A stretch of 64,000 nucleotides of DNA. It comes from Streptomyces sp. MUM 178J (GTDB lineage Bacteria > Actinomycetota > Actinomycetes > Streptomycetales > Streptomycetaceae). The notes below the pieces were generated by a model. The model did no database searches. It saw only the letters and a list, made by a program, of their open reading frames with translations, and was not told the origin of the DNA. The stretch is from assembly GCF_022414575.1 (NCBI RefSeq), contig NZ_JADWYQ010000035.1, forward strand, positions 13,884 through 77,883, given 5' to 3'. The translations under genes were made by a program, and so were the position numbers. Below are positions 1 through 64,000 of this stretch, in pieces (within the stretch, counting starts at the first letter, position 1; each line of letters starts with the position of its first letter).

Positions 1-7
1 CACGGGG

Positions 8-616
8 TCAGGTCGCCGCCGGCCGGCGGTCCCGGTCGACGTGCGTCAGCGCATGCTCCACCACGGCGACCAGCACGTCCTTGACGGATTCGCGCACGCG
101 CGCATCGCACATCAGCAGGGGAACATCGGCGTCGAGATCAAGCGCGGCGCGCACCGTCCCGGCCGGAAAGCGGGCCGCGCCCTCGAAGCAGTTGACGGCC
201 ACCGTGAAGGGAAGGCCCCGGCGCTCGAAGTAGTCGATGGCCGCGAACGAGTCGTCCAGCCGCCGGGTGTCGGCCAGGACGACCGCCCCCAGGGCGCCCT
301 GGGCAAGCTCGTCCCACAGGAACCAGAAGCGGTCCTGGCCCGGCGTGCCGAAGAGGTACAGCGCCAGGTCGTCGCGGAGCGTGATCCGTCCGAAGTCCAT
401 GGCGACAGTGGTGGTCGCCTTGGACTCGACGCCCTCGGTGTCGTCGACCGGGCGGCCCGCCTCGGTCAGCGACTCCTCGGTACGCAGCGGTCTGATCTCG
501 CTGACCGCGCCGACCAGCGTCGTCTTGCCCACTCCGAAACCGCCTGCCACCAGCAGCTTCAGCGTGACCGGCTCGGCCGGCGGGGCCGTCCGGCGGCTAG
601 AGCGCCCGAAGACCAT
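8..616 (-). CDS. cvnD: Conservon small GTPase CvnD
   Basis: A 202-aa small GTP-binding protein of the bacterial conservon type, the switch component of a membrane-associated CvnABCD complex. The P-loop GGFGVGKTT lies near residues 25-33 and the G3-type motif LFGTPGQ near 88-94. Family knowledge: CvnD binds GTP and works with CvnA-C as a signalling unit that resembles eukaryotic G-protein coupled systems. It is the last gene of the operon seen here. Its ATG lies inside the 3' end of cvnC, a 20-bp overlap that suggests translational coupling. A cytochrome P450 (CvnE) follows in some conservons, but that position lies outside the window. Confidence 0.93.
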   Translation of the reverse strand: MVFGRSSRRTAPPAEPVTLKLLVAGGFGVGKTTLVGAVSEIRPLRTEESLTEAGRPVDDTEGVESKATTTVAMDFGRITLRDDLALYLFGTPGQDRFWFLWDELAQGALGAVVLADTRRLDDSFAAIDYFERRGLPFTVAVNCFEGAARFPAGTVRAALDLDADVPLLMCDARVRESVKDVLVAVVEHALTHVDRDRRPAAT

Positions 617-1043
617 TGATCACCTCGCGGAGAATGCTCACATCCGGCAGCTCGGCCGGGGGGATGGGACGGGTTACCTGGACGATCCGGTCCACGACGA
701 GATCTCCGACGAGGACGCGGACCACCCCTACGGGGAGGTCGAGACCTGCGGCGAGCTCGGCGATCGACTGCGGGATCTCACCGCAGCGTTCGACGATCTC
801 CACATGCTCGGGCGAGAGCGTCTGGTCGCGGCCGGGATCGTCGGCCGCGGCGTCCGGCAGGACCAGGGCGATCAGGTCGAGCCGGTGGGTGGCGGTGCTG
901 CTGGTTCGCCCGCGCGTCATCGCATACGGGCGCACCACCGGCCCCGCGTCGGCGTCGAACCACTGGTGCGGCGGCGACGGCGGTCTCGGATAGGACGCGG
1001 GGCCGGGCGGAGTCGGCTGACCGTGCTGGGCCGGGTCGCTCAT
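597..1043 (-). CDS. cvnC: Conservon protein CvnC (DUF742)
   Basis: A 148-aa DUF742 protein. It carries the family hallmark VVRPYAMTRGRT near residues 33-44 and a winged-helix-like C-terminal half ending in EVINGLRAL. I chose the ATG at 1043 because the upstream in-frame extension is arginine-rich shadow of cvnB; a GTG nine bases earlier is possible. In known conservons CvnC binds the other Cvn proteins at the membrane. The gene starts 17 bp after cvnB stops and overlaps cvnD. A paralogue lies at 62272-62655. Confidence 0.92.
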   Translation of the reverse strand: MSDPAQHGQPTPPGPASYPRPPSPPHQWFDADAGPVVRPYAMTRGRTSSTATHRLDLIALVLPDAAADDPGRDQTLSPEHVEIVERCGEIPQSIAELAAGLDLPVGVVRVLVGDLVVDRIVQVTRPIPPAELPDVSILREVINGLRAL

Positions 1044-1060
1044 GCCGTCCACGCCCCCGC

Positions 1061-1528
1061 TCAGCCGTCGGCGGCCAGGCCGGTCCGTGGCACGGTGCCG
1101 AGGTGTGCTCCGACCCGCTTGACCATCAGCGCCATCTCGTAGGCGACGAGGCCGACGTCGGAGTCGGCGTCGGCGAGCACCGCCAGGCAACTGCCGTCGC
1201 CGGCGGCCGTGACGAAGAGGAACGCCTCGTCCAGTTCGACGACGGTCTGGCGGACCTGTCCGGCGTCGAAGTGCCGGCCCACGCCCTTGGCGAGGCTGTG
1301 GAACCCGGAGGCGACGGCGGCGAGGTGCTCGCCGTCCTCACGGGTGAGATCGCGGGACGCACCGGTGGCAAGGCCGTCGCGGGAGAGCACCAGGGCCTTG
1401 TGGATGCTGTCGACGCGGTCGACCAGTTCGTCGAGGAGCCAGCCGAGTTCGCCGGAGCCCCGCGCTGTGCTGCGGGCGGGCGCATCGGCGTCGGCGGCGT
1501 TGGATGCTGCGGCGTACGGTGCGGTCAT
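1061..1528 (-). CDS. cvnB: Conservon Roadblock/LC7 protein CvnB
   Basis: A 155-aa Roadblock/LC7 domain protein. The motif GWLLDELVDRV (residues ~28-38), followed by ALVLSRDGLA and the FLFVTAAGDGSCLAVL strand pair, is diagnostic of actinobacterial CvnB. Roadblock proteins act as dimeric partners and regulators of small GTPases, here presumably CvnD. The ATG overlaps the cvnA stop codon in an ATGA arrangement. The first 25 residues are Ala/Asp-rich and probably disordered. Confidence 0.94.
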   Translation of the reverse strand: MTAPYAAASNAADADAPARSTARGSGELGWLLDELVDRVDSIHKALVLSRDGLATGASRDLTREDGEHLAAVASGFHSLAKGVGRHFDAGQVRQTVVELDEAFLFVTAAGDGSCLAVLADADSDVGLVAYEMALMVKRVGAHLGTVPRTGLAADG

Positions 1529-4212
1529 CGACCGTCCCCCTCCGTTGTGGTTCTGGTTGTTCTTGCGGTTCCGTCGTTGCGTGTGTCGTTGCGTGTGTCG
1601 TTGCGTGTGTCGATCCGGTCGCGCATGTCGCCGTGCATGTCGCCGGAGTGGTTCTCGCGGCGGCCGCGCTGCCAGCCGCGCTGCATCGCTGACATGCGGT
1701 CGCGGACCTCCTCCGGGTCCCGCTCGGTGTCCGGCCGGAGACCGAGCCGGGTCGTCTCGGGTTCCGCTTCACGTCGGAGCCCGCGGGCGAGGCTGGCCTG
1801 TCTCACCCGGCGGGGCAGACCGCCGGCCGGACCGGGCGGCTGCGGGGCGCCGCCCACGGGAGGCGGTGGCGGATCCGGCGGATCGGGTACGGGAACGAGG
1901 GTCGGGGGCTTGCGGCGCGGCAGCGGCGTCGGTCCGCCGTGCCGCGGCTGCGGCTGCGGCTGCGACTGCGACTGCGACTGCGACTGCGACTGCGACTGCG
2001 ACTGCCGATGATGCCATTCGTCCGGCACGGAACGGCGTCGCCCGCGGGTGCCGGCCAGGAAGAACTCGTCGCCGGACGGGTCGTCGACGTCGCAGCGCGC
2101 GTCCCGGTCGACAGCGCCGTCTGCCAAGTCCACGGTGACGCTGAAATCCGGTGGTCCGACCGGGGGTTCGAGCTCCACCGGACCGTCGGGCAGAGCCGAC
2201 GGCCGCGCCGAGAGCGCACTGAACATGCCGTCGCCGCGCTGCCGCCGGCCGCCGCTCCGCCGCCCGGCGGGACTCTCGCTCTTGCGGTCCAGCCGGAAGC
2301 CGGCTCCCTGGGTCTCGGGGGCCTCGGTGAGCAGGGCGGCCGGGATGAAGACGACCGCGGTGGTGCCGCCGTACGGGGAGGGCTGGAGGGAGACCCGTAC
2401 CCCCTGGCGCCGGGCGAGCCGGCTGACGACGAACAGACCGAGCCGGTCTGTGTCGGACAGTTCAAACTCAGGTGTCTCGGCCAGTCGGAGGTTGGCGTCG
2501 AGCAGGGCGTCCGGAGCCATGCCGAGACCGCGGTCGTGGATCTCCAGCGTGAAGCCGTTGGCGACCTGCTCGCCGTGCACATGCACGGCGGTGTGCGGGG
2601 GCGAGAACACGGTGGCGTTCTCGAGGAGTTCGGCGATGAGGTGGGTGAGATCGGCGACGGCGGGGCCGCCGACGCCCAGCCGGGGCAGTCTGCGCACCTC
2701 GATGCGTTCGTAGTCCTCGACCTCGGCGACGGCCGCCCGGACGACGTCCATCAGCTGGATCGGCTTGCGCCACTGGCGGGAGGGAGCGGCCCCGGAGAGG
2801 ATCACCAGCCCCTCGGCGTGGCGGCGCATCCGGGTCGTGAGGTGGTCGAGGCGGAACAGGTCGGCGAGTTCCTCGGCGTCCTCGGTGCGCCTCTCCATGG
2901 CGTCGAGGAGCGTGAGCTGACGGTGCAGGAGCACCTGGTTGCGGCGGGCGAGGTTGACGAAGACCTCGGAGACCCCGCGGCGCATCTCGGCCTGGCGCAC
3001 GGCCGCCTCGACCGCCGCCCGCTGGAGGGTGTTGAGGGCCTGCCCCGCCCGGCCCACCTCGTCCTCGTCGTATTCCAGGCGTGGGGCTTCGGTCTCGACG
3101 TCCACCTGTTCGCCCGCGGCGAGACGGCGCATGACGCTGGGCAGCCGTACGCCGGAGACCTCGTGGGCTTCTCTGCGCAGCCGGGTGAGCGAGCGGACGA
3201 GGTCACGTCCCACGCGGACGGAGACGATGACGGAGAGCAGAAGGGCGAGGAAGCCGAGAACGCCGGCGATGCCCGCCTTCACGAAGACCTCGCGGACGGC
3301 GGGTTCCACGCGGTCCTGGAAGCGGTCGCCCGCTGCGGCGCCCTCGCGGGCGAGGTCGTCGAGGACGGGGCGGGCGGCCTGCCGCCAGCGCTCCGCCTCC
3401 GCCGCGCCGAGGCCTGTGGCCGGGCCCTGGGAGATGAGGCGTTCCTCGGCCTCGCGCAGGGGCGCGGTCCGGGGGCTGCGCCAGATCTGCCGATGGATCT
3501 CGCGGTCGCGGGCGGCCAGGTGCTCGTACCCGACGTCGTAGTGGATTGTGCGCTGCGCCACGAGGTCGGTCAGCGCGCGGATCTCCGGGCCGGTGATCTT
3601 ACGGGTGGTGAGGGCGGAGGCGATCAGTGCGTCTTCGCGGGCGAGCGTCTCTCGGGCACGCATCAGGCTGACCAGGGCGCGGCCTTGGCGCTCCGTCGTG
3701 ACGTCGTCCAGCACGAGGAGGGTGCTCAGGAAGCTGTGGCAGGGGTCGACGACGCGGTTGTAGAACTCCAGGGCCTGTCGGCGGGAGATCTCGCCCGCTT
3801 CAACGGAGCGGCGCAGGGCGTCCAGTCCGTCCAGCGCGTCCAGCAGGGAGTCCAGCTTCCGGGCGCTCTCAGGACGCATGTCCTCGCGGACGCCGGAGCG
3901 GTCGGCGTTCTCCCTGACCTTCGCGACTGCGCGGTCGGTGGCCTGGCGCTGCCGGTGAAGCGCCGGCAGCGCTTCGGCCGCTCTGGGGTCGGCGAGATAG
4001 ACGAGCGTCTGGCGGCGTTCTTCCTGGATGACGTGGGCGATGTCCTCGACGGGGCGGCCGACCTCGCGGGCGACCGAGCCGACGGCCAGCAGTCTGCCCA
4101 CTTCGCGGCCGGTGAGCACGGTGGCGAACCCCCACAGGGCGGTGAGGGAGACGAGGGGGATGAGCAGCAACGTCACGATCTTCCGGCGGATCGACTTCCC
4201 GCGAAAGCGCAT
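1525..4212 (-). CDS. cvnA: Conservon sensor histidine-kinase-like protein CvnA
   Basis: An 895-aa membrane sensor. A short basic N-terminus precedes TM1 (~residues 12-32). Next come a periplasmic nitrate/nitrite-sensing type helical domain (~40-300), TM2 (~310-335, rich in Leu/Val), a HAMP-like linker and a HATPase_c domain with the N-box LLENATVFSPP (~525), G1 box DRGLGM (~560) and a GLFVVSRLA G2-like box (~590). I see no canonical phospho-acceptor histidine motif, as is usual for CvnA. The C-terminal ~250 residues are low-complexity (Ser-Gln, Pro-Gln and Asn-Asp-Thr-Arg repeats) and hold the motif LPRRVRQASLA shared with the second CvnA of this window. The start has a GGGGGAGG ribosome site. 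Confidence 0.93.
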   Translation of the reverse strand: MRFRGKSIRRKIVTLLLIPLVSLTALWGFATVLTGREVGRLLAVGSVAREVGRPVEDIAHVIQEERRQTLVYLADPRAAEALPALHRQRQATDRAVAKVRENADRSGVREDMRPESARKLDSLLDALDGLDALRRSVEAGEISRRQALEFYNRVVDPCHSFLSTLLVLDDVTTERQGRALVSLMRARETLAREDALIASALTTRKITGPEIRALTDLVAQRTIHYDVGYEHLAARDREIHRQIWRSPRTAPLREAEERLISQGPATGLGAAEAERWRQAARPVLDDLAREGAAAGDRFQDRVEPAVREVFVKAGIAGVLGFLALLLSVIVSVRVGRDLVRSLTRLRREAHEVSGVRLPSVMRRLAAGEQVDVETEAPRLEYDEDEVGRAGQALNTLQRAAVEAAVRQAEMRRGVSEVFVNLARRNQVLLHRQLTLLDAMERRTEDAEELADLFRLDHLTTRMRRHAEGLVILSGAAPSRQWRKPIQLMDVVRAAVAEVEDYERIEVRRLPRLGVGGPAVADLTHLIAELLENATVFSPPHTAVHVHGEQVANGFTLEIHDRGLGMAPDALLDANLRLAETPEFELSDTDRLGLFVVSRLARRQGVRVSLQPSPYGGTTAVVFIPAALLTEAPETQGAGFRLDRKSESPAGRRSGGRRQRGDGMFSALSARPSALPDGPVELEPPVGPPDFSVTVDLADGAVDRDARCDVDDPSGDEFFLAGTRGRRRSVPDEWHHRQSQSQSQSQSQSQSQPQPQPRHGGPTPLPRRKPPTLVPVPDPPDPPPPPVGGAPQPPGPAGGLPRRVRQASLARGLRREAEPETTRLGLRPDTERDPEEVRDRMSAMQRGWQRGRRENHSGDMHGDMRDRIDTRNDTRNDTRNDGTARTTRTTTEGDGR
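1573..1608. repeat. 12-bp tandem repeat, three units, in 3' end of cvnA
   Basis: Three exact head-to-tail copies of gtcgttgcgtgt lie inside cvnA. They encode a repeated Asn-Asp-Thr-Arg tetrapeptide close to the C-terminus. The reading frame is preserved because the unit is a multiple of three. Confidence 0.9.
1944..2004. repeat. 6-bp microsatellite in cvnA (Ser-Gln / Pro-Gln tract)
   Basis: About ten copies of a hexamer, mostly gcgact with gcggct variants at one end. The tract encodes seven Gln-Ser pairs and then Pro-Gln pairs in CvnA. Copy-number change by slippage would lengthen or shorten the tract without a frameshift. Confidence 0.9.
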
Positions 4213-4598
4213 GCCCTCCCCCTGCTCGGACCGGCCGGTGATGGCGGTGTTCCGTCAACAAACGGCGCGAGCCTACTACTGCCGCAAGAAGGGCTCGAAG
4301 GCGCGTCCGGACGATTTTCGGACGGCTGCGGCCGACCTGGATGCCCAGGGCGTCGGGGGTGCGGGGCATCCGGGGAGTTCACATTCCCGGGTGCGTGCCT
4401 GCCGCCTGACGGTTCGTCGCCCCCCACAGGGGCGCAGTTGGCTGGAATCCTTCTGTCCGAGACGCTTTCCGGGGGAATCTTCCAGGCTGGTCAATCGTCC
4501 TTGTGTACGGGGGGATTCACCATGAGGACGAGGGATTCAGTGCATTTAATCCGGGCATCCCTCCTCATATCGGATATAGGTGGGGAGTGACAGGGTCC
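4213..4598. other. Divergent intergenic region, cvnA / membrane protein
   Basis: This 386-bp region separates the leftward conservon from a rightward membrane-protein gene and must hold promoters for both. Local AT content rises around 4500-4590. I find no convincing -35/-10 pair, hairpin or further gene. Confidence 0.5.
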
Positions 4599-5120
4599 AT
4601 GAGTACGGAAGAGCGTCGGCAGCTGTGGGTGGAGGAGCCTACGGCGAGGCGGCGCATGGCCGAGCCGGTGCGCACGGCCGCCGTGCGTGCGGTGCTGATC
4701 GCGGCCGTGACGCTGATCCAGGCCATGGTGGCGTTCTTCTGCACGGTCGCCGGGTCGTGGCTGGCGTTTCCGATGGTGCTCTCCAGTGTGGCCGGCACAG
4801 TGGTGGCGACCTGGGCGGTGCTCGACGTCTGGGTGACCCGCCAGGTGTGGAACCAGCGCCACGGGGTGGTGTCCGAGCCCAGCAGCACGGCGCGGCGGCT
4901 ACGGCGTGAGCGCCGCCGGGCGAGGAAGGCCGCCCGGGCGGCGGCACGGGAGGGCGGCGGGAAGAGCGCCCGGACCGCCCGGATAGCCGACCCCGCCGCA
5001 GCGGCCGCAACGGCCAAGACGGGTGGGGCTCCCGAGGCTGCCGGGAGCCCCGGAAGTGCGGGGTCACGGCTGCCGCACACGGCGACGCGGGGCGCGGGCA
5101 CACTGTCCGGAGCAGTCTGA
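4599..5120 (+). CDS. Small membrane protein, two TM segments, basic tail
   Basis: A 173-aa protein of unknown function. Two hydrophobic segments (~residues 22-45 and 50-72) form a hairpin. They are followed by TRQVWNQRHGVVSEPSS, a strongly Arg/Ala-rich region (~95-130) and an Ala/Gly-rich tail. I placed the start at ATG 4599, preceded by GGGGAG; an in-frame GTG at 4503 lacks a ribosome site. It is a lone rightward gene between the conservon and the SMC-like operon, so the context gives no function. The basic C-terminus may face the cytoplasm and bind nucleic acid or lipid; this is inference only. Confidence 0.7.
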   Translation: MSTEERRQLWVEEPTARRRMAEPVRTAAVRAVLIAAVTLIQAMVAFFCTVAGSWLAFPMVLSSVAGTVVATWAVLDVWVTRQVWNQRHGVVSEPSSTARRLRRERRRARKAARAAAREGGGKSARTARIADPAAAAATAKTGGAPEAAGSPGSAGSRLPHTATRGAGTLSGAV

Positions 5121-5198
5121 ACGAGCGACCCCGGGCGCACCCCCGCAGCCGGTTGACCGGACGGTCGACCAACGGCCGGCGGCACGGGGCTGCCCAGG

Positions 5199-5295
5199 CC
5201 TGTCGGGACGGCTGCCCGGGGCTGCCCGACCGGCTGCCCGACCGGCTGCCGGGCCTGTCGGGACGGCTATCCGGGGGCTGTCGGGACGGTCGGCT
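5199..5295. repeat. Degenerate GC-rich direct repeats
   Basis: The convergent gap between the membrane protein and the SMC-like gene holds repeated blocks. The block cctgtcgggacggct occurs twice, a ctgtcgggacggt variant once, and ggctgcccgacc-type units lie between. It could serve as a termination or slippage-prone region. No gene is visible here. Confidence 0.6.
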
Positions 5296-5297
5296 GA

Positions 5298-8200
5298 CTA
5301 CGGCACGGGCGCGGCGTCGGCCTCCTCTGCGCCGCCGGCCGGAACCGCGATCCCCTCGGGGGCATGCCCGGTCGCGGGCTCCGGCACACGGTCCGCGGCG
5401 CGCCGGAACATACGCGTGGCGGTGATCTCCCCGTGCACGGTCTCCCCTGCCGGGTCGATCTGCGGCAACCCGGGCCGCAGATGCTCCTCCACGCTGATGT
5501 ACTTCAGCCCCGCCCGCAGATCCGCGTCGTTGCGCAACCGGATGACCAGCGGGAACTCCGCGAGCGCCGTGGTGTCGAACAGACCCGTCGTATAGAGCAG
5601 CTGCACACCGAGCGCGTCGGAGACGGCGCGCTGGAGCTCCAGCAGATAGGTGGCGTTGGCGCGGCCGATCGGATTGTCGAGGAACAACGTGCCGGCGTGC
5701 CGGTGCCGGTCGCGTCCGCGGTCGTTGCTGCGGAGCGCTGCCATCGTGCAGTACAGGGCGATGGCAGCGGTGAGGAGCTGGCCGCCGGAGAAGACGTCGC
5801 CCATCTGCCCGACCGGGACCCGCTCGGCGCGGAGCACGGCGTCCGGCTTCAGGATCTCCACCGCCACGCCCTTGGGCTGCAGCGCCGCCTGAACGCCTCG
5901 CAGCAGCAGCGACATTCCGTCCCTGCGGCCGTCCCCGTACACGCCGGAAGGGCTCTTCTTCACGGCGGCGCGGGTGGCCTCGTCGATGACTTCGCCGAGC
6001 CGTTCCGCGAGGGTGGCCTGGTCCGGTTCCTCGAACCGGATCCGCAGGAACTCCTGTCCCGACCACTCGCCCAGGCCCTCGGGGAGCCGGGACAGCCGCT
6101 GCGCCGAACGGAGCGTGGCCAGCGCGGTCTCGACCAGGCCGCGCAGCCGGTCCACGATGGTGTCGCGATTGCGCTCCAGCTGCGCCAGTTCGTCGGTGAG
6201 CACCCGCAGCCGCGGAGCGAACGCCTCCGCCCACTTGGCGGCGTGTTCGGGCAGGGCGGCGGCCGGGAGCTCCCGGATCTGCTGGCGGGCCGGGGTGCGC
6301 ACCTGCTCGTAGCGGGTGGAGTTGGCATGCCGTACGAGCACGTCGGACGCCTCGCGCACGGCCGCCTCTGCGGCTGACAGATCGGTCGCACAGCCGCGCA
6401 GCGAGCGCCGGGCCTCGGCGGCGGCGCGGCGTGCCTCCTCCAGGCCTGAGGCGTACGGTTCAGACACCTCGGCCGGCTCGTCCTCCGGCTGGTGGTCGCG
6501 GAGCAGGTCACGCAGGAGCGCGGCGGTCTCTTCGAAGCCGCTCGCCGCGTCCTCGGCGGTGCGGTGTGCTTGGAGGAGGCCGCTGTGCGCGGCGCGCGAC
6601 GCCTCCAGCTCGTCGGCGCGGGAGGCCAGTTCGGCGTTGGCGGTGCGCAGCAGGGCCTGGGCGTGGTCGGCGTCCGCGGGGGTCAGCTCGTCGGGGAGCC
6701 CGGTGTGCGCCTCTCCGTCGGCGGGGGCGAGGCGCTCCGCCTCGCCTCGGAGCCGGCCGAGCTTCTCGCTCGCCTCCGAGGCCCGCTGCTCCAGCAGCTG
6801 GACGTGGGACTCGGCGCGGGCGGCGGCCGCCTGACGGGAGGGGCCGTCGGCGCCGTCCATGCTCTCCAGGAGCTGTGCGGCGCGGGTGCGGACCCTGTTG
6901 GTGAGGCGGTCCAGTTCGGCGAGGGCGGCGCTCTCGTCGCTTTCGGCGCGGGCCTGTTCGGCGCGGAGGTCCGCGCCGACGCCCACCTTCTCGTACAGCT
7001 GGGACGCCGCCCGATAGGACTCCCGAAGGGCGGGCAGGGACGGGCGGTGCGCGTCGGGGCCGACTTCGGCGCCGTCGTGTGCGGCGCCGTCGGCGCGGGC
7101 GTCATCGGGGGCGTTCTCGGGGGCGTTCTCGGGGGCGCCCGCGATCTCGGCGCGTTCGGCACGCAGGGCGCGGGCCGTGCGGTGCGCGTCGTCGGCAGCG
7201 CGCTGGGCGGCCCTGCGGTCCTCGTCCGCGGCCTTGGCCCGCTCCAGGCAAGCGGTGGCGCGGGCCTCGGCCTCGGCTGCGTCATCGGCCAGTTCGCGCA
7301 GTTTGACCTGCCAGCCTGCGCGTTCACGCAGCCGGAAGGCGAGACCTGCGAGGGCGTCGGCGGAGCGGCGGGCACGCTGGGCAGCCTCCTGACGCTCGTC
7401 GCGGACCCGTGCGGCGTCGGCCGCCGCCTCTTCCGACTCGGTGCGCACGGCTCGCGCCTCGGCCAGGGTCCGCTCGGCCTCTGCGGTTGCCTCGCGGGCC
7501 GACTGTGCGGCCTCTGCCAGTTCGGCGAGCATGCCCGCGGGGCAGTCCGCCCGCCACGAGCCGAGGCGGGCCGCGAGCGAGCGGTCCCCGGCGAGCCGTG
7601 CCGCCAGTGCGCGGATCTCCTCGTCCCGCGCGGCGGCACGTGCGCGCAGCGCCTGCCGTTCCTCGTCGGCGGCGTGCTCGTCGTGCATGGCGGGGTTCGG
7701 CGGCACGAGGAAGACGTCCGCGTCGCCGGCGCCGGGGCCCGGGACGGGGGCCAGCAGGGCGGCCGCGGTGCCGACCGCCACGGCGGAGCGCGGCAGCAGC
7801 GCCGCGCCCGCGAGCACATCGCGTGCGCGGGCGTGCGAGGCGGGGTCCGTGATGACGACGCCGTCGACCAGTTCGGGCCGCGCGGCGAGCACGGCCGCGT
7901 GGTCGGCGGGGTCGACGGCCTGCGCGAGATAGCGCCAGCCCGGCAGGGCGGGGATCGCGTGCTCGCCGAGGAACTCCACGGCTGCCAGCACGTCGGGGCT
8001 CGGCGGCAGCAGCCCCCCGTCGCCCAGCGCGCCCAGGATCCGCGCGTCGTCGGCGGCCGCAGTCCGCAGCTCGAACAGCTGCCGTTCGGCGGAGGCGATC
8101 GAGGCGTCGAGCAGTTCCCGCAGCTCGTCCGCGTACCGGTCGAGTTCCTCGGCTGTCAGCGGCCCTTCCGCGGTACGGCGGGGAGTCCGGGCCCCGCCCT

Positions 8201-10712
8201 GCGCGCCGCGACCACCCGCGGCCTCGGGCTGCGCCGCCCCGGCGCGGCCGCCGGGCGTCTGACCGTGCGCAGTCCGCTCGGCGTGAGCCGTGGGGGTTCC
8301 GGGCTTGGCGGAGTCCGGGGCCGTACCGCCGGGACCGGTCGCGGCCTCAGCCGGTGCGGCCCCCGTGGAACCGGGCACGTGGCCGTGCGCGGTGTGCACG
8401 GTGTGTTCGGTGCCGGTTGCGCGCCCGGGGTTGGCCGAGGCGGCCGGAGCGGGGCCCGTCATATGGCCCGGAGCGGCCCGCCCAGCCTCACCGACACCCG
8501 ACGCATGCCCGGCGGGACCCGCTGTCGTACCGGTGTCGGGCGCGGCGGCGGATGCGCCGTCGCCCTGCCCTGCGCCCTCGTCACCAGACGGGTCCTGTCC
8601 TGCCTCGCCGGATGGGCCGACAGCGGCGCTGACGGCACGACCGGAACCCGCCCGGGCCTCGGCCGCGTACGTCGCCGCACCTGCGGGACGGGCGGAGGCG
8701 TCGGCAGCCGGGGGGGCTGCCGCCTCCGCGCTGTTCGCCACACCTGGCTCGGCCGTGGGGACGCCGTGCGCGGCGTCCCCACGGCCGTCGGCGACCGGCG
8801 CCGTGTCCCCGGCCGGCCCCGCGGCGGGCGGGGCCGGGGCGGTCGCGGGCTCGGGCCGCAGGGCCGCCCTGGGCAGGCTGAGCAGTTCCGCCAGACGGTC
8901 GTCCTCGGCGATGGACCGGGCCGCGCGGCGCTCGGCGTCGTAGGCGCGTTCCGCGGCCTGGGCCGCGTCCGCGGCCCGGGCCGCGGTGAGTTCGGCGCGG
9001 GACTCGGCGGCGGCCGCCTCCTTCGCGCGGTCGGCCGTGCCGCGTGCGGTCTCACGGGCGGCGTTCCAGGCGGCCACGGCCGTCTTCTCCGCGTCGCTGG
9101 CGGCGAGCGCGGCGCGCGCCGGGTCGGCATCCGGGGCGCTGTCGTCGAGCCAGCCGGCCCGTACCGCCTCGGCGGTCTCCTGCTCGACCTCGGCGAGCCG
9201 CTGCCGCAGATGTCCGATCTCGCTGCGGGCGCGCTGTGCTTCGGTGGCCGCGGCCGTGGCGTCGCGGTGGGCGACCTCGCCGGCCTCCTGGAGCGCGGCG
9301 GAGCGCGCCTCCTGCTCGTCGGCCACGCGCTCGCCGTCCCCGGCCGCCCGGTGCAGGGCGCGGACGAGCTCCGTCGCTGCTCTGGCGCGGGCGGCGAGGG
9401 CCGGGGCTGCGTCACGCTCGGCCTCGCGGATCGCCGCGGCGACGCGTGCCGAGCGGTCGGCCGCGGCTCGGTGGCGCAGCACGGCTTCGGCCGCCTGCCA
9501 GGCGGAGTGGAGGGTGCGTGCGTCGTTCAGCTCACGGCGCTGGGCGGCGGCGCTCTTCTCCGCCGCGGCGAGTGCCAGCGAGGCGTGGCGGTAGGCCAGT
9601 TCCGCGGCGACGAGGGAGGCGCGGCTACGGGTCTCTTCCGCCTCCGTCACCCGGTCGGCAGCGGATGTGACCTGCTGTGCGAGGTCCGCGGCGCGCCCGC
9701 GTTCCCCGGCGGCGCGGGCGGACAGCTCGCGGTTGAGCGTACGGGTGCGGCGCTCGGCGCTGGCGTGGATCTCCCGGGTGCGGGTGCGGGTCTTTGCGGC
9801 CTCCACGATCCTGCCGAGCAGTTCCACCGAGCCGGCGGTGAAGTCGCGCTCCGCGGTGAGTTCGGCGCGGCGGCCCACCTTGTTGCCGAAGTTGCCGACG
9901 AGGTCGGCGAGTCCGTCGGTGTCCCGCGTGTCGGTGACGGCCCGCAGCAGCAGATCGGTGAAGTCCGAATCCTTCTTGACCGCGAAGAGCCCGGCCGCCT
10001 CACCCTCGTCGGCGTTCATCTCGCGCTGGTAGCGGAAGAGTTCGGGGTCGAGGCCGAGGTCTTGGAGGTGTTCCTTCCAGCGGTCGTGGATCTCCTCCCA
10101 GTACACCTCCAGGTGCGGGTAGGCCTTGCCCGCCTCGGTGAGGGCGTCCCTGAAGCCCTTCATGGTGCGGCGGCGGCCCTGCGCGCCGGACGCCCCTTCG
10201 ACGGGCGGGCGGACGGCGGTGGATTCGGCGACGGGGAGGTTGTCCAGGCTGAGTCCGGGGCCGGGCCGGAAGGAGTACCAGGCCTCGGCGAACTTGCGCG
10301 GGTCGTTGGAGATCTGGCGGCCGCGCCACTCGCTGACCTTGCCGACGACGATCAGTTCGCCGGTGAGCGTGTGCTGCCACTCCAGGGCGACATGCCCGCA
10401 GTCGTCCGCGAGGAGGAACTTGCGCAGCACGCCGGAGCTGGCGCCGCCCAGGGTGTTGCGGTGGCCCGGCAGCATCACCGAGAAGATCAGCTTGAGGAGG
10501 ACGGACTTGCCTCCGCCGTTCTCCAGGAAGAGCACGCCGGCCGGCGCGGGGCGGCGCGGCGGGCCGGCCGGCTCCTCCTCGAAGAACTCGCCCTGGGCCG
10601 GGGCGGGGTTGGGCACGGGTTCGCCGACTCCGCGCAGGTCGAGCACGGTGTCGGCGTAGCGCGCACCGGCCGGCCCGATGGAGTAGAGGCGTACCCGGGA
10701 CAACTCGTACAT
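5298..10712 (-). CDS. SMC/MukB-like coiled-coil ATPase
   Basis: An 1804-aa ATPase with SMC architecture. The head P-loop ENGGGKSVLL is near residues 64-73, followed by a long Ala/Glu/Arg-rich coiled coil (~300-610), an Ala/Gly/Pro-rich low-complexity segment (~620-845), a hinge-like globular part (~910-990), a second coiled coil (~1000-1560), the ABC signature VFSGGQ (~1638) and a Walker B-like LFLDNPIG (~1672). The usual catalytic Glu after the Walker B Asp is Asn here. MukB is ~1490 aa, so this protein is longer, mostly through the central segment. It is the last gene of a three-gene operon with MukF- and MukE-like partners and likely acts in chromosome organisation or anti-plasmid defence. 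No JetD-type nuclease gene is adjacent. Confidence 0.85.
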   Translation of the reverse strand: MYELSRVRLYSIGPAGARYADTVLDLRGVGEPVPNPAPAQGEFFEEEPAGPPRRPAPAGVLFLENGGGKSVLLKLIFSVMLPGHRNTLGGASSGVLRKFLLADDCGHVALEWQHTLTGELIVVGKVSEWRGRQISNDPRKFAEAWYSFRPGPGLSLDNLPVAESTAVRPPVEGASGAQGRRRTMKGFRDALTEAGKAYPHLEVYWEEIHDRWKEHLQDLGLDPELFRYQREMNADEGEAAGLFAVKKDSDFTDLLLRAVTDTRDTDGLADLVGNFGNKVGRRAELTAERDFTAGSVELLGRIVEAAKTRTRTREIHASAERRTRTLNRELSARAAGERGRAADLAQQVTSAADRVTEAEETRSRASLVAAELAYRHASLALAAAEKSAAAQRRELNDARTLHSAWQAAEAVLRHRAAADRSARVAAAIREAERDAAPALAARARAATELVRALHRAAGDGERVADEQEARSAALQEAGEVAHRDATAAATEAQRARSEIGHLRQRLAEVEQETAEAVRAGWLDDSAPDADPARAALAASDAEKTAVAAWNAARETARGTADRAKEAAAAESRAELTAARAADAAQAAERAYDAERRAARSIAEDDRLAELLSLPRAALRPEPATAPAPPAAGPAGDTAPVADGRGDAAHGVPTAEPGVANSAEAAAPPAADASARPAGAATYAAEARAGSGRAVSAAVGPSGEAGQDPSGDEGAGQGDGASAAAPDTGTTAGPAGHASGVGEAGRAAPGHMTGPAPAASANPGRATGTEHTVHTAHGHVPGSTGAAPAEAATGPGGTAPDSAKPGTPTAHAERTAHGQTPGGRAGAAQPEAAGGRGAQGGARTPRRTAEGPLTAEELDRYADELRELLDASIASAERQLFELRTAAADDARILGALGDGGLLPPSPDVLAAVEFLGEHAIPALPGWRYLAQAVDPADHAAVLAARPELVDGVVITDPASHARARDVLAGAALLPRSAVAVGTAAALLAPVPGPGAGDADVFLVPPNPAMHDEHAADEERQALRARAAARDEEIRALAARLAGDRSLAARLGSWRADCPAGMLAELAEAAQSAREATAEAERTLAEARAVRTESEEAAADAARVRDERQEAAQRARRSADALAGLAFRLRERAGWQVKLRELADDAAEAEARATACLERAKAADEDRRAAQRAADDAHRTARALRAERAEIAGAPENAPENAPDDARADGAAHDGAEVGPDAHRPSLPALRESYRAASQLYEKVGVGADLRAEQARAESDESAALAELDRLTNRVRTRAAQLLESMDGADGPSRQAAAARAESHVQLLEQRASEASEKLGRLRGEAERLAPADGEAHTGLPDELTPADADHAQALLRTANAELASRADELEASRAAHSGLLQAHRTAEDAASGFEETAALLRDLLRDHQPEDEPAEVSEPYASGLEEARRAAAEARRSLRGCATDLSAAEAAVREASDVLVRHANSTRYEQVRTPARQQIRELPAAALPEHAAKWAEAFAPRLRVLTDELAQLERNRDTIVDRLRGLVETALATLRSAQRLSRLPEGLGEWSGQEFLRIRFEEPDQATLAERLGEVIDEATRAAVKKSPSGVYGDGRRDGMSLLLRGVQAALQPKGVAVEILKPDAVLRAERVPVGQMGDVFSGGQLLTAAIALYCTMAALRSNDRGRDRHRHAGTLFLDNPIGRANATYLLELQRAVSDALGVQLLYTTGLFDTTALAEFPLVIRLRNDADLRAGLKYISVEEHLRPGLPQIDPAGETVHGEITATRMFRRAADRVPEPATGHAPEGIAVPAGGAEEADAAPVP

Positions 10713-10778
10713 GGCGGTCGGACTCTCAGTCGTCTTCTCGGTCGGAGGCTGGCGGGTGTGGCGGGGCGGGCGCCCGGC

Positions 10779-11690
10779 TCACGTGTGGAAGGGCAGGCCG
10801 GCGCCGGGGGCCAGCTCCAGGTCGTCGCCTTCGGGCGGGGGCAGGAGGGTGGCGGAGCCGTCGGACACCGGGACGACGCCGAGGTCCAGCAGTTCGGCCA
10901 TGGCGGCGCCGCCCGCCATGTCGCGCACCTGGAGCTGGTAGCGGGCGGTGGTGCGGTACGAACCGCCCGCGTCGTCTCCGGTCCGCTGGAGGAAGCCGGA
11001 GTCGGCGAGGAAGCCGACTGCCTTGCCGATGATGCCTGTGGTGGAGCCGGCGAGGCGGCGGGCGTCCTTGGTGGCCCCGGTGGCGCTGCGACGCGCATAG
11101 ATCCGCCAGGCGGCTTCGAGCCCGGGGGCGTCGCTGGCGGGGTCGGTGTTCTCCCCCTGCTGCTCGGCCCGTTCCTCCAGGCGGCGGCAGGCCTGGCGGA
11201 CGAAGGCGTCGACGCCGTTGACGGTGATGCGGCCGATATAGCCGTCGTCGGCGAGGTCTTCGGGGCGGGGAAAGGCGAGGGCGGCGACGGCGAGGTGCGC
11301 GAGACCGTGCAGAAACCGGTCGGCGGAGTCGGCGGCGGCACGGCGGGCGTAGTCGCTCATGCGGACGGCGAAGACCGAGTCCTCTCCTGCGGTGACGGCC
11401 ATCCCGGCGCGCGGGGAGACCTCGAGGACGACGAGCCCGAGGCCGGTGGCCACGGCGTCGGCGAGCCGGGCGAAGGCGCCGTCCTCCCGGTAGCGGCGGA
11501 GCAGATCCGTGTACTCGGCGTCGCGGGCGGGGAGCAGCTTGGGCTGGAGTCCGAAGGAGACGAGCCGCGCGGCGTCGGCAGCGTCCGCGGGTGTGACGGC
11601 CCCTCCTGTGGCGGGGGGCGCCGCCTCGGGTGCGTCCGCCTCACGCCACGCGTCGCTGCGCTCCGCGGTGTGGGAGGGGTGGTCGCTCAC
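10779..11690 (-). CDS. MukE/MksE-like SMC partner protein
   Basis: A 303-aa soluble protein with no clear catalytic motif. An internal segment LRRYREDGAFARLADAVATG (~residues 64-83) and a following alpha/beta part look like a winged-helix protein. Position and size (between a kleisin-like gene and an SMC-like ATPase) match MukE, MksE or JetB, which bridge the kleisin and the SMC heads. The family assignment is by context and weak resemblance. The GTG start overlaps, by GTGA, the stop of a 24-codon frame that itself overlaps the upstream gene. The next gene starts 66 bp downstream. Confidence 0.65.
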   Translation of the reverse strand: MSDHPSHTAERSDAWREADAPEAAPPATGGAVTPADAADAARLVSFGLQPKLLPARDAEYTDLLRRYREDGAFARLADAVATGLGLVVLEVSPRAGMAVTAGEDSVFAVRMSDYARRAAADSADRFLHGLAHLAVAALAFPRPEDLADDGYIGRITVNGVDAFVRQACRRLEERAEQQGENTDPASDAPGLEAAWRIYARRSATGATKDARRLAGSTTGIIGKAVGFLADSGFLQRTGDDAGGSYRTTARYQLQVRDMAGGAAMAELLDLGVVPVSDGSATLLPPPEGDDLELAPGAGLPFHT

Positions 11691-11761
11691 GGCTGGGGCT
11701 CCTTGTCGGGGGTGGTGCGGTCGGCGGTGCGGCGGGGGGCTGGGGCGGGCGGCGCGCTCAT
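11687..11761 (-). CDS. Possible 24-codon coupling peptide between SMC-operon genes
   Basis: A 24-codon open frame beginning MSAPPAPAPRR fills the gap between the kleisin-like and MukE-like genes. Its ATG overlaps the upstream stop (ATGA) and its stop overlaps the downstream GTG start (GTGA). This perfect double overlap suggests that ribosomes pass through it to reach the next cistron. It may be a coupling device or simply chance. Alternatively, the MukE-like gene once began at this ATG and a one-base indel split it. No homologue is known to me. Confidence 0.35.
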   Translation of the reverse strand: MSAPPAPAPRRTADRTTPDKEPQP

Positions 11762-13314
11762 GCGGAGTCCTTGCGGTCCGCGGCCATGCCCGCTGCGTCC
11801 AGCAGTGCCGTGCCGACGATGAGGTCTGCGCCGCCGAACTCCGGGTCGTCCAGTTCCGTGCCGTCGTCGACCGCGAAGAGCAGGCGCTGTTCGCCCTGGC
11901 GGTAGGCGGTGCCGACGGGCGGGCTGGCCGCGTGGACGGCCAGCAGGGCGACCAGATAGGGCAGTTCGGGGTCGCGCTTGCGGGCTTCCGCGAGCAGCCC
12001 GGAGAGACGGCGCGGCGCGTCGTGTTCGAGATCGAGAAGTTCCATGGCTCCGGCGAGCTGCTCTTCGCTGAAGCGGCTGTCGTCGGGGGTGGCGATCAGG
12101 TCCGGCTCGGGCATCTCCGCGCCCAGGTGTTCACGCTCGACGGGCGGGGTGAGCAGGAGGTCGACGAGGTCGCCGAGGCGCACCGAGGCGGGGGTGCGCA
12201 GTCCGGCGCCGCGGGCGAAGTACGCCTCCGTGACGCGTGTGGCCTGCTCGACGGGGAGGGGCAGCAGGGGCGCGAGGAGTTGCCCGTACAGATCGAGGCC
12301 GGCGCGGGCGGCAGGCGGGGCGAATGCCTGGCGGTCCTGTTCGGCGCGGAACAGGGGGCCGGCCTCCAGGAGCCTGGACTGGAGCTGGGTGTGGCGGCGG
12401 ATGCAGTCCTTGACGATGTCGACCAGCTCGGCGGCGCGCCTCTTGTGTTCGGGGTCGGTGGCCTCGTCGCGTGCCTTGCGGATGTTCATCAGGATGGCGT
12501 TCTCGTGGCGGTAGCGGTCGGCTACGTGGTCGAGCGCCTCGGCGATCATGTCGGGGACGGTCTCGAGCCAGTCGACGGCGCGCACATTGCGGCGGGTGGC
12601 CTCCAGCGTGCGGCGCAGGGTCTCCGCGTACTGGACGGTGCGGTAGCGGGCCTGCTCGGCGGCGAGCTGGGCGTCGGCGAGGCGACCGCGGCTGATGAGG
12701 ACCTCGAGTTTGACCTCGGCGGCGATCTGGGCGCTGGTGACGTCCGTGTCGAGCGCGCCGACCAGGACGTTGACGGCTTCGTCGGTGGTGCGGAGGTAGA
12801 CGGCGCCGCCGTAGCCGGGGACTTCCTCGATGAGCTTGAAGTCGTAGTCGCGGCGGGTGTAGACGCCGTCGGGACCGAAGGTGCCGTACACGGCGCGGAA
12901 TCCGCGGTCCACGCTGCCGACGTTGATCAGGTTCTCCAGCACCCAGCGGGCCACGCGCTCGTGCTCGGCGGCGGGGCGGTGGGAGGTCTGGGCGGCGACG
13001 CGCGGCATCAGCCGGGCCACTATCTGGTCGTGGTCGGCTCCGGTGTCGAAGTCCATGGTGAGGGTGACGAGGTCGATCGCGGCGAGGGCGACCTCGGCCA
13101 TGGAGTAGACCGAGTACTCGCCGGCCAGATTGGCCTTGCGCACGTCGAGGTCGTGCAGCGGCGCGGTGCAGGCGAGCGCGCGCAGCCGCCGCGCCAGCCC
13201 TTCGTCGGCGGCCGGGCCCTGAGCGGGCCGCGGCCCCGCGCTGAACTGGGGCGGAACGAAGTCCGTCGAGGCAGGCGAAGTCACGGTGCACAGGTTAGGT
13301 CCTTGCACTGACAC
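11758..13314 (-). CDS. Kleisin-like (MukF/MksF-type) subunit
   Basis: A 518-aa, mostly helical protein. An N-terminal alpha-helical, possibly winged-helix, region (~35-190) is followed by a long charged helical stretch (~190-350) and a C-terminal domain rich in short helices. The first position in an operon ahead of MukE- and MukB-like genes is the usual place of MukF/MksF/JetA. The GTG at 13314 is used here, but a GTG about ten codons later is equally possible because neither has a strong ribosome site. The role inferred is bridging the two ATPase heads and recruiting the MukE-like partner. Confidence 0.65.
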   Translation of the reverse strand: MSVQGPNLCTVTSPASTDFVPPQFSAGPRPAQGPAADEGLARRLRALACTAPLHDLDVRKANLAGEYSVYSMAEVALAAIDLVTLTMDFDTGADHDQIVARLMPRVAAQTSHRPAAEHERVARWVLENLINVGSVDRGFRAVYGTFGPDGVYTRRDYDFKLIEEVPGYGGAVYLRTTDEAVNVLVGALDTDVTSAQIAAEVKLEVLISRGRLADAQLAAEQARYRTVQYAETLRRTLEATRRNVRAVDWLETVPDMIAEALDHVADRYRHENAILMNIRKARDEATDPEHKRRAAELVDIVKDCIRRHTQLQSRLLEAGPLFRAEQDRQAFAPPAARAGLDLYGQLLAPLLPLPVEQATRVTEAYFARGAGLRTPASVRLGDLVDLLLTPPVEREHLGAEMPEPDLIATPDDSRFSEEQLAGAMELLDLEHDAPRRLSGLLAEARKRDPELPYLVALLAVHAASPPVGTAYRQGEQRLLFAVDDGTELDDPEFGGADLIVGTALLDAAGMAADRKDSA

Positions 13315-13733
13315 CGGTCTAAACGGCGCAGAAACCTCGCGGTGCGGTCACCCTCACCATCCCCGGCGGCGCATGCCGGCCCTGCCGTCGGCGGACGGGC
13401 CCGGCACGCCGACCGCTCTGTGCGCGGCGCGGCGCCTGGGGTGCGGAGTCGCCGACGCGGGTCCGGCGTGCGGGGCGGTTCTTCCGGTGTCCGGGGCCAC
13501 GGGCTGCGGCCCCGGGGCGGGCGACGCGGCGAAGGCCGAACTGCGCGCCCGCAACGGCGCGTGCGGGAGGGCAGGACCGGTGTCGTCCTGACTGCGCGGA
13601 GCGCGCGGGTCCCGGTGCCCGACCCGGGCGGGACGGTCGGCGGCCACGCCGCAGGCCGCCGCCTCCGAGCGCGGCCGGGCCGTTGCCGCCGTCCGCGCCG
13701 CAGGGCCGGGCCGCGGCCGGGGCCGCCGGCGGT
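13315..13733. other. GC-rich intergenic region without a recognisable gene
   Basis: About 420 bp between the start of the SMC-like operon and the end of the GntR gene. Open frames in it are short, arginine/proline-rich and lack ribosome sites. It should contain the operon promoter, but I could not pick out one with confidence. Confidence 0.5.
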
Positions 13734-14441
13734 TCAGGTCTCGTCGTGGGCCACGATGTCGCCGTATGCCTCGACGAGCCGCTCGCGGGAGTCGTCGAGA
13801 TACTCGATCAGCAGACGTTCCGCGGCTGTGGGCTCACCGGCGCGCAGAGCCTCCAGGATTGCCCTGTTTCGAACCAGAAAAGGCTGGTGCAGTCGGCGGG
13901 GATCGTCCACGACGTGGAAGGCGAGCCGCAGTTCCGCGAGGACCCCGCGCATCAGCTCGTCGGTGCGGGCGCTCCCGGCCAGCGCGACCAGTTCGCGGTG
14001 GAAGTGGATATTGGCGGTCGAGACGCCTTTCCAGTCGCGCTCCCGCGCGGACCGCTCGCCGTCCGCGACGGCCGCGTCGAGTTCGTCCAGCACGTACGGA
14101 GGTTCGCCGAGGCCCTGGACGACGGCGCACTCGACAAGACGCCTCGTCCGGTAGATGTCCTCCACGTCCTGGACCGCGAGCATGCGGACGAACACGCCGC
14201 GGTTGAGTTCGTGCACCAGCAGCCGCTCGTGGGTGAGCAGGCGGAACGCCTCGCGCAGGGTGTTGCGCGAGACGCCGAGGGCCTTGCCGATGGCGTCCTC
14301 GGACAGCCGCTCGCCGGGCGGGAAGTAGCCCTCGGCGATGCGTGTGCGCAGGATGTCCGCGACGCGTTCCGCGGTGCTGGTGCGGCCCAGCAGCGGCCGG
14401 TCGTCCGCCAGCCCGCCGATACCCGACTCTGTCGCCCCCAC
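13734..14441 (-). CDS. GntR-family (FadR-type) transcriptional regulator
   Basis: A 235-aa regulator. The N-terminal winged helix spans ~25-90 (ERVADILRTRIAEGYFPPGE and then ALGVSRNTLREAFRLL). It is followed by an FCD-type all-helical ligand domain with metal-binding-like residues (ANIHFHREL). The gene starts with GTG and is divergent from the MFS transporter and pxpABC genes, so it most likely controls them and itself in response to 5-oxoproline or a related acid. A candidate operator lies in the shared intergenic region at 14546-14565. Confidence 0.88.
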   Translation of the reverse strand: MGATESGIGGLADDRPLLGRTSTAERVADILRTRIAEGYFPPGERLSEDAIGKALGVSRNTLREAFRLLTHERLLVHELNRGVFVRMLAVQDVEDIYRTRRLVECAVVQGLGEPPYVLDELDAAVADGERSARERDWKGVSTANIHFHRELVALAGSARTDELMRGVLAELRLAFHVVDDPRRLHQPFLVRNRAILEALRAGEPTAAERLLIEYLDDSRERLVEAYGDIVAHDET

Positions 14442-14545
14442 AGCGCCCTCTCTCCCTCGTCGGCCGCTGCCGACATGTGCAGGTACTCGGCAGGAATCCT
14501 AGAAGCCGCCGACGAGCAGACGCGCGGAACGACTTTCCACAACCC

Positions 14546-14565
14546 TTGTCGGATCGTTCAACAAT
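14546..14565 (+). promoter_or_regulatory. Candidate GntR operator within a promoter
   Basis: The sequence contains the interrupted dyad ttgt-N11-acaa, with the half-site gttcaacaat typical of FadR-type operators. TTGTCG (14546) and TACCTT (14570) form a plausible -35/-10 pair with an 18-bp spacer for the transporter operon. Binding in the spacer would repress it. The call rests on motif resemblance. Confidence 0.4.
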
Positions 14566-14628
14566 CCTCTACCTTGGCGAATCCGCACGGTCTCAGCGGC
14601 ACCCCTCCCCTTCGACTGCGAGGTGCAG

Positions 14629-15906
14629 ATGAGTACGACCCGGACCCAGGCCGACCACGGCCGACTGCCGGACGACACAGGCGCGTTCGCGTGGCTGCGG
14701 GCCCTCGGACCGCGAGGGCGGCGCGCCTTCGCGGGGGCGTTCGGCGGATTCGCCCTCGACTCCTACGACTACTTCACCCTGCCGCTGAGCATGGTGGCGA
14801 TCTCGGCGTATTTCAGCCTGGACAACGGCCAGACGGGCCTGCTGACCACCGTCACGCTGGTCGTCTCCGCCATCGGCGGCGCGCTCGCCGGGATCCTGGC
14901 CGACCGCATCGGCCGGGTGAAAGCCCTGATGGTCACGGTGACCACCTATGCGGTGTTCACCGTCGCGTGCGGATTCGCCCCCAACTACGAGACCCTGCTG
15001 GTCTTCCGCGCCCTCCAGGGACTCGGCTTCGGCGGCGAGTGGGCGGTGGGCGCGATCCTGGTCGCCGAGTACGCCACCGCCAAGCACCGCGGCCGGACTC
15101 TCGGAGCGGTGCAGAGTTCCTGGGCGGCCGGCTGGGCGCTCGCCGTCATCGTCTACACCGTGGTGTTCCACTTCCTGGACCCGGACACCGCCTGGCGTGT
15201 GATGTTCTGGACGGGCGCGCTGCCCGCCCTGCTGATCGTCTACGTCCGGCGGAACGTCAGCGACGCACCCGAGGCGGAGAAGCGCCGCGCCTCCAGCGGC
15301 GAACGGGGCTCCTTCTCCATGATCTTCCGGGGCGAACTGCTGCGCGTCACCGTCTTCGCCACACTGCTCTCCACCGGAGTGCAGGGCGGCTACTACACCC
15401 TGGCGACCTGGGTGCCGACCTATCTGAAGACCGAGCGCGGCCTGACCGTCGTCGGCACGGGCGGCTACCTCGCCTTCCTGATCTCGGGCGCGTTCATCGG
15501 ATATCTCACGGGCGGCTATCTCACGGACCGAATAGGCCGAAAGCGGAACATCTCGCTCTTCGCGGCGCTGTCGGCGGCCGGAATCCTGGCGTACACCAAC
15601 ATCCCGGAGGGGTCGAACGGGTTGCTGCTGGTCCTCGGCTTCCCACTCGGTTTCTGCATGTCGGCCATCTTCAGCGGGTTCGGCTCCTTCCTCAGCGAGC
15701 TCTACCCGGCCGCGGTGCGCGGGACGGGCCAGGGATTCACCTACAACAGCGGACGCGCGGTCGGCGCTTTCCTGCCGACGCTCGTGGGGTTCCTCTCCGA
15801 CAGCTGGGGGGTGGGCGGAGCGCTGGTCTTCGGAGCGGCGGGGTACGGACTTGCGGCGGCGGCTCTGTCCGGGCTGCCCGAGACACGTGGCAGGGAGCTG
15901 CTGTGA
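14629..15906 (+). CDS. MFS transporter, acid:proton symporter type
   Basis: A 425-aa, 12-TM major facilitator. The loop 2-3 motif GILADRIGRVKAL (~residues 84-96), the GFGGEWAVG motif in TM4 (~131-139) and the repeat DRIGRKRN (~298-305) are typical of the aromatic/organic acid:H+ symporter group. I chose ATG 14629 because GAGG precedes it; a GTG two codons earlier lacks a ribosome site. The stop overlaps pxpA by GTGA. Given the downstream pxpABC genes, uptake of 5-oxoproline or a similar acid is the simplest role, but this is inferred. Confidence 0.85.
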   Translation: MSTTRTQADHGRLPDDTGAFAWLRALGPRGRRAFAGAFGGFALDSYDYFTLPLSMVAISAYFSLDNGQTGLLTTVTLVVSAIGGALAGILADRIGRVKALMVTVTTYAVFTVACGFAPNYETLLVFRALQGLGFGGEWAVGAILVAEYATAKHRGRTLGAVQSSWAAGWALAVIVYTVVFHFLDPDTAWRVMFWTGALPALLIVYVRRNVSDAPEAEKRRASSGERGSFSMIFRGELLRVTVFATLLSTGVQGGYYTLATWVPTYLKTERGLTVVGTGGYLAFLISGAFIGYLTGGYLTDRIGRKRNISLFAALSAAGILAYTNIPEGSNGLLLVLGFPLGFCMSAIFSGFGSFLSELYPAAVRGTGQGFTYNSGRAVGAFLPTLVGFLSDSWGVGGALVFGAAGYGLAAAALSGLPETRGRELL

Positions 15907-16667
15907 CACCGGTCTCCATCGATCTCAACGCCGACCTCGGCGAAGGCTTCGGCCGCTGGCGGCTGACCGATGACGACCAGCTGCTGTCGGTCGTCACCAG
16001 CGCCAATGTGGCGTGCGGCTTCCACGCCGGGGACGCGGCCACCATGCGCCGGGTCTGCGGCGCCGCAGCCGAGCGGGGGGTGCGGATCGGCGCCCAGGTG
16101 GCGTACCGGGACCTGGCCGGCTTCGGCCGGCGCGCGATGGATGTGCCGCGGGACGAGCTGGCCGCCGAAGTCGCCTATCAGATAGGGGCGCTGGAGGTGT
16201 TCGCGCGGGCCGCCGGGTCCGCCGTCTCCTACGTCAAACCGCATGGCGCGCTCTACAACCGCGTCGTCCATGACGAGCAGCAGGCCGCTGCCGTCGTCGA
16301 GGGGGTCGAACTGACCGGTCTGCGGCTGCCGCTGCTCTGTCTGCCCGGATCGGCGCTGCACGCCCTGGCGGAGAAGGCCGGTCTTCCCGTCGTCGCCGAG
16401 GCGTTCACCGACCGCGCCTACACGGCCGAGGGCACGCTCGTCCCCAGGGCATCGGACGGTGCGGTCATCCACGACCCGGCGGAGGTCGTGGAGCGCTCCG
16501 TCTCGCTGGCCCGCTCCGGGGTCCTCACCTCCCGCTGCGGCCGGCCGGTCGCGGTCCGGGCACGCTCGCTGTGCCTCCACGGCGACACCCCGGGCGCGGT
16601 CGGACTCGCCCGGCGTATACGGGCCCGGCTGGAGGGCGCGGGCGTGCGGGTGGAGGCGTTCGCATGA
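15903..16667 (+). CDS. pxpA: 5-oxoprolinase subunit A (LamB/YcsF family)
   Basis: A 254-aa LamB/YcsF protein, close to the ~245-aa E. coli PxpA. The N-terminal IDLNADLGEGFGRW, SANVACGFHAGD, and YVKPHGALYN motifs are diagnostic. PxpA joins PxpB and PxpC to cleave 5-oxoproline to L-glutamate with ATP, in the cytosol. The GTG start overlaps the transporter stop, and its own stop overlaps pxpB by ATGA, so the operon is tightly coupled. An upstream open extension in the same frame runs through the MFS gene and is not coding. Confidence 0.95.
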   Translation: MTPVSIDLNADLGEGFGRWRLTDDDQLLSVVTSANVACGFHAGDAATMRRVCGAAAERGVRIGAQVAYRDLAGFGRRAMDVPRDELAAEVAYQIGALEVFARAAGSAVSYVKPHGALYNRVVHDEQQAAAVVEGVELTGLRLPLLCLPGSALHALAEKAGLPVVAEAFTDRAYTAEGTLVPRASDGAVIHDPAEVVERSVSLARSGVLTSRCGRPVAVRARSLCLHGDTPGAVGLARRIRARLEGAGVRVEAFA

Positions 16668-17284
16668 AGGTGCTGCCCGTGGGGGACCGGGCTCTGCTCG
16701 TCGAGTTGGCGGACGCCCCGGAGGCTCAGGCCCTCCACGCCGAGCTGCTGCGCCGGCGGGCCGCCGGATCGCTGCCTCCCGTGCGCGAGATCGTGCCAGC
16801 GGCGCGGACCGTCCTGCTCGACGGTCTCGACGCCCCCGCCGCGCTGGCGCGGCAGCTCCCCCAGTGGACTGTTCCGCCGCTTCCGCCACGCGCCCGGGAC
16901 GTGATCGAGATCCCCGTCCGCTACGACGGGCCGGATCTGGCCGAGGTCGCGGCGCACTGGCGGACGTCCGAGGAGGAGGCGGTGCGCATCCACACGGCCG
17001 CCGAGTACCGGGTCGCGTTCTGTGGATTCGCGCCGGGCTTTGGCTATCTGACCGGGCTGCCCGAGCAGTTCGCCGTCGAGCGCCGCGCCACCCCGCGCAC
17101 TTCCGTCCCGCAGGGCTCACTGGCCCTCGCCGGTCCGTACACAGGGCTGTATCCGCGCTCCTCCCCCGGCGGCTGGCAGTTGATCGGGACGACGGACACG
17201 GTGCTGTGGGACGCGGCGCGGGAGCCTGCCGCACTGCTCACGCCCGGCGCCCGGGTGCGGTTCACGGCGGAGCGCCGCCGATGA
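16664..17284 (+). CDS. pxpB: 5-oxoprolinase subunit B (KipI/AHS1 family)
   Basis: A 206-aa allophanate-hydrolase subunit 1 domain protein. VLPVGDRALLVEL opens the protein and the conserved FCGFAPGFGYLTGLP lies at ~123-137, followed by RRATPRTSVPQGSLALAG. PxpB pairs with PxpC to form the catalytic part of prokaryotic 5-oxoprolinase; the same fold occurs in the Bacillus kinase inhibitor KipI. The ATG overlaps the pxpA stop and the stop overlaps the pxpC start. Confidence 0.94.
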   Translation: MKVLPVGDRALLVELADAPEAQALHAELLRRRAAGSLPPVREIVPAARTVLLDGLDAPAALARQLPQWTVPPLPPRARDVIEIPVRYDGPDLAEVAAHWRTSEEEAVRIHTAAEYRVAFCGFAPGFGYLTGLPEQFAVERRATPRTSVPQGSLALAGPYTGLYPRSSPGGWQLIGTTDTVLWDAAREPAALLTPGARVRFTAERRR

Positions 17285-18169
17285 CCGACCGGGCCCTCGC
17301 CGTCGTACGGGCAGGGGCGCTGACCACCGTGCAGGACCTGGGGCGGCCCGGCCACGCACACCTCGGAGTGCCGCGTTCCGGCGCTCTGGACCCGTCGGCG
17401 GCCCGTCTCGTCAACCGCCTCGTGGGCAACGCGGACGGCACGGCCGTGCTGGAAACCACGCTCAGCGGGTGTGCGGTGCGGCCCCGTTGCGCGGTGACGG
17501 CGGTCGTGGGCGGCGCGCCCTGTGCCGTGACCGTCGACGGACGGCCGGCGGCCTGGGGCGCGCCGGTGCACGTCCCCGCGGGTTCGGTGCTGGAGGCGGG
17601 GCCCGCCGTCAGCGGCCTGCGGAGCTATCTGGGCTTCGCCGGGGGGATCGCGGTCGACGCGGTGCTGGGCAGCCGCTCGGCCGATCTGCTGTCAGGGCTC
17701 GGGCCGCCGCCGCTGACCGAGGGCACTGTGCTGCCGCTCGGCAGGCCGCAGGGCCCGCTGCCCGCGCAGCCGGCCGCAGCCCCCTGGCCGCGACCGCCGG
17801 CCGAGCTGGTGCTGCGGATCCGATTCGGGCCGCGCGACGACTGGTTCACGCCCGAAGCCCCGGCGACGCTCGCCTCAGGGGCGTACCGCGTCTCGTCGGC
17901 GAGCAACCGCATCGGGCTGCGCCTCGAAGGCCCCCCGCTGCGGCGGGCGGTCACGGCGGAGCTGCCCAGCGAGGGGATGGTGCTGGGGGCGGTGCAGGTG
18001 CCGCCGGACGGCCGGCCGGCGGTGTTTCTGGCCGACCATCCCACGACCGGAGGCTATCCGGTCGTGGCGGTGGTCGACGAGCGCGACCTCCCGGCAGCGG
18101 CCCAGGCGCTGCCCGGCACCCCGGTGCGGTTTGCGCCGGCGGGGCGGCCGGGTCAGGGCTCCGGCCCGA

Positions 18170-21783
<3,614 letters not shown>

Positions 21784-21787
<4 letters not shown>

Positions 21788-23007
21788 TCCCCCATTCTGG
21801 CAAGAGGAGCGTCCAGGGACACGGCGGCGAGGGCGGCGGACAGCGCGTGTTCGGCGCTGCGGTCCAGGCGGGGGCTGGTGCCCCGCGCCCAGTGGCGTAC
21901 CTCGGATCCGGCCAGCCGCAGCAGCTGCGGCAGCAGATCGGTGCAGCGGCGGGCGACCCAGCCGGTGCCCGCGGTGGCGAGCCACAGGGCGGTGTCGGCG
22001 CGGGTGGGGGCGGGCTGGTCCGGCGTCAGGGAGGGGGCGGGCCCGTGGGCCAGTCCGCGCTGGGCGAGCAGTTCATGGAAGCGCAGCGCGATCGTCCGGT
22101 GCCCGCGCTCCGAGGGGTGCAGCCGGTCGGCGCTCCACATGGCGCGGTCGGCTGCCCACGCGGCGTCGGCGGCGTGCAGATGGACCGCCCCGTAACGCGC
22201 GGAGACCGCGTGCACGACGGCGTTGACGGCCCGCTGACGTCTCGCCAGGGGGCGGGCGAGCGGCGCGGGGAGCGCCAGCATGCTGCCGGGGTCGGGGAGG
22301 CAGGCGGTGAGGACGACGGCGCCGGCCGCCGTGAGCTGCTCGCATACGGCGTCGAGCCGGCGGGTCAACGCCGCGATGTCGAAGGTCCGGCGGAGTGTGT
22401 CGTTGACTCCGACGAGTACGGAGGCGACATCGGGGCGGCAGGCGAGGGCCTCGGGGGTCTGGTGCTCGGCGACGTCCCCGCTGAGCGCCCCGCTGACGGC
22501 GAGGTTCCGGAAGTCGGCGGGTGCGCCGGACCGGCCCAGGCCTTCGGCGAGCAGCGCGGCCCAGCCGCGCCAGCCGTCGCCGACGCGATCGCCGACGCCT
22601 TCGGTGAGCGAGTCGCCGAGCGCGACGAACCGCAGCGGGCGGCGGTGCGGTTCGGGTTCGCCGGGGCGCCGGCCGAGCCGGTGGTGTGCGCCGCCGGCGG
22701 TGGCGGCCCCGCAGCGGCCGTGGCTCTGTCGGTGCGGGTGAACAGCGGCTGCGCGGCCGGCGGCTGCCTCAGCGGTGCGGTCCGGCTGACGCCGGGCCTC
22801 CGGGACGCTGCCCCACACCTCTTGCGCCGCCTCCGGTCGAGCGGCTGCGGCCGACGACACGGCCGGTGCGGTCCCTGGGCCGGGTGCGTCGGGGGCTCCC
22901 GTGCGCATCGGACAGTCCGCGCCGTGGCCAGGGCCGCGCGGCTCGGGAGTACGTCTGCCGTCGGCCCCGGCTGCGTTCCCGCGTCCTCTACCCGGCGCGC
23001 AGGTCAT
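21784..23007 (-). CDS. SGNH/GDSL-family hydrolase
   Basis: A 407-aa protein with a ~120-residue Pro/Ala-rich N-terminal region and an SGNH hydrolase core. Block [12 protein letters not shown] is near residues 124-134, the block III-like VGVNDTLRR (~195) and block [11 protein letters not shown] (~295). Such enzymes cleave esters of lipids or sugars. I kept the ATG at 23007 because it overlaps the glycosyltransferase stop by ATGA. The compositional break before residue 120 leaves a later start possible. No signal peptide is evident, so a cytoplasmic enzyme acting with the glycosyltransferases is plausible. Confidence 0.85.
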
Positions 23008-24518
23008 GTCGTCACCTCCGAGGGAGACGTCGCAGCGGGCCGGCGCCCGGCAGGCCGTGCTTCAGCGGGAGGCGCCCCGGCCGGCGGCCTCCCGGCTCCG
23101 GGCCGGGACGCGTCGGCACGGGTTTCGGCCCGCCGGGCCTGGACGAGATGGACCTGGGCGAGGTGAGCCTGGGCGGGGCGGACCCCAGCCGGGCAGGCAT
23201 CAACCGGGCAGGCATCAGCCAGGCAGGCCTCAACCCGGCTGGCCTCAACCGGGCCGGCGTCCACCCGGCAGGCCTCAACCGGGCAGGCCTCGGCAGACCC
23301 GGCCGTGACCGCAGCAGCATCCGCGCGACGGGGCTGAGCCAGGCGAGCCCCGGCGGAGCGCGGCTCGGCGGGGCGGACCGGCGGGGCGTCGTGGGCGGCG
23401 AGGAACGCGGCCACCGAATGCTGCCAGTCGAAGAGTTCGGCCCGCGCCCGCGCCGCCGCGCGCCGCGTCCGCTCCGGCCGGGCGAGTAGGCCCTGCACGG
23501 CGTCTGCGAAGTCCTCGGCGGTGTCGGCAGCGGCCGCGCCCGCGTCGCCGATGATCTCGGGCAGGGCCGAGGAGGCACTGGCGACGACGGGTGTGCCGCA
23601 GGCGAGCGCCTCCAGGGCGGACAGGCCGAACGTCTCCGCGGGCCCCGGCGCGAGACACAGATCCGCCGCGGCCTGGAGGTCGGCCACCGTCTCGCGGTCG
23701 GAGACATGGCCGAGGAACTCCACCGGCAGCCGCTCCGCATGCGCCCGGCGGATCAGCGAGAGCTTGAGCGGACCTTCGCCCGCGACGACGAGCGCGGCCC
23801 TCACCCCCCGCTCCCGGAGCTCGGCGAGTGCGTCCAGTGCCATGCCGGGCCGCTTCTCCACGGAGAGCCGGGAGCACATCAGCAGCAGCACCCGCGCGCC
23901 CGCGGCGTGCTTGGCACGCAGCACCGTGCTGCGCCGGCCCGGACGGCAGCGCTCCAGATCGACCCCGAGCGGCGCGCGCACCACATTGCGCGCGCCGATC
24001 CGGACGAACTCGCGCTCGGCCCACTCGGTGGTGCACACGATGCGCGAATACGACCAGGCGCTGCGCCGGTTGAGTCGGTCGGCGGCGCGCTCCGCGGCCT
24101 TCGCGGGCACCCCCCAGGTCCGCAGCACTCCGTCCGCCGTCTCGTGCGAGACCATGATCGACGGAATGCGGCGGCGGCGCGCCCACTCGCCGGTCCAGCG
24201 CAGCGTGGTGCGGTCGGACACCTCGAGCCGGTCGGGATCGAGGCTCTCCAGCACCTCCCGCAGCCGACGCCGCGCGGCGAGCACCCGGTAGCCGCCGGTG
24301 CCGGGGATCTCGGGTCCGGGCAGAGTGATGATCCGCCCCTGCGGGGTCTGCCGGTCGCTTTCCAGGTCGCCGGGGACGATGAGCACGGGTTCATGGCCCG
24401 CTGCCAGGTATCCCGCGCCGAGCTCGCGCAGCGCCGTGCGGAGTCCGCCGGAGGACGGCGTGACGAAGTTCGCCAGCCGTACGATGCGCAGGCTCCGGTC
24501 GTCGTGCGCGCCGGTCAT
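23004..24518 (-). CDS. Glycosyltransferase family 4 with Cys-rich pentad-repeat tail
   Basis: A 504-aa GT-B fold glycosyltransferase. The N-terminal domain begins LRIVRLANFVTPSSGGLRT. The C-terminal nucleotide-sugar domain has VLLLMCSRLSVEKRPGMALD (~205-225) and the donor-site motif PAETFGLSALEALACGTPVV (~300-320). After about residue 385 comes a non-catalytic tail in which a five-residue unit like VEACR is repeated several times (~393-456), giving an unusual cluster of cysteines. The gene overlaps both neighbours by ATGA. A mannosyl- or glycosyl-lipid substrate is likely from family and neighbours, but it is unproven. Confidence 0.85.
   Translation of the reverse strand: MTGAHDDRSLRIVRLANFVTPSSGGLRTALRELGAGYLAAGHEPVLIVPGDLESDRQTPQGRIITLPGPEIPGTGGYRVLAARRRLREVLESLDPDRLEVSDRTTLRWTGEWARRRRIPSIMVSHETADGVLRTWGVPAKAAERAADRLNRRSAWSYSRIVCTTEWAEREFVRIGARNVVRAPLGVDLERCRPGRRSTVLRAKHAAGARVLLLMCSRLSVEKRPGMALDALAELRERGVRAALVVAGEGPLKLSLIRRAHAERLPVEFLGHVSDRETVADLQAAADLCLAPGPAETFGLSALEALACGTPVVASASSALPEIIGDAGAAAADTAEDFADAVQGLLARPERTRRAAARARAELFDWQHSVAAFLAAHDAPPVRPAEPRSAGARLAQPRRADAAAVTAGSAEACPVEACRVDAGPVEASRVEACLADACPVDACPAGVRPAQAHLAQVHLVQARRAETRADASRPGAGRPPAGAPPAEARPAGRRPAATSPSEVTT
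23191..23295. repeat. 15-bp tandem repeat, seven units, in glycosyltransferase 3' end
   Basis: Seven head-to-tail variants of a 15-bp unit such as gggcaggcctcaacc. On the minus strand they encode a pentad with Val/Ala-Glu/Asp-Ala-Cys. On the plus strand the same DNA reads as Ala-Gly-Leu-Asn-Arg, a pentapeptide-repeat-like pattern. Confidence 0.9.
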
Positions 24519-25642
24519 GCCGCCACCGCCGTCGTGCGCGCGCCCAGCACCTCGGAGTAGTGGTCGATCAGCAGATCTCCGATGACGGCCCAGGTCCTGC
24601 CCTCGACGGCGGTCCGCGCGGCCCGTCCGTACGCGGCCCTCAGAGCCGGGTCGGCGGCGAGCCCGCGCACCGCGTCACGCACCGCGTCCGCGTCGCCCGG
24701 AGGGACGAGCAGCCCGGTGCGCCCGTGGTCGACCAGGTCGAGGGGGCCGCCCGCGGCGGGCGCGACGACCGGCACTCCGCCGGCCATGGCCTCCTGCACT
24801 GTCTGGCAGAACGTCTCATACGGGCCGGTGTGGGCGAACACGTCCAGCGATGCGAAGACACGGGCGAGGTCGACGCCCGTTCTGCGTCCCAGGAACGCGG
24901 CCTTGGGCAGCGCCGTGCGCAGGGCCGCCTCGCTGGGCCCGTCGCCGACGACCACGACCCGTACACCGGGGAGCCCGCAGACGCCGGACAGCAGTTCCAC
25001 ATGCTTCTCGGGGGCGAGCCGTCCGACGTAGCCGACGATCACTTCGCCGCCGGGGGCGAGCTCGCGCCGCAGCGCCTCGTCGCGCAGGTCGGGGCGGAAG
25101 CGGGCCGTGTCGACGCCGCGCGGCCACAGCCGCACCCGCTCCACGCCGTGCTGCTCCAGGTCGTGCACGGCGGCGGTGGAGGGGGCGAGCGTGCGGTCCG
25201 CGGCGCTGTGCACCGCCCGGATGCGCCGCCAGGCCGCCCCCTCGCCCGCGCCCACGTATGTGCGGGCGTATCCGGCCAGATCCGTCTGGTAGACGGCGAC
25301 GGCCGGCAGTCCGAGCCGGGCCGCCGCCGCCATGCCGCGCACACCCAGCACGAAGGGGCTGGCGAGGTGGACCAGGTCGGCCCGGTGGGCGGTGATGGCC
25401 GCCGCGACCCGGCGGCTCGGCAGAGCCACCCGGACCTGCGGATATCCGGGCAGCGGAAGGGAGGGGACGCGTACGACGGGACACGGCGCGGTCCGGTCGC
25501 AGTCGTCTGCCGCAGTCGCGGTCGGCGCTATGACGAGCGGTTCATGACCGCGTACGGCCAGGTGCCGGGCGGTCTGCAGGGCGCAGTGCGCCACACCATT
25601 GACGTCAGGCGGGAAGGATTCGGTGACGATGACGACACGCAT
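24515..25642 (-). CDS. Glycosyltransferase family 4 (MgtA-like)
   Basis: A 375-aa GT4 enzyme. It has the N-terminal motif VVIVTESFPPDVNGVAHCAL (residues ~3-22), with an HLASPFVLGVRG loop. The donor-binding half shows VGYVGRLAPEKHVELL (~200) and the EAMAGGVPVVAPAAGGP block (~290). The opening resembles actinobacterial MgtA/PimB-type mannosyltransferases that act on lipid acceptors at the inner face of the membrane. It is the first gene of the coupled GT4-GT4-SGNH-oxoprolinase run. The exact substrate is unknown. Confidence 0.88.
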   Translation of the reverse strand: MRVVIVTESFPPDVNGVAHCALQTARHLAVRGHEPLVIAPTATAADDCDRTAPCPVVRVPSLPLPGYPQVRVALPSRRVAAAITAHRADLVHLASPFVLGVRGMAAAARLGLPAVAVYQTDLAGYARTYVGAGEGAAWRRIRAVHSAADRTLAPSTAAVHDLEQHGVERVRLWPRGVDTARFRPDLRDEALRRELAPGGEVIVGYVGRLAPEKHVELLSGVCGLPGVRVVVVGDGPSEAALRTALPKAAFLGRRTGVDLARVFASLDVFAHTGPYETFCQTVQEAMAGGVPVVAPAAGGPLDLVDHGRTGLLVPPGDADAVRDAVRGLAADPALRAAYGRAARTAVEGRTWAVIGDLLIDHYSEVLGARTTAVAA

Positions 25643-25809
25643 ATCCGTGTTCTCGTCGCGCCCGGGGTGGCTGTGCCTACGTGGATCTTTCCGCCCGTGA
25701 AACGTCCCATGAGCGTTTGTCGCCGCTGCGGGCCCATCTCAAGACGAATGGCCACACAGCGGTCACCCGAGTCACAACCGCCACAAGGGACACGAAGATC
25801 GCAGGCGCG

Positions 25810-27228
25810 TCAGAGGGCCGGTGTGTCGGGGCCGATTCTGCTCCGTACGGCGGTCTGCACCTCGACCTCCTCGACGGGGTCGGCGGCGAGTCTGCGCAGA
25901 CGTTCGGCGACGCGCACATCGCCGGTCTCGGCGTGCAGCGCGGCGACCTCGCGTGTCGTCTCCTCGCAGTCCCACAGGCACTCCACGGCGAACCCCGTGG
26001 GGAACGAGGGATCGGTGGCGGCCAGGGCGCGGGCTGCCCGGCCGCGCAGCTGCGAGGAGGCGGTCTCCCGGTACACGTGGCGCAGCACGGGCGCGGCGCA
26101 TTCGATGCCGAGGCGGCCCGCGCCGTCGACGAGTGACCACAGCAGGGGTGCGTCGGGGCCTTCGGCGCGCACGGTCTCGCGGAGCGCGCCGAGGACCAGG
26201 CCGGCGTCGCGGGCCTCACCTCGGCAGGCGAGGACTCCGGCGGCGGACGCACCGAGGGCGTCGGGGCGGTGGACCCAGCGGCGGGCGCGCTCCACCGCGT
26301 CGTCGCCGCACATCCGCTCGAAGGCGGAGACGGCGGCTTCGGCGACCGTGCGGGAGGGGCTGAGCGCGGCCGCCTCGACGAGGTCGAGGACGACGGGGTC
26401 GCGGGATTCGGCGAGATAGTGGAGGGCCGCGCAGCGTGCGCCGTCCGGGCCGGAGCGCGCGGCCTCGACGATGGCTGGGCGGTCCTCGGGCCCGGCGACG
26501 GCCGTGAGGCAGCGGGCGGCGGGCACATGGAGGACACTGCCGCGCTGGAGGCCCCGCTCGGCCCAGTCGAAGACGGCCTGCACGCTCCATCCGGGGCGCG
26601 GCCCGGAGGGGCGCAGCTGGCGCTGCCAGCGGTCGAACGAGCCGGCTTCCCGGGCGGCGCGGACCCGTGCGCCGATGGCGTGGCGCTGGTCCTCGGCCCA
26701 CAGCCGCCAGGGGCGGGGCTCAAAGGCGTTGCGCATGGCGAGGGCGAGTTCGGCGTCGCCCTCCGAGGTGGCGGGGAAGCGGGCGAGGACGGGGGCGGCG
26801 AGCGAGCGCAGCCCGGCGTCGGTGTCGCGCAGGGCCAGCTCGTCCAGGGCCCAGGCCCAGTTCGACCCGGCGGCCGCGTAGCGGCGCAGCAGGGCGAGGG
26901 CGTCGCCCCTGCCGTAGGAGGCGAGGTGGCCGAGCACCGCGAGCGCGAGGCCGGTCCTGGCCTCGTCGGTGTCGAGGAGGTCGTCGGCGTCGCACAGGTG
27001 GCGCTCGATCTCCTCGAGGCTGCCGTGGAGATCCAGATAGAGGCGTGCGTAGTAGAGGGAGCGGTTCTCGACCTGCCAGTCGTGGCGGGGGTCGTGGAGC
27101 ACGCAGTGGTTGAGGGCGGCGAGCGCTTCGGCGCGTGGGGCGGCGAGCGCGTGCAGGGTGCCGTCGCCGCGCCCTCTCTGCAGCAGGCCGAGGAGCGTGC
27201 CGCTCGGCGCTATGACTGGATCGAACAT
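25810..27228 (-). CDS. HEAT-repeat protein
   Basis: A 472-aa all-helical protein with repeated ~30-residue helix pairs (for example LAESRDPVVLDLVEAAALSP, then AVSAFERMCGDDAVERA), typical of HEAT/Armadillo solenoids. There is no signal peptide and no catalytic motif. Such proteins act as scaffolds or as PBS-lyase-like adaptors. It is a single gene preceded on its own strand by a ~290-bp gap with no other gene visible. Confidence 0.8.
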   Translation of the reverse strand: MFDPVIAPSGTLLGLLQRGRGDGTLHALAAPRAEALAALNHCVLHDPRHDWQVENRSLYYARLYLDLHGSLEEIERHLCDADDLLDTDEARTGLALAVLGHLASYGRGDALALLRRYAAAGSNWAWALDELALRDTDAGLRSLAAPVLARFPATSEGDAELALAMRNAFEPRPWRLWAEDQRHAIGARVRAAREAGSFDRWQRQLRPSGPRPGWSVQAVFDWAERGLQRGSVLHVPAARCLTAVAGPEDRPAIVEAARSGPDGARCAALHYLAESRDPVVLDLVEAAALSPSRTVAEAAVSAFERMCGDDAVERARRWVHRPDALGASAAGVLACRGEARDAGLVLGALRETVRAEGPDAPLLWSLVDGAGRLGIECAAPVLRHVYRETASSQLRGRAARALAATDPSFPTGFAVECLWDCEETTREVAALHAETGDVRVAERLRRLAADPVEEVEVQTAVRSRIGPDTPAL

Positions 27229-27521
27229 GGAAAGAGCCTCACATCAAGCTGTCGACGCGACCGGGGGTGGGGATGCCAAGGGGGCACTAGCCGCTAGGCC
27301 GCGCGGCAACATGCTGGGCCGCCCGTCGTCTTCCGCTTGGTGTAGACCATCTTCCTGCCTCTCGTCGGTGGCCCCAGGGGGACGCCCGGATGAAGTCCGG
27401 GGTAGGGCCCGACGTCATGATGACCCACCCATATCGCCACCGCGACCACATTTACGGCAACCCCCTCGCCGCGGTGACGTGGACTTTCCCGGAAACTGCC
27501 GCACGGCGTCCCAACTGCCGT

Positions 27522-27914
27522 TCAGCGATTGCCGAACAGTTCCAGAAGGTCTGTCTTCCCAAACATCCGCGCCGTATCCATCGCGGACGGAGTGCCTGCC
27601 TCCGGATCCGCGCCGCCGGCCAGCAGGGCGTGGATCACCGCGTCCTCGCCCTTGAAGACGGCCCCGGCGAGCGGGGTCTGGCCCCGGTCGTTGGGCCGGT
27701 CCGGCTCGGCGCCGCGCTCGAGGAGGGACCGCACGGCGTCGGCGTGCCCGTGGTAGGCGGCGAGCATGACGAGCGTGTCCCCCTTGTCGTTGGCGAGGTT
27801 CGCCGGGACACCCGCGTCGACGTAGGCGGCGAGCGCCTCCGCCTCCCCCCTGCGCGCCAGGTCGAAGACCTTGGCCGCGAGCTCGATCACCTCGGGGTCG
27901 GGTGCTTCGCTCAT
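27522..27914 (-). CDS. Ankyrin-repeat protein
   Basis: A 130-aa protein made almost wholly of ankyrin repeats. The motifs GDTLVMLAAYHGHADAVRSL, GQTPLAGAVFKGEDAVIHAL and AMDTARMFGKTDLLELF each fit the 33-residue helix-turn-helix unit. It resembles other small actinobacterial ankyrin proteins that act through protein binding. The start at 27914 has GAAAGGCGG upstream; an ATG nine codons earlier has no ribosome site. Cytoplasmic. Confidence 0.9.
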   Translation of the reverse strand: MSEAPDPEVIELAAKVFDLARRGEAEALAAYVDAGVPANLANDKGDTLVMLAAYHGHADAVRSLLERGAEPDRPNDRGQTPLAGAVFKGEDAVIHALLAGGADPEAGTPSAMDTARMFGKTDLLELFGNR

Positions 27915-28124
27915 CAGGGGACCGCCTTTCAACCACTTCACATGCCGACTGGAGTGAACCGACAGGGTACTGCCCGCGCGCCGGCTTGACGATCAACGAG
28001 CCGACCGTCTGCCAGCCGAGTGAAACACATGATTTTTCACCCATTCGCACCTTTTGTCGCATAGATACTTGCTGTGAGCCTGGAACAACTCATGGTGACT
28101 GTCCCCACAACCAGGAGAACACTC

Positions 28125-28319
28125 ATGATTCTGTCGATCTCCGGTGTCGTGCTGCTCGGCATCATCGTCTTCCTGTTCTTCCGAAAGGACGGGCTCAAGG
28201 CGTCCCACGCCCTGGTCTGCGCGCTCTTCGGCTTCTATCTGGCGGGCACCGCGATCGCCCCGAGCATCACGGCGGGCGGCGCGAGTCTGGCCAGCCTGCT
28301 GGGCGGAATCCAGTTCTGA
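28125..28319 (+). CDS. Small two-TM membrane peptide
   Basis: A 64-aa hydrophobic protein. TM1 is ISGVVLLGIIVFLFF (~4-18), then RKDGLKASHA, then a second hydrophobic segment (~27-45). The ATG is preceded by a near-perfect AGGAGA ribosome site; an in-frame GTG at 28074 has none. It resembles the small membrane proteins found next to TraB/FtsK-like genes of actinomycete integrative elements, but here it lies on the chromosome beside a degenerate FtsK-like gene that starts one base after its stop. Confidence 0.8.
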   Translation: MILSISGVVLLGIIVFLFFRKDGLKASHALVCALFGFYLAGTAIAPSITAGGASLASLLGGIQF

Positions 28320-28320
28320 C

Positions 28321-29982
28321 GTGGCACGTCGAACGCTCTCCCGCGCCCTTGGCTTTCGGTTCCCCGGCAACCGGATCCTCGGCAGCCGCATCGTCAGCGG
28401 CGGCAGTGCGCAGATCGCCCGCAGCCGGGAGATCGCGCGCACTGCCGCGGACGGCGCGGCGGATGTGCTCCACCCGCTGATCACGATCAGTCGCGGGCTG
28501 CGCCGGCTGGCCGGGACGGCGCGCCGGCGGTGGGCCGACACCCCGACGGAGCGGCGTGGTCCCGCACTCTTCCTGGCCGCCGGCAGCCTGCTGCTGATCG
28601 CGCTCGTCCCGTACGGGCCGCTGCTCGCGCTGGTCTCGGTGATGGGCGCGGCCGCATGGCAGGGCCGGGAGCGCACTGCGGCGCCGAGCGGCCCCGACCC
28701 CGCTGAGAGCCGCAGGCTGCAGGCGTTGTACGAGGCCCTGGTGCCGTACTTCTCGGCGGCCGAGGACCCCGCTCCGCTGTTCCGGCACGGCGGGGAGTGG
28801 GGCGCCGCGTTCAGCGAGTGCGCCTTTGACGCGGACGGGCGGCTGACCAGGCTGCGGGTGAACTACCCCGCGTACTTCACAGACGGCGAGCCGCAGGCCC
28901 GCGCCCGTATCGAGCAACTGCTGCACGCCAAGTCGGGACGCGGCCGCGAGCACCTCTTCACCTGGGAGGAGGAGGCCAATGAAATGCTGATGACCGCGCT
29001 TCCCGCGCTGCCGGCCACGATCTCCGCACAGCGGTTCGTCACCGTCCCCGGGGAGACCGTCCTCGGCTTCACCGATCCGGACGCGGTACAGCGCACGGTG
29101 CCGGTGACCGATGCCGAGGGGGCGACACGGGACGCGCCGCCGGTCGTCTGGCGCACGGGGGCGCGGTCGACCGAGCCGCATCTGCTGGCCGTCGGGACGC
29201 CCGGCAGCGGCACCTCCACACTGCTCCGGTCCATCGCGCTGCAGGCCCTCCAGCACGGGGACGTACTCATCATCGAGGGCGGAGGCACCGGCGAGTACGC
29301 GTGTCTGACCGGGCGCAAGGGCGTGCTGGCGGTGGAGTGCGGGCTGGCCGGCGCGCTGGCCGGCCTGGAGTGGGCGGCACATGAGACGGAGCGCCGGCTG
29401 ATCGCGGCGAACCGTTCACGGCAGGCGGGGCATCCCACGCCCGAGGATGTTCGCCGCCCGCTGTGGATCCTGCTCGACCGACCGAGCGTCCTCGGTCATC
29501 TCGCGGCGGCCGAGGGGCGCACCGACCCGCAGCGACTGCTCTCCGTGCCGCTGCGGCACGGCAGGGCGGCGCAGGTGACGGTGGCCGTGGCGGAGCAGTT
29601 CGACGGGCTGGAGTCGCTGGCCGAGTCGGTGCGCACGCATACGCGGGCGCGGGTGGTCCTCGGGCCGGTCTCCTGCGAGCAGGCAACGTCCGTGCTCGGC
29701 GTCCCGCCGCACACGACACCGGTCCCGGCAGTGCCGCCCGGCCGGGGGTACGCCCGGCTGGGTGCGGCGCCTGTGGTCCGGCTTCAGGTGCCCTCGACGC
29801 CGGACCCGTACGACGACGCCACGGCCGAATCCCACCGGCGGGCGGTGCTGGCGCTGCTGCCGGAGCGGGAGGACCACGGGGCGACGGACACGGTGCGGGA
29901 GGACGACAGGGCGACGGACACGGTGCGGGAGGACGACGGGGCGACGGACACGGTGCGGGACGCGGTCAAGGCGGACGGCTGA
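28321..29982 (+). CDS. FtsK/TraB-like membrane protein with degenerate P-loop
   Basis: A 553-aa protein. The N-terminus is basic, a hydrophobic pair lies at ~82-112 (FLAAGSLLLIALVPYGPLLA), and an FtsK/SpoIIIE-like ATPase domain occupies ~240-480. The Walker A position reads GTPGSGTST (residues 292-300), so the invariant Lys is Thr. The Walker B region reads LWILLDRPS and lacks the catalytic Glu. It therefore probably binds or hydrolyses ATP poorly and may have a structural role. The GTG start follows the stop of the small membrane peptide directly, so the two are co-translated. The C-terminus ends in a threefold 10-residue acidic repeat. Confidence 0.8.
   Translation: MARRTLSRALGFRFPGNRILGSRIVSGGSAQIARSREIARTAADGAADVLHPLITISRGLRRLAGTARRRWADTPTERRGPALFLAAGSLLLIALVPYGPLLALVSVMGAAAWQGRERTAAPSGPDPAESRRLQALYEALVPYFSAAEDPAPLFRHGGEWGAAFSECAFDADGRLTRLRVNYPAYFTDGEPQARARIEQLLHAKSGRGREHLFTWEEEANEMLMTALPALPATISAQRFVTVPGETVLGFTDPDAVQRTVPVTDAEGATRDAPPVVWRTGARSTEPHLLAVGTPGSGTSTLLRSIALQALQHGDVLIIEGGGTGEYACLTGRKGVLAVECGLAGALAGLEWAAHETERRLIAANRSRQAGHPTPEDVRRPLWILLDRPSVLGHLAAAEGRTDPQRLLSVPLRHGRAAQVTVAVAEQFDGLESLAESVRTHTRARVVLGPVSCEQATSVLGVPPHTTPVPAVPPGRGYARLGAAPVVRLQVPSTPDPYDDATAESHRRAVLALLPEREDHGATDTVREDDRATDTVREDDGATDTVRDAVKADG
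29869..29958. repeat. 30-bp tandem repeat, three units
   Basis: Three nearly identical 30-bp units (29869, 29899, 29929) at the 3' end of the FtsK-like gene, each containing gcgacggacacggtgcgg. They encode a repeated Glu-Asp-Asp/His-x-Ala-Thr-Asp-Thr-Val-Arg unit in frame. Confidence 0.93.
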
Positions 29983-30066
29983 CGTGTGCGGCCGACGGCT
30001 CTCCCCCTCCCCGTCTCCTCCCGAATCTGGGCTTGCCCCCGACCCCCTCGCCGGGTAGCCGCCGGA

Positions 30067-30099
30067 GGCGGACGGCAGCTGTCCAGCAGGCCGTCCGCC
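30067..30099. terminator. Bidirectional terminator candidate
   Basis: A 10-bp perfect stem (ggcggacggc / gccgtccgcc) with a 13-nt loop lies between the convergent FtsK-like and MocR genes. There is no T-run, as is common in Streptomyces. Confidence 0.5.
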
Positions 30100-30154
30100 C
30101 GGGCGCTCGCCCGACCCGCTGGACCGCGAGGGCACGGACGGCGCGCCCGGCGGC

Positions 30155-31654
30155 TCAGGCGACGAAGGTGCGCGGCGACTCCGCACCCGTCGTCGCGCCC
30201 GTCTCGACCAGGCGGGCCGCGGCGGCAAGACGGGTGGCCGCCTCGTCGGCGACGGGGCCGCCGACGGTGAAGGGGAGGCGGACGTACCCCTCGAACGCGC
30301 CGTCGACTCCGAAGCGCGGTCCCGAGGGGACGCGGACGCCCACGCGTTCCCCGGCCTCGGCGAGGCGGGAGCCGGAGAGTCCCCCGGTGCGGACCCAGAG
30401 GGTCAGCCCGCCCCGGGGCACCCGGAACTCCCAGCCCGGCAGCTCCCTGCGCACCGCGGCGACCAGCGCGTCGCGGTTCTCCCGTGCCTGGGTCCGGCGC
30501 ACCGCGACCGCCTGCTCCCAGCCGCCCGTCCGCATCAGCCAGTTGACGCCGAGCTGCTCCAGCACGGGCGTGCCGAGGTCCGCGTAGGCACGGGCCGCCA
30601 CCAGGGAGCGGATCACGTCGGGCGCGGCCCGGACCCAGCCGATCCGCATGCCCGCCCAGAACGCCTTGCTGGCCGACCCCACCGTGAGGACCGTGCTGCC
30701 CGCCGGGTCGAACGCGCAGACCGGCCGGGGCATGTCGATGTCATCGTCGAGATGGAGCTCCGACATGGTCTCGTCGACGACGAGCACCGTCCCCGCCGAA
30801 CGTGCCGCGTCCACCATCGCCCGCCGCTGGTCCTCGTCGGCCAGCGCACCCGTGGGGTTGTGGAAGTCGGCGACCACATACGCCAGCCGCGGGGCCGCCT
30901 CCCGCAGCACCTGCCGCCAGCGCGGCAGATCCCAGCCCGCCAGTCCGTCGGCCATGGCGACCGGCACCAGCCTGGCCCCGGCCTCGCGCATCAGCTGGAG
31001 GATGTTGGCGTAGGAGGGCGACTCGACGGCGATGCGCTCGCCGCGCCCGGCGAACAGATGACAGATCGCGTCGATCGCCCCCATGGCGCCCGTGGTGACC
31101 ATGATCTGCTCGGGCATGGTCGGGATGCCCCGCTCGGTGTAACGGTCCGCCAGCATCCGCCGCAGGGCGGGCAGTCCCGCCGGATAGTCGCCGTGGGTGT
31201 GCGCATACGGGGGAAGCTCCTCCAACGCCCCCTGGATGGCGCGGGTCAGCCATGGCTCGGGCGCGGGCAGCGCCGCACAGCCCAGGTCGATCATCGAGCC
31301 GAGGGACTCCGGCGGCAGCGGCTCCAGGCCGCGGGCGGGCAGCGGGTTGCCGGCGGGGACGGCCGTCCAGCTTCCGGCGCCCCTCCTCGACTCGAGGAAG
31401 CCCTCGCCACGCAGTGCCTCGTATGCGGCGGCGACCGTCGTGCGGCTCACCGAGAGGGCCAGCGCCAGCTCCCGCTCGGCGGGCAGGCGGGCGGCGACGG
31501 GCACCCTGCCTTCGAGGACGAGCAGTCTGATCCCGTCGGCCAGCGCACGGTACGCGGGGAGCTTGCGCGCTCCCGGTCCACCCGGCCGCGGCGTCTGGGC
31601 GCCGAGCTGACGGGCGAGTTGCGCCGCCCCCACCGCCGAGGTCCACTGCGTCAT
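30155..31654 (-). CDS. MocR-type regulator (GntR HTH fused to aminotransferase)
   Basis: A 499-aa MocR protein. The N-terminal GntR winged helix (~30-100) contains PAYRALADGIRLLVLEGRVP and LSVSRTTVAAAYEALRGEGF. The C-terminal fold-type I aminotransferase domain follows, with VVADFHNPTGAL (~265) and the PLP-binding Lys in SASKAFWAG (~327). MocR proteins use PLP as sensor ligand. The gene is divergent from yczE, a pairing seen in many bacteria, so it probably controls yczE and itself. A 30-bp palindrome at 31680-31709 sits just upstream. ATG 31654 was chosen over an ATG 22 codons upstream, which lies inside the palindrome region. Confidence 0.9.
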   Translation of the reverse strand: MTQWTSAVGAAQLARQLGAQTPRPGGPGARKLPAYRALADGIRLLVLEGRVPVAARLPAERELALALSVSRTTVAAAYEALRGEGFLESRRGAGSWTAVPAGNPLPARGLEPLPPESLGSMIDLGCAALPAPEPWLTRAIQGALEELPPYAHTHGDYPAGLPALRRMLADRYTERGIPTMPEQIMVTTGAMGAIDAICHLFAGRGERIAVESPSYANILQLMREAGARLVPVAMADGLAGWDLPRWRQVLREAAPRLAYVVADFHNPTGALADEDQRRAMVDAARSAGTVLVVDETMSELHLDDDIDMPRPVCAFDPAGSTVLTVGSASKAFWAGMRIGWVRAAPDVIRSLVAARAYADLGTPVLEQLGVNWLMRTGGWEQAVAVRRTQARENRDALVAAVRRELPGWEFRVPRGGLTLWVRTGGLSGSRLAEAGERVGVRVPSGPRFGVDGAFEGYVRLPFTVGGPVADEAATRLAAAARLVETGATTGAESPRTFVA

Positions 31655-31679
31655 GGAAGTCAGTCCACCTTCCGGAAAT

Positions 31680-31709
31680 TGGCCATGGTTGGCATTCATT
31701 CCATGGCCA
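31680..31709. promoter_or_regulatory. Palindrome, candidate MocR operator
   Basis: A perfect inverted repeat with 9-bp arms TGGCCATGG / CCATGGCCA separated by 12 bp lies between the divergent mocR and yczE genes. The repeated ccatgg cores can also be read as direct repeats 20 bp apart, as MocR regulators often need. It is 25 bp from the mocR start and 46 bp from the yczE start. Confidence 0.6.
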
Positions 31710-31755
31710 CAGGGTGTCATGCATCAGTCCACGACGACACCCTGGGGGGTCACAC

Positions 31756-32412
31756 GTGTCTTCTGCCTCTGTCCATCTGCCGCGCCGGCTGCTGCAGCTG
31801 TACGCCGGTTTGACGCTGTACGGGGCGAGTTCGGCGCTGCTGGTGCGTGCGGGGCTCGGGCTGGAGCCCTGGAACGTGCTCCATCAGGGTCTTGCGGAGC
31901 TGACCGGCCTGACCATCGGCGTGGTGTCGATCATCGTGGGCGCCGCGGTGCTGCTGGCCTGGATTCCGCTGCGGCAGCGCCCGGGGCTCGGCACGGTCTC
32001 CAATGTCTTCGTCGTCGGCCTCGCCATGGACGCGACGCTGGCGGTCGTGCCGGACGCCCGCACGCTCCCCGTGCAGATCCTCGTGATGACCACGGGGATC
32101 GTGCTGAACGGCGCGGCGACCGGACTGTACATCGCGGCCCGATTCGGACCGGGGCCGCGCGACGGCCTGATGACCGGACTGCACCGGCGGACCGGCCGTT
32201 CGATCCGGCTGATGCGCACCCTGATAGAGGTGGCGGTGGTGGCCACGGGATTCCTGCTCGGCGGGTCGCTGGGCGTCGGCACGGTGGCGTACGCGCTGGC
32301 GATCGGCCCGCTCGCACAGCTGTTCCTGCGCGTCTTCGCCATCTGTGGACCAGGCGAATGCAGTACGGCGGTCGCCGGGCGGACACCGGGGCGGGTGATA
32401 CTGCCGAGGTGA
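31756..32412 (+). CDS. YczE/YyaS-family membrane protein
   Basis: A 218-aa integral membrane protein with about five TM segments. LYAGLTLYGASSALLVRAGL, GLEPWNVLHQGLAEL and the RFGPGPRDGLMTGLHRRTG loop (~135-153) are hallmarks of the YczE/YyaS/YitT family. The GTG at 31756 follows a G-rich ribosome site. Function is unknown in the family; an export or permease role under MocR control is commonly assumed. It overlaps the next gene by GTGA. Confidence 0.88.
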   Translation: MSSASVHLPRRLLQLYAGLTLYGASSALLVRAGLGLEPWNVLHQGLAELTGLTIGVVSIIVGAAVLLAWIPLRQRPGLGTVSNVFVVGLAMDATLAVVPDARTLPVQILVMTTGIVLNGAATGLYIAARFGPGPRDGLMTGLHRRTGRSIRLMRTLIEVAVVATGFLLGGSLGVGTVAYALAIGPLAQLFLRVFAICGPGECSTAVAGRTPGRVILPR

Positions 32413-33173
32413 CACGCGTACGCCATCCTTATCTGGACCATCCGGCCACGCTCGCCTTCGCGCACCGGGGCGGGGCGGCCGACGGGCTCGAGAACACCGC
32501 CGCCGCCTTCCGCCGCGCCGCCGAGGCCGGCTACCGCTACTTCGAGACGGACGTGCACACCACCGCCGACGGCAGGCTCGTCGCCTTCCACGACACGACG
32601 CTGGACCGGGTCACGGACACGCGCGGCCGGATCGCCGACCTCCCCTGGAGCGAGGTGCGCCGGGCGCGGGTGGCGGGCCGGGAGCCGCTGCCTCTCTTCG
32701 AGGAACTGCTGGAGGAGTTCCCGGAGGCGCGCTGGAACGTCGACATAAAGGCGGAGTCGGCACTGGCGCCGCTGGTCGATCTGATCCGGGGGACCGGCGC
32801 CTGGGACCGCGTCTGCGTGGGCTCCTTCTCGGAGGGGAGGGTGGCCAGGGCCGCCCGTCTCGCCGGGCCGCGGCTGGCGACGTCGTACGGCGTACGCGGG
32901 GTGCTGGGGCTGCGGATGCGCTCGCTGGGCATTCCGGCGGCGGTGCGGATGGGCGCGGTGTGCGCGCAGGTCCCGCAGTCCCAGAACGGCATCCCTGTGG
33001 TGGACCGCCGCTTCGTCCGCGAGGCGCATGCCCGCGGGCTTCAGGTGCACGTCTGGACGGTGAACGACGCGGATCGGATGGCGGCGCTGCTGGACCTCGG
33101 GGTGGATGGCATCATGACCGATCATCTGGAGACGCTGCGCACGGTGCTGACCGACCGGGGAGTCTGGATCTGA
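32409..33173 (+). CDS. Glycerophosphodiester phosphodiesterase
   Basis: A 254-aa GDPD TIM-barrel enzyme. The signature AHRGG...ENT (~residues 18-30), then YFETDVHTTADGRLVAFHD with the metal/catalytic Glu, Asp and His residues, is intact, as is the C-terminal VHVWTVND. It cleaves glycerophosphodiesters to glycerol-3-phosphate and an alcohol. No signal peptide is seen, so it is cytoplasmic and suits lipid turnover. The GTG overlaps the YczE stop. Confidence 0.93.
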   Translation: MTRVRHPYLDHPATLAFAHRGGAADGLENTAAAFRRAAEAGYRYFETDVHTTADGRLVAFHDTTLDRVTDTRGRIADLPWSEVRRARVAGREPLPLFEELLEEFPEARWNVDIKAESALAPLVDLIRGTGAWDRVCVGSFSEGRVARAARLAGPRLATSYGVRGVLGLRMRSLGIPAAVRMGAVCAQVPQSQNGIPVVDRRFVREAHARGLQVHVWTVNDADRMAALLDLGVDGIMTDHLETLRTVLTDRGVWI

Positions 33174-33227
33174 CCCCCGGCCCTTCCGCCCCGCACGTCT
33201 GACGGCGGACGAGCGAGAGGGCGCGGC

Positions 33228-34592
33228 GTGACTGCGGACACCGCGGACCGGGCGGCCGGCCCGGACGGTCCAGGCCATCCGGAAGACCGGATACGCGAGC
33301 AGCGGGGCTGGTACTTCTACGACTTCGCCTGCTCGGTCTACTCGACGAGCGTGCTCACCGTCTTCCTCGGGCCGTATCTGACGTCCGTGGCCAAGGCCGC
33401 GGCGGACGCCGAGGGGTTTGTCCACCCGCTGGGCGTCCCGGTGCGGGCCGGGGCGGTGTTCCCGTACGCGGTGTCGGTGTCCGTGGTGCTGGCAGTGCTG
33501 GTGATGCCACTGGCGGGTGCGGCGGCCGACCGTTCGGGGCGAAAGAAGCCTCTGCTGGCGGCTGCCGCGTACCTCGGGGCGGCGGCGACCACGGGCATGT
33601 TCTTCCTGGACGGCGACCGCTATCTGCTGGGCGCGCTGCTGCTGATCGTCGCCAACGCCTCCCTCGCGGTGTCGATGGTCCTCTACAACGCGTATCTGCC
33701 GCAGATCGCGAAGCCCGACGAGCGGGACGCGGTCTCGTCGCGGGGCTGGGCGTTCGGCTATACGTCGGGCGCGCTGGTGCTCCTGCTCAATCTCGCCCTC
33801 TACACAGGGCATGACTCCTTCGGCCTGTCGGAGGCCGAGGCGGTGCGGATCTGTCTGGCGTCGGCCGGTCTGTGGTGGGGGGCGTTCACCCTGGTGCCGC
33901 TGCGCCGACTGCGTGACCGGCGGGCCGCGCCGGACGGCGAGGGGGCGGTGGGCTCCGGCTGGCGGCAGCTCCTGGCGACGCTCCGGGACATGCGGCGCCA
34001 TCCGCTCACCCTCTCCTTCCTGCTGGCGTATCTCGTCTACAACGACGGGGTCCAGACGGTGATCTCCCAGGCGTCGATCTACGGCTCCGAGGAGCTGGGG
34101 CTCGACCAGACCACGCTGATCACCGCGGTGCTGCTGGTGCAGGTGCTGGCGGTGGCGGGCGCGCTGGCGATGGGACGGCTGGCCCGGAGCTACGGGGCGA
34201 AGCACACGATCCTGGGGTCTCTGGGGGTGTGGACGCTGATCCTCGCCGTCGGCTACTTCCTGCCCGCGGGACGGCCGATGTGGTTCTTCGTCCTCGCCGG
34301 TGCGATCGGGCTCGTCCTCGGCGGCAGCCAGGCGCTGTCGCGTTCGCTCTTCTCGCATCTGGTGCCGCGAGGCAAGGAGGCGGAGTACTTCTCCGCGTAC
34401 GAGATGAGCGATCGCGGACTGAGCTGGCTGGGGCCTCTGGTCTTTGGCCTGGCGTACCAGCTGACCGGCAGCTACCGGGACGCGATCATCTCCCTGGTGG
34501 CGTTCTTCGCCCTCGGGTTCCTGCTGCTGGCGCGGGTGCCGGTACGGGAGGCGGCGGCCGCCGCGGGCAATCCGGTGCCCGACCGGATTTAG
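33228..34592 (+). CDS. MFS transporter, UMF1 (Atg22-like) family
   Basis: A 454-aa, 12-TM transporter. The N-terminal REQRGWYFYDFACSVYSTSV and the motif AAADRSGRKKPLL, followed by VLYNAYLPQIAKPDERDAVS, identify the UMF1 group of MFS proteins related to yeast Atg22. Substrates are unclear; amino-acid or amine efflux is suggested for relatives. GTG start, 54 bp after the GDPD gene and likely in the same operon. About 265 bp without a gene separate it from rbpA. Confidence 0.88.
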   Translation: MTADTADRAAGPDGPGHPEDRIREQRGWYFYDFACSVYSTSVLTVFLGPYLTSVAKAAADAEGFVHPLGVPVRAGAVFPYAVSVSVVLAVLVMPLAGAAADRSGRKKPLLAAAAYLGAAATTGMFFLDGDRYLLGALLLIVANASLAVSMVLYNAYLPQIAKPDERDAVSSRGWAFGYTSGALVLLLNLALYTGHDSFGLSEAEAVRICLASAGLWWGAFTLVPLRRLRDRRAAPDGEGAVGSGWRQLLATLRDMRRHPLTLSFLLAYLVYNDGVQTVISQASIYGSEELGLDQTTLITAVLLVQVLAVAGALAMGRLARSYGAKHTILGSLGVWTLILAVGYFLPAGRPMWFFVLAGAIGLVLGGSQALSRSLFSHLVPRGKEAEYFSAYEMSDRGLSWLGPLVFGLAYQLTGSYRDAIISLVAFFALGFLLLARVPVREAAAAAGNPVPDRI

Positions 34593-34772
34593 ACGTTGAA
34601 GTGAAAGGGCGGTAGTGTACGCCTTTGGCCTGCCAGGCGGACCGTTACTGCGCGCGGAAGAAGTGAAATCACGGGGTGACACTTTCTGTCAGATGTGACA
34701 AACCGGGCACTGGTGGGTACCCCCATACATTGGGAAAGCAGCGGCACGACGGGCGACGCATGACCCGGAACG

Positions 34773-34798
34773 GGAATCTTTACCGCCGACCGGACGTT
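34773..34798 (+). promoter_or_regulatory. Sigma-R type promoter of rbpA
   Basis: GGAAT (34773-34777), exactly 18 bp, then GTT (34796-34798) matches the Streptomyces sigma-R (disulfide stress) consensus GGAAT-N18-GTT. It lies 61 bp before the rbpA start. rbpA is a known sigma-R target in S. coelicolor. Confidence 0.8.
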
Positions 34799-34859
34799 GA
34801 CCGGATGACGACGACAGCGACACCTGTCCTGTGGGCGACAAGCCCGGGAGGCACGATTC

Positions 34860-35234
34860 ATGAGTGAGCGAGCTCTCCGCGGCACGCGGCTCGTGGTTAC
34901 CAGCTACGAGACGGACCGCGGCATCGATCTGGCCCCGCGCCAGGCCGTGGAGTACGCATGCCAGAACGGACATCGTTTCGAGATGCCGTTCTCGGTTGAG
35001 GCGGAGATTCCGCCGGAGTGGGAGTGCAAGGCGTGCGGCGCCCAGGCACTCCTGGTGGACGGGGACGGCCCCGAGGAGAAGAAGGGCAAGCCGGCGCGTA
35101 CGCACTGGGACATGCTCATGGAGAGGCGCACCCGTGAAGAACTGGAGGAGGTGCTGGCCGAGAGGCTGGCGGTCCTGCGGTCGGGGGCGATGAACATCGC
35201 GGTGCATCCGCGGGACAGCCGGAAGTCCGCGTGA
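34860..35234 (+). CDS. rbpA: RNA polymerase-binding protein RbpA
   Basis: A 124-aa RbpA. It contains RLVVTSYETDRGIDLAPRQ near the N-terminus, the zinc/core region CQNGHRFEMPFS...WECKACG (~30-60), and the C-terminal sigma-interaction part THWDMLMERRTREELEEVL (~80-98). RbpA binds RNA polymerase holoenzyme with the principal sigma factor and stabilises the open complex; loss slows growth and raises rifampicin sensitivity in Streptomyces. It is monocistronic, driven at least by the sigma-R promoter upstream and closed by a strong hairpin. Confidence 0.97.
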   Translation: MSERALRGTRLVVTSYETDRGIDLAPRQAVEYACQNGHRFEMPFSVEAEIPPEWECKACGAQALLVDGDGPEEKKGKPARTHWDMLMERRTREELEEVLAERLAVLRSGAMNIAVHPRDSRKSA

Positions 35235-35266
35235 TCGTGTGATCGCGTAGCTTCGAGTCACCGCGA

Positions 35267-35307
35267 GCCGCGGGGGCGGACCACATCAGGTGGTCCGCCC
35301 CCGCGGC
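35267..35307. terminator. Bidirectional terminator between rbpA and fxsA
   Basis: A perfect 18-bp stem (35267-35284 with 35290-35307) around the 5-nt loop atcag, followed by TTT on the rbpA side. It serves the convergent rbpA and fxsA genes. Confidence 0.9.
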
Positions 35308-35337
35308 TTTGCCGTGCTCGGGCAGGTGTGCGGGGCG

Positions 35338-35883
35338 TCACTTCGTCAGGGGCGGGCGGGGAGGGTCCTCGTCCTCGCTCCGGGGCGGGTCGTCGCGGAT
35401 GACCTCGCCTTGGACGACCTTGCCGTCCGGTCGGCGCATCCGGGCCTGCTCGTACGCGTCACCGAGCGGGCCCGGCACGGCCGCCCGCCGCACACGCCGG
35501 CTCAGGCTCTTCCGAAGCGGCGGGATCAGCAGCAGCAGCCCCGCCGCGTCGGAGATCAGCCCGGGCAGCATCAGCAGCAGCCCGGCGAGCATCAGAAAGC
35601 CGTTGCCCGGGTTGCCGCCGGGCTGCGGCGCCACCGCCGAAGACGGGGACTGCAGCGTCTGAGTCAGCGCCGTGAACGCCCTGCGGCCCGCCCGCTTCAT
35701 GACCGCCGCGCCCAGCACCGCCCCGCCGACCAGCAGCAGGAGCACCGTGAGCCCGCCGGCCACCCGGCCGACGACCATCAGCAGCCAGATCTCCAGCACC
35801 AGCCAGGCGGCGATGGCGAGAGGAAGCAGGGAGCGGGGGCGGGAACGCTTCTGGGCCGTCGGTGTCGGTGCGCCGGTCGTCAT
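35338..35883 (-). CDS. fxsA: FxsA family membrane protein
   Basis: A 181-aa FxsA protein. TM segments at ~20-40 and ~42-62 are followed by the cytoplasmic stretch RAGRRAFTALTQTLQ and a third hydrophobic part GFLMLAGLLLMLPGLISDAAGLLLLIPPLR (~93-123). That last part contains the family signature PGLISDAAGLLLLIPP. In E. coli FxsA overproduction relieves phage T7 exclusion by F plasmid; the normal role is unknown. The acidic, Pro-rich tail is typical of actinobacterial members. Confidence 0.92.
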   Translation of the reverse strand: MTTGAPTPTAQKRSRPRSLLPLAIAAWLVLEIWLLMVVGRVAGGLTVLLLLVGGAVLGAAVMKRAGRRAFTALTQTLQSPSSAVAPQPGGNPGNGFLMLAGLLLMLPGLISDAAGLLLLIPPLRKSLSRRVRRAAVPGPLGDAYEQARMRRPDGKVVQGEVIRDDPPRSEDEDPPRPPLTK

Positions 35884-35919
35884 GCTCCCAGTGTGCCTGG
35901 GAGCGGGGTGAAGCGGCGA

Positions 35920-36711
35920 TCAGCCCCTGCCGCGGCCGAGGAGACGATTCGCCCGACCCGCCACACCCCACGCGGTGACCCGCCACAGCGCCTCGACGAC
36001 GATGTCCCGGCTCATCTTGGAGTCGCCGAGCTCGCGCTCGACGAAGGTGATCGGGACCTCCACCACGTGGTAACCCGCCGCGACGGCCCGCCGGGCGAGA
36101 TCGACCTGGAAGCAGTAGCCCTGGGAGGCCACGTCACCGAGACCGAGCCCCTTCAGGGTGTCGGCGCGGAAGGCCCGGAATCCGCCCGTGACGTCCCGGA
36201 TCGGAACCCCGAGCAGCAGCCGCGAGTAGGTGCTGCCGCCGCGGGAGAGGAACTCCCGGTACTTGGGCCAGTTGACGACCCGTCCGCCCGGCACCCAGCG
36301 CGACCCGAGGACCAGGTCCGCCCCCTTGAGAGCGGTGAGCAGCCGGGGCAGTTCCTCGGGCTGGTGGGAGCCGTCCGCGTCCATCTCGACCAGCACGTCG
36401 TAGCCGTGCTCGATGCCCCACGCGAACCCGGCGAGGTACGCCGCGCCGAGCCCTTCCTTGCCCTTGCGGTGCAGCACATGCACATGCTCGTCCTCGGCGG
36501 AGAGCTCATCGGCGAACTTGCCGGTGCCGTCGGGGCTGTTGTCGTCGGCGACGAGGACGTCCGCGTCGGGCACTGCGGCGCGCACCCGGGCGACGATCGG
36601 CCCGATGTTCTCCGCCTCATTGTAGGTCGGGATGATCACCAAGGCCTTGCCGACCGGCGCATACCGCCTTACCTGGGCTTCTCCCCCGGGAACCCCACCA
36701 CCGTTTGTCAC
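35920..36711 (-). CDS. ppm1: Polyprenol monophosphomannose synthase
   Basis: A 263-aa GT2 enzyme. ALVIIPTYNEAENIGPIVAR opens the catalytic domain, DDNSPDGTG and the metal-binding DADGSHQPEELP (~125) follow, then DVTGGFRAFR (~170). It transfers mannose from GDP-Man to polyprenol phosphate on the cytoplasmic face, giving the donor for protein O-mannosylation and lipoglycans. It lacks the fused acyltransferase domain of the mycobacterial protein. I chose GTG 36711, preceded by AAAGGGG; an ATG 15 codons upstream has no ribosome site. Confidence 0.93.
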   Translation of the reverse strand: MTNGGGVPGGEAQVRRYAPVGKALVIIPTYNEAENIGPIVARVRAAVPDADVLVADDNSPDGTGKFADELSAEDEHVHVLHRKGKEGLGAAYLAGFAWGIEHGYDVLVEMDADGSHQPEELPRLLTALKGADLVLGSRWVPGGRVVNWPKYREFLSRGGSTYSRLLLGVPIRDVTGGFRAFRADTLKGLGLGDVASQGYCFQVDLARRAVAAGYHVVEVPITFVERELGDSKMSRDIVVEALWRVTAWGVAGRANRLLGRGRG

Positions 36712-37172
36712 TGCTGCCCCTTTGTTTCGTACGCAGAGACCAACCATAGCGAGCACCTGCGCCCGGCCTGCGGACCAGGACCCGGCGTCCTTCGGGCCGA
36801 CCTGGTACCCGCTGGCTGCGGATCGACCGAGAGCCGTTGTCTACTGAACGCCGGGCCCCACCCGAGTCACACCTGCCGACCGGCTGAAACCTTCCCTCGC
36901 CCCCGAGGCGCGGTCGCTGAACCTGGCTCCCAGCGGCAGTGCCCGGTGCGGTGCGCTGCCCCATGGCCCAGCGGCGTTCGACGACTGCGTGGGGGTCTGC
37001 CGGCCGGACGTCCCGTGGTGGACTCGGCCGAACCTACCCGCCGGTGGGCGCTGGCTGTCAACACTCCCCCGACCTGCGGTGTTGCACCTCGCCACCAGGT
37101 CAGCGACGAAGATCCGCAGGTCGCGGGGCGAGCGTGGGCCCCCAGCCGGCGACCGTGCGAAATGTCCGCACG
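36712..37172. other. Intergenic region upstream of ppm1
   Basis: This gap of about 460 bp separates ppm1 from the amidohydrolase gene on the same strand. Only arginine-rich frames without ribosome sites are present. I see no RNA gene or strong hairpin. It should hold the ppm1 promoter. Confidence 0.5.
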
Positions 37173-38831
37173 TCACTCATTCGGCCGGTCGAAGACCGTT
37201 TGTCCGAAGACAACGGTGCGCAGGCAGACGGGGAGGTCGGCGCCGGGGCTGAGATCGGGCAGCCCCGGGGTGCCCGAGCGGGGATCGGTCGACCAGCGGG
37301 CCACGCGGTCGTCGGGGGCCTGAACCACGAGTTCCGCGGTGCGCCAGACCGCGTAGTCGGCAGGGGCTCCGGGGACCAGGACGCCGGCGTCGTCCCGGCC
37401 GACGGCCCGCCAGCCGCCGCGCGTATGGGCGGTGAACGCGGCACGCACGGAGATCCGGTGCTCCGGGGTGCGGTGGAACGCCGCGGCGCGGACGGTACCC
37501 CACGGATCCAGCGGCGTGACCGGGCTGTCGGAGCCGAAGGCGAGCGGGACTCCGGCACGCAGCAGCGCCGCGTACGGGTTGAGGGTGCGGGCCCGCTCCA
37601 CGCCCAGGCGCTGAACGTACATGCCGGAGTCACCGCCCCAGGCCGCGTCGAAGGCGGGCTGAACGGAGGCGGTGAGACCGAGCTCCGCGAAGGCGGCGAC
37701 GGTCTCGGGGGTGAGTGCCTCCGCGTGCTCGACGCGGTGCCTGGCGGCGCGGACTCGGGCGAGGCCCAGCCGCTCGGACGCGGTCCGCACTCCCTCGACG
37801 ACGGCGCTGAGCGCGGCGTCGCCGATGGCGTGGAAGCCGGCCTGCAGCCCGGCCTCGGTGCAGGCCGTCACATGCGCGGCCACGGCCGCCGCGTCGAGGT
37901 ATGCGGCGCCGGTGTGCGGGGCGTCGGCGTACGGCTCGTGCAGCCAGGCCGTGTGGGAGCCGAGGGCGCCGTCGACGAAGAGGTCTCCGGCCGCGCCGAT
38001 CGCACCGAGTTCGCGAATGCGCCGGGCGTCCTCCGCGGATGCGACCTCCTGGGCCCAGTAGCCGAGGACGCGCGGGCCGGGCTCCGCCGCCGCGAGGTTC
38101 AGCAGGGCGGTGAAGTCGTCCTCGTCGCTGATGGCCGGGCCCGCGCACTCATGGACGGCGCCGATGCCGAGGGAGGCCGCGCGGGCGAGGGCCGCCCGCT
38201 GGGCGGCGGCGCGCTGCGCCGGGGTGACCGCGCCGTGGGCGGCGGCCCGCACGGCGTGGTGGGCGGCGCGGGTCAGCGGACCCTCGGGGTGGTAACCGTC
38301 GAGGTCGGTGACGTCGGGGACGAGGTCCAGCAGTGCGCTTGTGACGACCGCCGAGTGGACGTCCACGCGGGGAAGGTAGGCGGGCCTTCCGCCGGCGGCC
38401 TGGTCGAGCTCCAGGCGGGAGGGAGGCCGCTGCTCGGGCCAGCGCGAAGCGTCCCAGCCGTGGCCGAGGAGGACCCGGTGCCCCGGGTGGGCGGCGCTGT
38501 GCGCCCGCAGCAGGGCCAGCGCCTCGCTCAGGCTGCCGGCGGCGGACAGATCGAGCCCGGTCAGCGCAAGACCGGTGCTCGTGGTGTGCACATGCGCATC
38601 GGTGAACGCCGGAGTGACCAGGGCCCCTTCGAGGTCGACCACCTCGTCGACTCCGGAGGCGAAGGCGTCGGCGGCGCCTTCGGAACCCACCCAGGCGATA
38701 TGCCCCTTCTCGACGACCATCGCGGTGGCGAAGGGATCGGCGGGGCTGTGGACTTCTCCGCGGCGCAGCAGCACGGTGCGGTGCGCGCGCTCGTCGCCTT
38801 CGGGGGCGGAGGCGGGACTTTCGGTGGTCAT
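37173..38831 (-). CDS. Amidohydrolase (YtcJ-like)
   Basis: A 552-aa metal-dependent amidohydrolase. The N-terminal beta-sandwich begins RTVLLRRGEVHSPADPF. The HxH motif lies in AFTDAHVHTTSTG (~73-85), with VDGALGSHTAWL (~290), FHAIGDAAL (~335) and the metal Asp in FGSDSPVTPLDPW (~455). The family (DUF1446/YtcJ type) hydrolyses amides such as N-substituted formamides, but the substrate is not predictable. The gene stands alone and ends 461 bp before ppm1. Confidence 0.88.
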   Translation of the reverse strand: MTTESPASAPEGDERAHRTVLLRRGEVHSPADPFATAMVVEKGHIAWVGSEGAADAFASGVDEVVDLEGALVTPAFTDAHVHTTSTGLALTGLDLSAAGSLSEALALLRAHSAAHPGHRVLLGHGWDASRWPEQRPPSRLELDQAAGGRPAYLPRVDVHSAVVTSALLDLVPDVTDLDGYHPEGPLTRAAHHAVRAAAHGAVTPAQRAAAQRAALARAASLGIGAVHECAGPAISDEDDFTALLNLAAAEPGPRVLGYWAQEVASAEDARRIRELGAIGAAGDLFVDGALGSHTAWLHEPYADAPHTGAAYLDAAAVAAHVTACTEAGLQAGFHAIGDAALSAVVEGVRTASERLGLARVRAARHRVEHAEALTPETVAAFAELGLTASVQPAFDAAWGGDSGMYVQRLGVERARTLNPYAALLRAGVPLAFGSDSPVTPLDPWGTVRAAAFHRTPEHRISVRAAFTAHTRGGWRAVGRDDAGVLVPGAPADYAVWRTAELVVQAPDDRVARWSTDPRSGTPGLPDLSPGADLPVCLRTVVFGQTVFDRPNE

Positions 38832-38929
38832 GGGCCCAGCCTAGAGACGGGCCGGCTCAGCCCTCCCACGGGGCGGGCCTCGCCTGGCGCCGCGACAGTG
38901 CGAAGCGTGCCGGGCCCGGCGGCCCGGCG

Positions 38930-39370
38930 CTAAATCCGGGGCGGTCGCGCCTCGTACGGCGTGGACAGCACGACCGTGGTGCGGGTGGAGACTCCGGAGA
39001 GCGAGCGGATGCGGGTCAGGAGGTTCTCCAGCTCGTGCGGGGTCGACACCCTCACCTTGAGGATGTAGTTCTCGTCCCCGGCCACGCTGTGGCAGGCCTC
39101 GATCTCCGGGACGTCGGCAAGCCGGTCAGCGATGTCGTCCGGGGCGCTGGGGTCGAAGGGTTTGACCGAGATGAACGCGGTCAGCGGCAGTCCCACGGCC
39201 TCGGGGTCGACGACGGCGGCATAGCCGCGGATGACTCCGCGCTGCTCGAGGCGGCGTACGCGCTGGTGCACGGCCGAGGTGGACAGGCCGGTGGCCTTGC
39301 CCAGGTCCGTGTAGCTCATACGCCCGTCTTTCACGAGCAACTCAACGATCTGGCGATCCAGCTCCTCCAT
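38930..39370 (-). CDS. Lrp/AsnC-family regulator
   Basis: A 146-aa feast/famine regulator. The N-terminal HTH is LDRQIVELLVKDGRMSYTDL with the recognition helix LSTSAVHQRVRRLEQ (~30-44). The C-terminal RAM ligand domain contains FISVKPF and DENYILKVRV. Such proteins form octamers that sense amino acids. ATG 39370 was chosen because the 47-residue in-frame upstream extension is compositionally unlike the family. It is divergent from the gene at 39628 across 257 bp, and the amidohydrolase is 98 bp upstream of its end on the same strand. Confidence 0.92.
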   Translation of the reverse strand: MEELDRQIVELLVKDGRMSYTDLGKATGLSTSAVHQRVRRLEQRGVIRGYAAVVDPEAVGLPLTAFISVKPFDPSAPDDIADRLADVPEIEACHSVAGDENYILKVRVSTPHELENLLTRIRSLSGVSTRTTVVLSTPYEARPPRI

Positions 39371-39627
39371 GCGGATCAACCTATTGCCCCGGGCGCGTTC
39401 CGGCACAGTCGGAACGCGTCGAAGGCGCCCGTGGAACGCCTCAAGGGGCGGCAGTCCCGGCCCGCACGGCTGCTGCTGCGGCACCTGCGCCGGGCATGTG
39501 ACGAATGCCACAGCGCGCCCGTCGAGTGGATCGTGACCCGGCGGTTACCTGCCTGGCTCAAGGGGAATTGCTTGCTGTGGCCGAGGCCGCATGTGCCCGA
39601 TCGGCCCACGTGAGGGGGAGATTCTCC

Positions 39628-40068
39628 ATGCAAAGCACCAAGAACACCGGACGCACCGAACCGGAGCCTGTTGATCCGGCCGGTCCTCTCGATCGCGTCG
39701 ATCCGCATGAACAGCTCGACCAGGACGAGCCGGACGCCTACGACACCTACGAGATGTACCGGGTGATCTGCCCGGACTGCGCCCAGCCGATCGCACTGCT
39801 GGCGGACGAGGACGTGCTTCCGGAGCATGCGCTGTGCCCCACTCCGTGGAACCCGTTCGGGTTGACGGTGTGCGCGGGCACCGGCCGCGCGGCGGCCGCG
39901 GCCCGCCCCGCCGACGACACGCGCCGGGCCCAGGAGCAGGACGCGGCCCTGCTGCTGACGCTGCCTCAGGGGCTCGACTGGCGGACACAACCCTTCTCCC
40001 ATGTGGGCGGGCCCGGCTCCCGCCCGCTCAAGGCCCCGGTGACGCCGCGGCAGCGCCGCGCGGCCTAG
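39628..40068 (+). CDS. Conserved hypothetical protein with CxxC motif
   Basis: A 146-aa protein, acidic at the N-terminus (residues 1-40), followed by RVICPDCAQPIALLADEDVL with a CxxC pair and two further cysteines (CPTPWNPFGLTVC). This layout could hold a zinc ion. The C-terminus is Ala/Arg/Pro-rich. A strong ribosome site GAGGGGGAG precedes the ATG. Function unknown; it looks like a small soluble actinomycete-specific protein. Confidence 0.8.
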   Translation: MQSTKNTGRTEPEPVDPAGPLDRVDPHEQLDQDEPDAYDTYEMYRVICPDCAQPIALLADEDVLPEHALCPTPWNPFGLTVCAGTGRAAAAARPADDTRRAQEQDAALLLTLPQGLDWRTQPFSHVGGPGSRPLKAPVTPRQRRAA

Positions 40069-40195
40069 CCCGGCCCTGGGCCCTCTTCGCCGCGGCGCGG
40101 ACGCGCGGGCGGTCCGACGGCACTGGGTAAGGTGCGAACTGGCACTCGGTTCGCACCTCCGGTAACCCGCCCGGGATGCCGGGCGTTGGCCGGAC

Positions 40196-40480
40196 ATGAC
40201 CCTGCTCTACTCCACGACCGGTTACACCAGCGCCACACCGGCGGGAGCCGCACCCGCCGCGTCGCATCACGCGCCCGCCGAAGAATCGCTTCGTCACTCG
40301 GCCGCCGCCCATCCGCGGCCGCCTGATCCGCCCATCTATGCCGAGCTGCTGCGGCTGTGGGCGAGCCAGGGCAGAACCCTGCCGGGGCGTCGCGACCCCG
40401 AATGGAGCAGGCTTGCGACGCCCCCACAGCGGAGAGGACGGATCAGCGGCTCTCAGGCCCCGCCAGATGGCGGGCGATGA
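40196..40480 (+). CDS. Small hypothetical protein
   Basis: A 94-aa protein beginning MTLLYSTTGYTSATPAG. The central part IYAELLRLWASQGRTLPGRRDPEW looks like a conserved helical motif also seen, from memory, in other small Streptomyces proteins. Its end overlaps the convergent acyl-CoA dehydrogenase gene by 38 bp. There is no good ribosome site, so the start is uncertain. Confidence 0.5.
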   Translation: MTLLYSTTGYTSATPAGAAPAASHHAPAEESLRHSAAAHPRPPDPPIYAELLRLWASQGRTLPGRRDPEWSRLATPPQRRGRISGSQAPPDGGR

Positions 40481-41615
40481 CCATGCGCTGGATCTGGTTG
40501 GTGCCCTCGACGATCTGCAGCACCTTGGCCTCGCGCATCAGTCGCTCGACCGGGAAGTCCTGCGTGTAGCCGTAGCCGCCGAGCACCTGGACCGCATCGG
40601 TGGTGACGCTCATGGCGGCGTCCGTGCAGAACAGCTTGGCCATCGCGGCCTGCTGGGAGAAGGGCAGTCCGGCGTCGCGCCGCCGGGCGGCGGCCAGGTA
40701 CAGGGCGCGGCCCGCCTCGATGCGGGTGGCCATGTCGGCGAGCATGAAGCGCAGCCCCTGGAAGTCCGCGATCGGCCGGCCGAACTGCTGCCGGCCGGTG
40801 GCGTAGGAGACGGCTTCGTCGAGCGCGGCCTGGGCCACGCCGACGGCGCAGGCTGCGATGCCCAGGCGGCCCGAGTCGAGGGCGGAGAGCGCGATGGAGA
40901 AGCCCTGCCCCTCCTCGCCGATCCGCCGGGTGTCGGGGATGCGGACCCCGTCGAAGTTGACCACAGCGGTGGGCGAGCCCTTCATGCCCATCTTCTTCTC
41001 CGGGGCCCCTGCGCTCAGGCCCGGAGCATCGCCCGGCACGAGGAAGGCAGTGATGCCGCGGGCGCCCTCCTGGCCGGTGCGGGCCATCACCGTGTAGAAG
41101 TCGGCCACACCGCCGTGGGTGATCCATGCCTTGGTGCCGTTGACGACCCAGTCGTCGCCGTCGCGCACGGCCTTGGTGCGCAGCGAGGCGGCGTCGGAAC
41201 CGGACGCGGGCTCGGAGAGGCAGTACGCGCCGAGCAGCCCGCCGCCGAGCATGGCGGGCAGATGCTCGCTCTGCTGCTCCTTGGCGCCGTATCCGGCCAG
41301 GGCGTGGCAGGACAGGGAGTGGACGCTGACGCCGAGGCCCACGGTGAGGCGGGCGGCGGCCAGCTCTTCGAGCACCTGGAGATAGACCTCGTACGGCTGG
41401 TCGCCGCCTCCGTATTCGGAGTCGTACGGAAGACCGAGCAGCCCGGACTCGGACAGCAGGGAGAAGATCTCGCGCGGGAAGCGGCCCGCGTCCTCCTCCT
41501 CGGCGGCCCGGGGAGCGATCTCCCGCTGGACGATGTCGCGCACCAGGGCGATCAGATCCCTGGACTCCTCGGTGGGCAGCTGACGTTCCACCGGCTGCGG
41601 GACGCGGTCGGACAT
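40443..41615 (-). CDS. Acyl-CoA dehydrogenase
   Basis: A 390-aa FAD-dependent acyl-CoA dehydrogenase of normal length. YCLSEPASGSDAASLRT (~130) and WITHGGVADFYTVMART are the FAD/substrate-binding signatures; RQQFGRPIADFQGLRFMLAD and the catalytic Glu in IVEGTNQIQR (~373) complete the active site. It oxidises acyl-CoA to enoyl-CoA in fatty-acid or branched-chain amino-acid breakdown. ATG 41615 follows GAGGAG. A TetR gene lies upstream on the same strand 159 bp away and may control it. Confidence 0.95.
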   Translation of the reverse strand: MSDRVPQPVERQLPTEESRDLIALVRDIVQREIAPRAAEEEDAGRFPREIFSLLSESGLLGLPYDSEYGGGDQPYEVYLQVLEELAAARLTVGLGVSVHSLSCHALAGYGAKEQQSEHLPAMLGGGLLGAYCLSEPASGSDAASLRTKAVRDGDDWVVNGTKAWITHGGVADFYTVMARTGQEGARGITAFLVPGDAPGLSAGAPEKKMGMKGSPTAVVNFDGVRIPDTRRIGEEGQGFSIALSALDSGRLGIAACAVGVAQAALDEAVSYATGRQQFGRPIADFQGLRFMLADMATRIEAGRALYLAAARRRDAGLPFSQQAAMAKLFCTDAAMSVTTDAVQVLGGYGYTQDFPVERLMREAKVLQIVEGTNQIQRMVIARHLAGPESR

Positions 41616-41774
41616 TGCGGCGCTCTCCTCCCTGTCGGGCGCGGCGGCGACGCGCACTGAGGGTGAGGGCGCGCCGCCGGGTCTCTCTGCCAGGCCGATG
41701 CTGCCCTTCCGGGTCGCGGAAGGGTCTCGGCGGCGGCTGTGGCGCGTTGAGTATGCCCGATCAGCGGACTTCCG

Positions 41775-42452
41775 TCACGGGCTGTGGACGGCGGTGGGCG
41801 CCACACCGGGGTGCGGCCCCGGGTACGGCTCGGGCGGCGGCGCGGGGCACTCGGGGGCGAACTCCTCGATCGTGTGCAAAGTGGCCCGCAGCTGCCGGAT
41901 GAGCAGGGCGCAGACGGAGGCGCGCGGCAGTTCGGGGTGGTCCAGCCACTCCAGGGTGACCCCCTCCACGCCGCTCAGCCAGCCGAGGAGGGCGAGCCGG
42001 GCGAGCAGCGGGATCTCGCGCCGTCCGTAGGCGCCGTGCGCGAGGGCGGCGATCAGTTCCTCGCGCACCGCGTCGCGTATCGACTGCACCTGGGGGTCGA
42101 AGCCGACGCCGCCGGTGACGATGGTGCGGTAGGCGGCCTGGTGGGACTGTGCGTAGCGGAGGTATCCGTCGACCGTGCGGTGCACCCGCTCGGCGCGGGG
42201 CAGCCCCGTGTCGCCGGCGGCGCGTGCGACGAGCTCCGCCACGGCGTCCTCGATGATCGCCAGGTAGTAGCCCCGCTTGCTCTCGAAGTAGTAGTAGATC
42301 AGCCCCTTGGCGACTCCCGCGTGCCGGGCGATGTCGTCCATCGACAGCGCGTCATAGGAGGTGTCGGCGAACAACTTCCTCCCGATGGCGATGAGTTCAA
42401 GGCGACGCGCCTTGGATCGCCCGGTCGTGCCCCGCTGCTGGCTGCTGTTCAC
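41775..42452 (-). CDS. TetR-family regulator
   Basis: A 225-aa TetR regulator. The N-terminal HTH spans ~15-60, with LSMDDIARHAGVAKGLIYYYF (the recognition helix and the tyrosine-rich turn) intact. The C-terminal helical domain starts YLAIIEDAVAELVARAAG. I used GTG 42452, which has GAGGG upstream; the longer upstream frame is unlikely. The acyl-CoA dehydrogenase follows it in the same direction, so fatty-acid control is a reasonable guess. Confidence 0.9.
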   Translation of the reverse strand: MNSSQQRGTTGRSKARRLELIAIGRKLFADTSYDALSMDDIARHAGVAKGLIYYYFESKRGYYLAIIEDAVAELVARAAGDTGLPRAERVHRTVDGYLRYAQSHQAAYRTIVTGGVGFDPQVQSIRDAVREELIAALAHGAYGRREIPLLARLALLGWLSGVEGVTLEWLDHPELPRASVCALLIRQLRATLHTIEEFAPECPAPPPEPYPGPHPGVAPTAVHSP

Positions 42453-42602
42453 ATCCGGCCCTCGGTCCAACGGCTGCCACGGATGGCCGGAAGTATGGCA
42501 GCCCCGGCCGTGGACGGGCACGGCCGGGCGGCGCTGGCTGCTGGCCGCTGGCCGCTGCTCCGGCCGGGTGCTGCGGGCCGCCGGCCGCTGGCCAAAGGTC
42601 GC

Positions 42603-44006
42603 TCAGCGGATGCCGACGGTCGCCAGGGCATGGCGCTGGGCGGGGCTGGGAAAGGCCGGCCAGAAGACGTAGCAGACACCGCCCGTACCGCTTCTGACCT
42701 TGCCGTTTGCGTCGTAGCGCTTGGTGCGCAGCCAGATCTGTTCCCACTCGGCGCGCCGGTAGACCCGCCGCACGGCGTCGTTGCCCGGCGATGCCGGGTC
42801 ATTGGCGATCACGTCGCCCGTCTTGGTGAAGCCGATGACCGTCATCAGGTGCCCGGCCGTGCCGTAGCCCGCGCCGGTCAGCTCCTCCTCCAGGAAGGAC
42901 TGGGAAGTGATCACCGGGATGCCGGCGCGGATCAGGGTCTCGACGTCGGACAGCGTGTGCAGCCGGGTGACGACGGCGCTCATGTCCCGGTAGGAGGCGG
43001 CATAGGCGGCGTTGAAGGGCCAGTTGCCGCAGCCTTCGTACTGGTAGTCGTAGGTGAACCGGGCGGCGTGGCAGACCTGGGGGTCGTCGAATTCCGGGTT
43101 CACCCAGGCGAGATCCTCGGCTGTGGGCCTGCGGCCCCAGTACTCGATGATCATCTGGGAGGAGGTGGGGCTGCACCAGGCCTCGCCGCCGTTGTCGTAC
43201 TCCGGGTACCGGCCGATGTGCGTGTTCTGCGAGTACCGGGGAACCTGCAGCTCCCGGGAGACGCTGGGCAGGGACTCCGGGACGCCGAAGCGGTCCGGGA
43301 TGTCTGATGCCATCGCGCCCAGCCGCCGAACGGTGGGCGTCAGCCGGGTGCCCGGGGTGCGGAAGAGCCTGATCCGGAGCCGGTACGACTCCAGGCGCAG
43401 CCCGCTCGCCGGGTCGTCGACGGCGAGGGTGTCCGTCCAGACGGTCGCCCTGCCGTCGCTCTGGCCGTCCGTCGAGGTGCGGCGGATGTCTCCGTCGCCG
43501 GCGGCCCAACGGCCCATGGTGAACCAGGGCGTCAGGGCGCCGTCGGAGTAGCGGCCGCGCAGTTCGGTCTCGATCCAGGTGCCGGCCGGGGTGTCGGCGT
43601 TCCACGAGGCGATCGCCTCGGTCGCGGGGACGCTGGAGCGGTGGACCGGGGAGGTCCAGGTGGCGTACTCCCACGCGGAGGTCCGCCCGGTGTGCGGGTC
43701 GGTGTACTCCGTGCGGCCCGCGGGAGCGGCGATGACGAGCCCGGGTCGGCGGCCGCCGACCGGACGGGTGCCGGCCCGCTCACCGCAGCGCCAGTCGGTG
43801 TACGAGGTCCAGAAGCGGTTGTCGACCAGCGGCGCGGCGTACGGCGACCGTCGCCCGCGCGCGCCGGTCCCGCGGGCGCCGGTCCCGCGGGCGCCGGTCC
43901 CGGTAGCCGCGGTCGCGGTCTCCGCCGAGGTCAGCGGCAGGGCTCCGGCTCCTGCCGCGGCGGCAGCGGCTCCGAGCAGGGTGCGGCGGGTCGCATGTCG
44001 GTTCAT
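42603..44006 (-). CDS. Tat-secreted C39-like peptidase family protein
   Basis: A 467-aa exported protein. A twin-arginine signal (ATRRTLLGAAAAAAGAG) ends near residue 34, followed by a Gly-Ala-Arg-Gly-Thr linker repeated three times (15-bp DNA repeats at 43861-43904). A beta-rich domain (~60-245) precedes a papain-like C39 domain with the nucleophile in GGEAWCSPTSSQMI (~282), His in AGHLMTVIGF (~395) and Asp in VIANDPAS (~408). The fold is typical of extracellular cysteine peptidases or peptidase-like hydrolases of Streptomyces. The substrate is unknown. Confidence 0.88.
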   Translation of the reverse strand: MNRHATRRTLLGAAAAAAGAGALPLTSAETATAATGTGARGTGARGTGARGRRSPYAAPLVDNRFWTSYTDWRCGERAGTRPVGGRRPGLVIAAPAGRTEYTDPHTGRTSAWEYATWTSPVHRSSVPATEAIASWNADTPAGTWIETELRGRYSDGALTPWFTMGRWAAGDGDIRRTSTDGQSDGRATVWTDTLAVDDPASGLRLESYRLRIRLFRTPGTRLTPTVRRLGAMASDIPDRFGVPESLPSVSRELQVPRYSQNTHIGRYPEYDNGGEAWCSPTSSQMIIEYWGRRPTAEDLAWVNPEFDDPQVCHAARFTYDYQYEGCGNWPFNAAYAASYRDMSAVVTRLHTLSDVETLIRAGIPVITSQSFLEEELTGAGYGTAGHLMTVIGFTKTGDVIANDPASPGNDAVRRVYRRAEWEQIWLRTKRYDANGKVRSGTGGVCYVFWPAFPSPAQRHALATVGIR

Positions 44007-44133
44007 GGCTCCCCCAGGAAGCGGGTGCAGAGGTCAGGTGCACGTCAGTGACACAACTATCCGGGCTGTGGACGCACTTCTGCCAGAAGCGGCGCGACGC
44101 GTCGCGTTTTCGTCCCCCGCTTAGGCTGGCGGC

Positions 44134-44787
44134 ATGGACGAGACCCCCGGGCACGCGGCGGAGCTGCACCGCCTTGCCCCCTCCTGCGGCCCGGTGCGGC
44201 TGATCGCCGTGGACGGGCACGCCGGATCGGGCAAGAGCACTTTCGCCGCGCATCTGGCCACGGCCCTCGGCGCGGTCGGCGAGGACTTTGCGGGCCCGGC
44301 GCCGGTGCTGCACCTGGACGACCTCGCCACCCACGAGGAGCTGTTCTCCTGGACCGAGCGGCTGCGGGACCAGGTGATCGGCCCGCTCTCCCGCGGGGAG
44401 TGCGCGCACTACGCCCCGTACGACTGGATCCGGCGGAGCTTCGGCGCACCGCGGCCGCTGCCCGCCGCGCCCGTCGTGATCGTCGAAGGTGTGGGCGCGG
44501 GAAGACGCGCGCTGCGCCCGTACCTCGCACGGCTGCTGTGGATGGAGCACGGGCCGGAGAGGTCCTGGGAGCGCGGTCGGCAGCGCGACGGAATCGGACT
44601 TTCCGCCTTCTGGGACGAGTGGACCGTGGCGGAGACCCGCCATTTCGCAGCGGATCCCTCGCGTCCTTTCGCCGATGCACTGGTGCGTGAGCGCCGGGAG
44701 GGATACGAGTGGCTTCCGGGACCTGCGACGTCAGCACGATCGAACCATGCCGTCACATTGGGTGATGAATGCCGTCGCGCGGGCTGA
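44134..44787 (+). CDS. P-loop nucleoside/uridine kinase-like protein
   Basis: A 217-aa P-loop protein. Walker A GHAGSGKST (~28-36), LHLDDLATHEELFSW (~65-79), the VVIVEGVGAGRRAL strand (~115) and ERGRQRDG (lid arginines, ~145) are the pattern of uridine-kinase-like enzymes. It is probably a small-molecule kinase acting in the cytosol. The C-terminal 20 residues are not conserved in appearance. Two hairpins follow the gene. Confidence 0.85.
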   Translation: MDETPGHAAELHRLAPSCGPVRLIAVDGHAGSGKSTFAAHLATALGAVGEDFAGPAPVLHLDDLATHEELFSWTERLRDQVIGPLSRGECAHYAPYDWIRRSFGAPRPLPAAPVVIVEGVGAGRRALRPYLARLLWMEHGPERSWERGRQRDGIGLSAFWDEWTVAETRHFAADPSRPFADALVRERREGYEWLPGPATSARSNHAVTLGDECRRAG

Positions 44788-44863
44788 GCGGCCAGAAACG
44801 ACGGCTCGAGTGTGCCTCAACCCTGCTTGACCGAGAGGGCGCGGAGGTCTTACGTTCTCAATG

Positions 44864-44928
44864 TGCGGCTTTCCGAAGCCGCCGCATACACGAAGCCCCC
44901 GGTTGTTCCCCCGTGATCGGGGGCTTCG
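44864..44928 (+). terminator. Two tandem hairpins downstream of kinase gene
   Basis: The first hairpin has 7-bp arms (gcggctt / aagccgc, 44864-44881). The second has 11-bp arms (cgaagcccccg / cgggggcttcg, 44891-44928) with a 16-nt loop. They lie in the ~370-bp gene-free gap before the AAA+ gene and probably end the kinase transcript. Nothing else is recognised in this gap. Confidence 0.6.
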
Positions 44929-45157
44929 TTCTGCCCTCACACCGGCCTCCCTTCACTGCCCCGCACTCCGCTCACCCGATCCGTTCACCCAGGGTGACCT
45001 TCACCGGATCGGTCGCGGCGGTCTTCGTAGCGCGTCCTTTGCGCAGGTACGATGCACCTCGGCGGGGTGAAGTCCCGTCCACGGCAGGGTGGTTCAGCAC
45101 TCGGCCGGCGGGCCCCGCCCGGCGGGACGAGATCCGGTGCACAGTTTGTGGGGGGAT

Positions 45158-47059
45158 ATGGGCAGCCCTATGGACAGCGGCACTCAAGGCGTGCACGCCC
45201 CCGCCGACCTCGCCTGGGTGCGTGGCGTCGACGCGTACACGATGGGCGCCTATCCGCAGGCCGAGGAGGAGTTCCGGACCGCCGTGCGGCTGGATCCCCA
45301 GATGGCGGACGGCTGGCTCGGACTGCACGCCCTGCGCGTCGACACCTCCACCGCGCTGCTGCGCATGTACGCCGCACGTGACCGCTTCGGCGAGCAGCGC
45401 GCCCGCCACCGCCGCACCCTGAACTCCTGGTACTGGCTGGGGTGGTGGGTGCAGCCGGTGTTGGAGAGCCCCCGCGATCTGCTGCTCGCCCATGCCTCAC
45501 ACTGGCTCGACGGCCGCCATGTCCCGGAGCTGGACCGTGCGCTCGCCGCGCTCCCTCCGGTCGACGCCGACCCCCAGGTGCGCTTTCTGCACGCCTGCCG
45601 GGCCTATCTGGTCAAGGACTGGGAGCAGCTCGTACACCATACGGAGCCGCTGGTCGACGATCCCGTGCTGGGGATCGAGGCCGGGCTGTTCGGCGGCATG
45701 GCACGGGTCAGGCTGGAGATGTACGGGCAGGCGGAACCGCTGCTCTCGGCCGCGCTGATGCGCTGTCGCAGCGAGCAGCCGCAGCGCAAGGAGCTGCGGT
45801 ACTGGCTGGCGCGGGCGCACGAGGGCACGGGCCGCAGCGCGGCGGCGCTGCCGCTGTACCGGGCCGTGCACAAGATCGATCCGGCGTTCATGGACACCTC
45901 CGCCAGGCTCGCCGCGATCGCGGAGTACGACGCCGGCATCGACGGGTTCGAGGGGGCCGACGCCTTCGCCGGGCCCGCCGGGCTGGCGAGCGTTTCGCTG
46001 GCGGGGATCGGCCCGGAGGCGCCGGATACGCAGTCGGAGGGCGAGTCGTTCCCGGCCGAGGCCAGGCCTGGGCCCGACGTCCAGCCGCCGCTGCCGGGGG
46101 CGCCCGCGCCCACCCCCTCCGGGGGTTTACACCGCAGGGCGAGCGTGCCTCAGCAGCCGGCTCCCCCGCCCTTCCCGGCCGGGCCCACCGACCCGTCGGC
46201 GCTGGAGCAGGCGCTGGCGGAGCTGGAGCGGATGGTCGGTCTGGAGCCGGTGAAGCGCCAGGTCAAGGCGTTGTCGGCGCAGTTGAGGATGGCGCGGCTG
46301 CGAGCGGGGCAGGGACTTCCCGTCCAGCCGCCGAAACGTCACTTTGTCTTCTCCGGTCCCTCGGGCACCGGCAAGACCACGGTAGCGCGGATTCTCGGCC
46401 GGGTGTTCTACGCCCTCGGGCTGCTGCACGGCGACCATCTGGTGGAAGCCCAGCGGGCCGATCTGGTGGGCGAGTTCCTCGGCCAGACGGCGGTGAAGGC
46501 GAACGAACTGATCGACTCGGCGCTGGGCGGGGTGCTGTTCGTGGACGAGGCGTACAGCCTGTCCAACTCCGGCTACGGCAAGGGCGACGCCTACGGCGAC
46601 GAGGCGCTCCAGGTCCTTCTCAAGCGGGCCGAGGACAACCGCGACCATCTGGTGGTCATCCTGGCCGGCTATCCGGAGGGCATGGACCGGCTGCTGGCCG
46701 CCAATCCGGGGCTGTCGTCCCGCTTCACGACCCGCGTGGACTTCCCTTCGTACCGCCCGCTCGAACTGACCGCGATCGGCCGGGTGCTGGCGGCCGACAG
46801 CGGCGATGTGTGGGACGAGGAGGCGGTCGACGAGCTGCGTTCCATCAGCGGCCATGTGGTCGACCAGGGCTGGATCGACGAACTGGGCAACGGCCGCTTT
46901 CTGCGCACCCTGTACGAGAAGAGCTGCGCCTATCGGGATCTGCGGCTGTCCGGGTACGCGGGCACGCCCACACGGGAGGACCTGGCGACGCTGCGGCTGC
47001 CGGATCTGATGCAGGCGTATGGCGAGGTCCTGTCGGGCCGGGGCCCGCGGGATCCGTAA
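45158..47059 (+). CDS. CbxX/EccA-type AAA+ ATPase
   Basis: A 633-aa protein. An N-terminal TPR-like helical domain (~15-270, for example GVDAYTMGAYPQAEEEFRTAV) is followed by a Pro-rich linker (~300-345) and an AAA+ domain of the CbxX/CfqX class. Walker A GPSGTGKTT lies at ~398-406, Walker B GVLFVDEAYSL at ~457, and the arginine-finger region NPGLSSRFTTRVDFPSY follows. This layout matches EccA of type VII secretion. No ESX genes are in the window, so its client is unknown. ATG 45158 lies directly after GGGGGGA; an ATG four codons later is possible. Confidence 0.88.
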   Translation: MGSPMDSGTQGVHAPADLAWVRGVDAYTMGAYPQAEEEFRTAVRLDPQMADGWLGLHALRVDTSTALLRMYAARDRFGEQRARHRRTLNSWYWLGWWVQPVLESPRDLLLAHASHWLDGRHVPELDRALAALPPVDADPQVRFLHACRAYLVKDWEQLVHHTEPLVDDPVLGIEAGLFGGMARVRLEMYGQAEPLLSAALMRCRSEQPQRKELRYWLARAHEGTGRSAAALPLYRAVHKIDPAFMDTSARLAAIAEYDAGIDGFEGADAFAGPAGLASVSLAGIGPEAPDTQSEGESFPAEARPGPDVQPPLPGAPAPTPSGGLHRRASVPQQPAPPPFPAGPTDPSALEQALAELERMVGLEPVKRQVKALSAQLRMARLRAGQGLPVQPPKRHFVFSGPSGTGKTTVARILGRVFYALGLLHGDHLVEAQRADLVGEFLGQTAVKANELIDSALGGVLFVDEAYSLSNSGYGKGDAYGDEALQVLLKRAEDNRDHLVVILAGYPEGMDRLLAANPGLSSRFTTRVDFPSYRPLELTAIGRVLAADSGDVWDEEAVDELRSISGHVVDQGWIDELGNGRFLRTLYEKSCAYRDLRLSGYAGTPTREDLATLRLPDLMQAYGEVLSGRGPRDP

Positions 47060-47062
47060 CCG

Positions 47063-47165
47063 CGGGGGCTCCGCCCCCGGACCCCGTTTACCAGGGCTCC
47101 GCCCCGGACCTCCGCGCCTCAAACGCCGGCGGGGCTGGATGTGCGCGTCAAGCGCCGGCGGGGCT
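47063..47165. repeat. Streptomyces-type GC-rich intergenic repeat
   Basis: The gap between the convergent AAA+ and PH-domain genes holds a hairpin (cgggggc / gcccccg), a ggctccgccc-type block repeated twice and two copies of cgccggcggggct (about 33 bp apart). Such modules recur after many Streptomyces genes and probably act in termination or mRNA stability. Confidence 0.7.
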
Positions 47166-47187
47166 CATTCCTGTCCGCGAGGACGAG

Positions 47188-47646
47188 TCAGCTCTGCTTG
47201 CTCGTGCCGCGTTCCTCTGCCAGGGCCCGCAGCGCGCGGGCGTCGCGGATGGCGTGCTCCTTGGCGATGCCGGGCTGGATGCCGAGGGCGGGCAGGCTGG
47301 TGCCGTCGCTGAGGTCGAGGAAGACCCAGGGGTCGCCGGGCCGCAGATTGACCCGGAGGATCTCCGCCCAGTCGAGACGGCGTGTGCGGGTGAGGTTGAC
47401 GACGGTGACGCCCGTCTCGTCGGCGACGACCTTGGGCCGGCTGAGCAGCGCCAGCACGCCGAAGAAGAGCAGCGCGGTGACGACGAAGCTGACCCGTTCC
47501 CCCGGGTTGAGGCGCTCCAGTGTCACGGCCACGGCGGTGATCACCGCGAACATCACCGTGCCCACGGAGAGCAGGACGACGCGGGTGCGGGTCGGCCGGA
47601 AGGTGACCGGGAGCGCGGGTGTGCGAGGGTCAAAGGCGGCGGTCAT
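47188..47646 (-). CDS. PH-domain membrane protein
   Basis: A 152-aa protein. Two TM segments (~22-42 and 53-70) are followed by a bacterial PH domain (VVADETGVTVVNLTRTRRLDWAEI at ~73-96, then DPWVFLDLSDG). Such proteins are common in actinobacteria next to biosynthetic operons but have no assigned function. It lies just downstream of hisG on the same strand (74-bp gap) and could be the last gene of the rib-his transcript. Confidence 0.85.
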   Translation of the reverse strand: MTAAFDPRTPALPVTFRPTRTRVVLLSVGTVMFAVITAVAVTLERLNPGERVSFVVTALLFFGVLALLSRPKVVADETGVTVVNLTRTRRLDWAEILRVNLRPGDPWVFLDLSDGTSLPALGIQPGIAKEHAIRDARALRALAEERGTSKQS

Positions 47647-47720
47647 GGCGTCGGGAGCATCCTGGAGTGAGCGGCCCGGCAGCCGCCGTGGGACGGCCGC
47701 CGGGACCGGGGGCGGTCGGT

Positions 47721-48569
47721 TCAGAGGCGGCAGGCGTGGATGGCCGTGGTGAGGATGGCCCGGGCGCCCAGCGCATACAGATCGTCCATGATCCGCTGTG
47801 CTTCCTTCGCCTCGACCATGGAGCGCACCGCGACCCAGCCCTCGTGGTGGAGCGGGGAGATGGTCGGGGACTCCAGGCCGGGGGTGAGGGCGACGGCCTT
47901 CTCCAGGTGCTCGACCCGGCAGTCGTAGTCCATCATCACGTAGCTGCGGGCCACCAGGACGCCCTGGAGCCTACGGAGGAACTGCTGCACCTGGTGGTTC
48001 TCGGCATCGGCGCCGGTGCGCCGGATGACCACCGCCTCGGAGGTGAGGATCGGCTCGCCGACGATCTCCAGGCCCGCGTTGCGCAGGCTGGTGCCGGTCT
48101 CCACGACGTCCGCGATGACCTGGGCGACGCCCAGCTCGATGGCGGTCTCGACCGCTCCGTCGAGGTGCACGACAGAGGCCTCGATGCCCTGGTCGGCGAG
48201 GTGTTTGGCGACGACCCCCTCGTAGGAGGTGGCGATCGTCATCCCGCCGAAGTCCGCCGGGCCGTCGGCCGTGCCGGGCTTGGCGGCATAGCGGAACGTG
48301 GAGCGGGCGAAGCCGAGCTGAAGGATCTCCTCCGCGTTGGCGCCGGAGTCCAGCAGCAGATCCCGGCCGGTGATGCCGATGTCGAGCTTGCCGGAGCTGA
48401 CGTAGATCGCGATGTCGCGGGGACGGAGGTAGAAGAACTCGACCTCGTTCTCCGGGTCGACCAGGACGAGTTCCTTGGACTCCTTGCGCTGCTGATAGCC
48501 CGCCTCATGGAGCATCGCCGACGCAGGTCCGGACAGTGAACCCTTGTTGGGGACGGCGATGCGCAACAT
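47721..48569 (-). CDS. hisG: ATP phosphoribosyltransferase (long form)
   Basis: A 282-aa long-form HisG. LRIAVPNKGSLSGPA opens the protein, YVSSGKLDIGITGRDLL (~56-72) and the PRPP-binding EVV/VETGTSLRNAGLE (~165-180) follow, and the C-terminal ~75 residues form the histidine-binding regulatory domain. It catalyses the first step of histidine synthesis, joining ATP and PRPP, and is feedback-inhibited by histidine. The start follows GGAAG. It is 56 bp after hisE in the same direction. Confidence 0.97.
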   Translation of the reverse strand: MLRIAVPNKGSLSGPASAMLHEAGYQQRKESKELVLVDPENEVEFFYLRPRDIAIYVSSGKLDIGITGRDLLLDSGANAEEILQLGFARSTFRYAAKPGTADGPADFGGMTIATSYEGVVAKHLADQGIEASVVHLDGAVETAIELGVAQVIADVVETGTSLRNAGLEIVGEPILTSEAVVIRRTGADAENHQVQQFLRRLQGVLVARSYVMMDYDCRVEHLEKAVALTPGLESPTISPLHHEGWVAVRSMVEAKEAQRIMDDLYALGARAILTTAIHACRL

Positions 48570-48625
48570 GAGACGGGCTTCCTTTGCTCTTCGGTGAGGT
48601 GATGCGGGATGTGAGGGCGGGCGTT

Positions 48626-48898
48626 TCAGAGGTGGGCGTAGACGTCGTCGAGGGAGATCCCGCGGGCGACCATCATCACCTGAACGTGGTAGAGGAGCTG
48701 GGAGATCTCCTCGGCCGCGGCCTCCTTGCCCTCGTACTCGGCGGCCATCCACACTTCGGCGGCCTCCTCTACGACCTTCTTGCCGATGGCATGGACGCCC
48801 TTGTCGACCAGCTCGGCGGTGCGGGAGGTGGCGGGGTCGCCGTGGGCGGCCTTGTGCTGGAGCTCGGTGAAGAGCTCCTCGAACGTCTTCTTGGACAT
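48626..48898 (-). CDS. hisE: Phosphoribosyl-ATP pyrophosphatase
   Basis: A 90-aa MazG-fold HisE, the usual size for the monofunctional enzyme. [20 protein letters not shown] (~36-55) carries the metal-binding Glu residues and [14 protein letters not shown] (~63-76) completes the helical bundle. It hydrolyses PR-ATP to PR-AMP and pyrophosphate, the second histidine step. It lies 33 bp after ribH, so rib and his genes are probably co-transcribed. Confidence 0.96.
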
Positions 48899-48931
48899 GG
48901 TGCTCCCACCCTACGCGGAACCGTCCGCTCC

Positions 48932-49417
48932 TCAGCGCCAGGGTTCAGATACTGAGCGCAGGGTTGCCGCGGTGGCGACGGCGGCGGTCACCGCCTCGTG
49001 GCCCTTGTCCTCGCTGGAGCCCTCGATGCCCGCACGGTCCAGCGCCTGCTCCTCGGTGTCGCAGGTCAGTACGCCGAAGCCGACGGGGACGCCGGTGTCC
49101 ACGCTGACCTGGGTGAGCCCCTGGGCAACGCCCTGGCACACATAGTCGAAGTGCGGGGTGCCGCCGCGGATGACGACGCCGAGCGCCACGATCGCGTCAT
49201 AGCCGCGGCCGGCCAGCACCTTGGCGACGACGGGCAGCTCGAAGCTGCCCGGAACGCGCAGCAGCGTGGGCTCGTCGATGCCCAGCTCGTGCAGGGCGCG
49301 CAGGGCGCCGTCGACCAGTCCGTCCATCACTTTCTCGTGCCACTGCGCCGCGATCACCGCGACCCGCAGGTCGCCGCAGTTGCGTACGGACAGTTCGGGT
49401 GCGCCCTTGCCGCTCAC
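48932..49417 (-). CDS. ribH: 6,7-dimethyl-8-ribityllumazine synthase
   Basis: A 161-aa lumazine synthase. [18 protein letters not shown] (~22), [15 protein letters not shown] (~55-69) and [15 protein letters not shown] with the catalytic His (~80-94) are intact. It condenses the ribitylaminouracil with dihydroxybutanone phosphate. The GTG start has AAGGAG upstream. A 9-bp repeat cluster sits in the 92-bp gap between ribAB and this gene. Confidence 0.97.
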
Positions 49418-49433
49418 GTTGCTCTTGCTCCTT

Positions 49434-49476
49434 GTGATCTGGTGATCCGGGTGATCCGGGTGATCCGGGTGATCTG
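49434..49476. repeat. 9-bp tandem repeat between ribAB and ribH
   Basis: Three exact copies of gtgatccgg flanked by two gtgatctg variants lie in the ribAB-ribH gap, close to the ribH ribosome site. Their role is unknown. Confidence 0.85.
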
Positions 49477-49509
49477 GTGGTGCTCTGGATGGTCTGTCTC
49501 TGCCGGTTC

Positions 49510-50799
49510 TTACTGGTTGCCGCAGGCGGCCGCCGGGGCGGCGTCGAGCCAGGGCAGGTCATGACCCATGCGGTCCCGCTTGGTGCGCAGGTACCGCAGA
49601 TTGTGCTCGCCGACCTGGGCGGGCATCGGCTCACGGCCGAGGACGGTCAGCCCGTGGCGGGTGAGTGCGGAGATCTTCTCGGGGTTGTTGGTCATCAGCC
49701 GCAGGCTGCGTACGCCGAGGTCGGCGAGGATCTGCGCCCCGGCCGCGTAGTCGCGGGCGTCGGCGGGCAGGCCCAGCTCGAGATTGGCGTCCAGGGTGTC
49801 GCGGCCTCGCTCCTGGAGCTCGTATGCGCGCAGCTTGGACAGCAGGCCGATGCCGCGTCCCTCGTGACCGCGCAGATAGACGACCACGCCGCGCCCGGTC
49901 TCGGTGATATGCCGCATGGACGCGTGCAGTTGGGGGCCGCAGTCGCAGCGCAGGGAGTGGAACACATCGCCGGTCAGGCACTCGGAGTGGACGCGGACGA
50001 GCAGGTCCTCGCCGTCGCCGAGGTCGCCGTGGACGAGGGCGACATGCTCGACGCCGTCGACCGTGGAGCGGTAACCGTAGGCGGTGAACCGGCCGTGGGC
50101 GGTCGGCAGGTCGACCTCGGCCTCGCGCCGTACGGCAGGCTCGCTGGAGCGGCGGTAGGCGATCAGGTCCTCGATGGAGATGATCGTCAGTCCGTGCTTG
50201 CGGGCGAAGGGCACCAGTTCGGGCAGGCGCAGCATGACCCCGTCCTCGCCGGCGATCTCGACGATCGCGCCGGCGGGGCGCAGCCCGGCGAGCCGGGCGA
50301 GGTCGACGGCGGCTTCGGTGTGGCCGTTGCGCACCAGCACTCCGCCGGGCTTGGCGCGCAGCGGGAAGATATGGCCGGGCCGTACGAAGTCGGACGGCTG
50401 GGCGATCCCGCTCGCCAGGAGCTGCAGGGTGGCAGCGCGGTCGGCGGCGGAGATGCCGGTCGTGACGCCGTGGGCGGGGCCCGCGTCGACGGAGACCGTG
50501 AAGGCGGTCTTCATGGACTCGGTGTTGTGCTCCACCATCTGCGGCAGCTGGAGGCGTTCCAGCTCGTCGCCCTCCATGGGGGCGCAGATCAGCCCGCGGC
50601 ACTCGCTCATCATGAAGGCGACGATCTCGGGGGTGGCCTTCTCGGCGGCGATGACGAGGTCGCCTTCGTTCTCGCGGTCCTCGTCGTCGACGACCACGAC
50701 GGGCCGCCCGAGGGCGATGTCGCGGATGGCCTGCTCGACCGGGTCGAGGGAGAGGTCCTCGTCGTCGGTGGGGTACCAGGTGGGCAGTGCGCTTGTCAT
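49510..50799 (-). CDS. ribAB: Bifunctional DHBP synthase / GTP cyclohydrolase II
   Basis: A 429-aa fusion. The N-terminal RibB domain (~1-220) shows [20 protein letters not shown] (~35-54) and [13 protein letters not shown]. The C-terminal RibA domain (~225-425) has the zinc cysteines in [15 protein letters not shown] (~275-289) and [13 protein letters not shown] (~310). It supplies both branches of riboflavin synthesis from GTP and ribulose-5-phosphate. The ATG overlaps the ribM stop by ATGA. Confidence 0.97.
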
Positions 50800-51449
50800 G
50801 CCGCCGCTCCTTCCAGGACGGGCTTGGCGCTCCCGCGGGAGCGGAGCCACCAGTCGCGCATGCCCCATAGGACGAGCGCGAAGTAGATCACATAGACGAT
50901 GCCGGAGAACGCGAGGTCGCTGCGGAACGCCAGCGGTACGCCGACGATGTCGACGAGCAGCCAGGCGAACCAGAATTCGACGAGTCCGCGGGCCTGGGCG
51001 ACCATCGCGACGAGCGTGCCGACGAAGATGTAGGCGTCCGCCCAGGGGCTCCAGGACAGCGAGGGGTACAGGGTGAACAGCCCGCCGACGGCGAGGGTGC
51101 CGAGGACCGCGGCGGCGGCCAGCCCGGCGCGCTCGCGCCAGGTGGCGAAGCGGACGGCGACGGAGCCGTCCTGGGCCTGGCGCCGGCCGCGGGTCCACTG
51201 CCGCCAGCCCCACACCGCGACGCCGATGACCAGCAGTTGCTTGCCGACGCCGCCGGAGAGCTGGGCGGAGGCGTAGGCGCCGACGAGGATGACGCCGGAG
51301 AGCAGTTGGGCGGGCCAGGTGAGGACGGAGCGCCGCCAGCCGAGCGCCAGGGCGGCCAGCCCGATCACGTTGCCGATCATGTCGGACCATTTGATCTGCT
51401 GGCCGAAGGCCGTGAAGGCCTCGGTGTTCAGCCAGGACAGCGCGCTCAC
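50796..51449 (-). CDS. ribM: Riboflavin transporter of PnuC type (RibM)
   Basis: A 217-aa, seven- or eight-TM protein of the PnuC family (Pfam NMN_transporter). [18 protein letters not shown] (~residues 21-38), [15 protein letters not shown] (~129) and [18 protein letters not shown] (~156) are PnuC-like signatures. In Streptomyces and Corynebacterium the PnuC protein inside a rib operon is RibM/PnuX, a riboflavin facilitator, and position here between ribE and ribAB fits that. The GTG overlaps the ribE stop by GTGA. Nicotinamide riboside transport is the alternative. Confidence 0.88.
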
Positions 51450-52072
51450 CGGGCGGTCCCTTCGGCCGTGCGGTCGTCCGGGGCGCGGTGGCCGAGCATC
51501 CGCTCGACGTACTTGGCGATGATGTCGACTTCGAGGTTGACCGGGTCGCCGGGGCCTTTGACGCCAAGGGTGGTCAGGGCGAGCGTGGTGGGGATGAGGC
51601 TGACGGTGAAGTAGTCGGGGCCGGCGTCGACGACGGTGAGGCTGACGCCGTCGACGGTGATCGAGCCCTTCTCCACGACGTACCGGGCGAGGTCCGCGGG
51701 GAGGGAGATCTTGACGATCTCCCAGTTCTCGGAGGGCTTGCGCTCCAGGACTTCGCCGACGGAATCGACGTGTCCCTGGACGATGTGCCCGCCGAGGCGG
51801 TCGCCGACCGCCGTGGGCCGCTCCAGGTTGACGCGGGACCCGGCGTCCAGTGCGCCGAGGCTGGAGCGGTTCAGGGTCTCGGCCATCACATCGGCGGTGA
51901 ACTCGCCGTCCGCGGTGTCCACGACGGTGAGGCAGACGCCGTTGACGGCGATGGAGTCGCCGTGCTTCGCACCGTCGGTGACGACGGGTCCGCGCAGTCG
52001 GAAGCGGCACGCGTCGCCGAGCTTCTCGACGGCGGTGACCTCGCCCAGCTCTTCGACGATTCCGGTGAACAC
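51446..52072 (-). CDS. ribE: Riboflavin synthase alpha chain
   Basis: A 208-aa riboflavin synthase with two tandem lumazine-binding domains. The first begins [12 protein letters not shown] with [13 protein letters not shown] (~40-52); the second starts at [15 protein letters not shown] (~93-107) and carries [13 protein letters not shown] (~136-148). It dismutates two lumazines to riboflavin. The GTG start has AAGGAG eight bases upstream, inside ribD, and follows the ribD stop by two bases. Confidence 0.97.
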
Positions 52073-52074
52073 GC

Positions 52075-53193
<1,119 letters not shown>

Positions 53194-53357
53194 CGGGTCC
53201 TCCTGCCTGTCGGGCACGGACTCCGGGGCCTGTCGATCGGTGAACGACAGAGAGCGGAAACGGCTCGGCACACGAGGACGCCGGACCCGAAACGCCCGCC
53301 CGCCTGCATACGGCGAACGGCGCGTACGGCCGGCGAATCGTGCCGACTCGCCCGCCG

Positions 53358-53482
53358 CGCACTGCCTCCCATCCGGACTTTCACCGTCGGTCCAGGAATT
53401 TCACCTGGTCAACCGGCCGCTGGCTGCGGACGGGTCGCGGACTGTAACCGCCGGTTCGGAATTGCACCGACCCCGGAGTGCG
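53358..53482 (-). promoter_or_regulatory. FMN riboswitch (RFN element)
   Basis: Read on the minus strand, it contains the conserved FMN aptamer blocks: ggtcggtgcaattccgaacc, ggcggttacagtccgcgac, ccaggtgaaattcctgg, accgacggtgaaagtccgga and tgggag. P1 pairs 53477-53482 with 53358-53363. A 164-nt leader then runs to the ribD start (53194-53357), in which no other gene is seen. FMN binding should reduce expression of ribDEM-AB-H and probably hisE-hisG. Confidence 0.96.
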
Positions 53483-53613
53483 CTGCTGCTGATACAGGGC
53501 AAGTGTGCCATGCCTGATCCGCAGCCATGCTTGAGAACGGCTGTGGCCTGACTCACACACCCGTCCGGCGATACGGCCGCGAACGACAACTCCAGAGTGC
53601 CGGCCCAGACCTA

Positions 53614-53642
53614 TTGACTGACTGGTCTAGTCCTCTTAATCT
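53614..53642 (+). promoter_or_regulatory. Promoter with DasR-type operator in spacer
   Basis: TTGACT (53614-53619), a 17-bp spacer, then TAATCT (53637-53642) forms a near-consensus principal-sigma promoter. The spacer contains actggtctagtcctct (53621-53636), which matches 14 of 16 positions of the dre consensus ACTGGTCTAGACCACT bound by the N-acetylglucosamine-responsive repressor DasR. It lies 110 bp before the broken chitin-binding gene. Confidence 0.75.
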
Positions 53643-53751
53643 CTGCGTCACCTCCGAGGAGGCGGCCCGTCGGCGTGCGCACGCCCGGGCCCAACACGAC
53701 CCACCTTTACCGCCAGTTGTGTTCCGCCGATCCCTCCCCAGGAGGCTGACC

Positions 53752-54049
53752 GTGCACTCCCCCACCCCGCTCGCACGCCTCGGCCGCGCGAGATCCGCGC
53801 TGCTCGCATCCGCGGCCGCGCTGACCGGGCTGCTGTACGTCGGCCCGAACGCCTCACTGTTCGACCCCGACGTCCGGCCCGACGTCAGGTGAGTGCGCCG
53901 CCCCCGCGTGGGACGCCTCGACCGCGTACGTCGGCGACACGACCGTCTCCCACGACGGGCGCAACTGGAAGTCCACGTGGTGGACCCGCGCAGAGGAACC
54001 CGGCACCACGGGCGAGTGGGGCGTCTGGCAGGACCTCGGGATCTGCTGA
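53752..54049 (+). pseudogene. Frameshifted secreted chitin-binding (CBM5/12) protein
   Basis: A GTG with AGGAGG six bases upstream starts a 46-codon frame that encodes a signal peptide (basic start, then ALLASAAALTGLL) and stops at 53892. The next frame continues at once with a Thr/Ser/Pro/Gly linker and a full CBM5/12 chitin-binding domain (residues WDASTAYVGDTTVSHDGRNW, then STWWTRAEEPG, ending WGVWQDLGIC) to the stop at 54047-54049. A shift between about 53825 and 53889 therefore breaks the gene. It may be a chitinase that also lost its catalytic domain. Programmed frameshifting is a less likely alternative. Confidence 0.82.
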
Positions 54050-54119
54050 CACCCTGACTGACCGGCCCGGCGGCGCGTCCCGGCCCTTGCCGCCGCCGGG
54101 CCCCTGCCATCCTGCCCGC

Positions 54120-54455
54120 ATGACGTCGACGCTGGTGACCGGCGGCACGGGCACCCTGGGGCGCCGGGTGACCGGCCTGTTGAGCGAACACGGCCACGAG
54201 GTGCGGGCGCCGAGCCGGCATGCGCGGCCGTACGCGGTCGATCTGCTCGACGCCCGCGACGAGCCTGCCCTCTCCGTCCCCCTCGCCGGCAAGGCGTACG
54301 CGGCCTTCCGCGCGGGCGGCCGCCTCACGCCGGAACGGGCGGTGGGGACGGTGCGGTTCAAGGACTTCCTCGCGGCGCGGCGCCCGTGGGTCCCGGCCGG
54401 TCCGGTCAGCCCGGAACGCCGAGGTCCAGGCGGTCGGCGAGGCCCGCGGCGGTGA
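54120..54455 (+). pseudogene. SDR/NmrA-like oxidoreductase with internal deletion
   Basis: A 111-codon frame. Residues 1-50 have the Rossmann start TSTLVTGGTGTLGRRVTGLL and RHARPYAVDLLDARDEP. This joins at once to a C-terminal segment, LAGKAYAAFRAGGRLTPERA and FKDFLAARR, that normally ends ~250-residue NAD(P)-binding proteins. The catalytic and substrate-binding middle, roughly 150-180 residues, is missing with the frame kept. The 3' end overlaps the MBL gene by 50 bp. I expect no activity. Confidence 0.75.
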
Positions 54456-55197
54456 ACGCGGCCGCCAACTCGTCACGGCCTTCGGTGAAGTGGGCCCAGC
54501 TGTCGTAGTGGACGGCGACGACCCGGCGGGCGCCGAGGATCGCCGCCGCCTCGGCGGCCTGGGCGCTGTCGAGGACGAGGCACGCGCCGTCGAAGACGAC
54601 GGGGATGCGGGGAGCCCCGGCGAACAGCAGGGCGGTGTCGACCGGTCCGAAGCGGTCGGCGATCTCCTTGACCGCGTCGAGGGAGGCGTTGTCCCCGCTG
54701 ACGTAGACGGTGGGCAGACCGTCCCCGGTCAGGACGAAACCGACGACCTGGCCGGCTATCGCCTCGACCTCCTCGCGCGCGCCGGGCCCGTGGACAGCGG
54801 GCACGCCGGTCACGGTGACCGTGCCGCCGCCGGGCCGTTCGAGGTCGATCGCCTCCCAGTCGGCCAGGCCCCTGGCTCCGCCCCCCAGGCGCCGCCCGCC
54901 GCCGGGCGTGGTGAGAGTGAGCGGGACGTCAGCGAGCAGGGCCCGGCCGGAGTTGTCGAGATTGTCGGCGTGCTCGTCGTGCGAGAGCAGGACCACATCG
55001 ACGCGCCCGAGGTCGGCGGGGCTGCCGGCGGAGGGCGCGGTCTTGGTCAGGAGCGGTCGGCCCGGCTTCTGGTAGTCGCCTGGCGCGTCGAATGTCGGGT
55101 CGGTCAGGAAGCGCAGGCCGCCGTACTCGAAGAGGGCGGTCGGGCCGCCGAAGACGCGGACGGGGAACTGTGCGGTCACGGTGCCGGTGGAGGCCAT
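54406..55197 (-). CDS. MBL-fold metallo-hydrolase
   Basis: A 263-aa metallo-beta-lactamase-fold protein of the UlaG/L-ascorbate-6-phosphate-lactonase-like group. VDVVLLSHDEHADNLDN carries the HxEHxD-like metal site (~68-84), then VPAVHGPGA (~131) and VYVSGDNAS (~160) and HYDSW (~231) supply further ligands. The start at 55197 has GAGGAG ten bases upstream. It is divergent from the CGNR gene, and the two may share an operator. Confidence 0.85.
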   Translation of the reverse strand: MASTGTVTAQFPVRVFGGPTALFEYGGLRFLTDPTFDAPGDYQKPGRPLLTKTAPSAGSPADLGRVDVVLLSHDEHADNLDNSGRALLADVPLTLTTPGGGRRLGGGARGLADWEAIDLERPGGGTVTVTGVPAVHGPGAREEVEAIAGQVVGFVLTGDGLPTVYVSGDNASLDAVKEIADRFGPVDTALLFAGAPRIPVVFDGACLVLDSAQAAEAAAILGARRVVAVHYDSWAHFTEGRDELAAAFTAAGLADRLDLGVPG

Positions 55198-55210
55198 GGA
55201 AAAGGAGCTC

Positions 55211-55266
55211 CTCACGGATGAAGGATGGACTAGCCGTGAGAAGACAGTACGGGCTACTCACGGATG
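55211..55266. promoter_or_regulatory. Repeated operator-like sites between MBL and CGNR genes
   Basis: ctcacggatg occurs at 55211-55220 and 55257-55266, and the inverted core ccgtgag at 55234-55240. The two outer sites are direct repeats, and the middle one forms a dyad with the right site. This is the shared promoter region of a divergent regulator/target pair, so the sites are a candidate for CGNR-protein binding. Confidence 0.4.
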
Positions 55267-55302
55267 CAGGCAAGCCGTACCATGAGATCCATGGAGGAGA
55301 CC

Positions 55303-55890
55303 GTGACCGCAGAGCCCGCCCTGTCCCCCGCGCCGGGTGCGGAGCAGTACCCCGCTCTCGACTTCGCCAACAGCGCGGTCGCCCTGCCCGGCGGCCAGTT
55401 CAGCGACCTCCTCGGCACGCCCGCGTCGGCGAACCGGTGGCTGTCCGAACACGGGCTGGCCCCGGCCGACGCCGGGCTGCGGGAGATGTGCACGGCGCAG
55501 CTGCGGTCGCTGCGCGAACAGGTCCGGGCACTGCTGGCCTCCCGCGTCGCCGGCCTTCCCGCGCTGCCCGCGGCGCTGTCCGCCGTCAATGACGCGCTGA
55601 CCAGGGTTCCCACGGCCGCGTTGCTGCAGTGGGACGAGAAGACCGGCCCCTATCGCGCGGCGCCGCACCCGACCACCGAGATCCTCGACCACGCCCTGGC
55701 CGCCCTCGCCGCCGACGCGGCCGACCTGCTCACCGGCCCCGACGCCGAACGTCTCACCGCCTGCGGCTCCGCCCCCTGCAACCGCTATCTGCTGCGCCAC
55801 GGCCGCCGCCACTGGTGCTCGACCCGCTGCGGCGACCGCGCCCGCGCGGCTCGCGCCTACGCCCGGCGCACCCGGTCCACGCCGGACTGA
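55303..55890 (+). CDS. CGNR zinc-finger regulator
   Basis: A 195-aa protein with an N-terminal ABATE-type domain (YPALDFANSAVALPGGQFSD) and a C-terminal CGNR zinc finger. The finger shows CGSAPCNRYLLR then CSTRCGDRARAARAYARR, where the usual CGNR reads CGDR. Family members are thought to be transcription regulators. I chose GTG 55303 because GGAGG lies five bases upstream; in-frame ATGs at 55282 and 55291 are possible. It is divergent from the MBL gene, its likely target. Confidence 0.88.
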   Translation: MTAEPALSPAPGAEQYPALDFANSAVALPGGQFSDLLGTPASANRWLSEHGLAPADAGLREMCTAQLRSLREQVRALLASRVAGLPALPAALSAVNDALTRVPTAALLQWDEKTGPYRAAPHPTTEILDHALAALAADAADLLTGPDAERLTACGSAPCNRYLLRHGRRHWCSTRCGDRARAARAYARRTRSTPD

Positions 55891-56110
55891 CGCGTACGCG
55901 CACCCGGCGCCGCCGGGCACGCCACGCCTGGGGCACGCACGCCGGGGGGGGCACGTCACGCCGAGGACGCGCAGCGCCGAGGACGTGCCGTGATCGGCGC
56001 CGTCGGCCGGCCCGTCAAGGACCGCCGTCCTGCGCTTGAGAGCGCCCGCCCATGCCCGAAGGGCTGCGAGGAAGGACACGCGCCGGGCGGCACGCCGCAC
56101 CGTCAGGTTC

Positions 56111-56322
56111 TCAGGCTCCCGGCGTGAACAGGTCCTCCTGGGCCGCGTCGCGGGCGGCGAGGAGCGCGCCGGCGAGGATGACCGCGCCGCCGGGGGACGC
56201 CGGGCGGATCTCCGTGCGGAGCGGGGGAGCCGGGCGAGCCGGTCCTCGACGCGGCGGGCCAGGGGCTCGCCGCCCGCATGTCCGATCTCGCCGCCGAGGA
56301 CCACGCAGCCGTTTAATGACTG
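56111..56322 (-). pseudogene. C-terminal fragment of a ROK-family gene
   Basis: On the minus strand a frame begins abruptly with CVVLGGEIGHAGGEPLARRV and, after one shift, continues as PLRTEIRPASPGGAVILAGA ... LFTPGA and stops at 56111. Together these are the last ~70 residues of a ROK sugar kinase/repressor. The shift lies in a run of five C where six would restore the frame. The ~300 upstream residues are absent because an intact MFS gene begins at 56353. A sequencing error could explain the shift but not the truncation. Confidence 0.75.
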
Positions 56323-56352
56323 CTGCGACACTTCCGGGGGAGGACCACCCGC

Positions 56353-57567
56353 ATGACGATCGAGACGGCCTCAGCGCCGGCCCGGCTGAAAAGGGCGAGA
56401 CACGCCGTCGCCGTGGTCTTCTGCGTACACGGGGCGGTCACCGGCAGCTTCGCCACCCGCATCCCGTGGATCCAGGACCACACCGGGGTGAGCGCGGGGC
56501 AGCTCGGACTCGCCCTGGCCTTCCCGGCCGTCGGCGCTTCGCTGGCGATGCCGCTGGCCGCCGCGGTCGGCCATCGCTTCGGCGCGCGCGCGGCGCTGCG
56601 CGGACTGCTCGCCCTGTGGACGCTGTCCCTGACGCTGCCCGCCCTCGCCGCCGATCTGCCGTCCCTCTGCGGGGCGCTGTTCGTGTTCGGCGCCACAGCC
56701 GGCATGGCCGACGTCACGATGAACGCCCTCGGCGTCGAGGTGGAGAACCGGATGGGCCGTTCCATCATGTCCTCCCTGCACGGCATGTGGAGTACGGGCG
56801 CGCTCCTCGGCTCCGCGGGCGGCACGCTCGCCGCCCATCTGGGCGGCGACGCCCGGCTGCACCACGCGCTCGCGGCCGCCGCCCTCACCGTGTGCGGACT
56901 GATTGCCTGTCAGGGGGTGCCGGATCTGCGCAGCGCGCCGGAGGACGACCCTCCGCCGCGGTTCGCGCTGCCGCCGAGGTCAGCGGTGCTCATCGGCGCG
57001 GTGGGCTTCTGCGCGGTGTTCGCCGAAGGCGCCAGCCTGGACTGGTCCGCGGTCTATCTCCGCGATGTGATGGACGCGTCGGCGGGGCTCGCCGCCGCCT
57101 CCACCACCGCGTTCGCGCTGACCATGGCGGCAGCGCGGCTGGCCGGCGACCGTGTGGTGGACCGGTTCGGCACGGTGCGCACCGTGCGTACGGGCGGCGT
57201 GCTGGCCACGGCGGGCGGTCTGCTGGTGGTGGCGGGCCCGCACGCGGCGGCGGTCATGGCCGGGTTCGGGCTGATCGGCCTCGGGGTCTCGGTCGTCGTG
57301 CCGCTCGCCTTCGCGGCGGCGGGGCGCAGCGGCCCCAACCCCAGCCAGGCCATCGCCGGAGTCGCCACCATCACCTACACCTCCGGGCTGATCGCCCCCT
57401 CGGCGATCGGCGCGGTCGCCGATGCGACGAGCCTCGTGGTGTCCTTCGCGCTGGTGACCGCGCTGGCTCTGGGGCTGACGGCAGGCGCCGGTGTGCTGCG
57501 CTCCGCGGGGCGGGAGGCAGTGCGGTCCACCGCGACGCAGGAGCCGGCGGGTGAGATGAGGAGCTGA
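56353..57567 (+). CDS. MFS transporter
   Basis: A 404-aa, 12-TM major facilitator of the FucP/YbjJ-like type. It has ATRIPWIQDHTGVSAGQLGL (~33-52), AVGHRFGARAALRG (motif A, ~73) and VVDRFGTVRTVRTGG (~270). A GGGAGGA ribosome site precedes the ATG. Substrate unknown; relatives are efflux or sugar transporters. The promoter region has been joined to the ROK remnant on the other strand, so any ROK control has been lost. Confidence 0.88.
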   Translation: MTIETASAPARLKRARHAVAVVFCVHGAVTGSFATRIPWIQDHTGVSAGQLGLALAFPAVGASLAMPLAAAVGHRFGARAALRGLLALWTLSLTLPALAADLPSLCGALFVFGATAGMADVTMNALGVEVENRMGRSIMSSLHGMWSTGALLGSAGGTLAAHLGGDARLHHALAAAALTVCGLIACQGVPDLRSAPEDDPPPRFALPPRSAVLIGAVGFCAVFAEGASLDWSAVYLRDVMDASAGLAAASTTAFALTMAAARLAGDRVVDRFGTVRTVRTGGVLATAGGLLVVAGPHAAAVMAGFGLIGLGVSVVVPLAFAAAGRSGPNPSQAIAGVATITYTSGLIAPSAIGAVADATSLVVSFALVTALALGLTAGAGVLRSAGREAVRSTATQEPAGEMRS

Positions 57568-57675
57568 GGCGCACGGGGATTTCGGTGCGGTGCCGGATGT
57601 CCCGCCGTTCCCCCGTTCCGGGCATGACGCCGACAGCGTATGGCCGCTTCCGCCGTACCCTGGGACGCTGCCTGC

Positions 57676-58371
57676 ATGGCGCGGACGGAGCACTTCACAG
57701 CACTCTCGATGGACGGCGTCGTGGAGCGGATGCGGCTGCTACGCGGCGGCCTGCCCGCCTCGGACGGGGTCGCGGTCTTCAACCGCGTCTATCTGTCGGT
57801 CACCGAGGAGGTCGGCCGGCGCATCGAGCGGGGCGAGTTCCCCGACCGGGCGGCGGCCGTCACCCTGGACGTCCTGTTCGCGGACCGCTTTCTGTCGGCC
57901 GTCGACACGGCGGAGGCGGGCGGCCGGCCCCCCGCCTGCTGGCGGCCGCTGTTCCAGTACCGCCGCCACCCCGGGCTGCGGCCCGTGCAGTTCGCGCTCT
58001 CCGGGATCAACGCGCACATCGGGCACGATCTGGCGCTCGCCGTGGTGGACGCATGCCGCGCTCTCGGCTGCGTACCCGGCGATCTGGAGGACGAGTTCGA
58101 GCGCGTCGGCGACATCCTCGTCCTCCTGGAGGAGCACATCCGCGAGGAGTTGATGCCGGGGCCCGACCTGCTGGAGGTCGCCGATCCGCTGACCCATCTG
58201 CTGGGCTCCTGGAGCCTGGAGCGCGCCCGGGGCGCCGCCTGGTCGGCGGCGCGGCTGCTGTGGGGCATGCGGGAGATGGACGGTCTGGCAGAGGAGTTCA
58301 CCGAGCGGCTGGACACCGGTGTCGGACTGGTCGGCCGGTGTCTGCTGACGCCCCTGCCGCGGGCGCGCTGA
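57676..58371 (+). CDS. DUF5995 family protein
   Basis: A 231-aa, mostly helical protein. GVAVFNRVYLSVTEEVGRRI (~34-53), FADRFLSAVDTA and PLFQYRRHPGLRPVQFALSG with INAHIGHDLALAVVDAC (~113) are the recognisable conserved blocks of DUF5995. No signal peptide or cofactor motif is seen. Function unknown. ATG 57676 is preferred to an ATG 12 codons upstream. A strong hairpin follows. Confidence 0.88.
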   Translation: MARTEHFTALSMDGVVERMRLLRGGLPASDGVAVFNRVYLSVTEEVGRRIERGEFPDRAAAVTLDVLFADRFLSAVDTAEAGGRPPACWRPLFQYRRHPGLRPVQFALSGINAHIGHDLALAVVDACRALGCVPGDLEDEFERVGDILVLLEEHIREELMPGPDLLEVADPLTHLLGSWSLERARGAAWSAARLLWGMREMDGLAEEFTERLDTGVGLVGRCLLTPLPRAR

Positions 58372-58531
58372 GTGCGGCCGGGCCGGGCTCCAAGGTCCGT
58401 CGGGCACACGGCGGCACGGTCGCGGCGGTGCGGGCGCACGGCCTGCCGTGAGGGAGACGCCCGGCCCGGGCTGCCAGGGAAGTGCCGCCCGGGCTGCCCG
58501 GCGGACAGGGAGGAGCCCGGGCGTGGCCGCA

Positions 58532-58564
58532 CCCTGGGGCGGCCGGATCGCGGCCGCCCCAGGG
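58532..58564. terminator. Bidirectional terminator
   Basis: A perfect 14-bp stem (58532-58545 with 58551-58564) around the loop gatcg lies between the convergent DUF5995 and flavin oxidase genes. Confidence 0.9.
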
Positions 58565-58593
58565 CGGGTCCAGGGGACCGGGCTGCGTCCCGG

Positions 58594-60288
58594 TCAGTCC
58601 TCCGGCAGTTCGACCGGGGCGATCTCGTCGTATAGATCGCCGGGACCCGGGTTGGACGGGTCGGCGGCCCCGCCGAACTGGTGCATGACGCCCCACACGG
58701 CGTTCAGCGCGGTCTGCACGGCCCCTTCGGCCCAGCCGGCCGTCCAGGAGATGTCGTCGCCCGCGAGGAAGATCCCGCGCTTGTCCTCGGGCAGCCGGTC
58801 CTGCATGAAGTGGGTGAACAGCCGCCGCTGGTAGCGGTAGTGGCCGGGCAGGTTCGCCTTGAACGCACCCATGAAGTACGGCTCGTTCTCCCAGGACACG
58901 GTCACCGGGTTGCCGATGATGTGCTTGCGGATGTCGACATGGGGATAGATCTCCCCCAGCGACTTGAGCATGACCTCCATCCGCTCGTTCGCGGACAGCG
59001 GCAGCCACTTCAGGCTGTCGTCGCACCAGGTGTACGAGAGGCAGATGACGGCCGGCTTGTCCGGGCCGTCATCCAGCAGATACGTGCCGCGGGTCATCCG
59101 GTCGGTGAGCGTCATCGACATGGTGTCGCGCCCCGTGGCCTCGTCCTTGTCCAGCCAGAAGGGCCGGTCCACGGGCACGAAGAGCTTCGACGACTCCATG
59201 TAGTGCGTGCGCTCGATCGCCGTCCAGTGGTCGATGGGGAAGAGCGAGTCATCACACTCGATCTTGGACAGCAGCATCCAGGACTGCGCGGTGAAGATCG
59301 CCGCCCGGTAGGTGCGGATGTCGCCGGCGGCGTCGGTGACGGTGATGCGGTTGCCCGCGGTGCGGTGCAGCCGCGTCACGGCCGGGCGCGGATCGCCGTC
59401 GTGCAGGGACTTCAGCGAGGTGCCCTGCGCCCAGTGCACGATCTTCGCGGGCTCACGCTCCCACAGCCGCAGCGGGAGCTGCTGCGAGCCGCCCACGATG
59501 CCACGGTGGTGGTCGTCCGCCTCGGTGTAGACGACGCGGAGGATCTCCAGGATCGAGTTGGGGAAGTCGGTGTCCCAGCCACCGGTGCCGAAGCCGACCT
59601 GCCCGAAGATCTCGCGGTGGCGGAACGATGCAAAGGCCTCGGACTCGCACAGGAAGCCGTAGAAGGTCTGGTTGTCCAGCTTCTCGACGAGCCGCGCCCA
59701 GATCTCCCGGATGCGCGGCACATCGCGCTCGCGCAGGGCGCGGTTCATGTCGGAGAAGTCCGCGCCCTCCTCCAGACAGGCGTTCCACGCCTGGGCCACA
59801 TCCCGGTAGACCTGCGGCAGGTCGTCGATGGTCTCGGCGTAGTGCGACTCGCCCTTGAGGTCGACCACGGTCGACGGCGTCGCCTCGGCCAGCGGGTTGG
59901 GGAACGCCTTGGTGGTCAGCCCCACCAGGTCGATGTAGTGCTGCAGTGCGGTAGACGACGGCGGGAAGCGCATCGCGCCCATCTCGGCGGACAGCGAGGG
60001 GTCGCAGCCCTCGAAGCCGACCGTGCGCAGCCGGCCGCCGATCCGGTCCGCCTCGTACACGACGGGCTTGAGGCCCATCTTCATCAGCTCGTACGCGGCG
60101 ACGATCCCGGAGAGTCCTCCGCCGATCACCGCGACCTCGGCGCCGTGCTCGGTCGCGGGTATCTGGCCGAGGCCCGCCGGGTGGGCGAGGAAGTCGTCGT
60201 AGGCGTAGGGGAAGTCCGGGCCGAACATGGTGATCGGCGGCTGCTGCGCGTCGGTGTGCTGGACGGCGTTGGGCACCGTGGACGTCAT
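58594..60288 (-). CDS. Flavin monoamine oxidase / amino-acid 2-monooxygenase (DavB-like)
   Basis: A 564-aa flavoprotein. The FAD dinucleotide fold VAVIGGGLSGIVAAYELM (~52-69), GGRLRTVGFEG (~84) and the C-terminal FAD motif GIFLAGDDISWTAGWAEGAV (~513-532) are intact. Length and overall layout match lysine 2-monooxygenase (DavB, ~560 aa) and tryptophan 2-monooxygenase, which convert an amino acid to the amide with one carbon less. The nitrilase-type amidase immediately upstream supports a two-step pathway, amino acid to amide to acid. The substrate (Lys, Trp or other) cannot be fixed from sequence. A 105-bp gap separates the two genes. Confidence 0.85.
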   Translation of the reverse strand: MTSTVPNAVQHTDAQQPPITMFGPDFPYAYDDFLAHPAGLGQIPATEHGAEVAVIGGGLSGIVAAYELMKMGLKPVVYEADRIGGRLRTVGFEGCDPSLSAEMGAMRFPPSSTALQHYIDLVGLTTKAFPNPLAEATPSTVVDLKGESHYAETIDDLPQVYRDVAQAWNACLEEGADFSDMNRALRERDVPRIREIWARLVEKLDNQTFYGFLCESEAFASFRHREIFGQVGFGTGGWDTDFPNSILEILRVVYTEADDHHRGIVGGSQQLPLRLWEREPAKIVHWAQGTSLKSLHDGDPRPAVTRLHRTAGNRITVTDAAGDIRTYRAAIFTAQSWMLLSKIECDDSLFPIDHWTAIERTHYMESSKLFVPVDRPFWLDKDEATGRDTMSMTLTDRMTRGTYLLDDGPDKPAVICLSYTWCDDSLKWLPLSANERMEVMLKSLGEIYPHVDIRKHIIGNPVTVSWENEPYFMGAFKANLPGHYRYQRRLFTHFMQDRLPEDKRGIFLAGDDISWTAGWAEGAVQTALNAVWGVMHQFGGAADPSNPGPGDLYDEIAPVELPED

Positions 60289-60393
60289 GGGGCGGGGACT
60301 CCTGGTCGTGCGGGCCGCCGGGGAAGAGGCGGGCAGGCGGGGGTCGGCAGGTCGGGCGGGTCCGGCTCCGGTTCGGGCGGGCGGGCGGGCGGC

Positions 60394-61191
60394 TCAGGTG
60401 AGGGAGCCGTAGAGGCCGGGACGGCGGTCGCGCAGATAGGTGTTCTCGGCGCGGGAGGCGGCCAGCAGCGCGGGATCCGCCTCGCCGGTGATCAGCTCTT
60501 CGCCTCGTCCGGCGCGGGCGCGCACCGCCCCGTCGGGGGAGGCGAGGCAGCTGAGCCCGGTGAAGTCGAACTCGCCTTCCCGACCGGTCCTGTTGGCGTA
60601 CGCGACATACATCTGGTTCTCGAAGGCGCGCACCGGCACCAGCTTCTCGGCGACGAACGCGAAGGGGTGCATCAGGGCGGTGGGCACCGCGAGGAGGTCG
60701 GTGCCGGCCAGCGCGTGGGCGCGGACGTTCTCCGGGAACTCCACGTCGTAGCAGATGGTGATGCCGATCCGCAGTCCGCCGAGCTCCGCCTGGACGACCG
60801 GATCGTCGCCGGGTGTGAAGTGCCGCTGCTCGAAGGGGCCGAAGAGATGCGTCTTGCGGTAGTCGGCGAGACGGCTGCCGTCCGGGCCGACGAGCTGCGC
60901 CGCGTTGTGGACGAAGTCGCCGTTGCGCTCGGGGTAGCCGTAGAGGACTGCCAGGCCGCGGCGGCGGGCGATGTCGCCGACGGCGCGGGAAGAAGCTCCG
61001 TCGGCCGGTTCGGCGAGTCGGGGGACGTCGTCGCCGACGGCGTACCCGGTCAGGAACATCTCGGGGCAGACGAGCAGCCCGGCCCCCGCGTCGGCGGCCT
61101 GGGCCGCATAGGCGTCGAGGATCTCGAGGTTCTTCGCCACGTCGCCGGGAATGCCGGAGCTCTGGAGCAGGGCGGTGCGCAGCGGCGGCAT
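60394..61191 (-). CDS. Nitrilase-superfamily amidase (DavA-like)
   Basis: A 265-aa carbon-nitrogen hydrolase. The triad is intact: Glu in CPEMFLTGY (~45), Lys in YRKTHLFGP (~112) and Cys in TICYDVEFPENV (~148). Size and context match 5-aminovaleramidase DavA, which hydrolyses the amide made by a DavB-type oxidase. I chose ATG 61191, eight bases after GAGG; an ATG two codons earlier is too close to that site. It is the first gene of the davA-davB-like pair. Its upstream region contains phased GTTGCGCA boxes. Confidence 0.88.
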   Translation of the reverse strand: MPPLRTALLQSSGIPGDVAKNLEILDAYAAQAADAGAGLLVCPEMFLTGYAVGDDVPRLAEPADGASSRAVGDIARRRGLAVLYGYPERNGDFVHNAAQLVGPDGSRLADYRKTHLFGPFEQRHFTPGDDPVVQAELGGLRIGITICYDVEFPENVRAHALAGTDLLAVPTALMHPFAFVAEKLVPVRAFENQMYVAYANRTGREGEFDFTGLSCLASPDGAVRARAGRGEELITGEADPALLAASRAENTYLRDRRPGLYGSLT

Positions 61192-61269
61192 GGGCATACC
61201 TCGCGAAGGGGGTGTTCGGGGGACGCATCGAAGGTACGGTCCGCTGATCGTCCGGGACAAGGCTCGACC

Positions 61270-61330
61270 GTTGCGCAGGGACCGGCGATCTGTTGCGCAT
61301 TGCGGGGCGGTCCCGGCGATTCATTGCGCG
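61270..61330 (-). promoter_or_regulatory. Phased boxes, candidate Lrp-type binding sites
   Basis: gttgcgca occurs at 61270-61277 and 61292-61299, and attgcgcg at 61323-61330. The spacings of 22 and 31 bp are near two and three helical turns, as expected for a multimeric Lrp protein. They lie upstream of the nitrilase gene, with an Lrp gene next door. A further cattgcgcg lies at about 62172. Confidence 0.4.
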
Positions 61331-61501
61331 CTCGGGGTTTCCGCTGGTCGGGCGGGGCGGTGGCCGCGCGGGTTCCCCCTCTTGGGGGAGGCGGATCCCT
61401 CTGGGGTCGCAGGCCGCGGCGGGGCTCTGCTTCCTCGGGGGGAGCGAAGTGCCTCCTGCCGAATGATGCGGCGCGGGGGCCCGCTGGGCGAGGCTGCTGC
61501 C

Positions 61502-61532
61502 CGCGGGCCGCGCACGGGGGTCGCGGCCCGCG
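61502..61532. terminator. Terminator after Lrp gene
   Basis: 11-bp perfect arms (cgcgggccgcg / cgcggcccgcg) with a 9-nt loop, 19 bp past the Lrp stop on the minus strand. Confidence 0.6.
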
Positions 61533-61550
61533 CCGCCGCAGGCGGGGACG

Positions 61551-62006
61551 CTACGCGGGCGAGCCGGAGGAGAAGCGCCGCAGCAGCGGTGAGAGCACCA
61601 GGACCGACTTGGTGCGCTCCACGAACGGCTCGCCCGCGATGCGCTCCAGCACCCGCTCGAAGTGGCGCATGTCGGAGGCGAAGACCTGGACGATCGCATC
61701 CGCCTCACCGGTGATGGTGGAAGCGGACGCGATCTCCGGGTAGCGCTTGAGGCCGCGCTCGATCGCCTCGGGAGAGGTGTTGCTGCGGCAGTAGATCTCG
61801 ATGAAGCCCTCGGTCTCCCAGCCGAGCGCGGCCGGGTCCACCCGTACGGTGAAGCCGGTGATCGCGCCCTCGGCGCGCAGCCGGTCCACACGCCGCTTCA
61901 CGGCGGGCGCGGACAGGCCGACCGTCGCGCCGATGTCCGCGTAGGAGCGTCGCGCGTCCTCGGCCAGGGCGTGGACGATGCGTTCGTCGAGGTCGTTCAG
62001 TCGCAC
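61551..62006 (-). CDS. Lrp/AsnC-family regulator
   Basis: A 151-aa regulator. The HTH is LNDLDERIVHALAEDARRSY then VGLSAPAVKRRVDRLRAEG (~29-47); the RAM domain runs ~60-140 (EGFIEIYCRSNTSPEAI). The GTG at 62006 lacks an obvious ribosome site and lies ten bases after the stop of a permease remnant, so it may once have been coupled to it. It precedes the nitrilase/oxidase pair on the same strand and likely regulates it in response to an amino acid. Confidence 0.9.
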   Translation of the reverse strand: MRLNDLDERIVHALAEDARRSYADIGATVGLSAPAVKRRVDRLRAEGAITGFTVRVDPAALGWETEGFIEIYCRSNTSPEAIERGLKRYPEIASASTITGEADAIVQVFASDMRHFERVLERIAGEPFVERTKSVLVLSPLLRRFSSGSPA

Positions 62007-62016
62007 GGAGGGTGGA

Positions 62017-62115
62017 TCACTTCTCTGCGGTGGCCAGTCGGGAGCGGCGCATGCCGTACAGGAAGTAGAACATGAGCCCGGCGGCGATCCAGGCAGCGAA
62101 GACGACTCCGGTGAA
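62017..62115 (-). pseudogene. C-terminal stub of an APC-type amino-acid permease
   Basis: A 32-codon segment (FTGVVFAAWIAAGLMFYFLY, then GMRRSRLATAEK and stop) has the last TM helix and basic tail of an amino-acid/polyamine/organocation permease. The frame is unrelated before this and has no start. It lies just upstream of the Lrp gene, where an uptake gene for the davAB-like pathway would be expected. It is best read as the stub of a deleted permease. Confidence 0.6.
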
Positions 62116-62271
62116 CCTATGAGCCCCTCGCCGCACGGGTAATGCGGGGTTGGACCGCTCCCGCGGATGATCATTGCGCGGTGCACTCGGCACGGGGGAT
62201 CACCGCGCACCGCCGACGGTCCGTTGACACTGCTCCGAACGGCCCGCCGAACGCGCCGCCGAACGCCCGGC

Positions 62272-62655
62272 CTACAGCGCCCGCAGCCGGTCGACGATCT
62301 CGCGCAGCAGCTCCGGATCGTGCCGGGCCGCCTCGCCGGACGCCGGGGGCGCGGCCGTGACCAGCCCCGCCTCGACGAGATCGGCGAGCAGGACGCGCAC
62401 CACGGTCAGTGGCAGATCCGCGTCGGCGGCGGCCTCCGCCACGGTGCACGGGCCGCCGCGCACCTGTGCCAGCAGCGAGCTGCGGGCATGGTCGAGCCGC
62501 GGCTCGACGCCGGGAGGAAGGTCCTCCACGGCGACGGCTGCGAGCCGCGACATCAGATCGAGGCTGTGCGCGGCGGCAGGGCGGGTCCTGCCGCGGGTGA
62601 CCGTGTACGGCCGCACCATCGGCCCGGTCTCGTCCTCGTACCAGGTCTCGCTCAC
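62272..62655 (-). CDS. cvnC: Conservon protein CvnC (DUF742), second copy
   Basis: A 127-aa DUF742 protein with MVRPYTVTRGRTRP (~13-26) and a C-terminal winged-helix-like region ending EIVDRLRAL, almost the same ending as the first copy. GTG start six bases after cvnB. The usual next gene, the GTPase CvnD, is missing; the DNA downstream runs into the permease stub. It presumably works with the CvnB and CvnA encoded to its right. Confidence 0.92.
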   Translation of the reverse strand: MSETWYEDETGPMVRPYTVTRGRTRPAAAHSLDLMSRLAAVAVEDLPPGVEPRLDHARSSLLAQVRGGPCTVAEAAADADLPLTVVRVLLADLVEAGLVTAAPPASGEAARHDPELLREIVDRLRAL

Positions 62656-62661
62656 GACGGC

Positions 62662-63090
62662 CTAGACGTCGCCCTTCCCGTCCGCGGCGCGGGCGGACAC
62701 GGCCATATGGCGGCCCACCCGCCTGACCAGCAGGGCCATCTCGTGGGCGAGCTGTCCGACATCGGTCTCGACGCCGGACAGCACGGCGAGGCGGCTGCCG
62801 TCCCCGGCCGGGGTGACGAACAGGAAGGCGTCGTCGAGCATCACCATGGTCTGGCGGACGTCCCCGGCCTTGAAGCGGGCGCCGGTCTCCTTGGCAAGGC
62901 TGTGGAAGCCTGCGCAGACGGCGGACAGATGCTCGACGTCCTTGGTGGCCATGCCCTCGGAGGAGCAGATGGCGATGCCGTCGGCGGTCAGCAGCACGGC
63001 TTGGCGGACATGGTCGGTCCTGGCCAGCAGATCGTCCAACAGCCAGCCGAGGTCCGCCTGTTCGCCGCCGGTGGTTGCCTCAGCCGTCAT
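62662..63090 (-). CDS. cvnB: Conservon Roadblock/LC7 protein CvnB, second copy
   Basis: A 142-aa Roadblock/LC7 protein. GWLLDDLLARTDHVRQAVLL (~15-34), GFHSLAKETGARFKAGDVRQ and DDAFLFVTPAGDGSRLAVL match the first CvnB block for block. The ATG overlaps the end of cvnA by 11 bp, indicating translational coupling. It should act as partner of a small GTPase, though no cvnD is next to it. Confidence 0.94.
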   Translation of the reverse strand: MTAEATTGGEQADLGWLLDDLLARTDHVRQAVLLTADGIAICSSEGMATKDVEHLSAVCAGFHSLAKETGARFKAGDVRQTMVMLDDAFLFVTPAGDGSRLAVLSGVETDVGQLAHEMALLVRRVGRHMAVSARAADGKGDV

Positions 63091-64000
63091 GCTCTGTCCC
63101 TTCGTCGGTGGTGCGGGCCTCGCCGGTGCGGCCGCGGTCAAGGCCGCGCTGGAAGGACCCGAAGATCGAACGCATCTGCTCGGGTGTGACCTCTCGCTCC
63201 CCGCCCTCGCGCCGGGCGGGCGGCGCAGCGCGCAACGGCTCAGCGAGCGACGCCTGCCGCACCCGCCGCGGCAGTGCGGCGGACGGCCGCGTGGCGTCCG
63301 GATCCTCGGCGGCACGCGCCTGCTCGAAGAGCCCGCCGCCGTCAGCCGCGGCGCGGCTTGCCGTACCCGGGCCCCGGGATGCCCCGCGCGCGCCGTCGTG
63401 CGCCGCCGCATCCCCGGGGCGGGGGTCTCGTCGCGTCCACTGCCGCAACGCGGCCGGGGACTCCGCGGGCACGGCTCCGGACAGTCCGTCACCGCGTGCT
63501 GCCGCATCCCCGGGGCGGGGCTCCCGCGGCGGCGGCGCGGCCGTCGGCTCCGTCGGCCCGGACTCACCGCGCACGGGTGCGGGCGGAGTGCCGGTGCCCC
63601 GCCGGGCGGACCCGGAACCGTCGGCGGCCGGCGGCGCACCCTCGTGCGGGGCGGATGCGGATTCCACACACTCCGCCGGGCCGTGTGCCGGCTCGACGGA
63701 GCCGTCGCCGACCACATCGGCACCGGCAACCGCCGCCGGGCGAGCCCCCGCCCGTACGCGCAGCGGAAGCTCTCCGTCACCGGGTCGGGCGGACCCGTCG
63801 CCGCGGCCGGCCGCCGGTGCCTCTGCCCGGCGGCCATGCGCGGGAGCCGCGGGCCCTGCGTCGCTTTCTGCGTTGTCGCCCCGCGCCGCGGGTCGAGTGC
63901 GGGCTCGTCGGGGCAGCCGGCCCGGTGACTCCCCTGCGTCCGGATCGGCCGGGCCGTGCGGCTCCCCGGACAGCGTGCCGCCGTCCGGTGCGGCCTCGGC
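63080..64000 (-). CDS. cvnA: CvnA-type sensor kinase, C-terminal part (runs off window)
   Basis: An open frame of ~306 codons runs through the right edge of the window and has no start in it. All of it is Pro/Ala/Arg/Gly-rich and disordered, as in CvnA C-termini. Near the end it holds LPRRVRQASLAEPL and then PEQMRSIFGSFQRGLDRGR, the same order of motifs as in the first CvnA (LPRRVRQASLARGL, then PEEVRDRMSAMQRGWQRGR). Sensor and HATPase domains should lie to the right of the window. Confidence 0.85.
   Translation of the reverse strand, partial: AEAAPDGGTLSGEPHGPADPDAGESPGRLPRRARTRPAARGDNAESDAGPAAPAHGRRAEAPAAGRGDGSARPGDGELPLRVRAGARPAAVAGADVVGDGSVEPAHGPAECVESASAPHEGAPPAADGSGSARRGTGTPPAPVRGESGPTEPTAAPPPREPRPGDAAARGDGLSGAVPAESPAALRQWTRRDPRPGDAAAHDGARGASRGPGTASRAAADGGGLFEQARAAEDPDATRPSAALPRRVRQASLAEPLRAAPPARREGGEREVTPEQMRSIFGSFQRGLDRGRTGEARTTDEGTEHDG

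Follow-up and report, generated by a model that had tools for sequence, protein, structure and literature searches.

A JetABC operon of Wadjet type III without JetD in the core gene set of Streptomyces: a probable second condensin

The window analysed here, a stretch of 64,000 nucleotides from Streptomyces sp. MUM 178J, contains three minus-strand open frames in the order jetA, jetB and jetC, which span positions 5298-13314 in the ORF listing of the window (Table 1). The operon consists of these three genes only, a kleisin, a KITE-position and an SMC-like gene without a nuclease, with the KITE call for jetB made from position and homology. JetA is 508-518 amino acids long, 508 if it begins at the GTG at 13284, and its frame is open up to 13314. 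We consider GTG 13284 the more likely start from the sequence, since the 40 bases that precede it are largely conserved across 79 aligned regions (the window's own region being counted among the 79) and are promoter-like. The left neighbour of the operon is a 205-amino-acid ORF without a Pfam family, while the right neighbour is a GntR/FCD regulator, in agreement with the GntR regulator placed there by a preliminary description of this DNA. A scan for a terminator downstream of jetC found none.

Table 1. Features of the JetABC locus, in positions of the window.
Feature	Position	Strand	Description
jetA	11758..13284	-	kleisin of Wadjet type III; PADLOC PDLC00567 JetA3
jetB	10779..11690	-	KITE-position subunit, 303 aa; by position and homology
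jetC	5298..10712	-	SMC-like ATPase, 1804 aa; PADLOC PDLC00588 JetC3
A/G/P-rich JetC insertion	8175..8861	-	residues 618-846; precedes the presumed hinge, whose place is inferred
promoter-like stretch	13285..13324	-	directly 5' of jetA; largely conserved across an alignment of 79 Streptomyces upstream regions

Against the PADLOC models listed in Table 1, JetA scored 623 bits (8.4e-188, residues 23-505) and JetC 1384 bits, and JetC carries the motifs ENGGGKS, FSGGQ and LFLDNPIG. JetB had no match among the models of PADLOC, Pfam and NCBIfam. Its identity to the gene at the same place in six jetD-carrying operons is 34-49%, and the JetB3 model itself, when run on three JetB proteins from jetD-type operons, scored one weakly and the other two not at all. 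JetB is thus assigned as the KITE-position subunit by position and homology only. The order of kleisin-like, MukE/MksE-like and SMC-like genes given in the preliminary description holds. None of the three proteins matched Pfam, its MukB, MukF and MukE models included, and their single NCBIfam match was to an unrelated flagellar model, far under its cut-off. Searching solved structures by sequence yielded no useful similarity, that to MukBEF of Escherichia coli included, and one search returned matches of the coiled-coil type. The AF2 model of JetA is of low confidence (mean pLDDT 57.4), and at a cut-off of E<=0.001 it matched a single PDB chain, 9gm7_C of MukBEF (E 5.9e-5, TM-score 0.15), with MukF chains ranking next in the match list of this weak model. 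For JetB the AF2 model is poor, with a mean pLDDT of 46.6, and MukE ranks low in its match list.

Wadjet type III has JetD in addition to the three genes, whereas none was detected for the core operon in cis or in trans. The window's genome was searched with the JetD_C domain (PF09983) up to an E of 10 and with the JetD3 model (PDLC00594) up to 0.001, and neither gave a hit. Similarly, tblastn with nine JetD proteins detected no jetD in 80 core Streptomyces loci (best E 0.066; the jetC end is included in 70) or in 11 core loci of other genera. Nor was one detected in the 19 loci from Frankiaceae, of which 12 extend at least 1.2 kb beyond jetC. A JetD gene within the operon, the nuclease mark of Wadjet III, was encountered neither in the window's genome nor in the core loci examined. 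The earlier statement that no jetD stands beside the operon is thus borne out and widens to the whole genome for both models, and the neighbourhood survey across Streptomyces proposed with it turned up no jetD-like gene at the core loci. JetABC might instead draw on an unlinked JetD, since some JetD3 match occurs in 16 of the 101 Streptomyces genomes and in 18 of the 150 Streptomycetaceae genomes. Strong matches (E<=4e-44) occur in exactly the 9 of 101 Streptomyces genomes that have a second, diverged JetA, and weak ones in 7 further genomes. However, all nine strong matches lie inside complete operons of their own, and among the 98 Streptomyces genomes that have core JetA, 82, the window's genome included, lack any JetD3 match at E<=0.001. 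The genome-wide searches come close to refuting an unlinked JetD, which would have to be of unrecognisable sequence, and we regard this arrangement as very improbable. The same genome encodes a canonical SMC (TIGR02168, over the cut-off) and ScpA (PF02616) on other contigs, so that JetABC is not the cell's canonical SMC, and the earlier idea of a second complex beside SMC-ScpAB holds.

In 98 of the 101 Streptomyces genomes we found core JetA with an identity of at least 82%; when only the 98 genomes with completeness of 90% or higher and contamination no greater than 5% are counted, 97 have it. Across the Streptomycetaceae, 148 of 150 genomes have a JetA match, and core JetA occurs in 16 of the 17 genera sampled; one genome (G109) seems to be without the core form, since its JetA match is weak and its JetD3 match strong. 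Within the Frankiaceae, JetA was found at 61-64% identity in 19 of 35 genomes; the remaining 16 have no JetA match, and the operon is therefore dispensable there. The dN/dS values (0.12, 0.17 and 0.19) indicate purifying selection. Decay of a former Wadjet system would account for the missing nuclease, for the broken jetC of one core locus (L050) and for the internal stop in a few JetA copies, but of 70 complete core jetC genes, 69 retain all three ATPase motifs in a single frame. Together with dN/dS values of 0.12-0.19, these intact frames rule out decay, to which we assign next to no probability.

Wadjet has been reported to be enriched in the chromosome arms of Streptomyces (PMC10482375). 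The core operon is unsupported as the source of this enrichment, since it lies within the outer 10% of the chromosome in only 3 of 23 single-contig genomes. In 21 of the 23 its distance from a chromosome end is 4-20%, and in 22 it is transcribed towards the nearer end. This position, and the linearity described for Streptomyces chromosomes (PMC10482375), would suit a specialised SMC complex dedicated to the arms of the linear chromosome, to plasmids or to conjugative elements and not to general chromosome folding. The position of a gene does not, however, show its site of action. Moreover, Frankiaceae chromosomes are, as far as is known, circular and related three-gene operons are found there, and we consider such specialisation quite unlikely.

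We fetched 17 sporadic, diverged paralogous operons. Two of them are cut off by the end of their contig, and in the other 15 jetC is followed by a type III jetD. The preliminary description had set its reading against a conserved, linked jetD in relatives; relatives with a linked jetD do exist in the same families, but they are sporadic paralogues, with JetA 24-61% identical to core JetA, and not orthologues. In the Streptomycetaceae sample, 12 genomes have more than one JetA match (13 extra matches in total, of which the loci of G138, G195, G225 and G146 were fetched). A second JetA and JetD do not always go together in this sample: two of the 12 (G168 and G178) have no JetD3 match, while G174 and G227 have a strong JetD3 match with a single JetA match. 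Compared with Wadjet type III, core JetB bears an extra N-terminal tail of approximately 30 residues and core JetC a variable A/G/P-rich insertion (15-229 residues in the six core JetC compared) whose counterpart is missing in at least five of six jetD-carrying JetC. JetC has Asn at the usual position of the Walker B catalytic glutamate, and loss of this glutamate is ruled out as a mark of domestication because jetD-carrying JetC equally have Asn.

A tree of JetA alone was in favour of one loss of JetD. When L164, a closer Frankiaceae copy with jetD, is included and rows L109, L110, L112, L163 and L166 are left out, the best JetA tree needs two changes, and one change suffices in 10% of 200 bootstrap trees. 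The concatenated tree (43 chosen rows, without L109, L110, L133, L163, L166 and part of the core loci) also favours two losses, with one clade not rejected (p-AU 0.116). A single loss is thus not established, and these trees suggest that JetD was lost once or twice.

Our data indicate that the operon is probably a Wadjet III core complex that lost the JetD nuclease and was retained as a core second condensin of Streptomycetaceae. Nearly every Streptomyces genome examined has this complex, which seems to derive from an anti-plasmid defence system and is without the DNA-cutting subunit, so that it may serve as a second chromosome organiser beside the standard SMC complex. By analogy with Wadjet and MukBEF, JetABC would still bind ATP and move or loop DNA, and without JetD this activity would serve to organise DNA, by compaction or by handling of arms or sisters, and not to cleave it; we infer its chromosome role on this basis. 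The fuller reading, a second core condensin of defence origin in Streptomyces with a sister Wadjet III independently domesticated by JetD loss in Frankiaceae, we put forward tentatively. The preliminary description had left condensin and defence as alternatives. The choice narrows to a condensin-like role, favoured over defence with an unlinked JetD because the operon is near-universal in Streptomyces and JetD undetected genome-wide, and the family is Wadjet type III. JetABC could still act in defence by sensing small circular DNA with a different, unlinked effector, or by silencing or mis-segregating foreign DNA uncut. Its nearest relatives are Wadjet III systems with JetD, and a review describes the mechanisms of types II and III as still to be characterised (PMC10586767). 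Against this stand the operon's near-universality, largely stable chromosome position and purifying selection, whereas the jetD-type copies are sporadic. Besides the three genes, none of the window ORFs tested is common to Streptomycetaceae and Frankiaceae loci, and a linked replacement effector is rejected on this ground. We consider defence unlikely.

MksBEF of Pseudomonas aeruginosa is likewise a three-gene, nuclease-less SMC complex beside SMC-ScpAB and a proposed precedent for JetD loss; it belongs to a separate lineage, whereas the operon described here has type III JetA and JetC, occurs in Streptomycetaceae and Frankiaceae and is near-universal in a genus. To our knowledge, no phenotype has been described for the core JetABC operon. 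MksBEFG/EptABCD (JetABCD) of Corynebacterium and Mycobacterium is also an actinobacterial kleisin-KITE-SMC operon (PMC10123090, PMC10586767), but it retains the nuclease MksG/JetD and acts against plasmids. MukBEF is described as a replacement of SMC-ScpAB (PMC10586767), whereas core JetABC coexists with SMC and ScpA. How defence SMC complexes and housekeeping condensins interconvert is presented as an open question (PMC10586767), and one genus here has both states, sporadic JetABCD and near-universal nuclease-less JetABC, in tractable laboratory species. Deletion of smc in Streptomyces coelicolor is mild, with 7% anucleate spores and no temperature sensitivity (table in PMC4255302). If JetABC is a condensin, its activity would help account for this mild phenotype, which could be retested in a double mutant. 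If Frankiaceae also domesticated their operon independently, an anti-plasmid loop extruder would have become a chromosome organiser twice in mycelial actinomycetes. For annotation, a defence scan with JetA and JetC models would call a defence system without an effector. The database entries examined label JetABC proteins as hypothetical, DUF3375 or membrane proteins.

Our data indicate that the three-gene operon jetA-jetB-jetC belongs to the type III Wadjet family and lacks jetD, the gene for the Wadjet nuclease. A kleisin-like, a MukE/MksE-like and an SMC-like gene had been read here in that order; PADLOC models name the first JetA3 and the third JetC3, and the second is taken to be JetB because of its position and its 34-49% identity to the same-place gene of six jetD-carrying operons. 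For all three proteins, Pfam and NCBIfam gave nothing above cut-off, and listed records of homologues are named hypothetical protein, membrane protein or DUF3375 protein.

Genes of the jetD-less Wadjet operon (window coordinates)
Gene	Position	Strand	Residues	Identification
jetA	13284/13314-11758	-	508-518	PADLOC JetA3, PDLC00567, 623 bits
jetB	11690-10779	-	303	no PADLOC, Pfam or NCBIfam match; position and homology
jetC	10712-5298	-	1804	PADLOC JetC3, PDLC00588, 1384 bits

The AF2 model of JetA is weak (mean pLDDT 57.4). Just one PDB entry matches it at E≤0.001, a chain of MukBEF (9gm7_C, E 5.9e-5, TM-score 0.15); next in the list are MukF chains, MukE-MukF chains and Wadjet-II JetABC at E 0.02-0.07. 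The JetB model is too poor for judgement (mean pLDDT 46.6); its PDB matches are mostly winged-helix proteins, none at E≤0.001. JetC contains a Walker A motif (ENGGGKS), an ABC signature (FSGGQ) and a Walker B motif (LFLDNPIG, residues 1676-1683). The type III Walker B thus reads L-D-N-P, and its asparagine is invariant across nine aligned JetC proteins, with and without JetD; in SMC and ABC ATPases, a catalytic glutamate is usual at that position.

The preliminary description saw no jetD on either side, and this absence extends well beyond the window. Neither a JetD_C domain nor a match to the JetD3 model was found in the window's genome. When nine JetD proteins were compared by tblastn with the window's own locus and 80 further loci of the near-universal jetD-less form (hereafter the core operon), 70 of the 80 including the jetC end, the best E value was 0.066. 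At E≤1e-4, tblastn detected no JetD in 11 core loci from other Streptomycetaceae genera or in 19 Frankiaceae loci, 12 of which extend at least 1.2 kb beyond jetC.

A pattern scan of a collection of 84,980 species returned at least 561 confirmed JetA relatives, of which the best 80 were kept. These 80 are all from Streptomyces (87-92% identity), and jetB follows jetA in 78 and jetC in 76 of them, the absences being contig ends. We found JetA at 82% identity or more in 98 of 101 Streptomyces genomes, and in 97 of the 98 with completeness of at least 90% and contamination of at most 5%. Across Streptomycetaceae, JetA was matched in 148 of 150 genomes and all 17 genera; since the match in G109, the only genome sampled from its genus (g10), is weak (E 2e-15) and its JetD3 match strong, we credit only 16 of the 17 genera with the core form. 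G109 seems to carry a jetD-type Wadjet without the core form. Over the same 65 full-length loci, median identity is 85-89% for JetA, JetB and JetC versus 54-85% for every measured neighbour. Selection on the operon is seen in dN/dS values against the window copy of 0.12 for jetA (80 pairs), 0.17 for jetB (78 pairs) and 0.19 for jetC (74 pairs, mostly its N-terminal part). Walker A, signature and Walker B share one frame in 69 of 70 core JetC genes uncut by a contig end, locus L050 being the sole exception. Among 23 single-contig genomes, the operon is transcribed towards the nearer chromosome end in 22 and lies at a median of 14.9% of chromosome length from it (sizes rounded).

Diverged, jetD-carrying paralogues in the same taxa provide a natural control. 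A second JetA (26-54% identity) occurs in nine of 101 Streptomyces genomes, and exactly these nine have a strong JetD3 match (E≤4e-44); seven others have weak matches (E between 2e-7 and 7e-4), and nothing matches the model in 82 of the 98 genomes that carry the core operon. The ORF straight after jetC is JetD3 by PADLOC in all nine paralogous operons, and tblastn places JetD there in six more (L132, L134, L161-L163 and L164), giving 15 of 15 testable operons; two further paralogues (L133, L166) end at a contig edge before JetD could be read. In one Streptomyces genome, G090, a type III Wadjet complete with JetD lies near the left chromosome end (L107, G090:C1:1-20000) and a second copy near the other end, perhaps in terminal repeats. 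In the Streptomycetaceae sample, JetD3 is matched in 18 of 150 genomes, strongly (E≤1.4e-47) in 13; JetA is matched more than once in 12 genomes, and 10 of these are among the 13. By these cut-offs the pairing of a second JetA with JetD is imperfect: in G168 and G178 a second JetA is matched but JetD3 is not, and the remaining strong-JetD3 genomes are G109 together with G174 and G227, which have a single JetA match at E≤1e-10 despite strong JetD3. As every core locus examined is free of JetD, none of these five places one beside the core operon.

Among 296 genomes of the class, scored for at most five candidates each so that remote relatives may be missed, JetA at E≤1e-10 was confined to Streptomyces (28) and Frankiaceae (15). 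Because JetA was found, at 61-64% identity, in 19 of 35 Frankiaceae genomes, the complex is common but dispensable in this family. Strong JetD3 in three Frankiaceae genomes (G473, G465, G519) sits in separate accessory operons. In G519 an additional JetD3 adjoins a fragment of JetC on a different contig (L172). A partial JetD borders a JetC fragment in G403 (L170), and JetD is present in G385, which gave no JetA match. In the JetA tree, one clade holds every jetD-less row (support 99/97). Once the jetD-carrying L164 and further Frankiaceae rows are included and five rows dropped, the best topology calls for two changes; one suffices in 10% of 200 bootstrap trees. A quick-method tree of concatenated JetA, JetB and both JetC ends, which does not infer the root, separates the Streptomycetaceae and Frankiaceae forms as two clades among jetD-carrying systems; a single clade is not rejected by these data (p-AU 0.116). 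Since JetD3 resembles the JetD1 and JetD2 models, loss of JetD is simpler than gain.

Two papers describe Wadjet JetABC as a shape sensor that extrudes loops, with JetD doing the cutting (PMC10586767, PMC12287153). Removal of JetD would leave a DNA motor. Since such a motor should remain, and since canonical SMC (TIGR02168, above cut-off) and ScpA (PF02616) are encoded in the same genome, we take JetABC to be a second, condensin-like complex, one of the readings suggested at the outset, and infer that it handles DNA at the expense of ATP and acts on the chromosome. Core JetC differs from that of jetD-type Wadjet III by an A/G/P-rich insertion (residues 618-846 in the window copy), which spans 15-229 residues in six core JetC proteins and no more than a single residue in the six jetD-type proteins compared. 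The N-terminal tail of core JetB is also longer than in jetD-carrying relatives; in type I Wadjet, according to the accessible text, an IFDR motif in the JetB N-terminus contacts JetD (PMC10586767). In the largely open-access literature searched, no paper was found to describe a Wadjet lacking jetD, or an additional condensin, for Streptomyces or Frankia. One paper reports an enrichment of Wadjet among Actinobacteria and towards the ends of Streptomyces chromosomes (PMC10482375), and its accessible text contains neither the term jetD nor jetABC; the accessible text of another, on SMC in Streptomyces, has MksB once, in the reference list only (PMC13121528).

The 40 bases preceding the GTG at 13284 of jetA (window 13285-13324) are for the most part conserved across 79 aligned sequences and are likely a promoter or operator, predicted from sequence, with a near-leaderless start. 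The neighbourhood is mostly preserved in Streptomyces, where 57 of 65 loci have the GntR gene; each neighbour is found in 0-4 of 11 loci from other Streptomycetaceae genera, and none in 15 Frankiaceae loci. Adjoining the operon (window 1061-4212, minus strand) are a NIT-domain sensor kinase and then a roadblock/LC7 protein, the first matched in 47 and the second in 22 of 65 loci, an arrangement typical of Streptomyces conservons. To the right (window 16571-23007) lie a carboxyltransferase C/D domain, a hydantoinase/oxoprolinase A+B fusion and a GDSL lipase.
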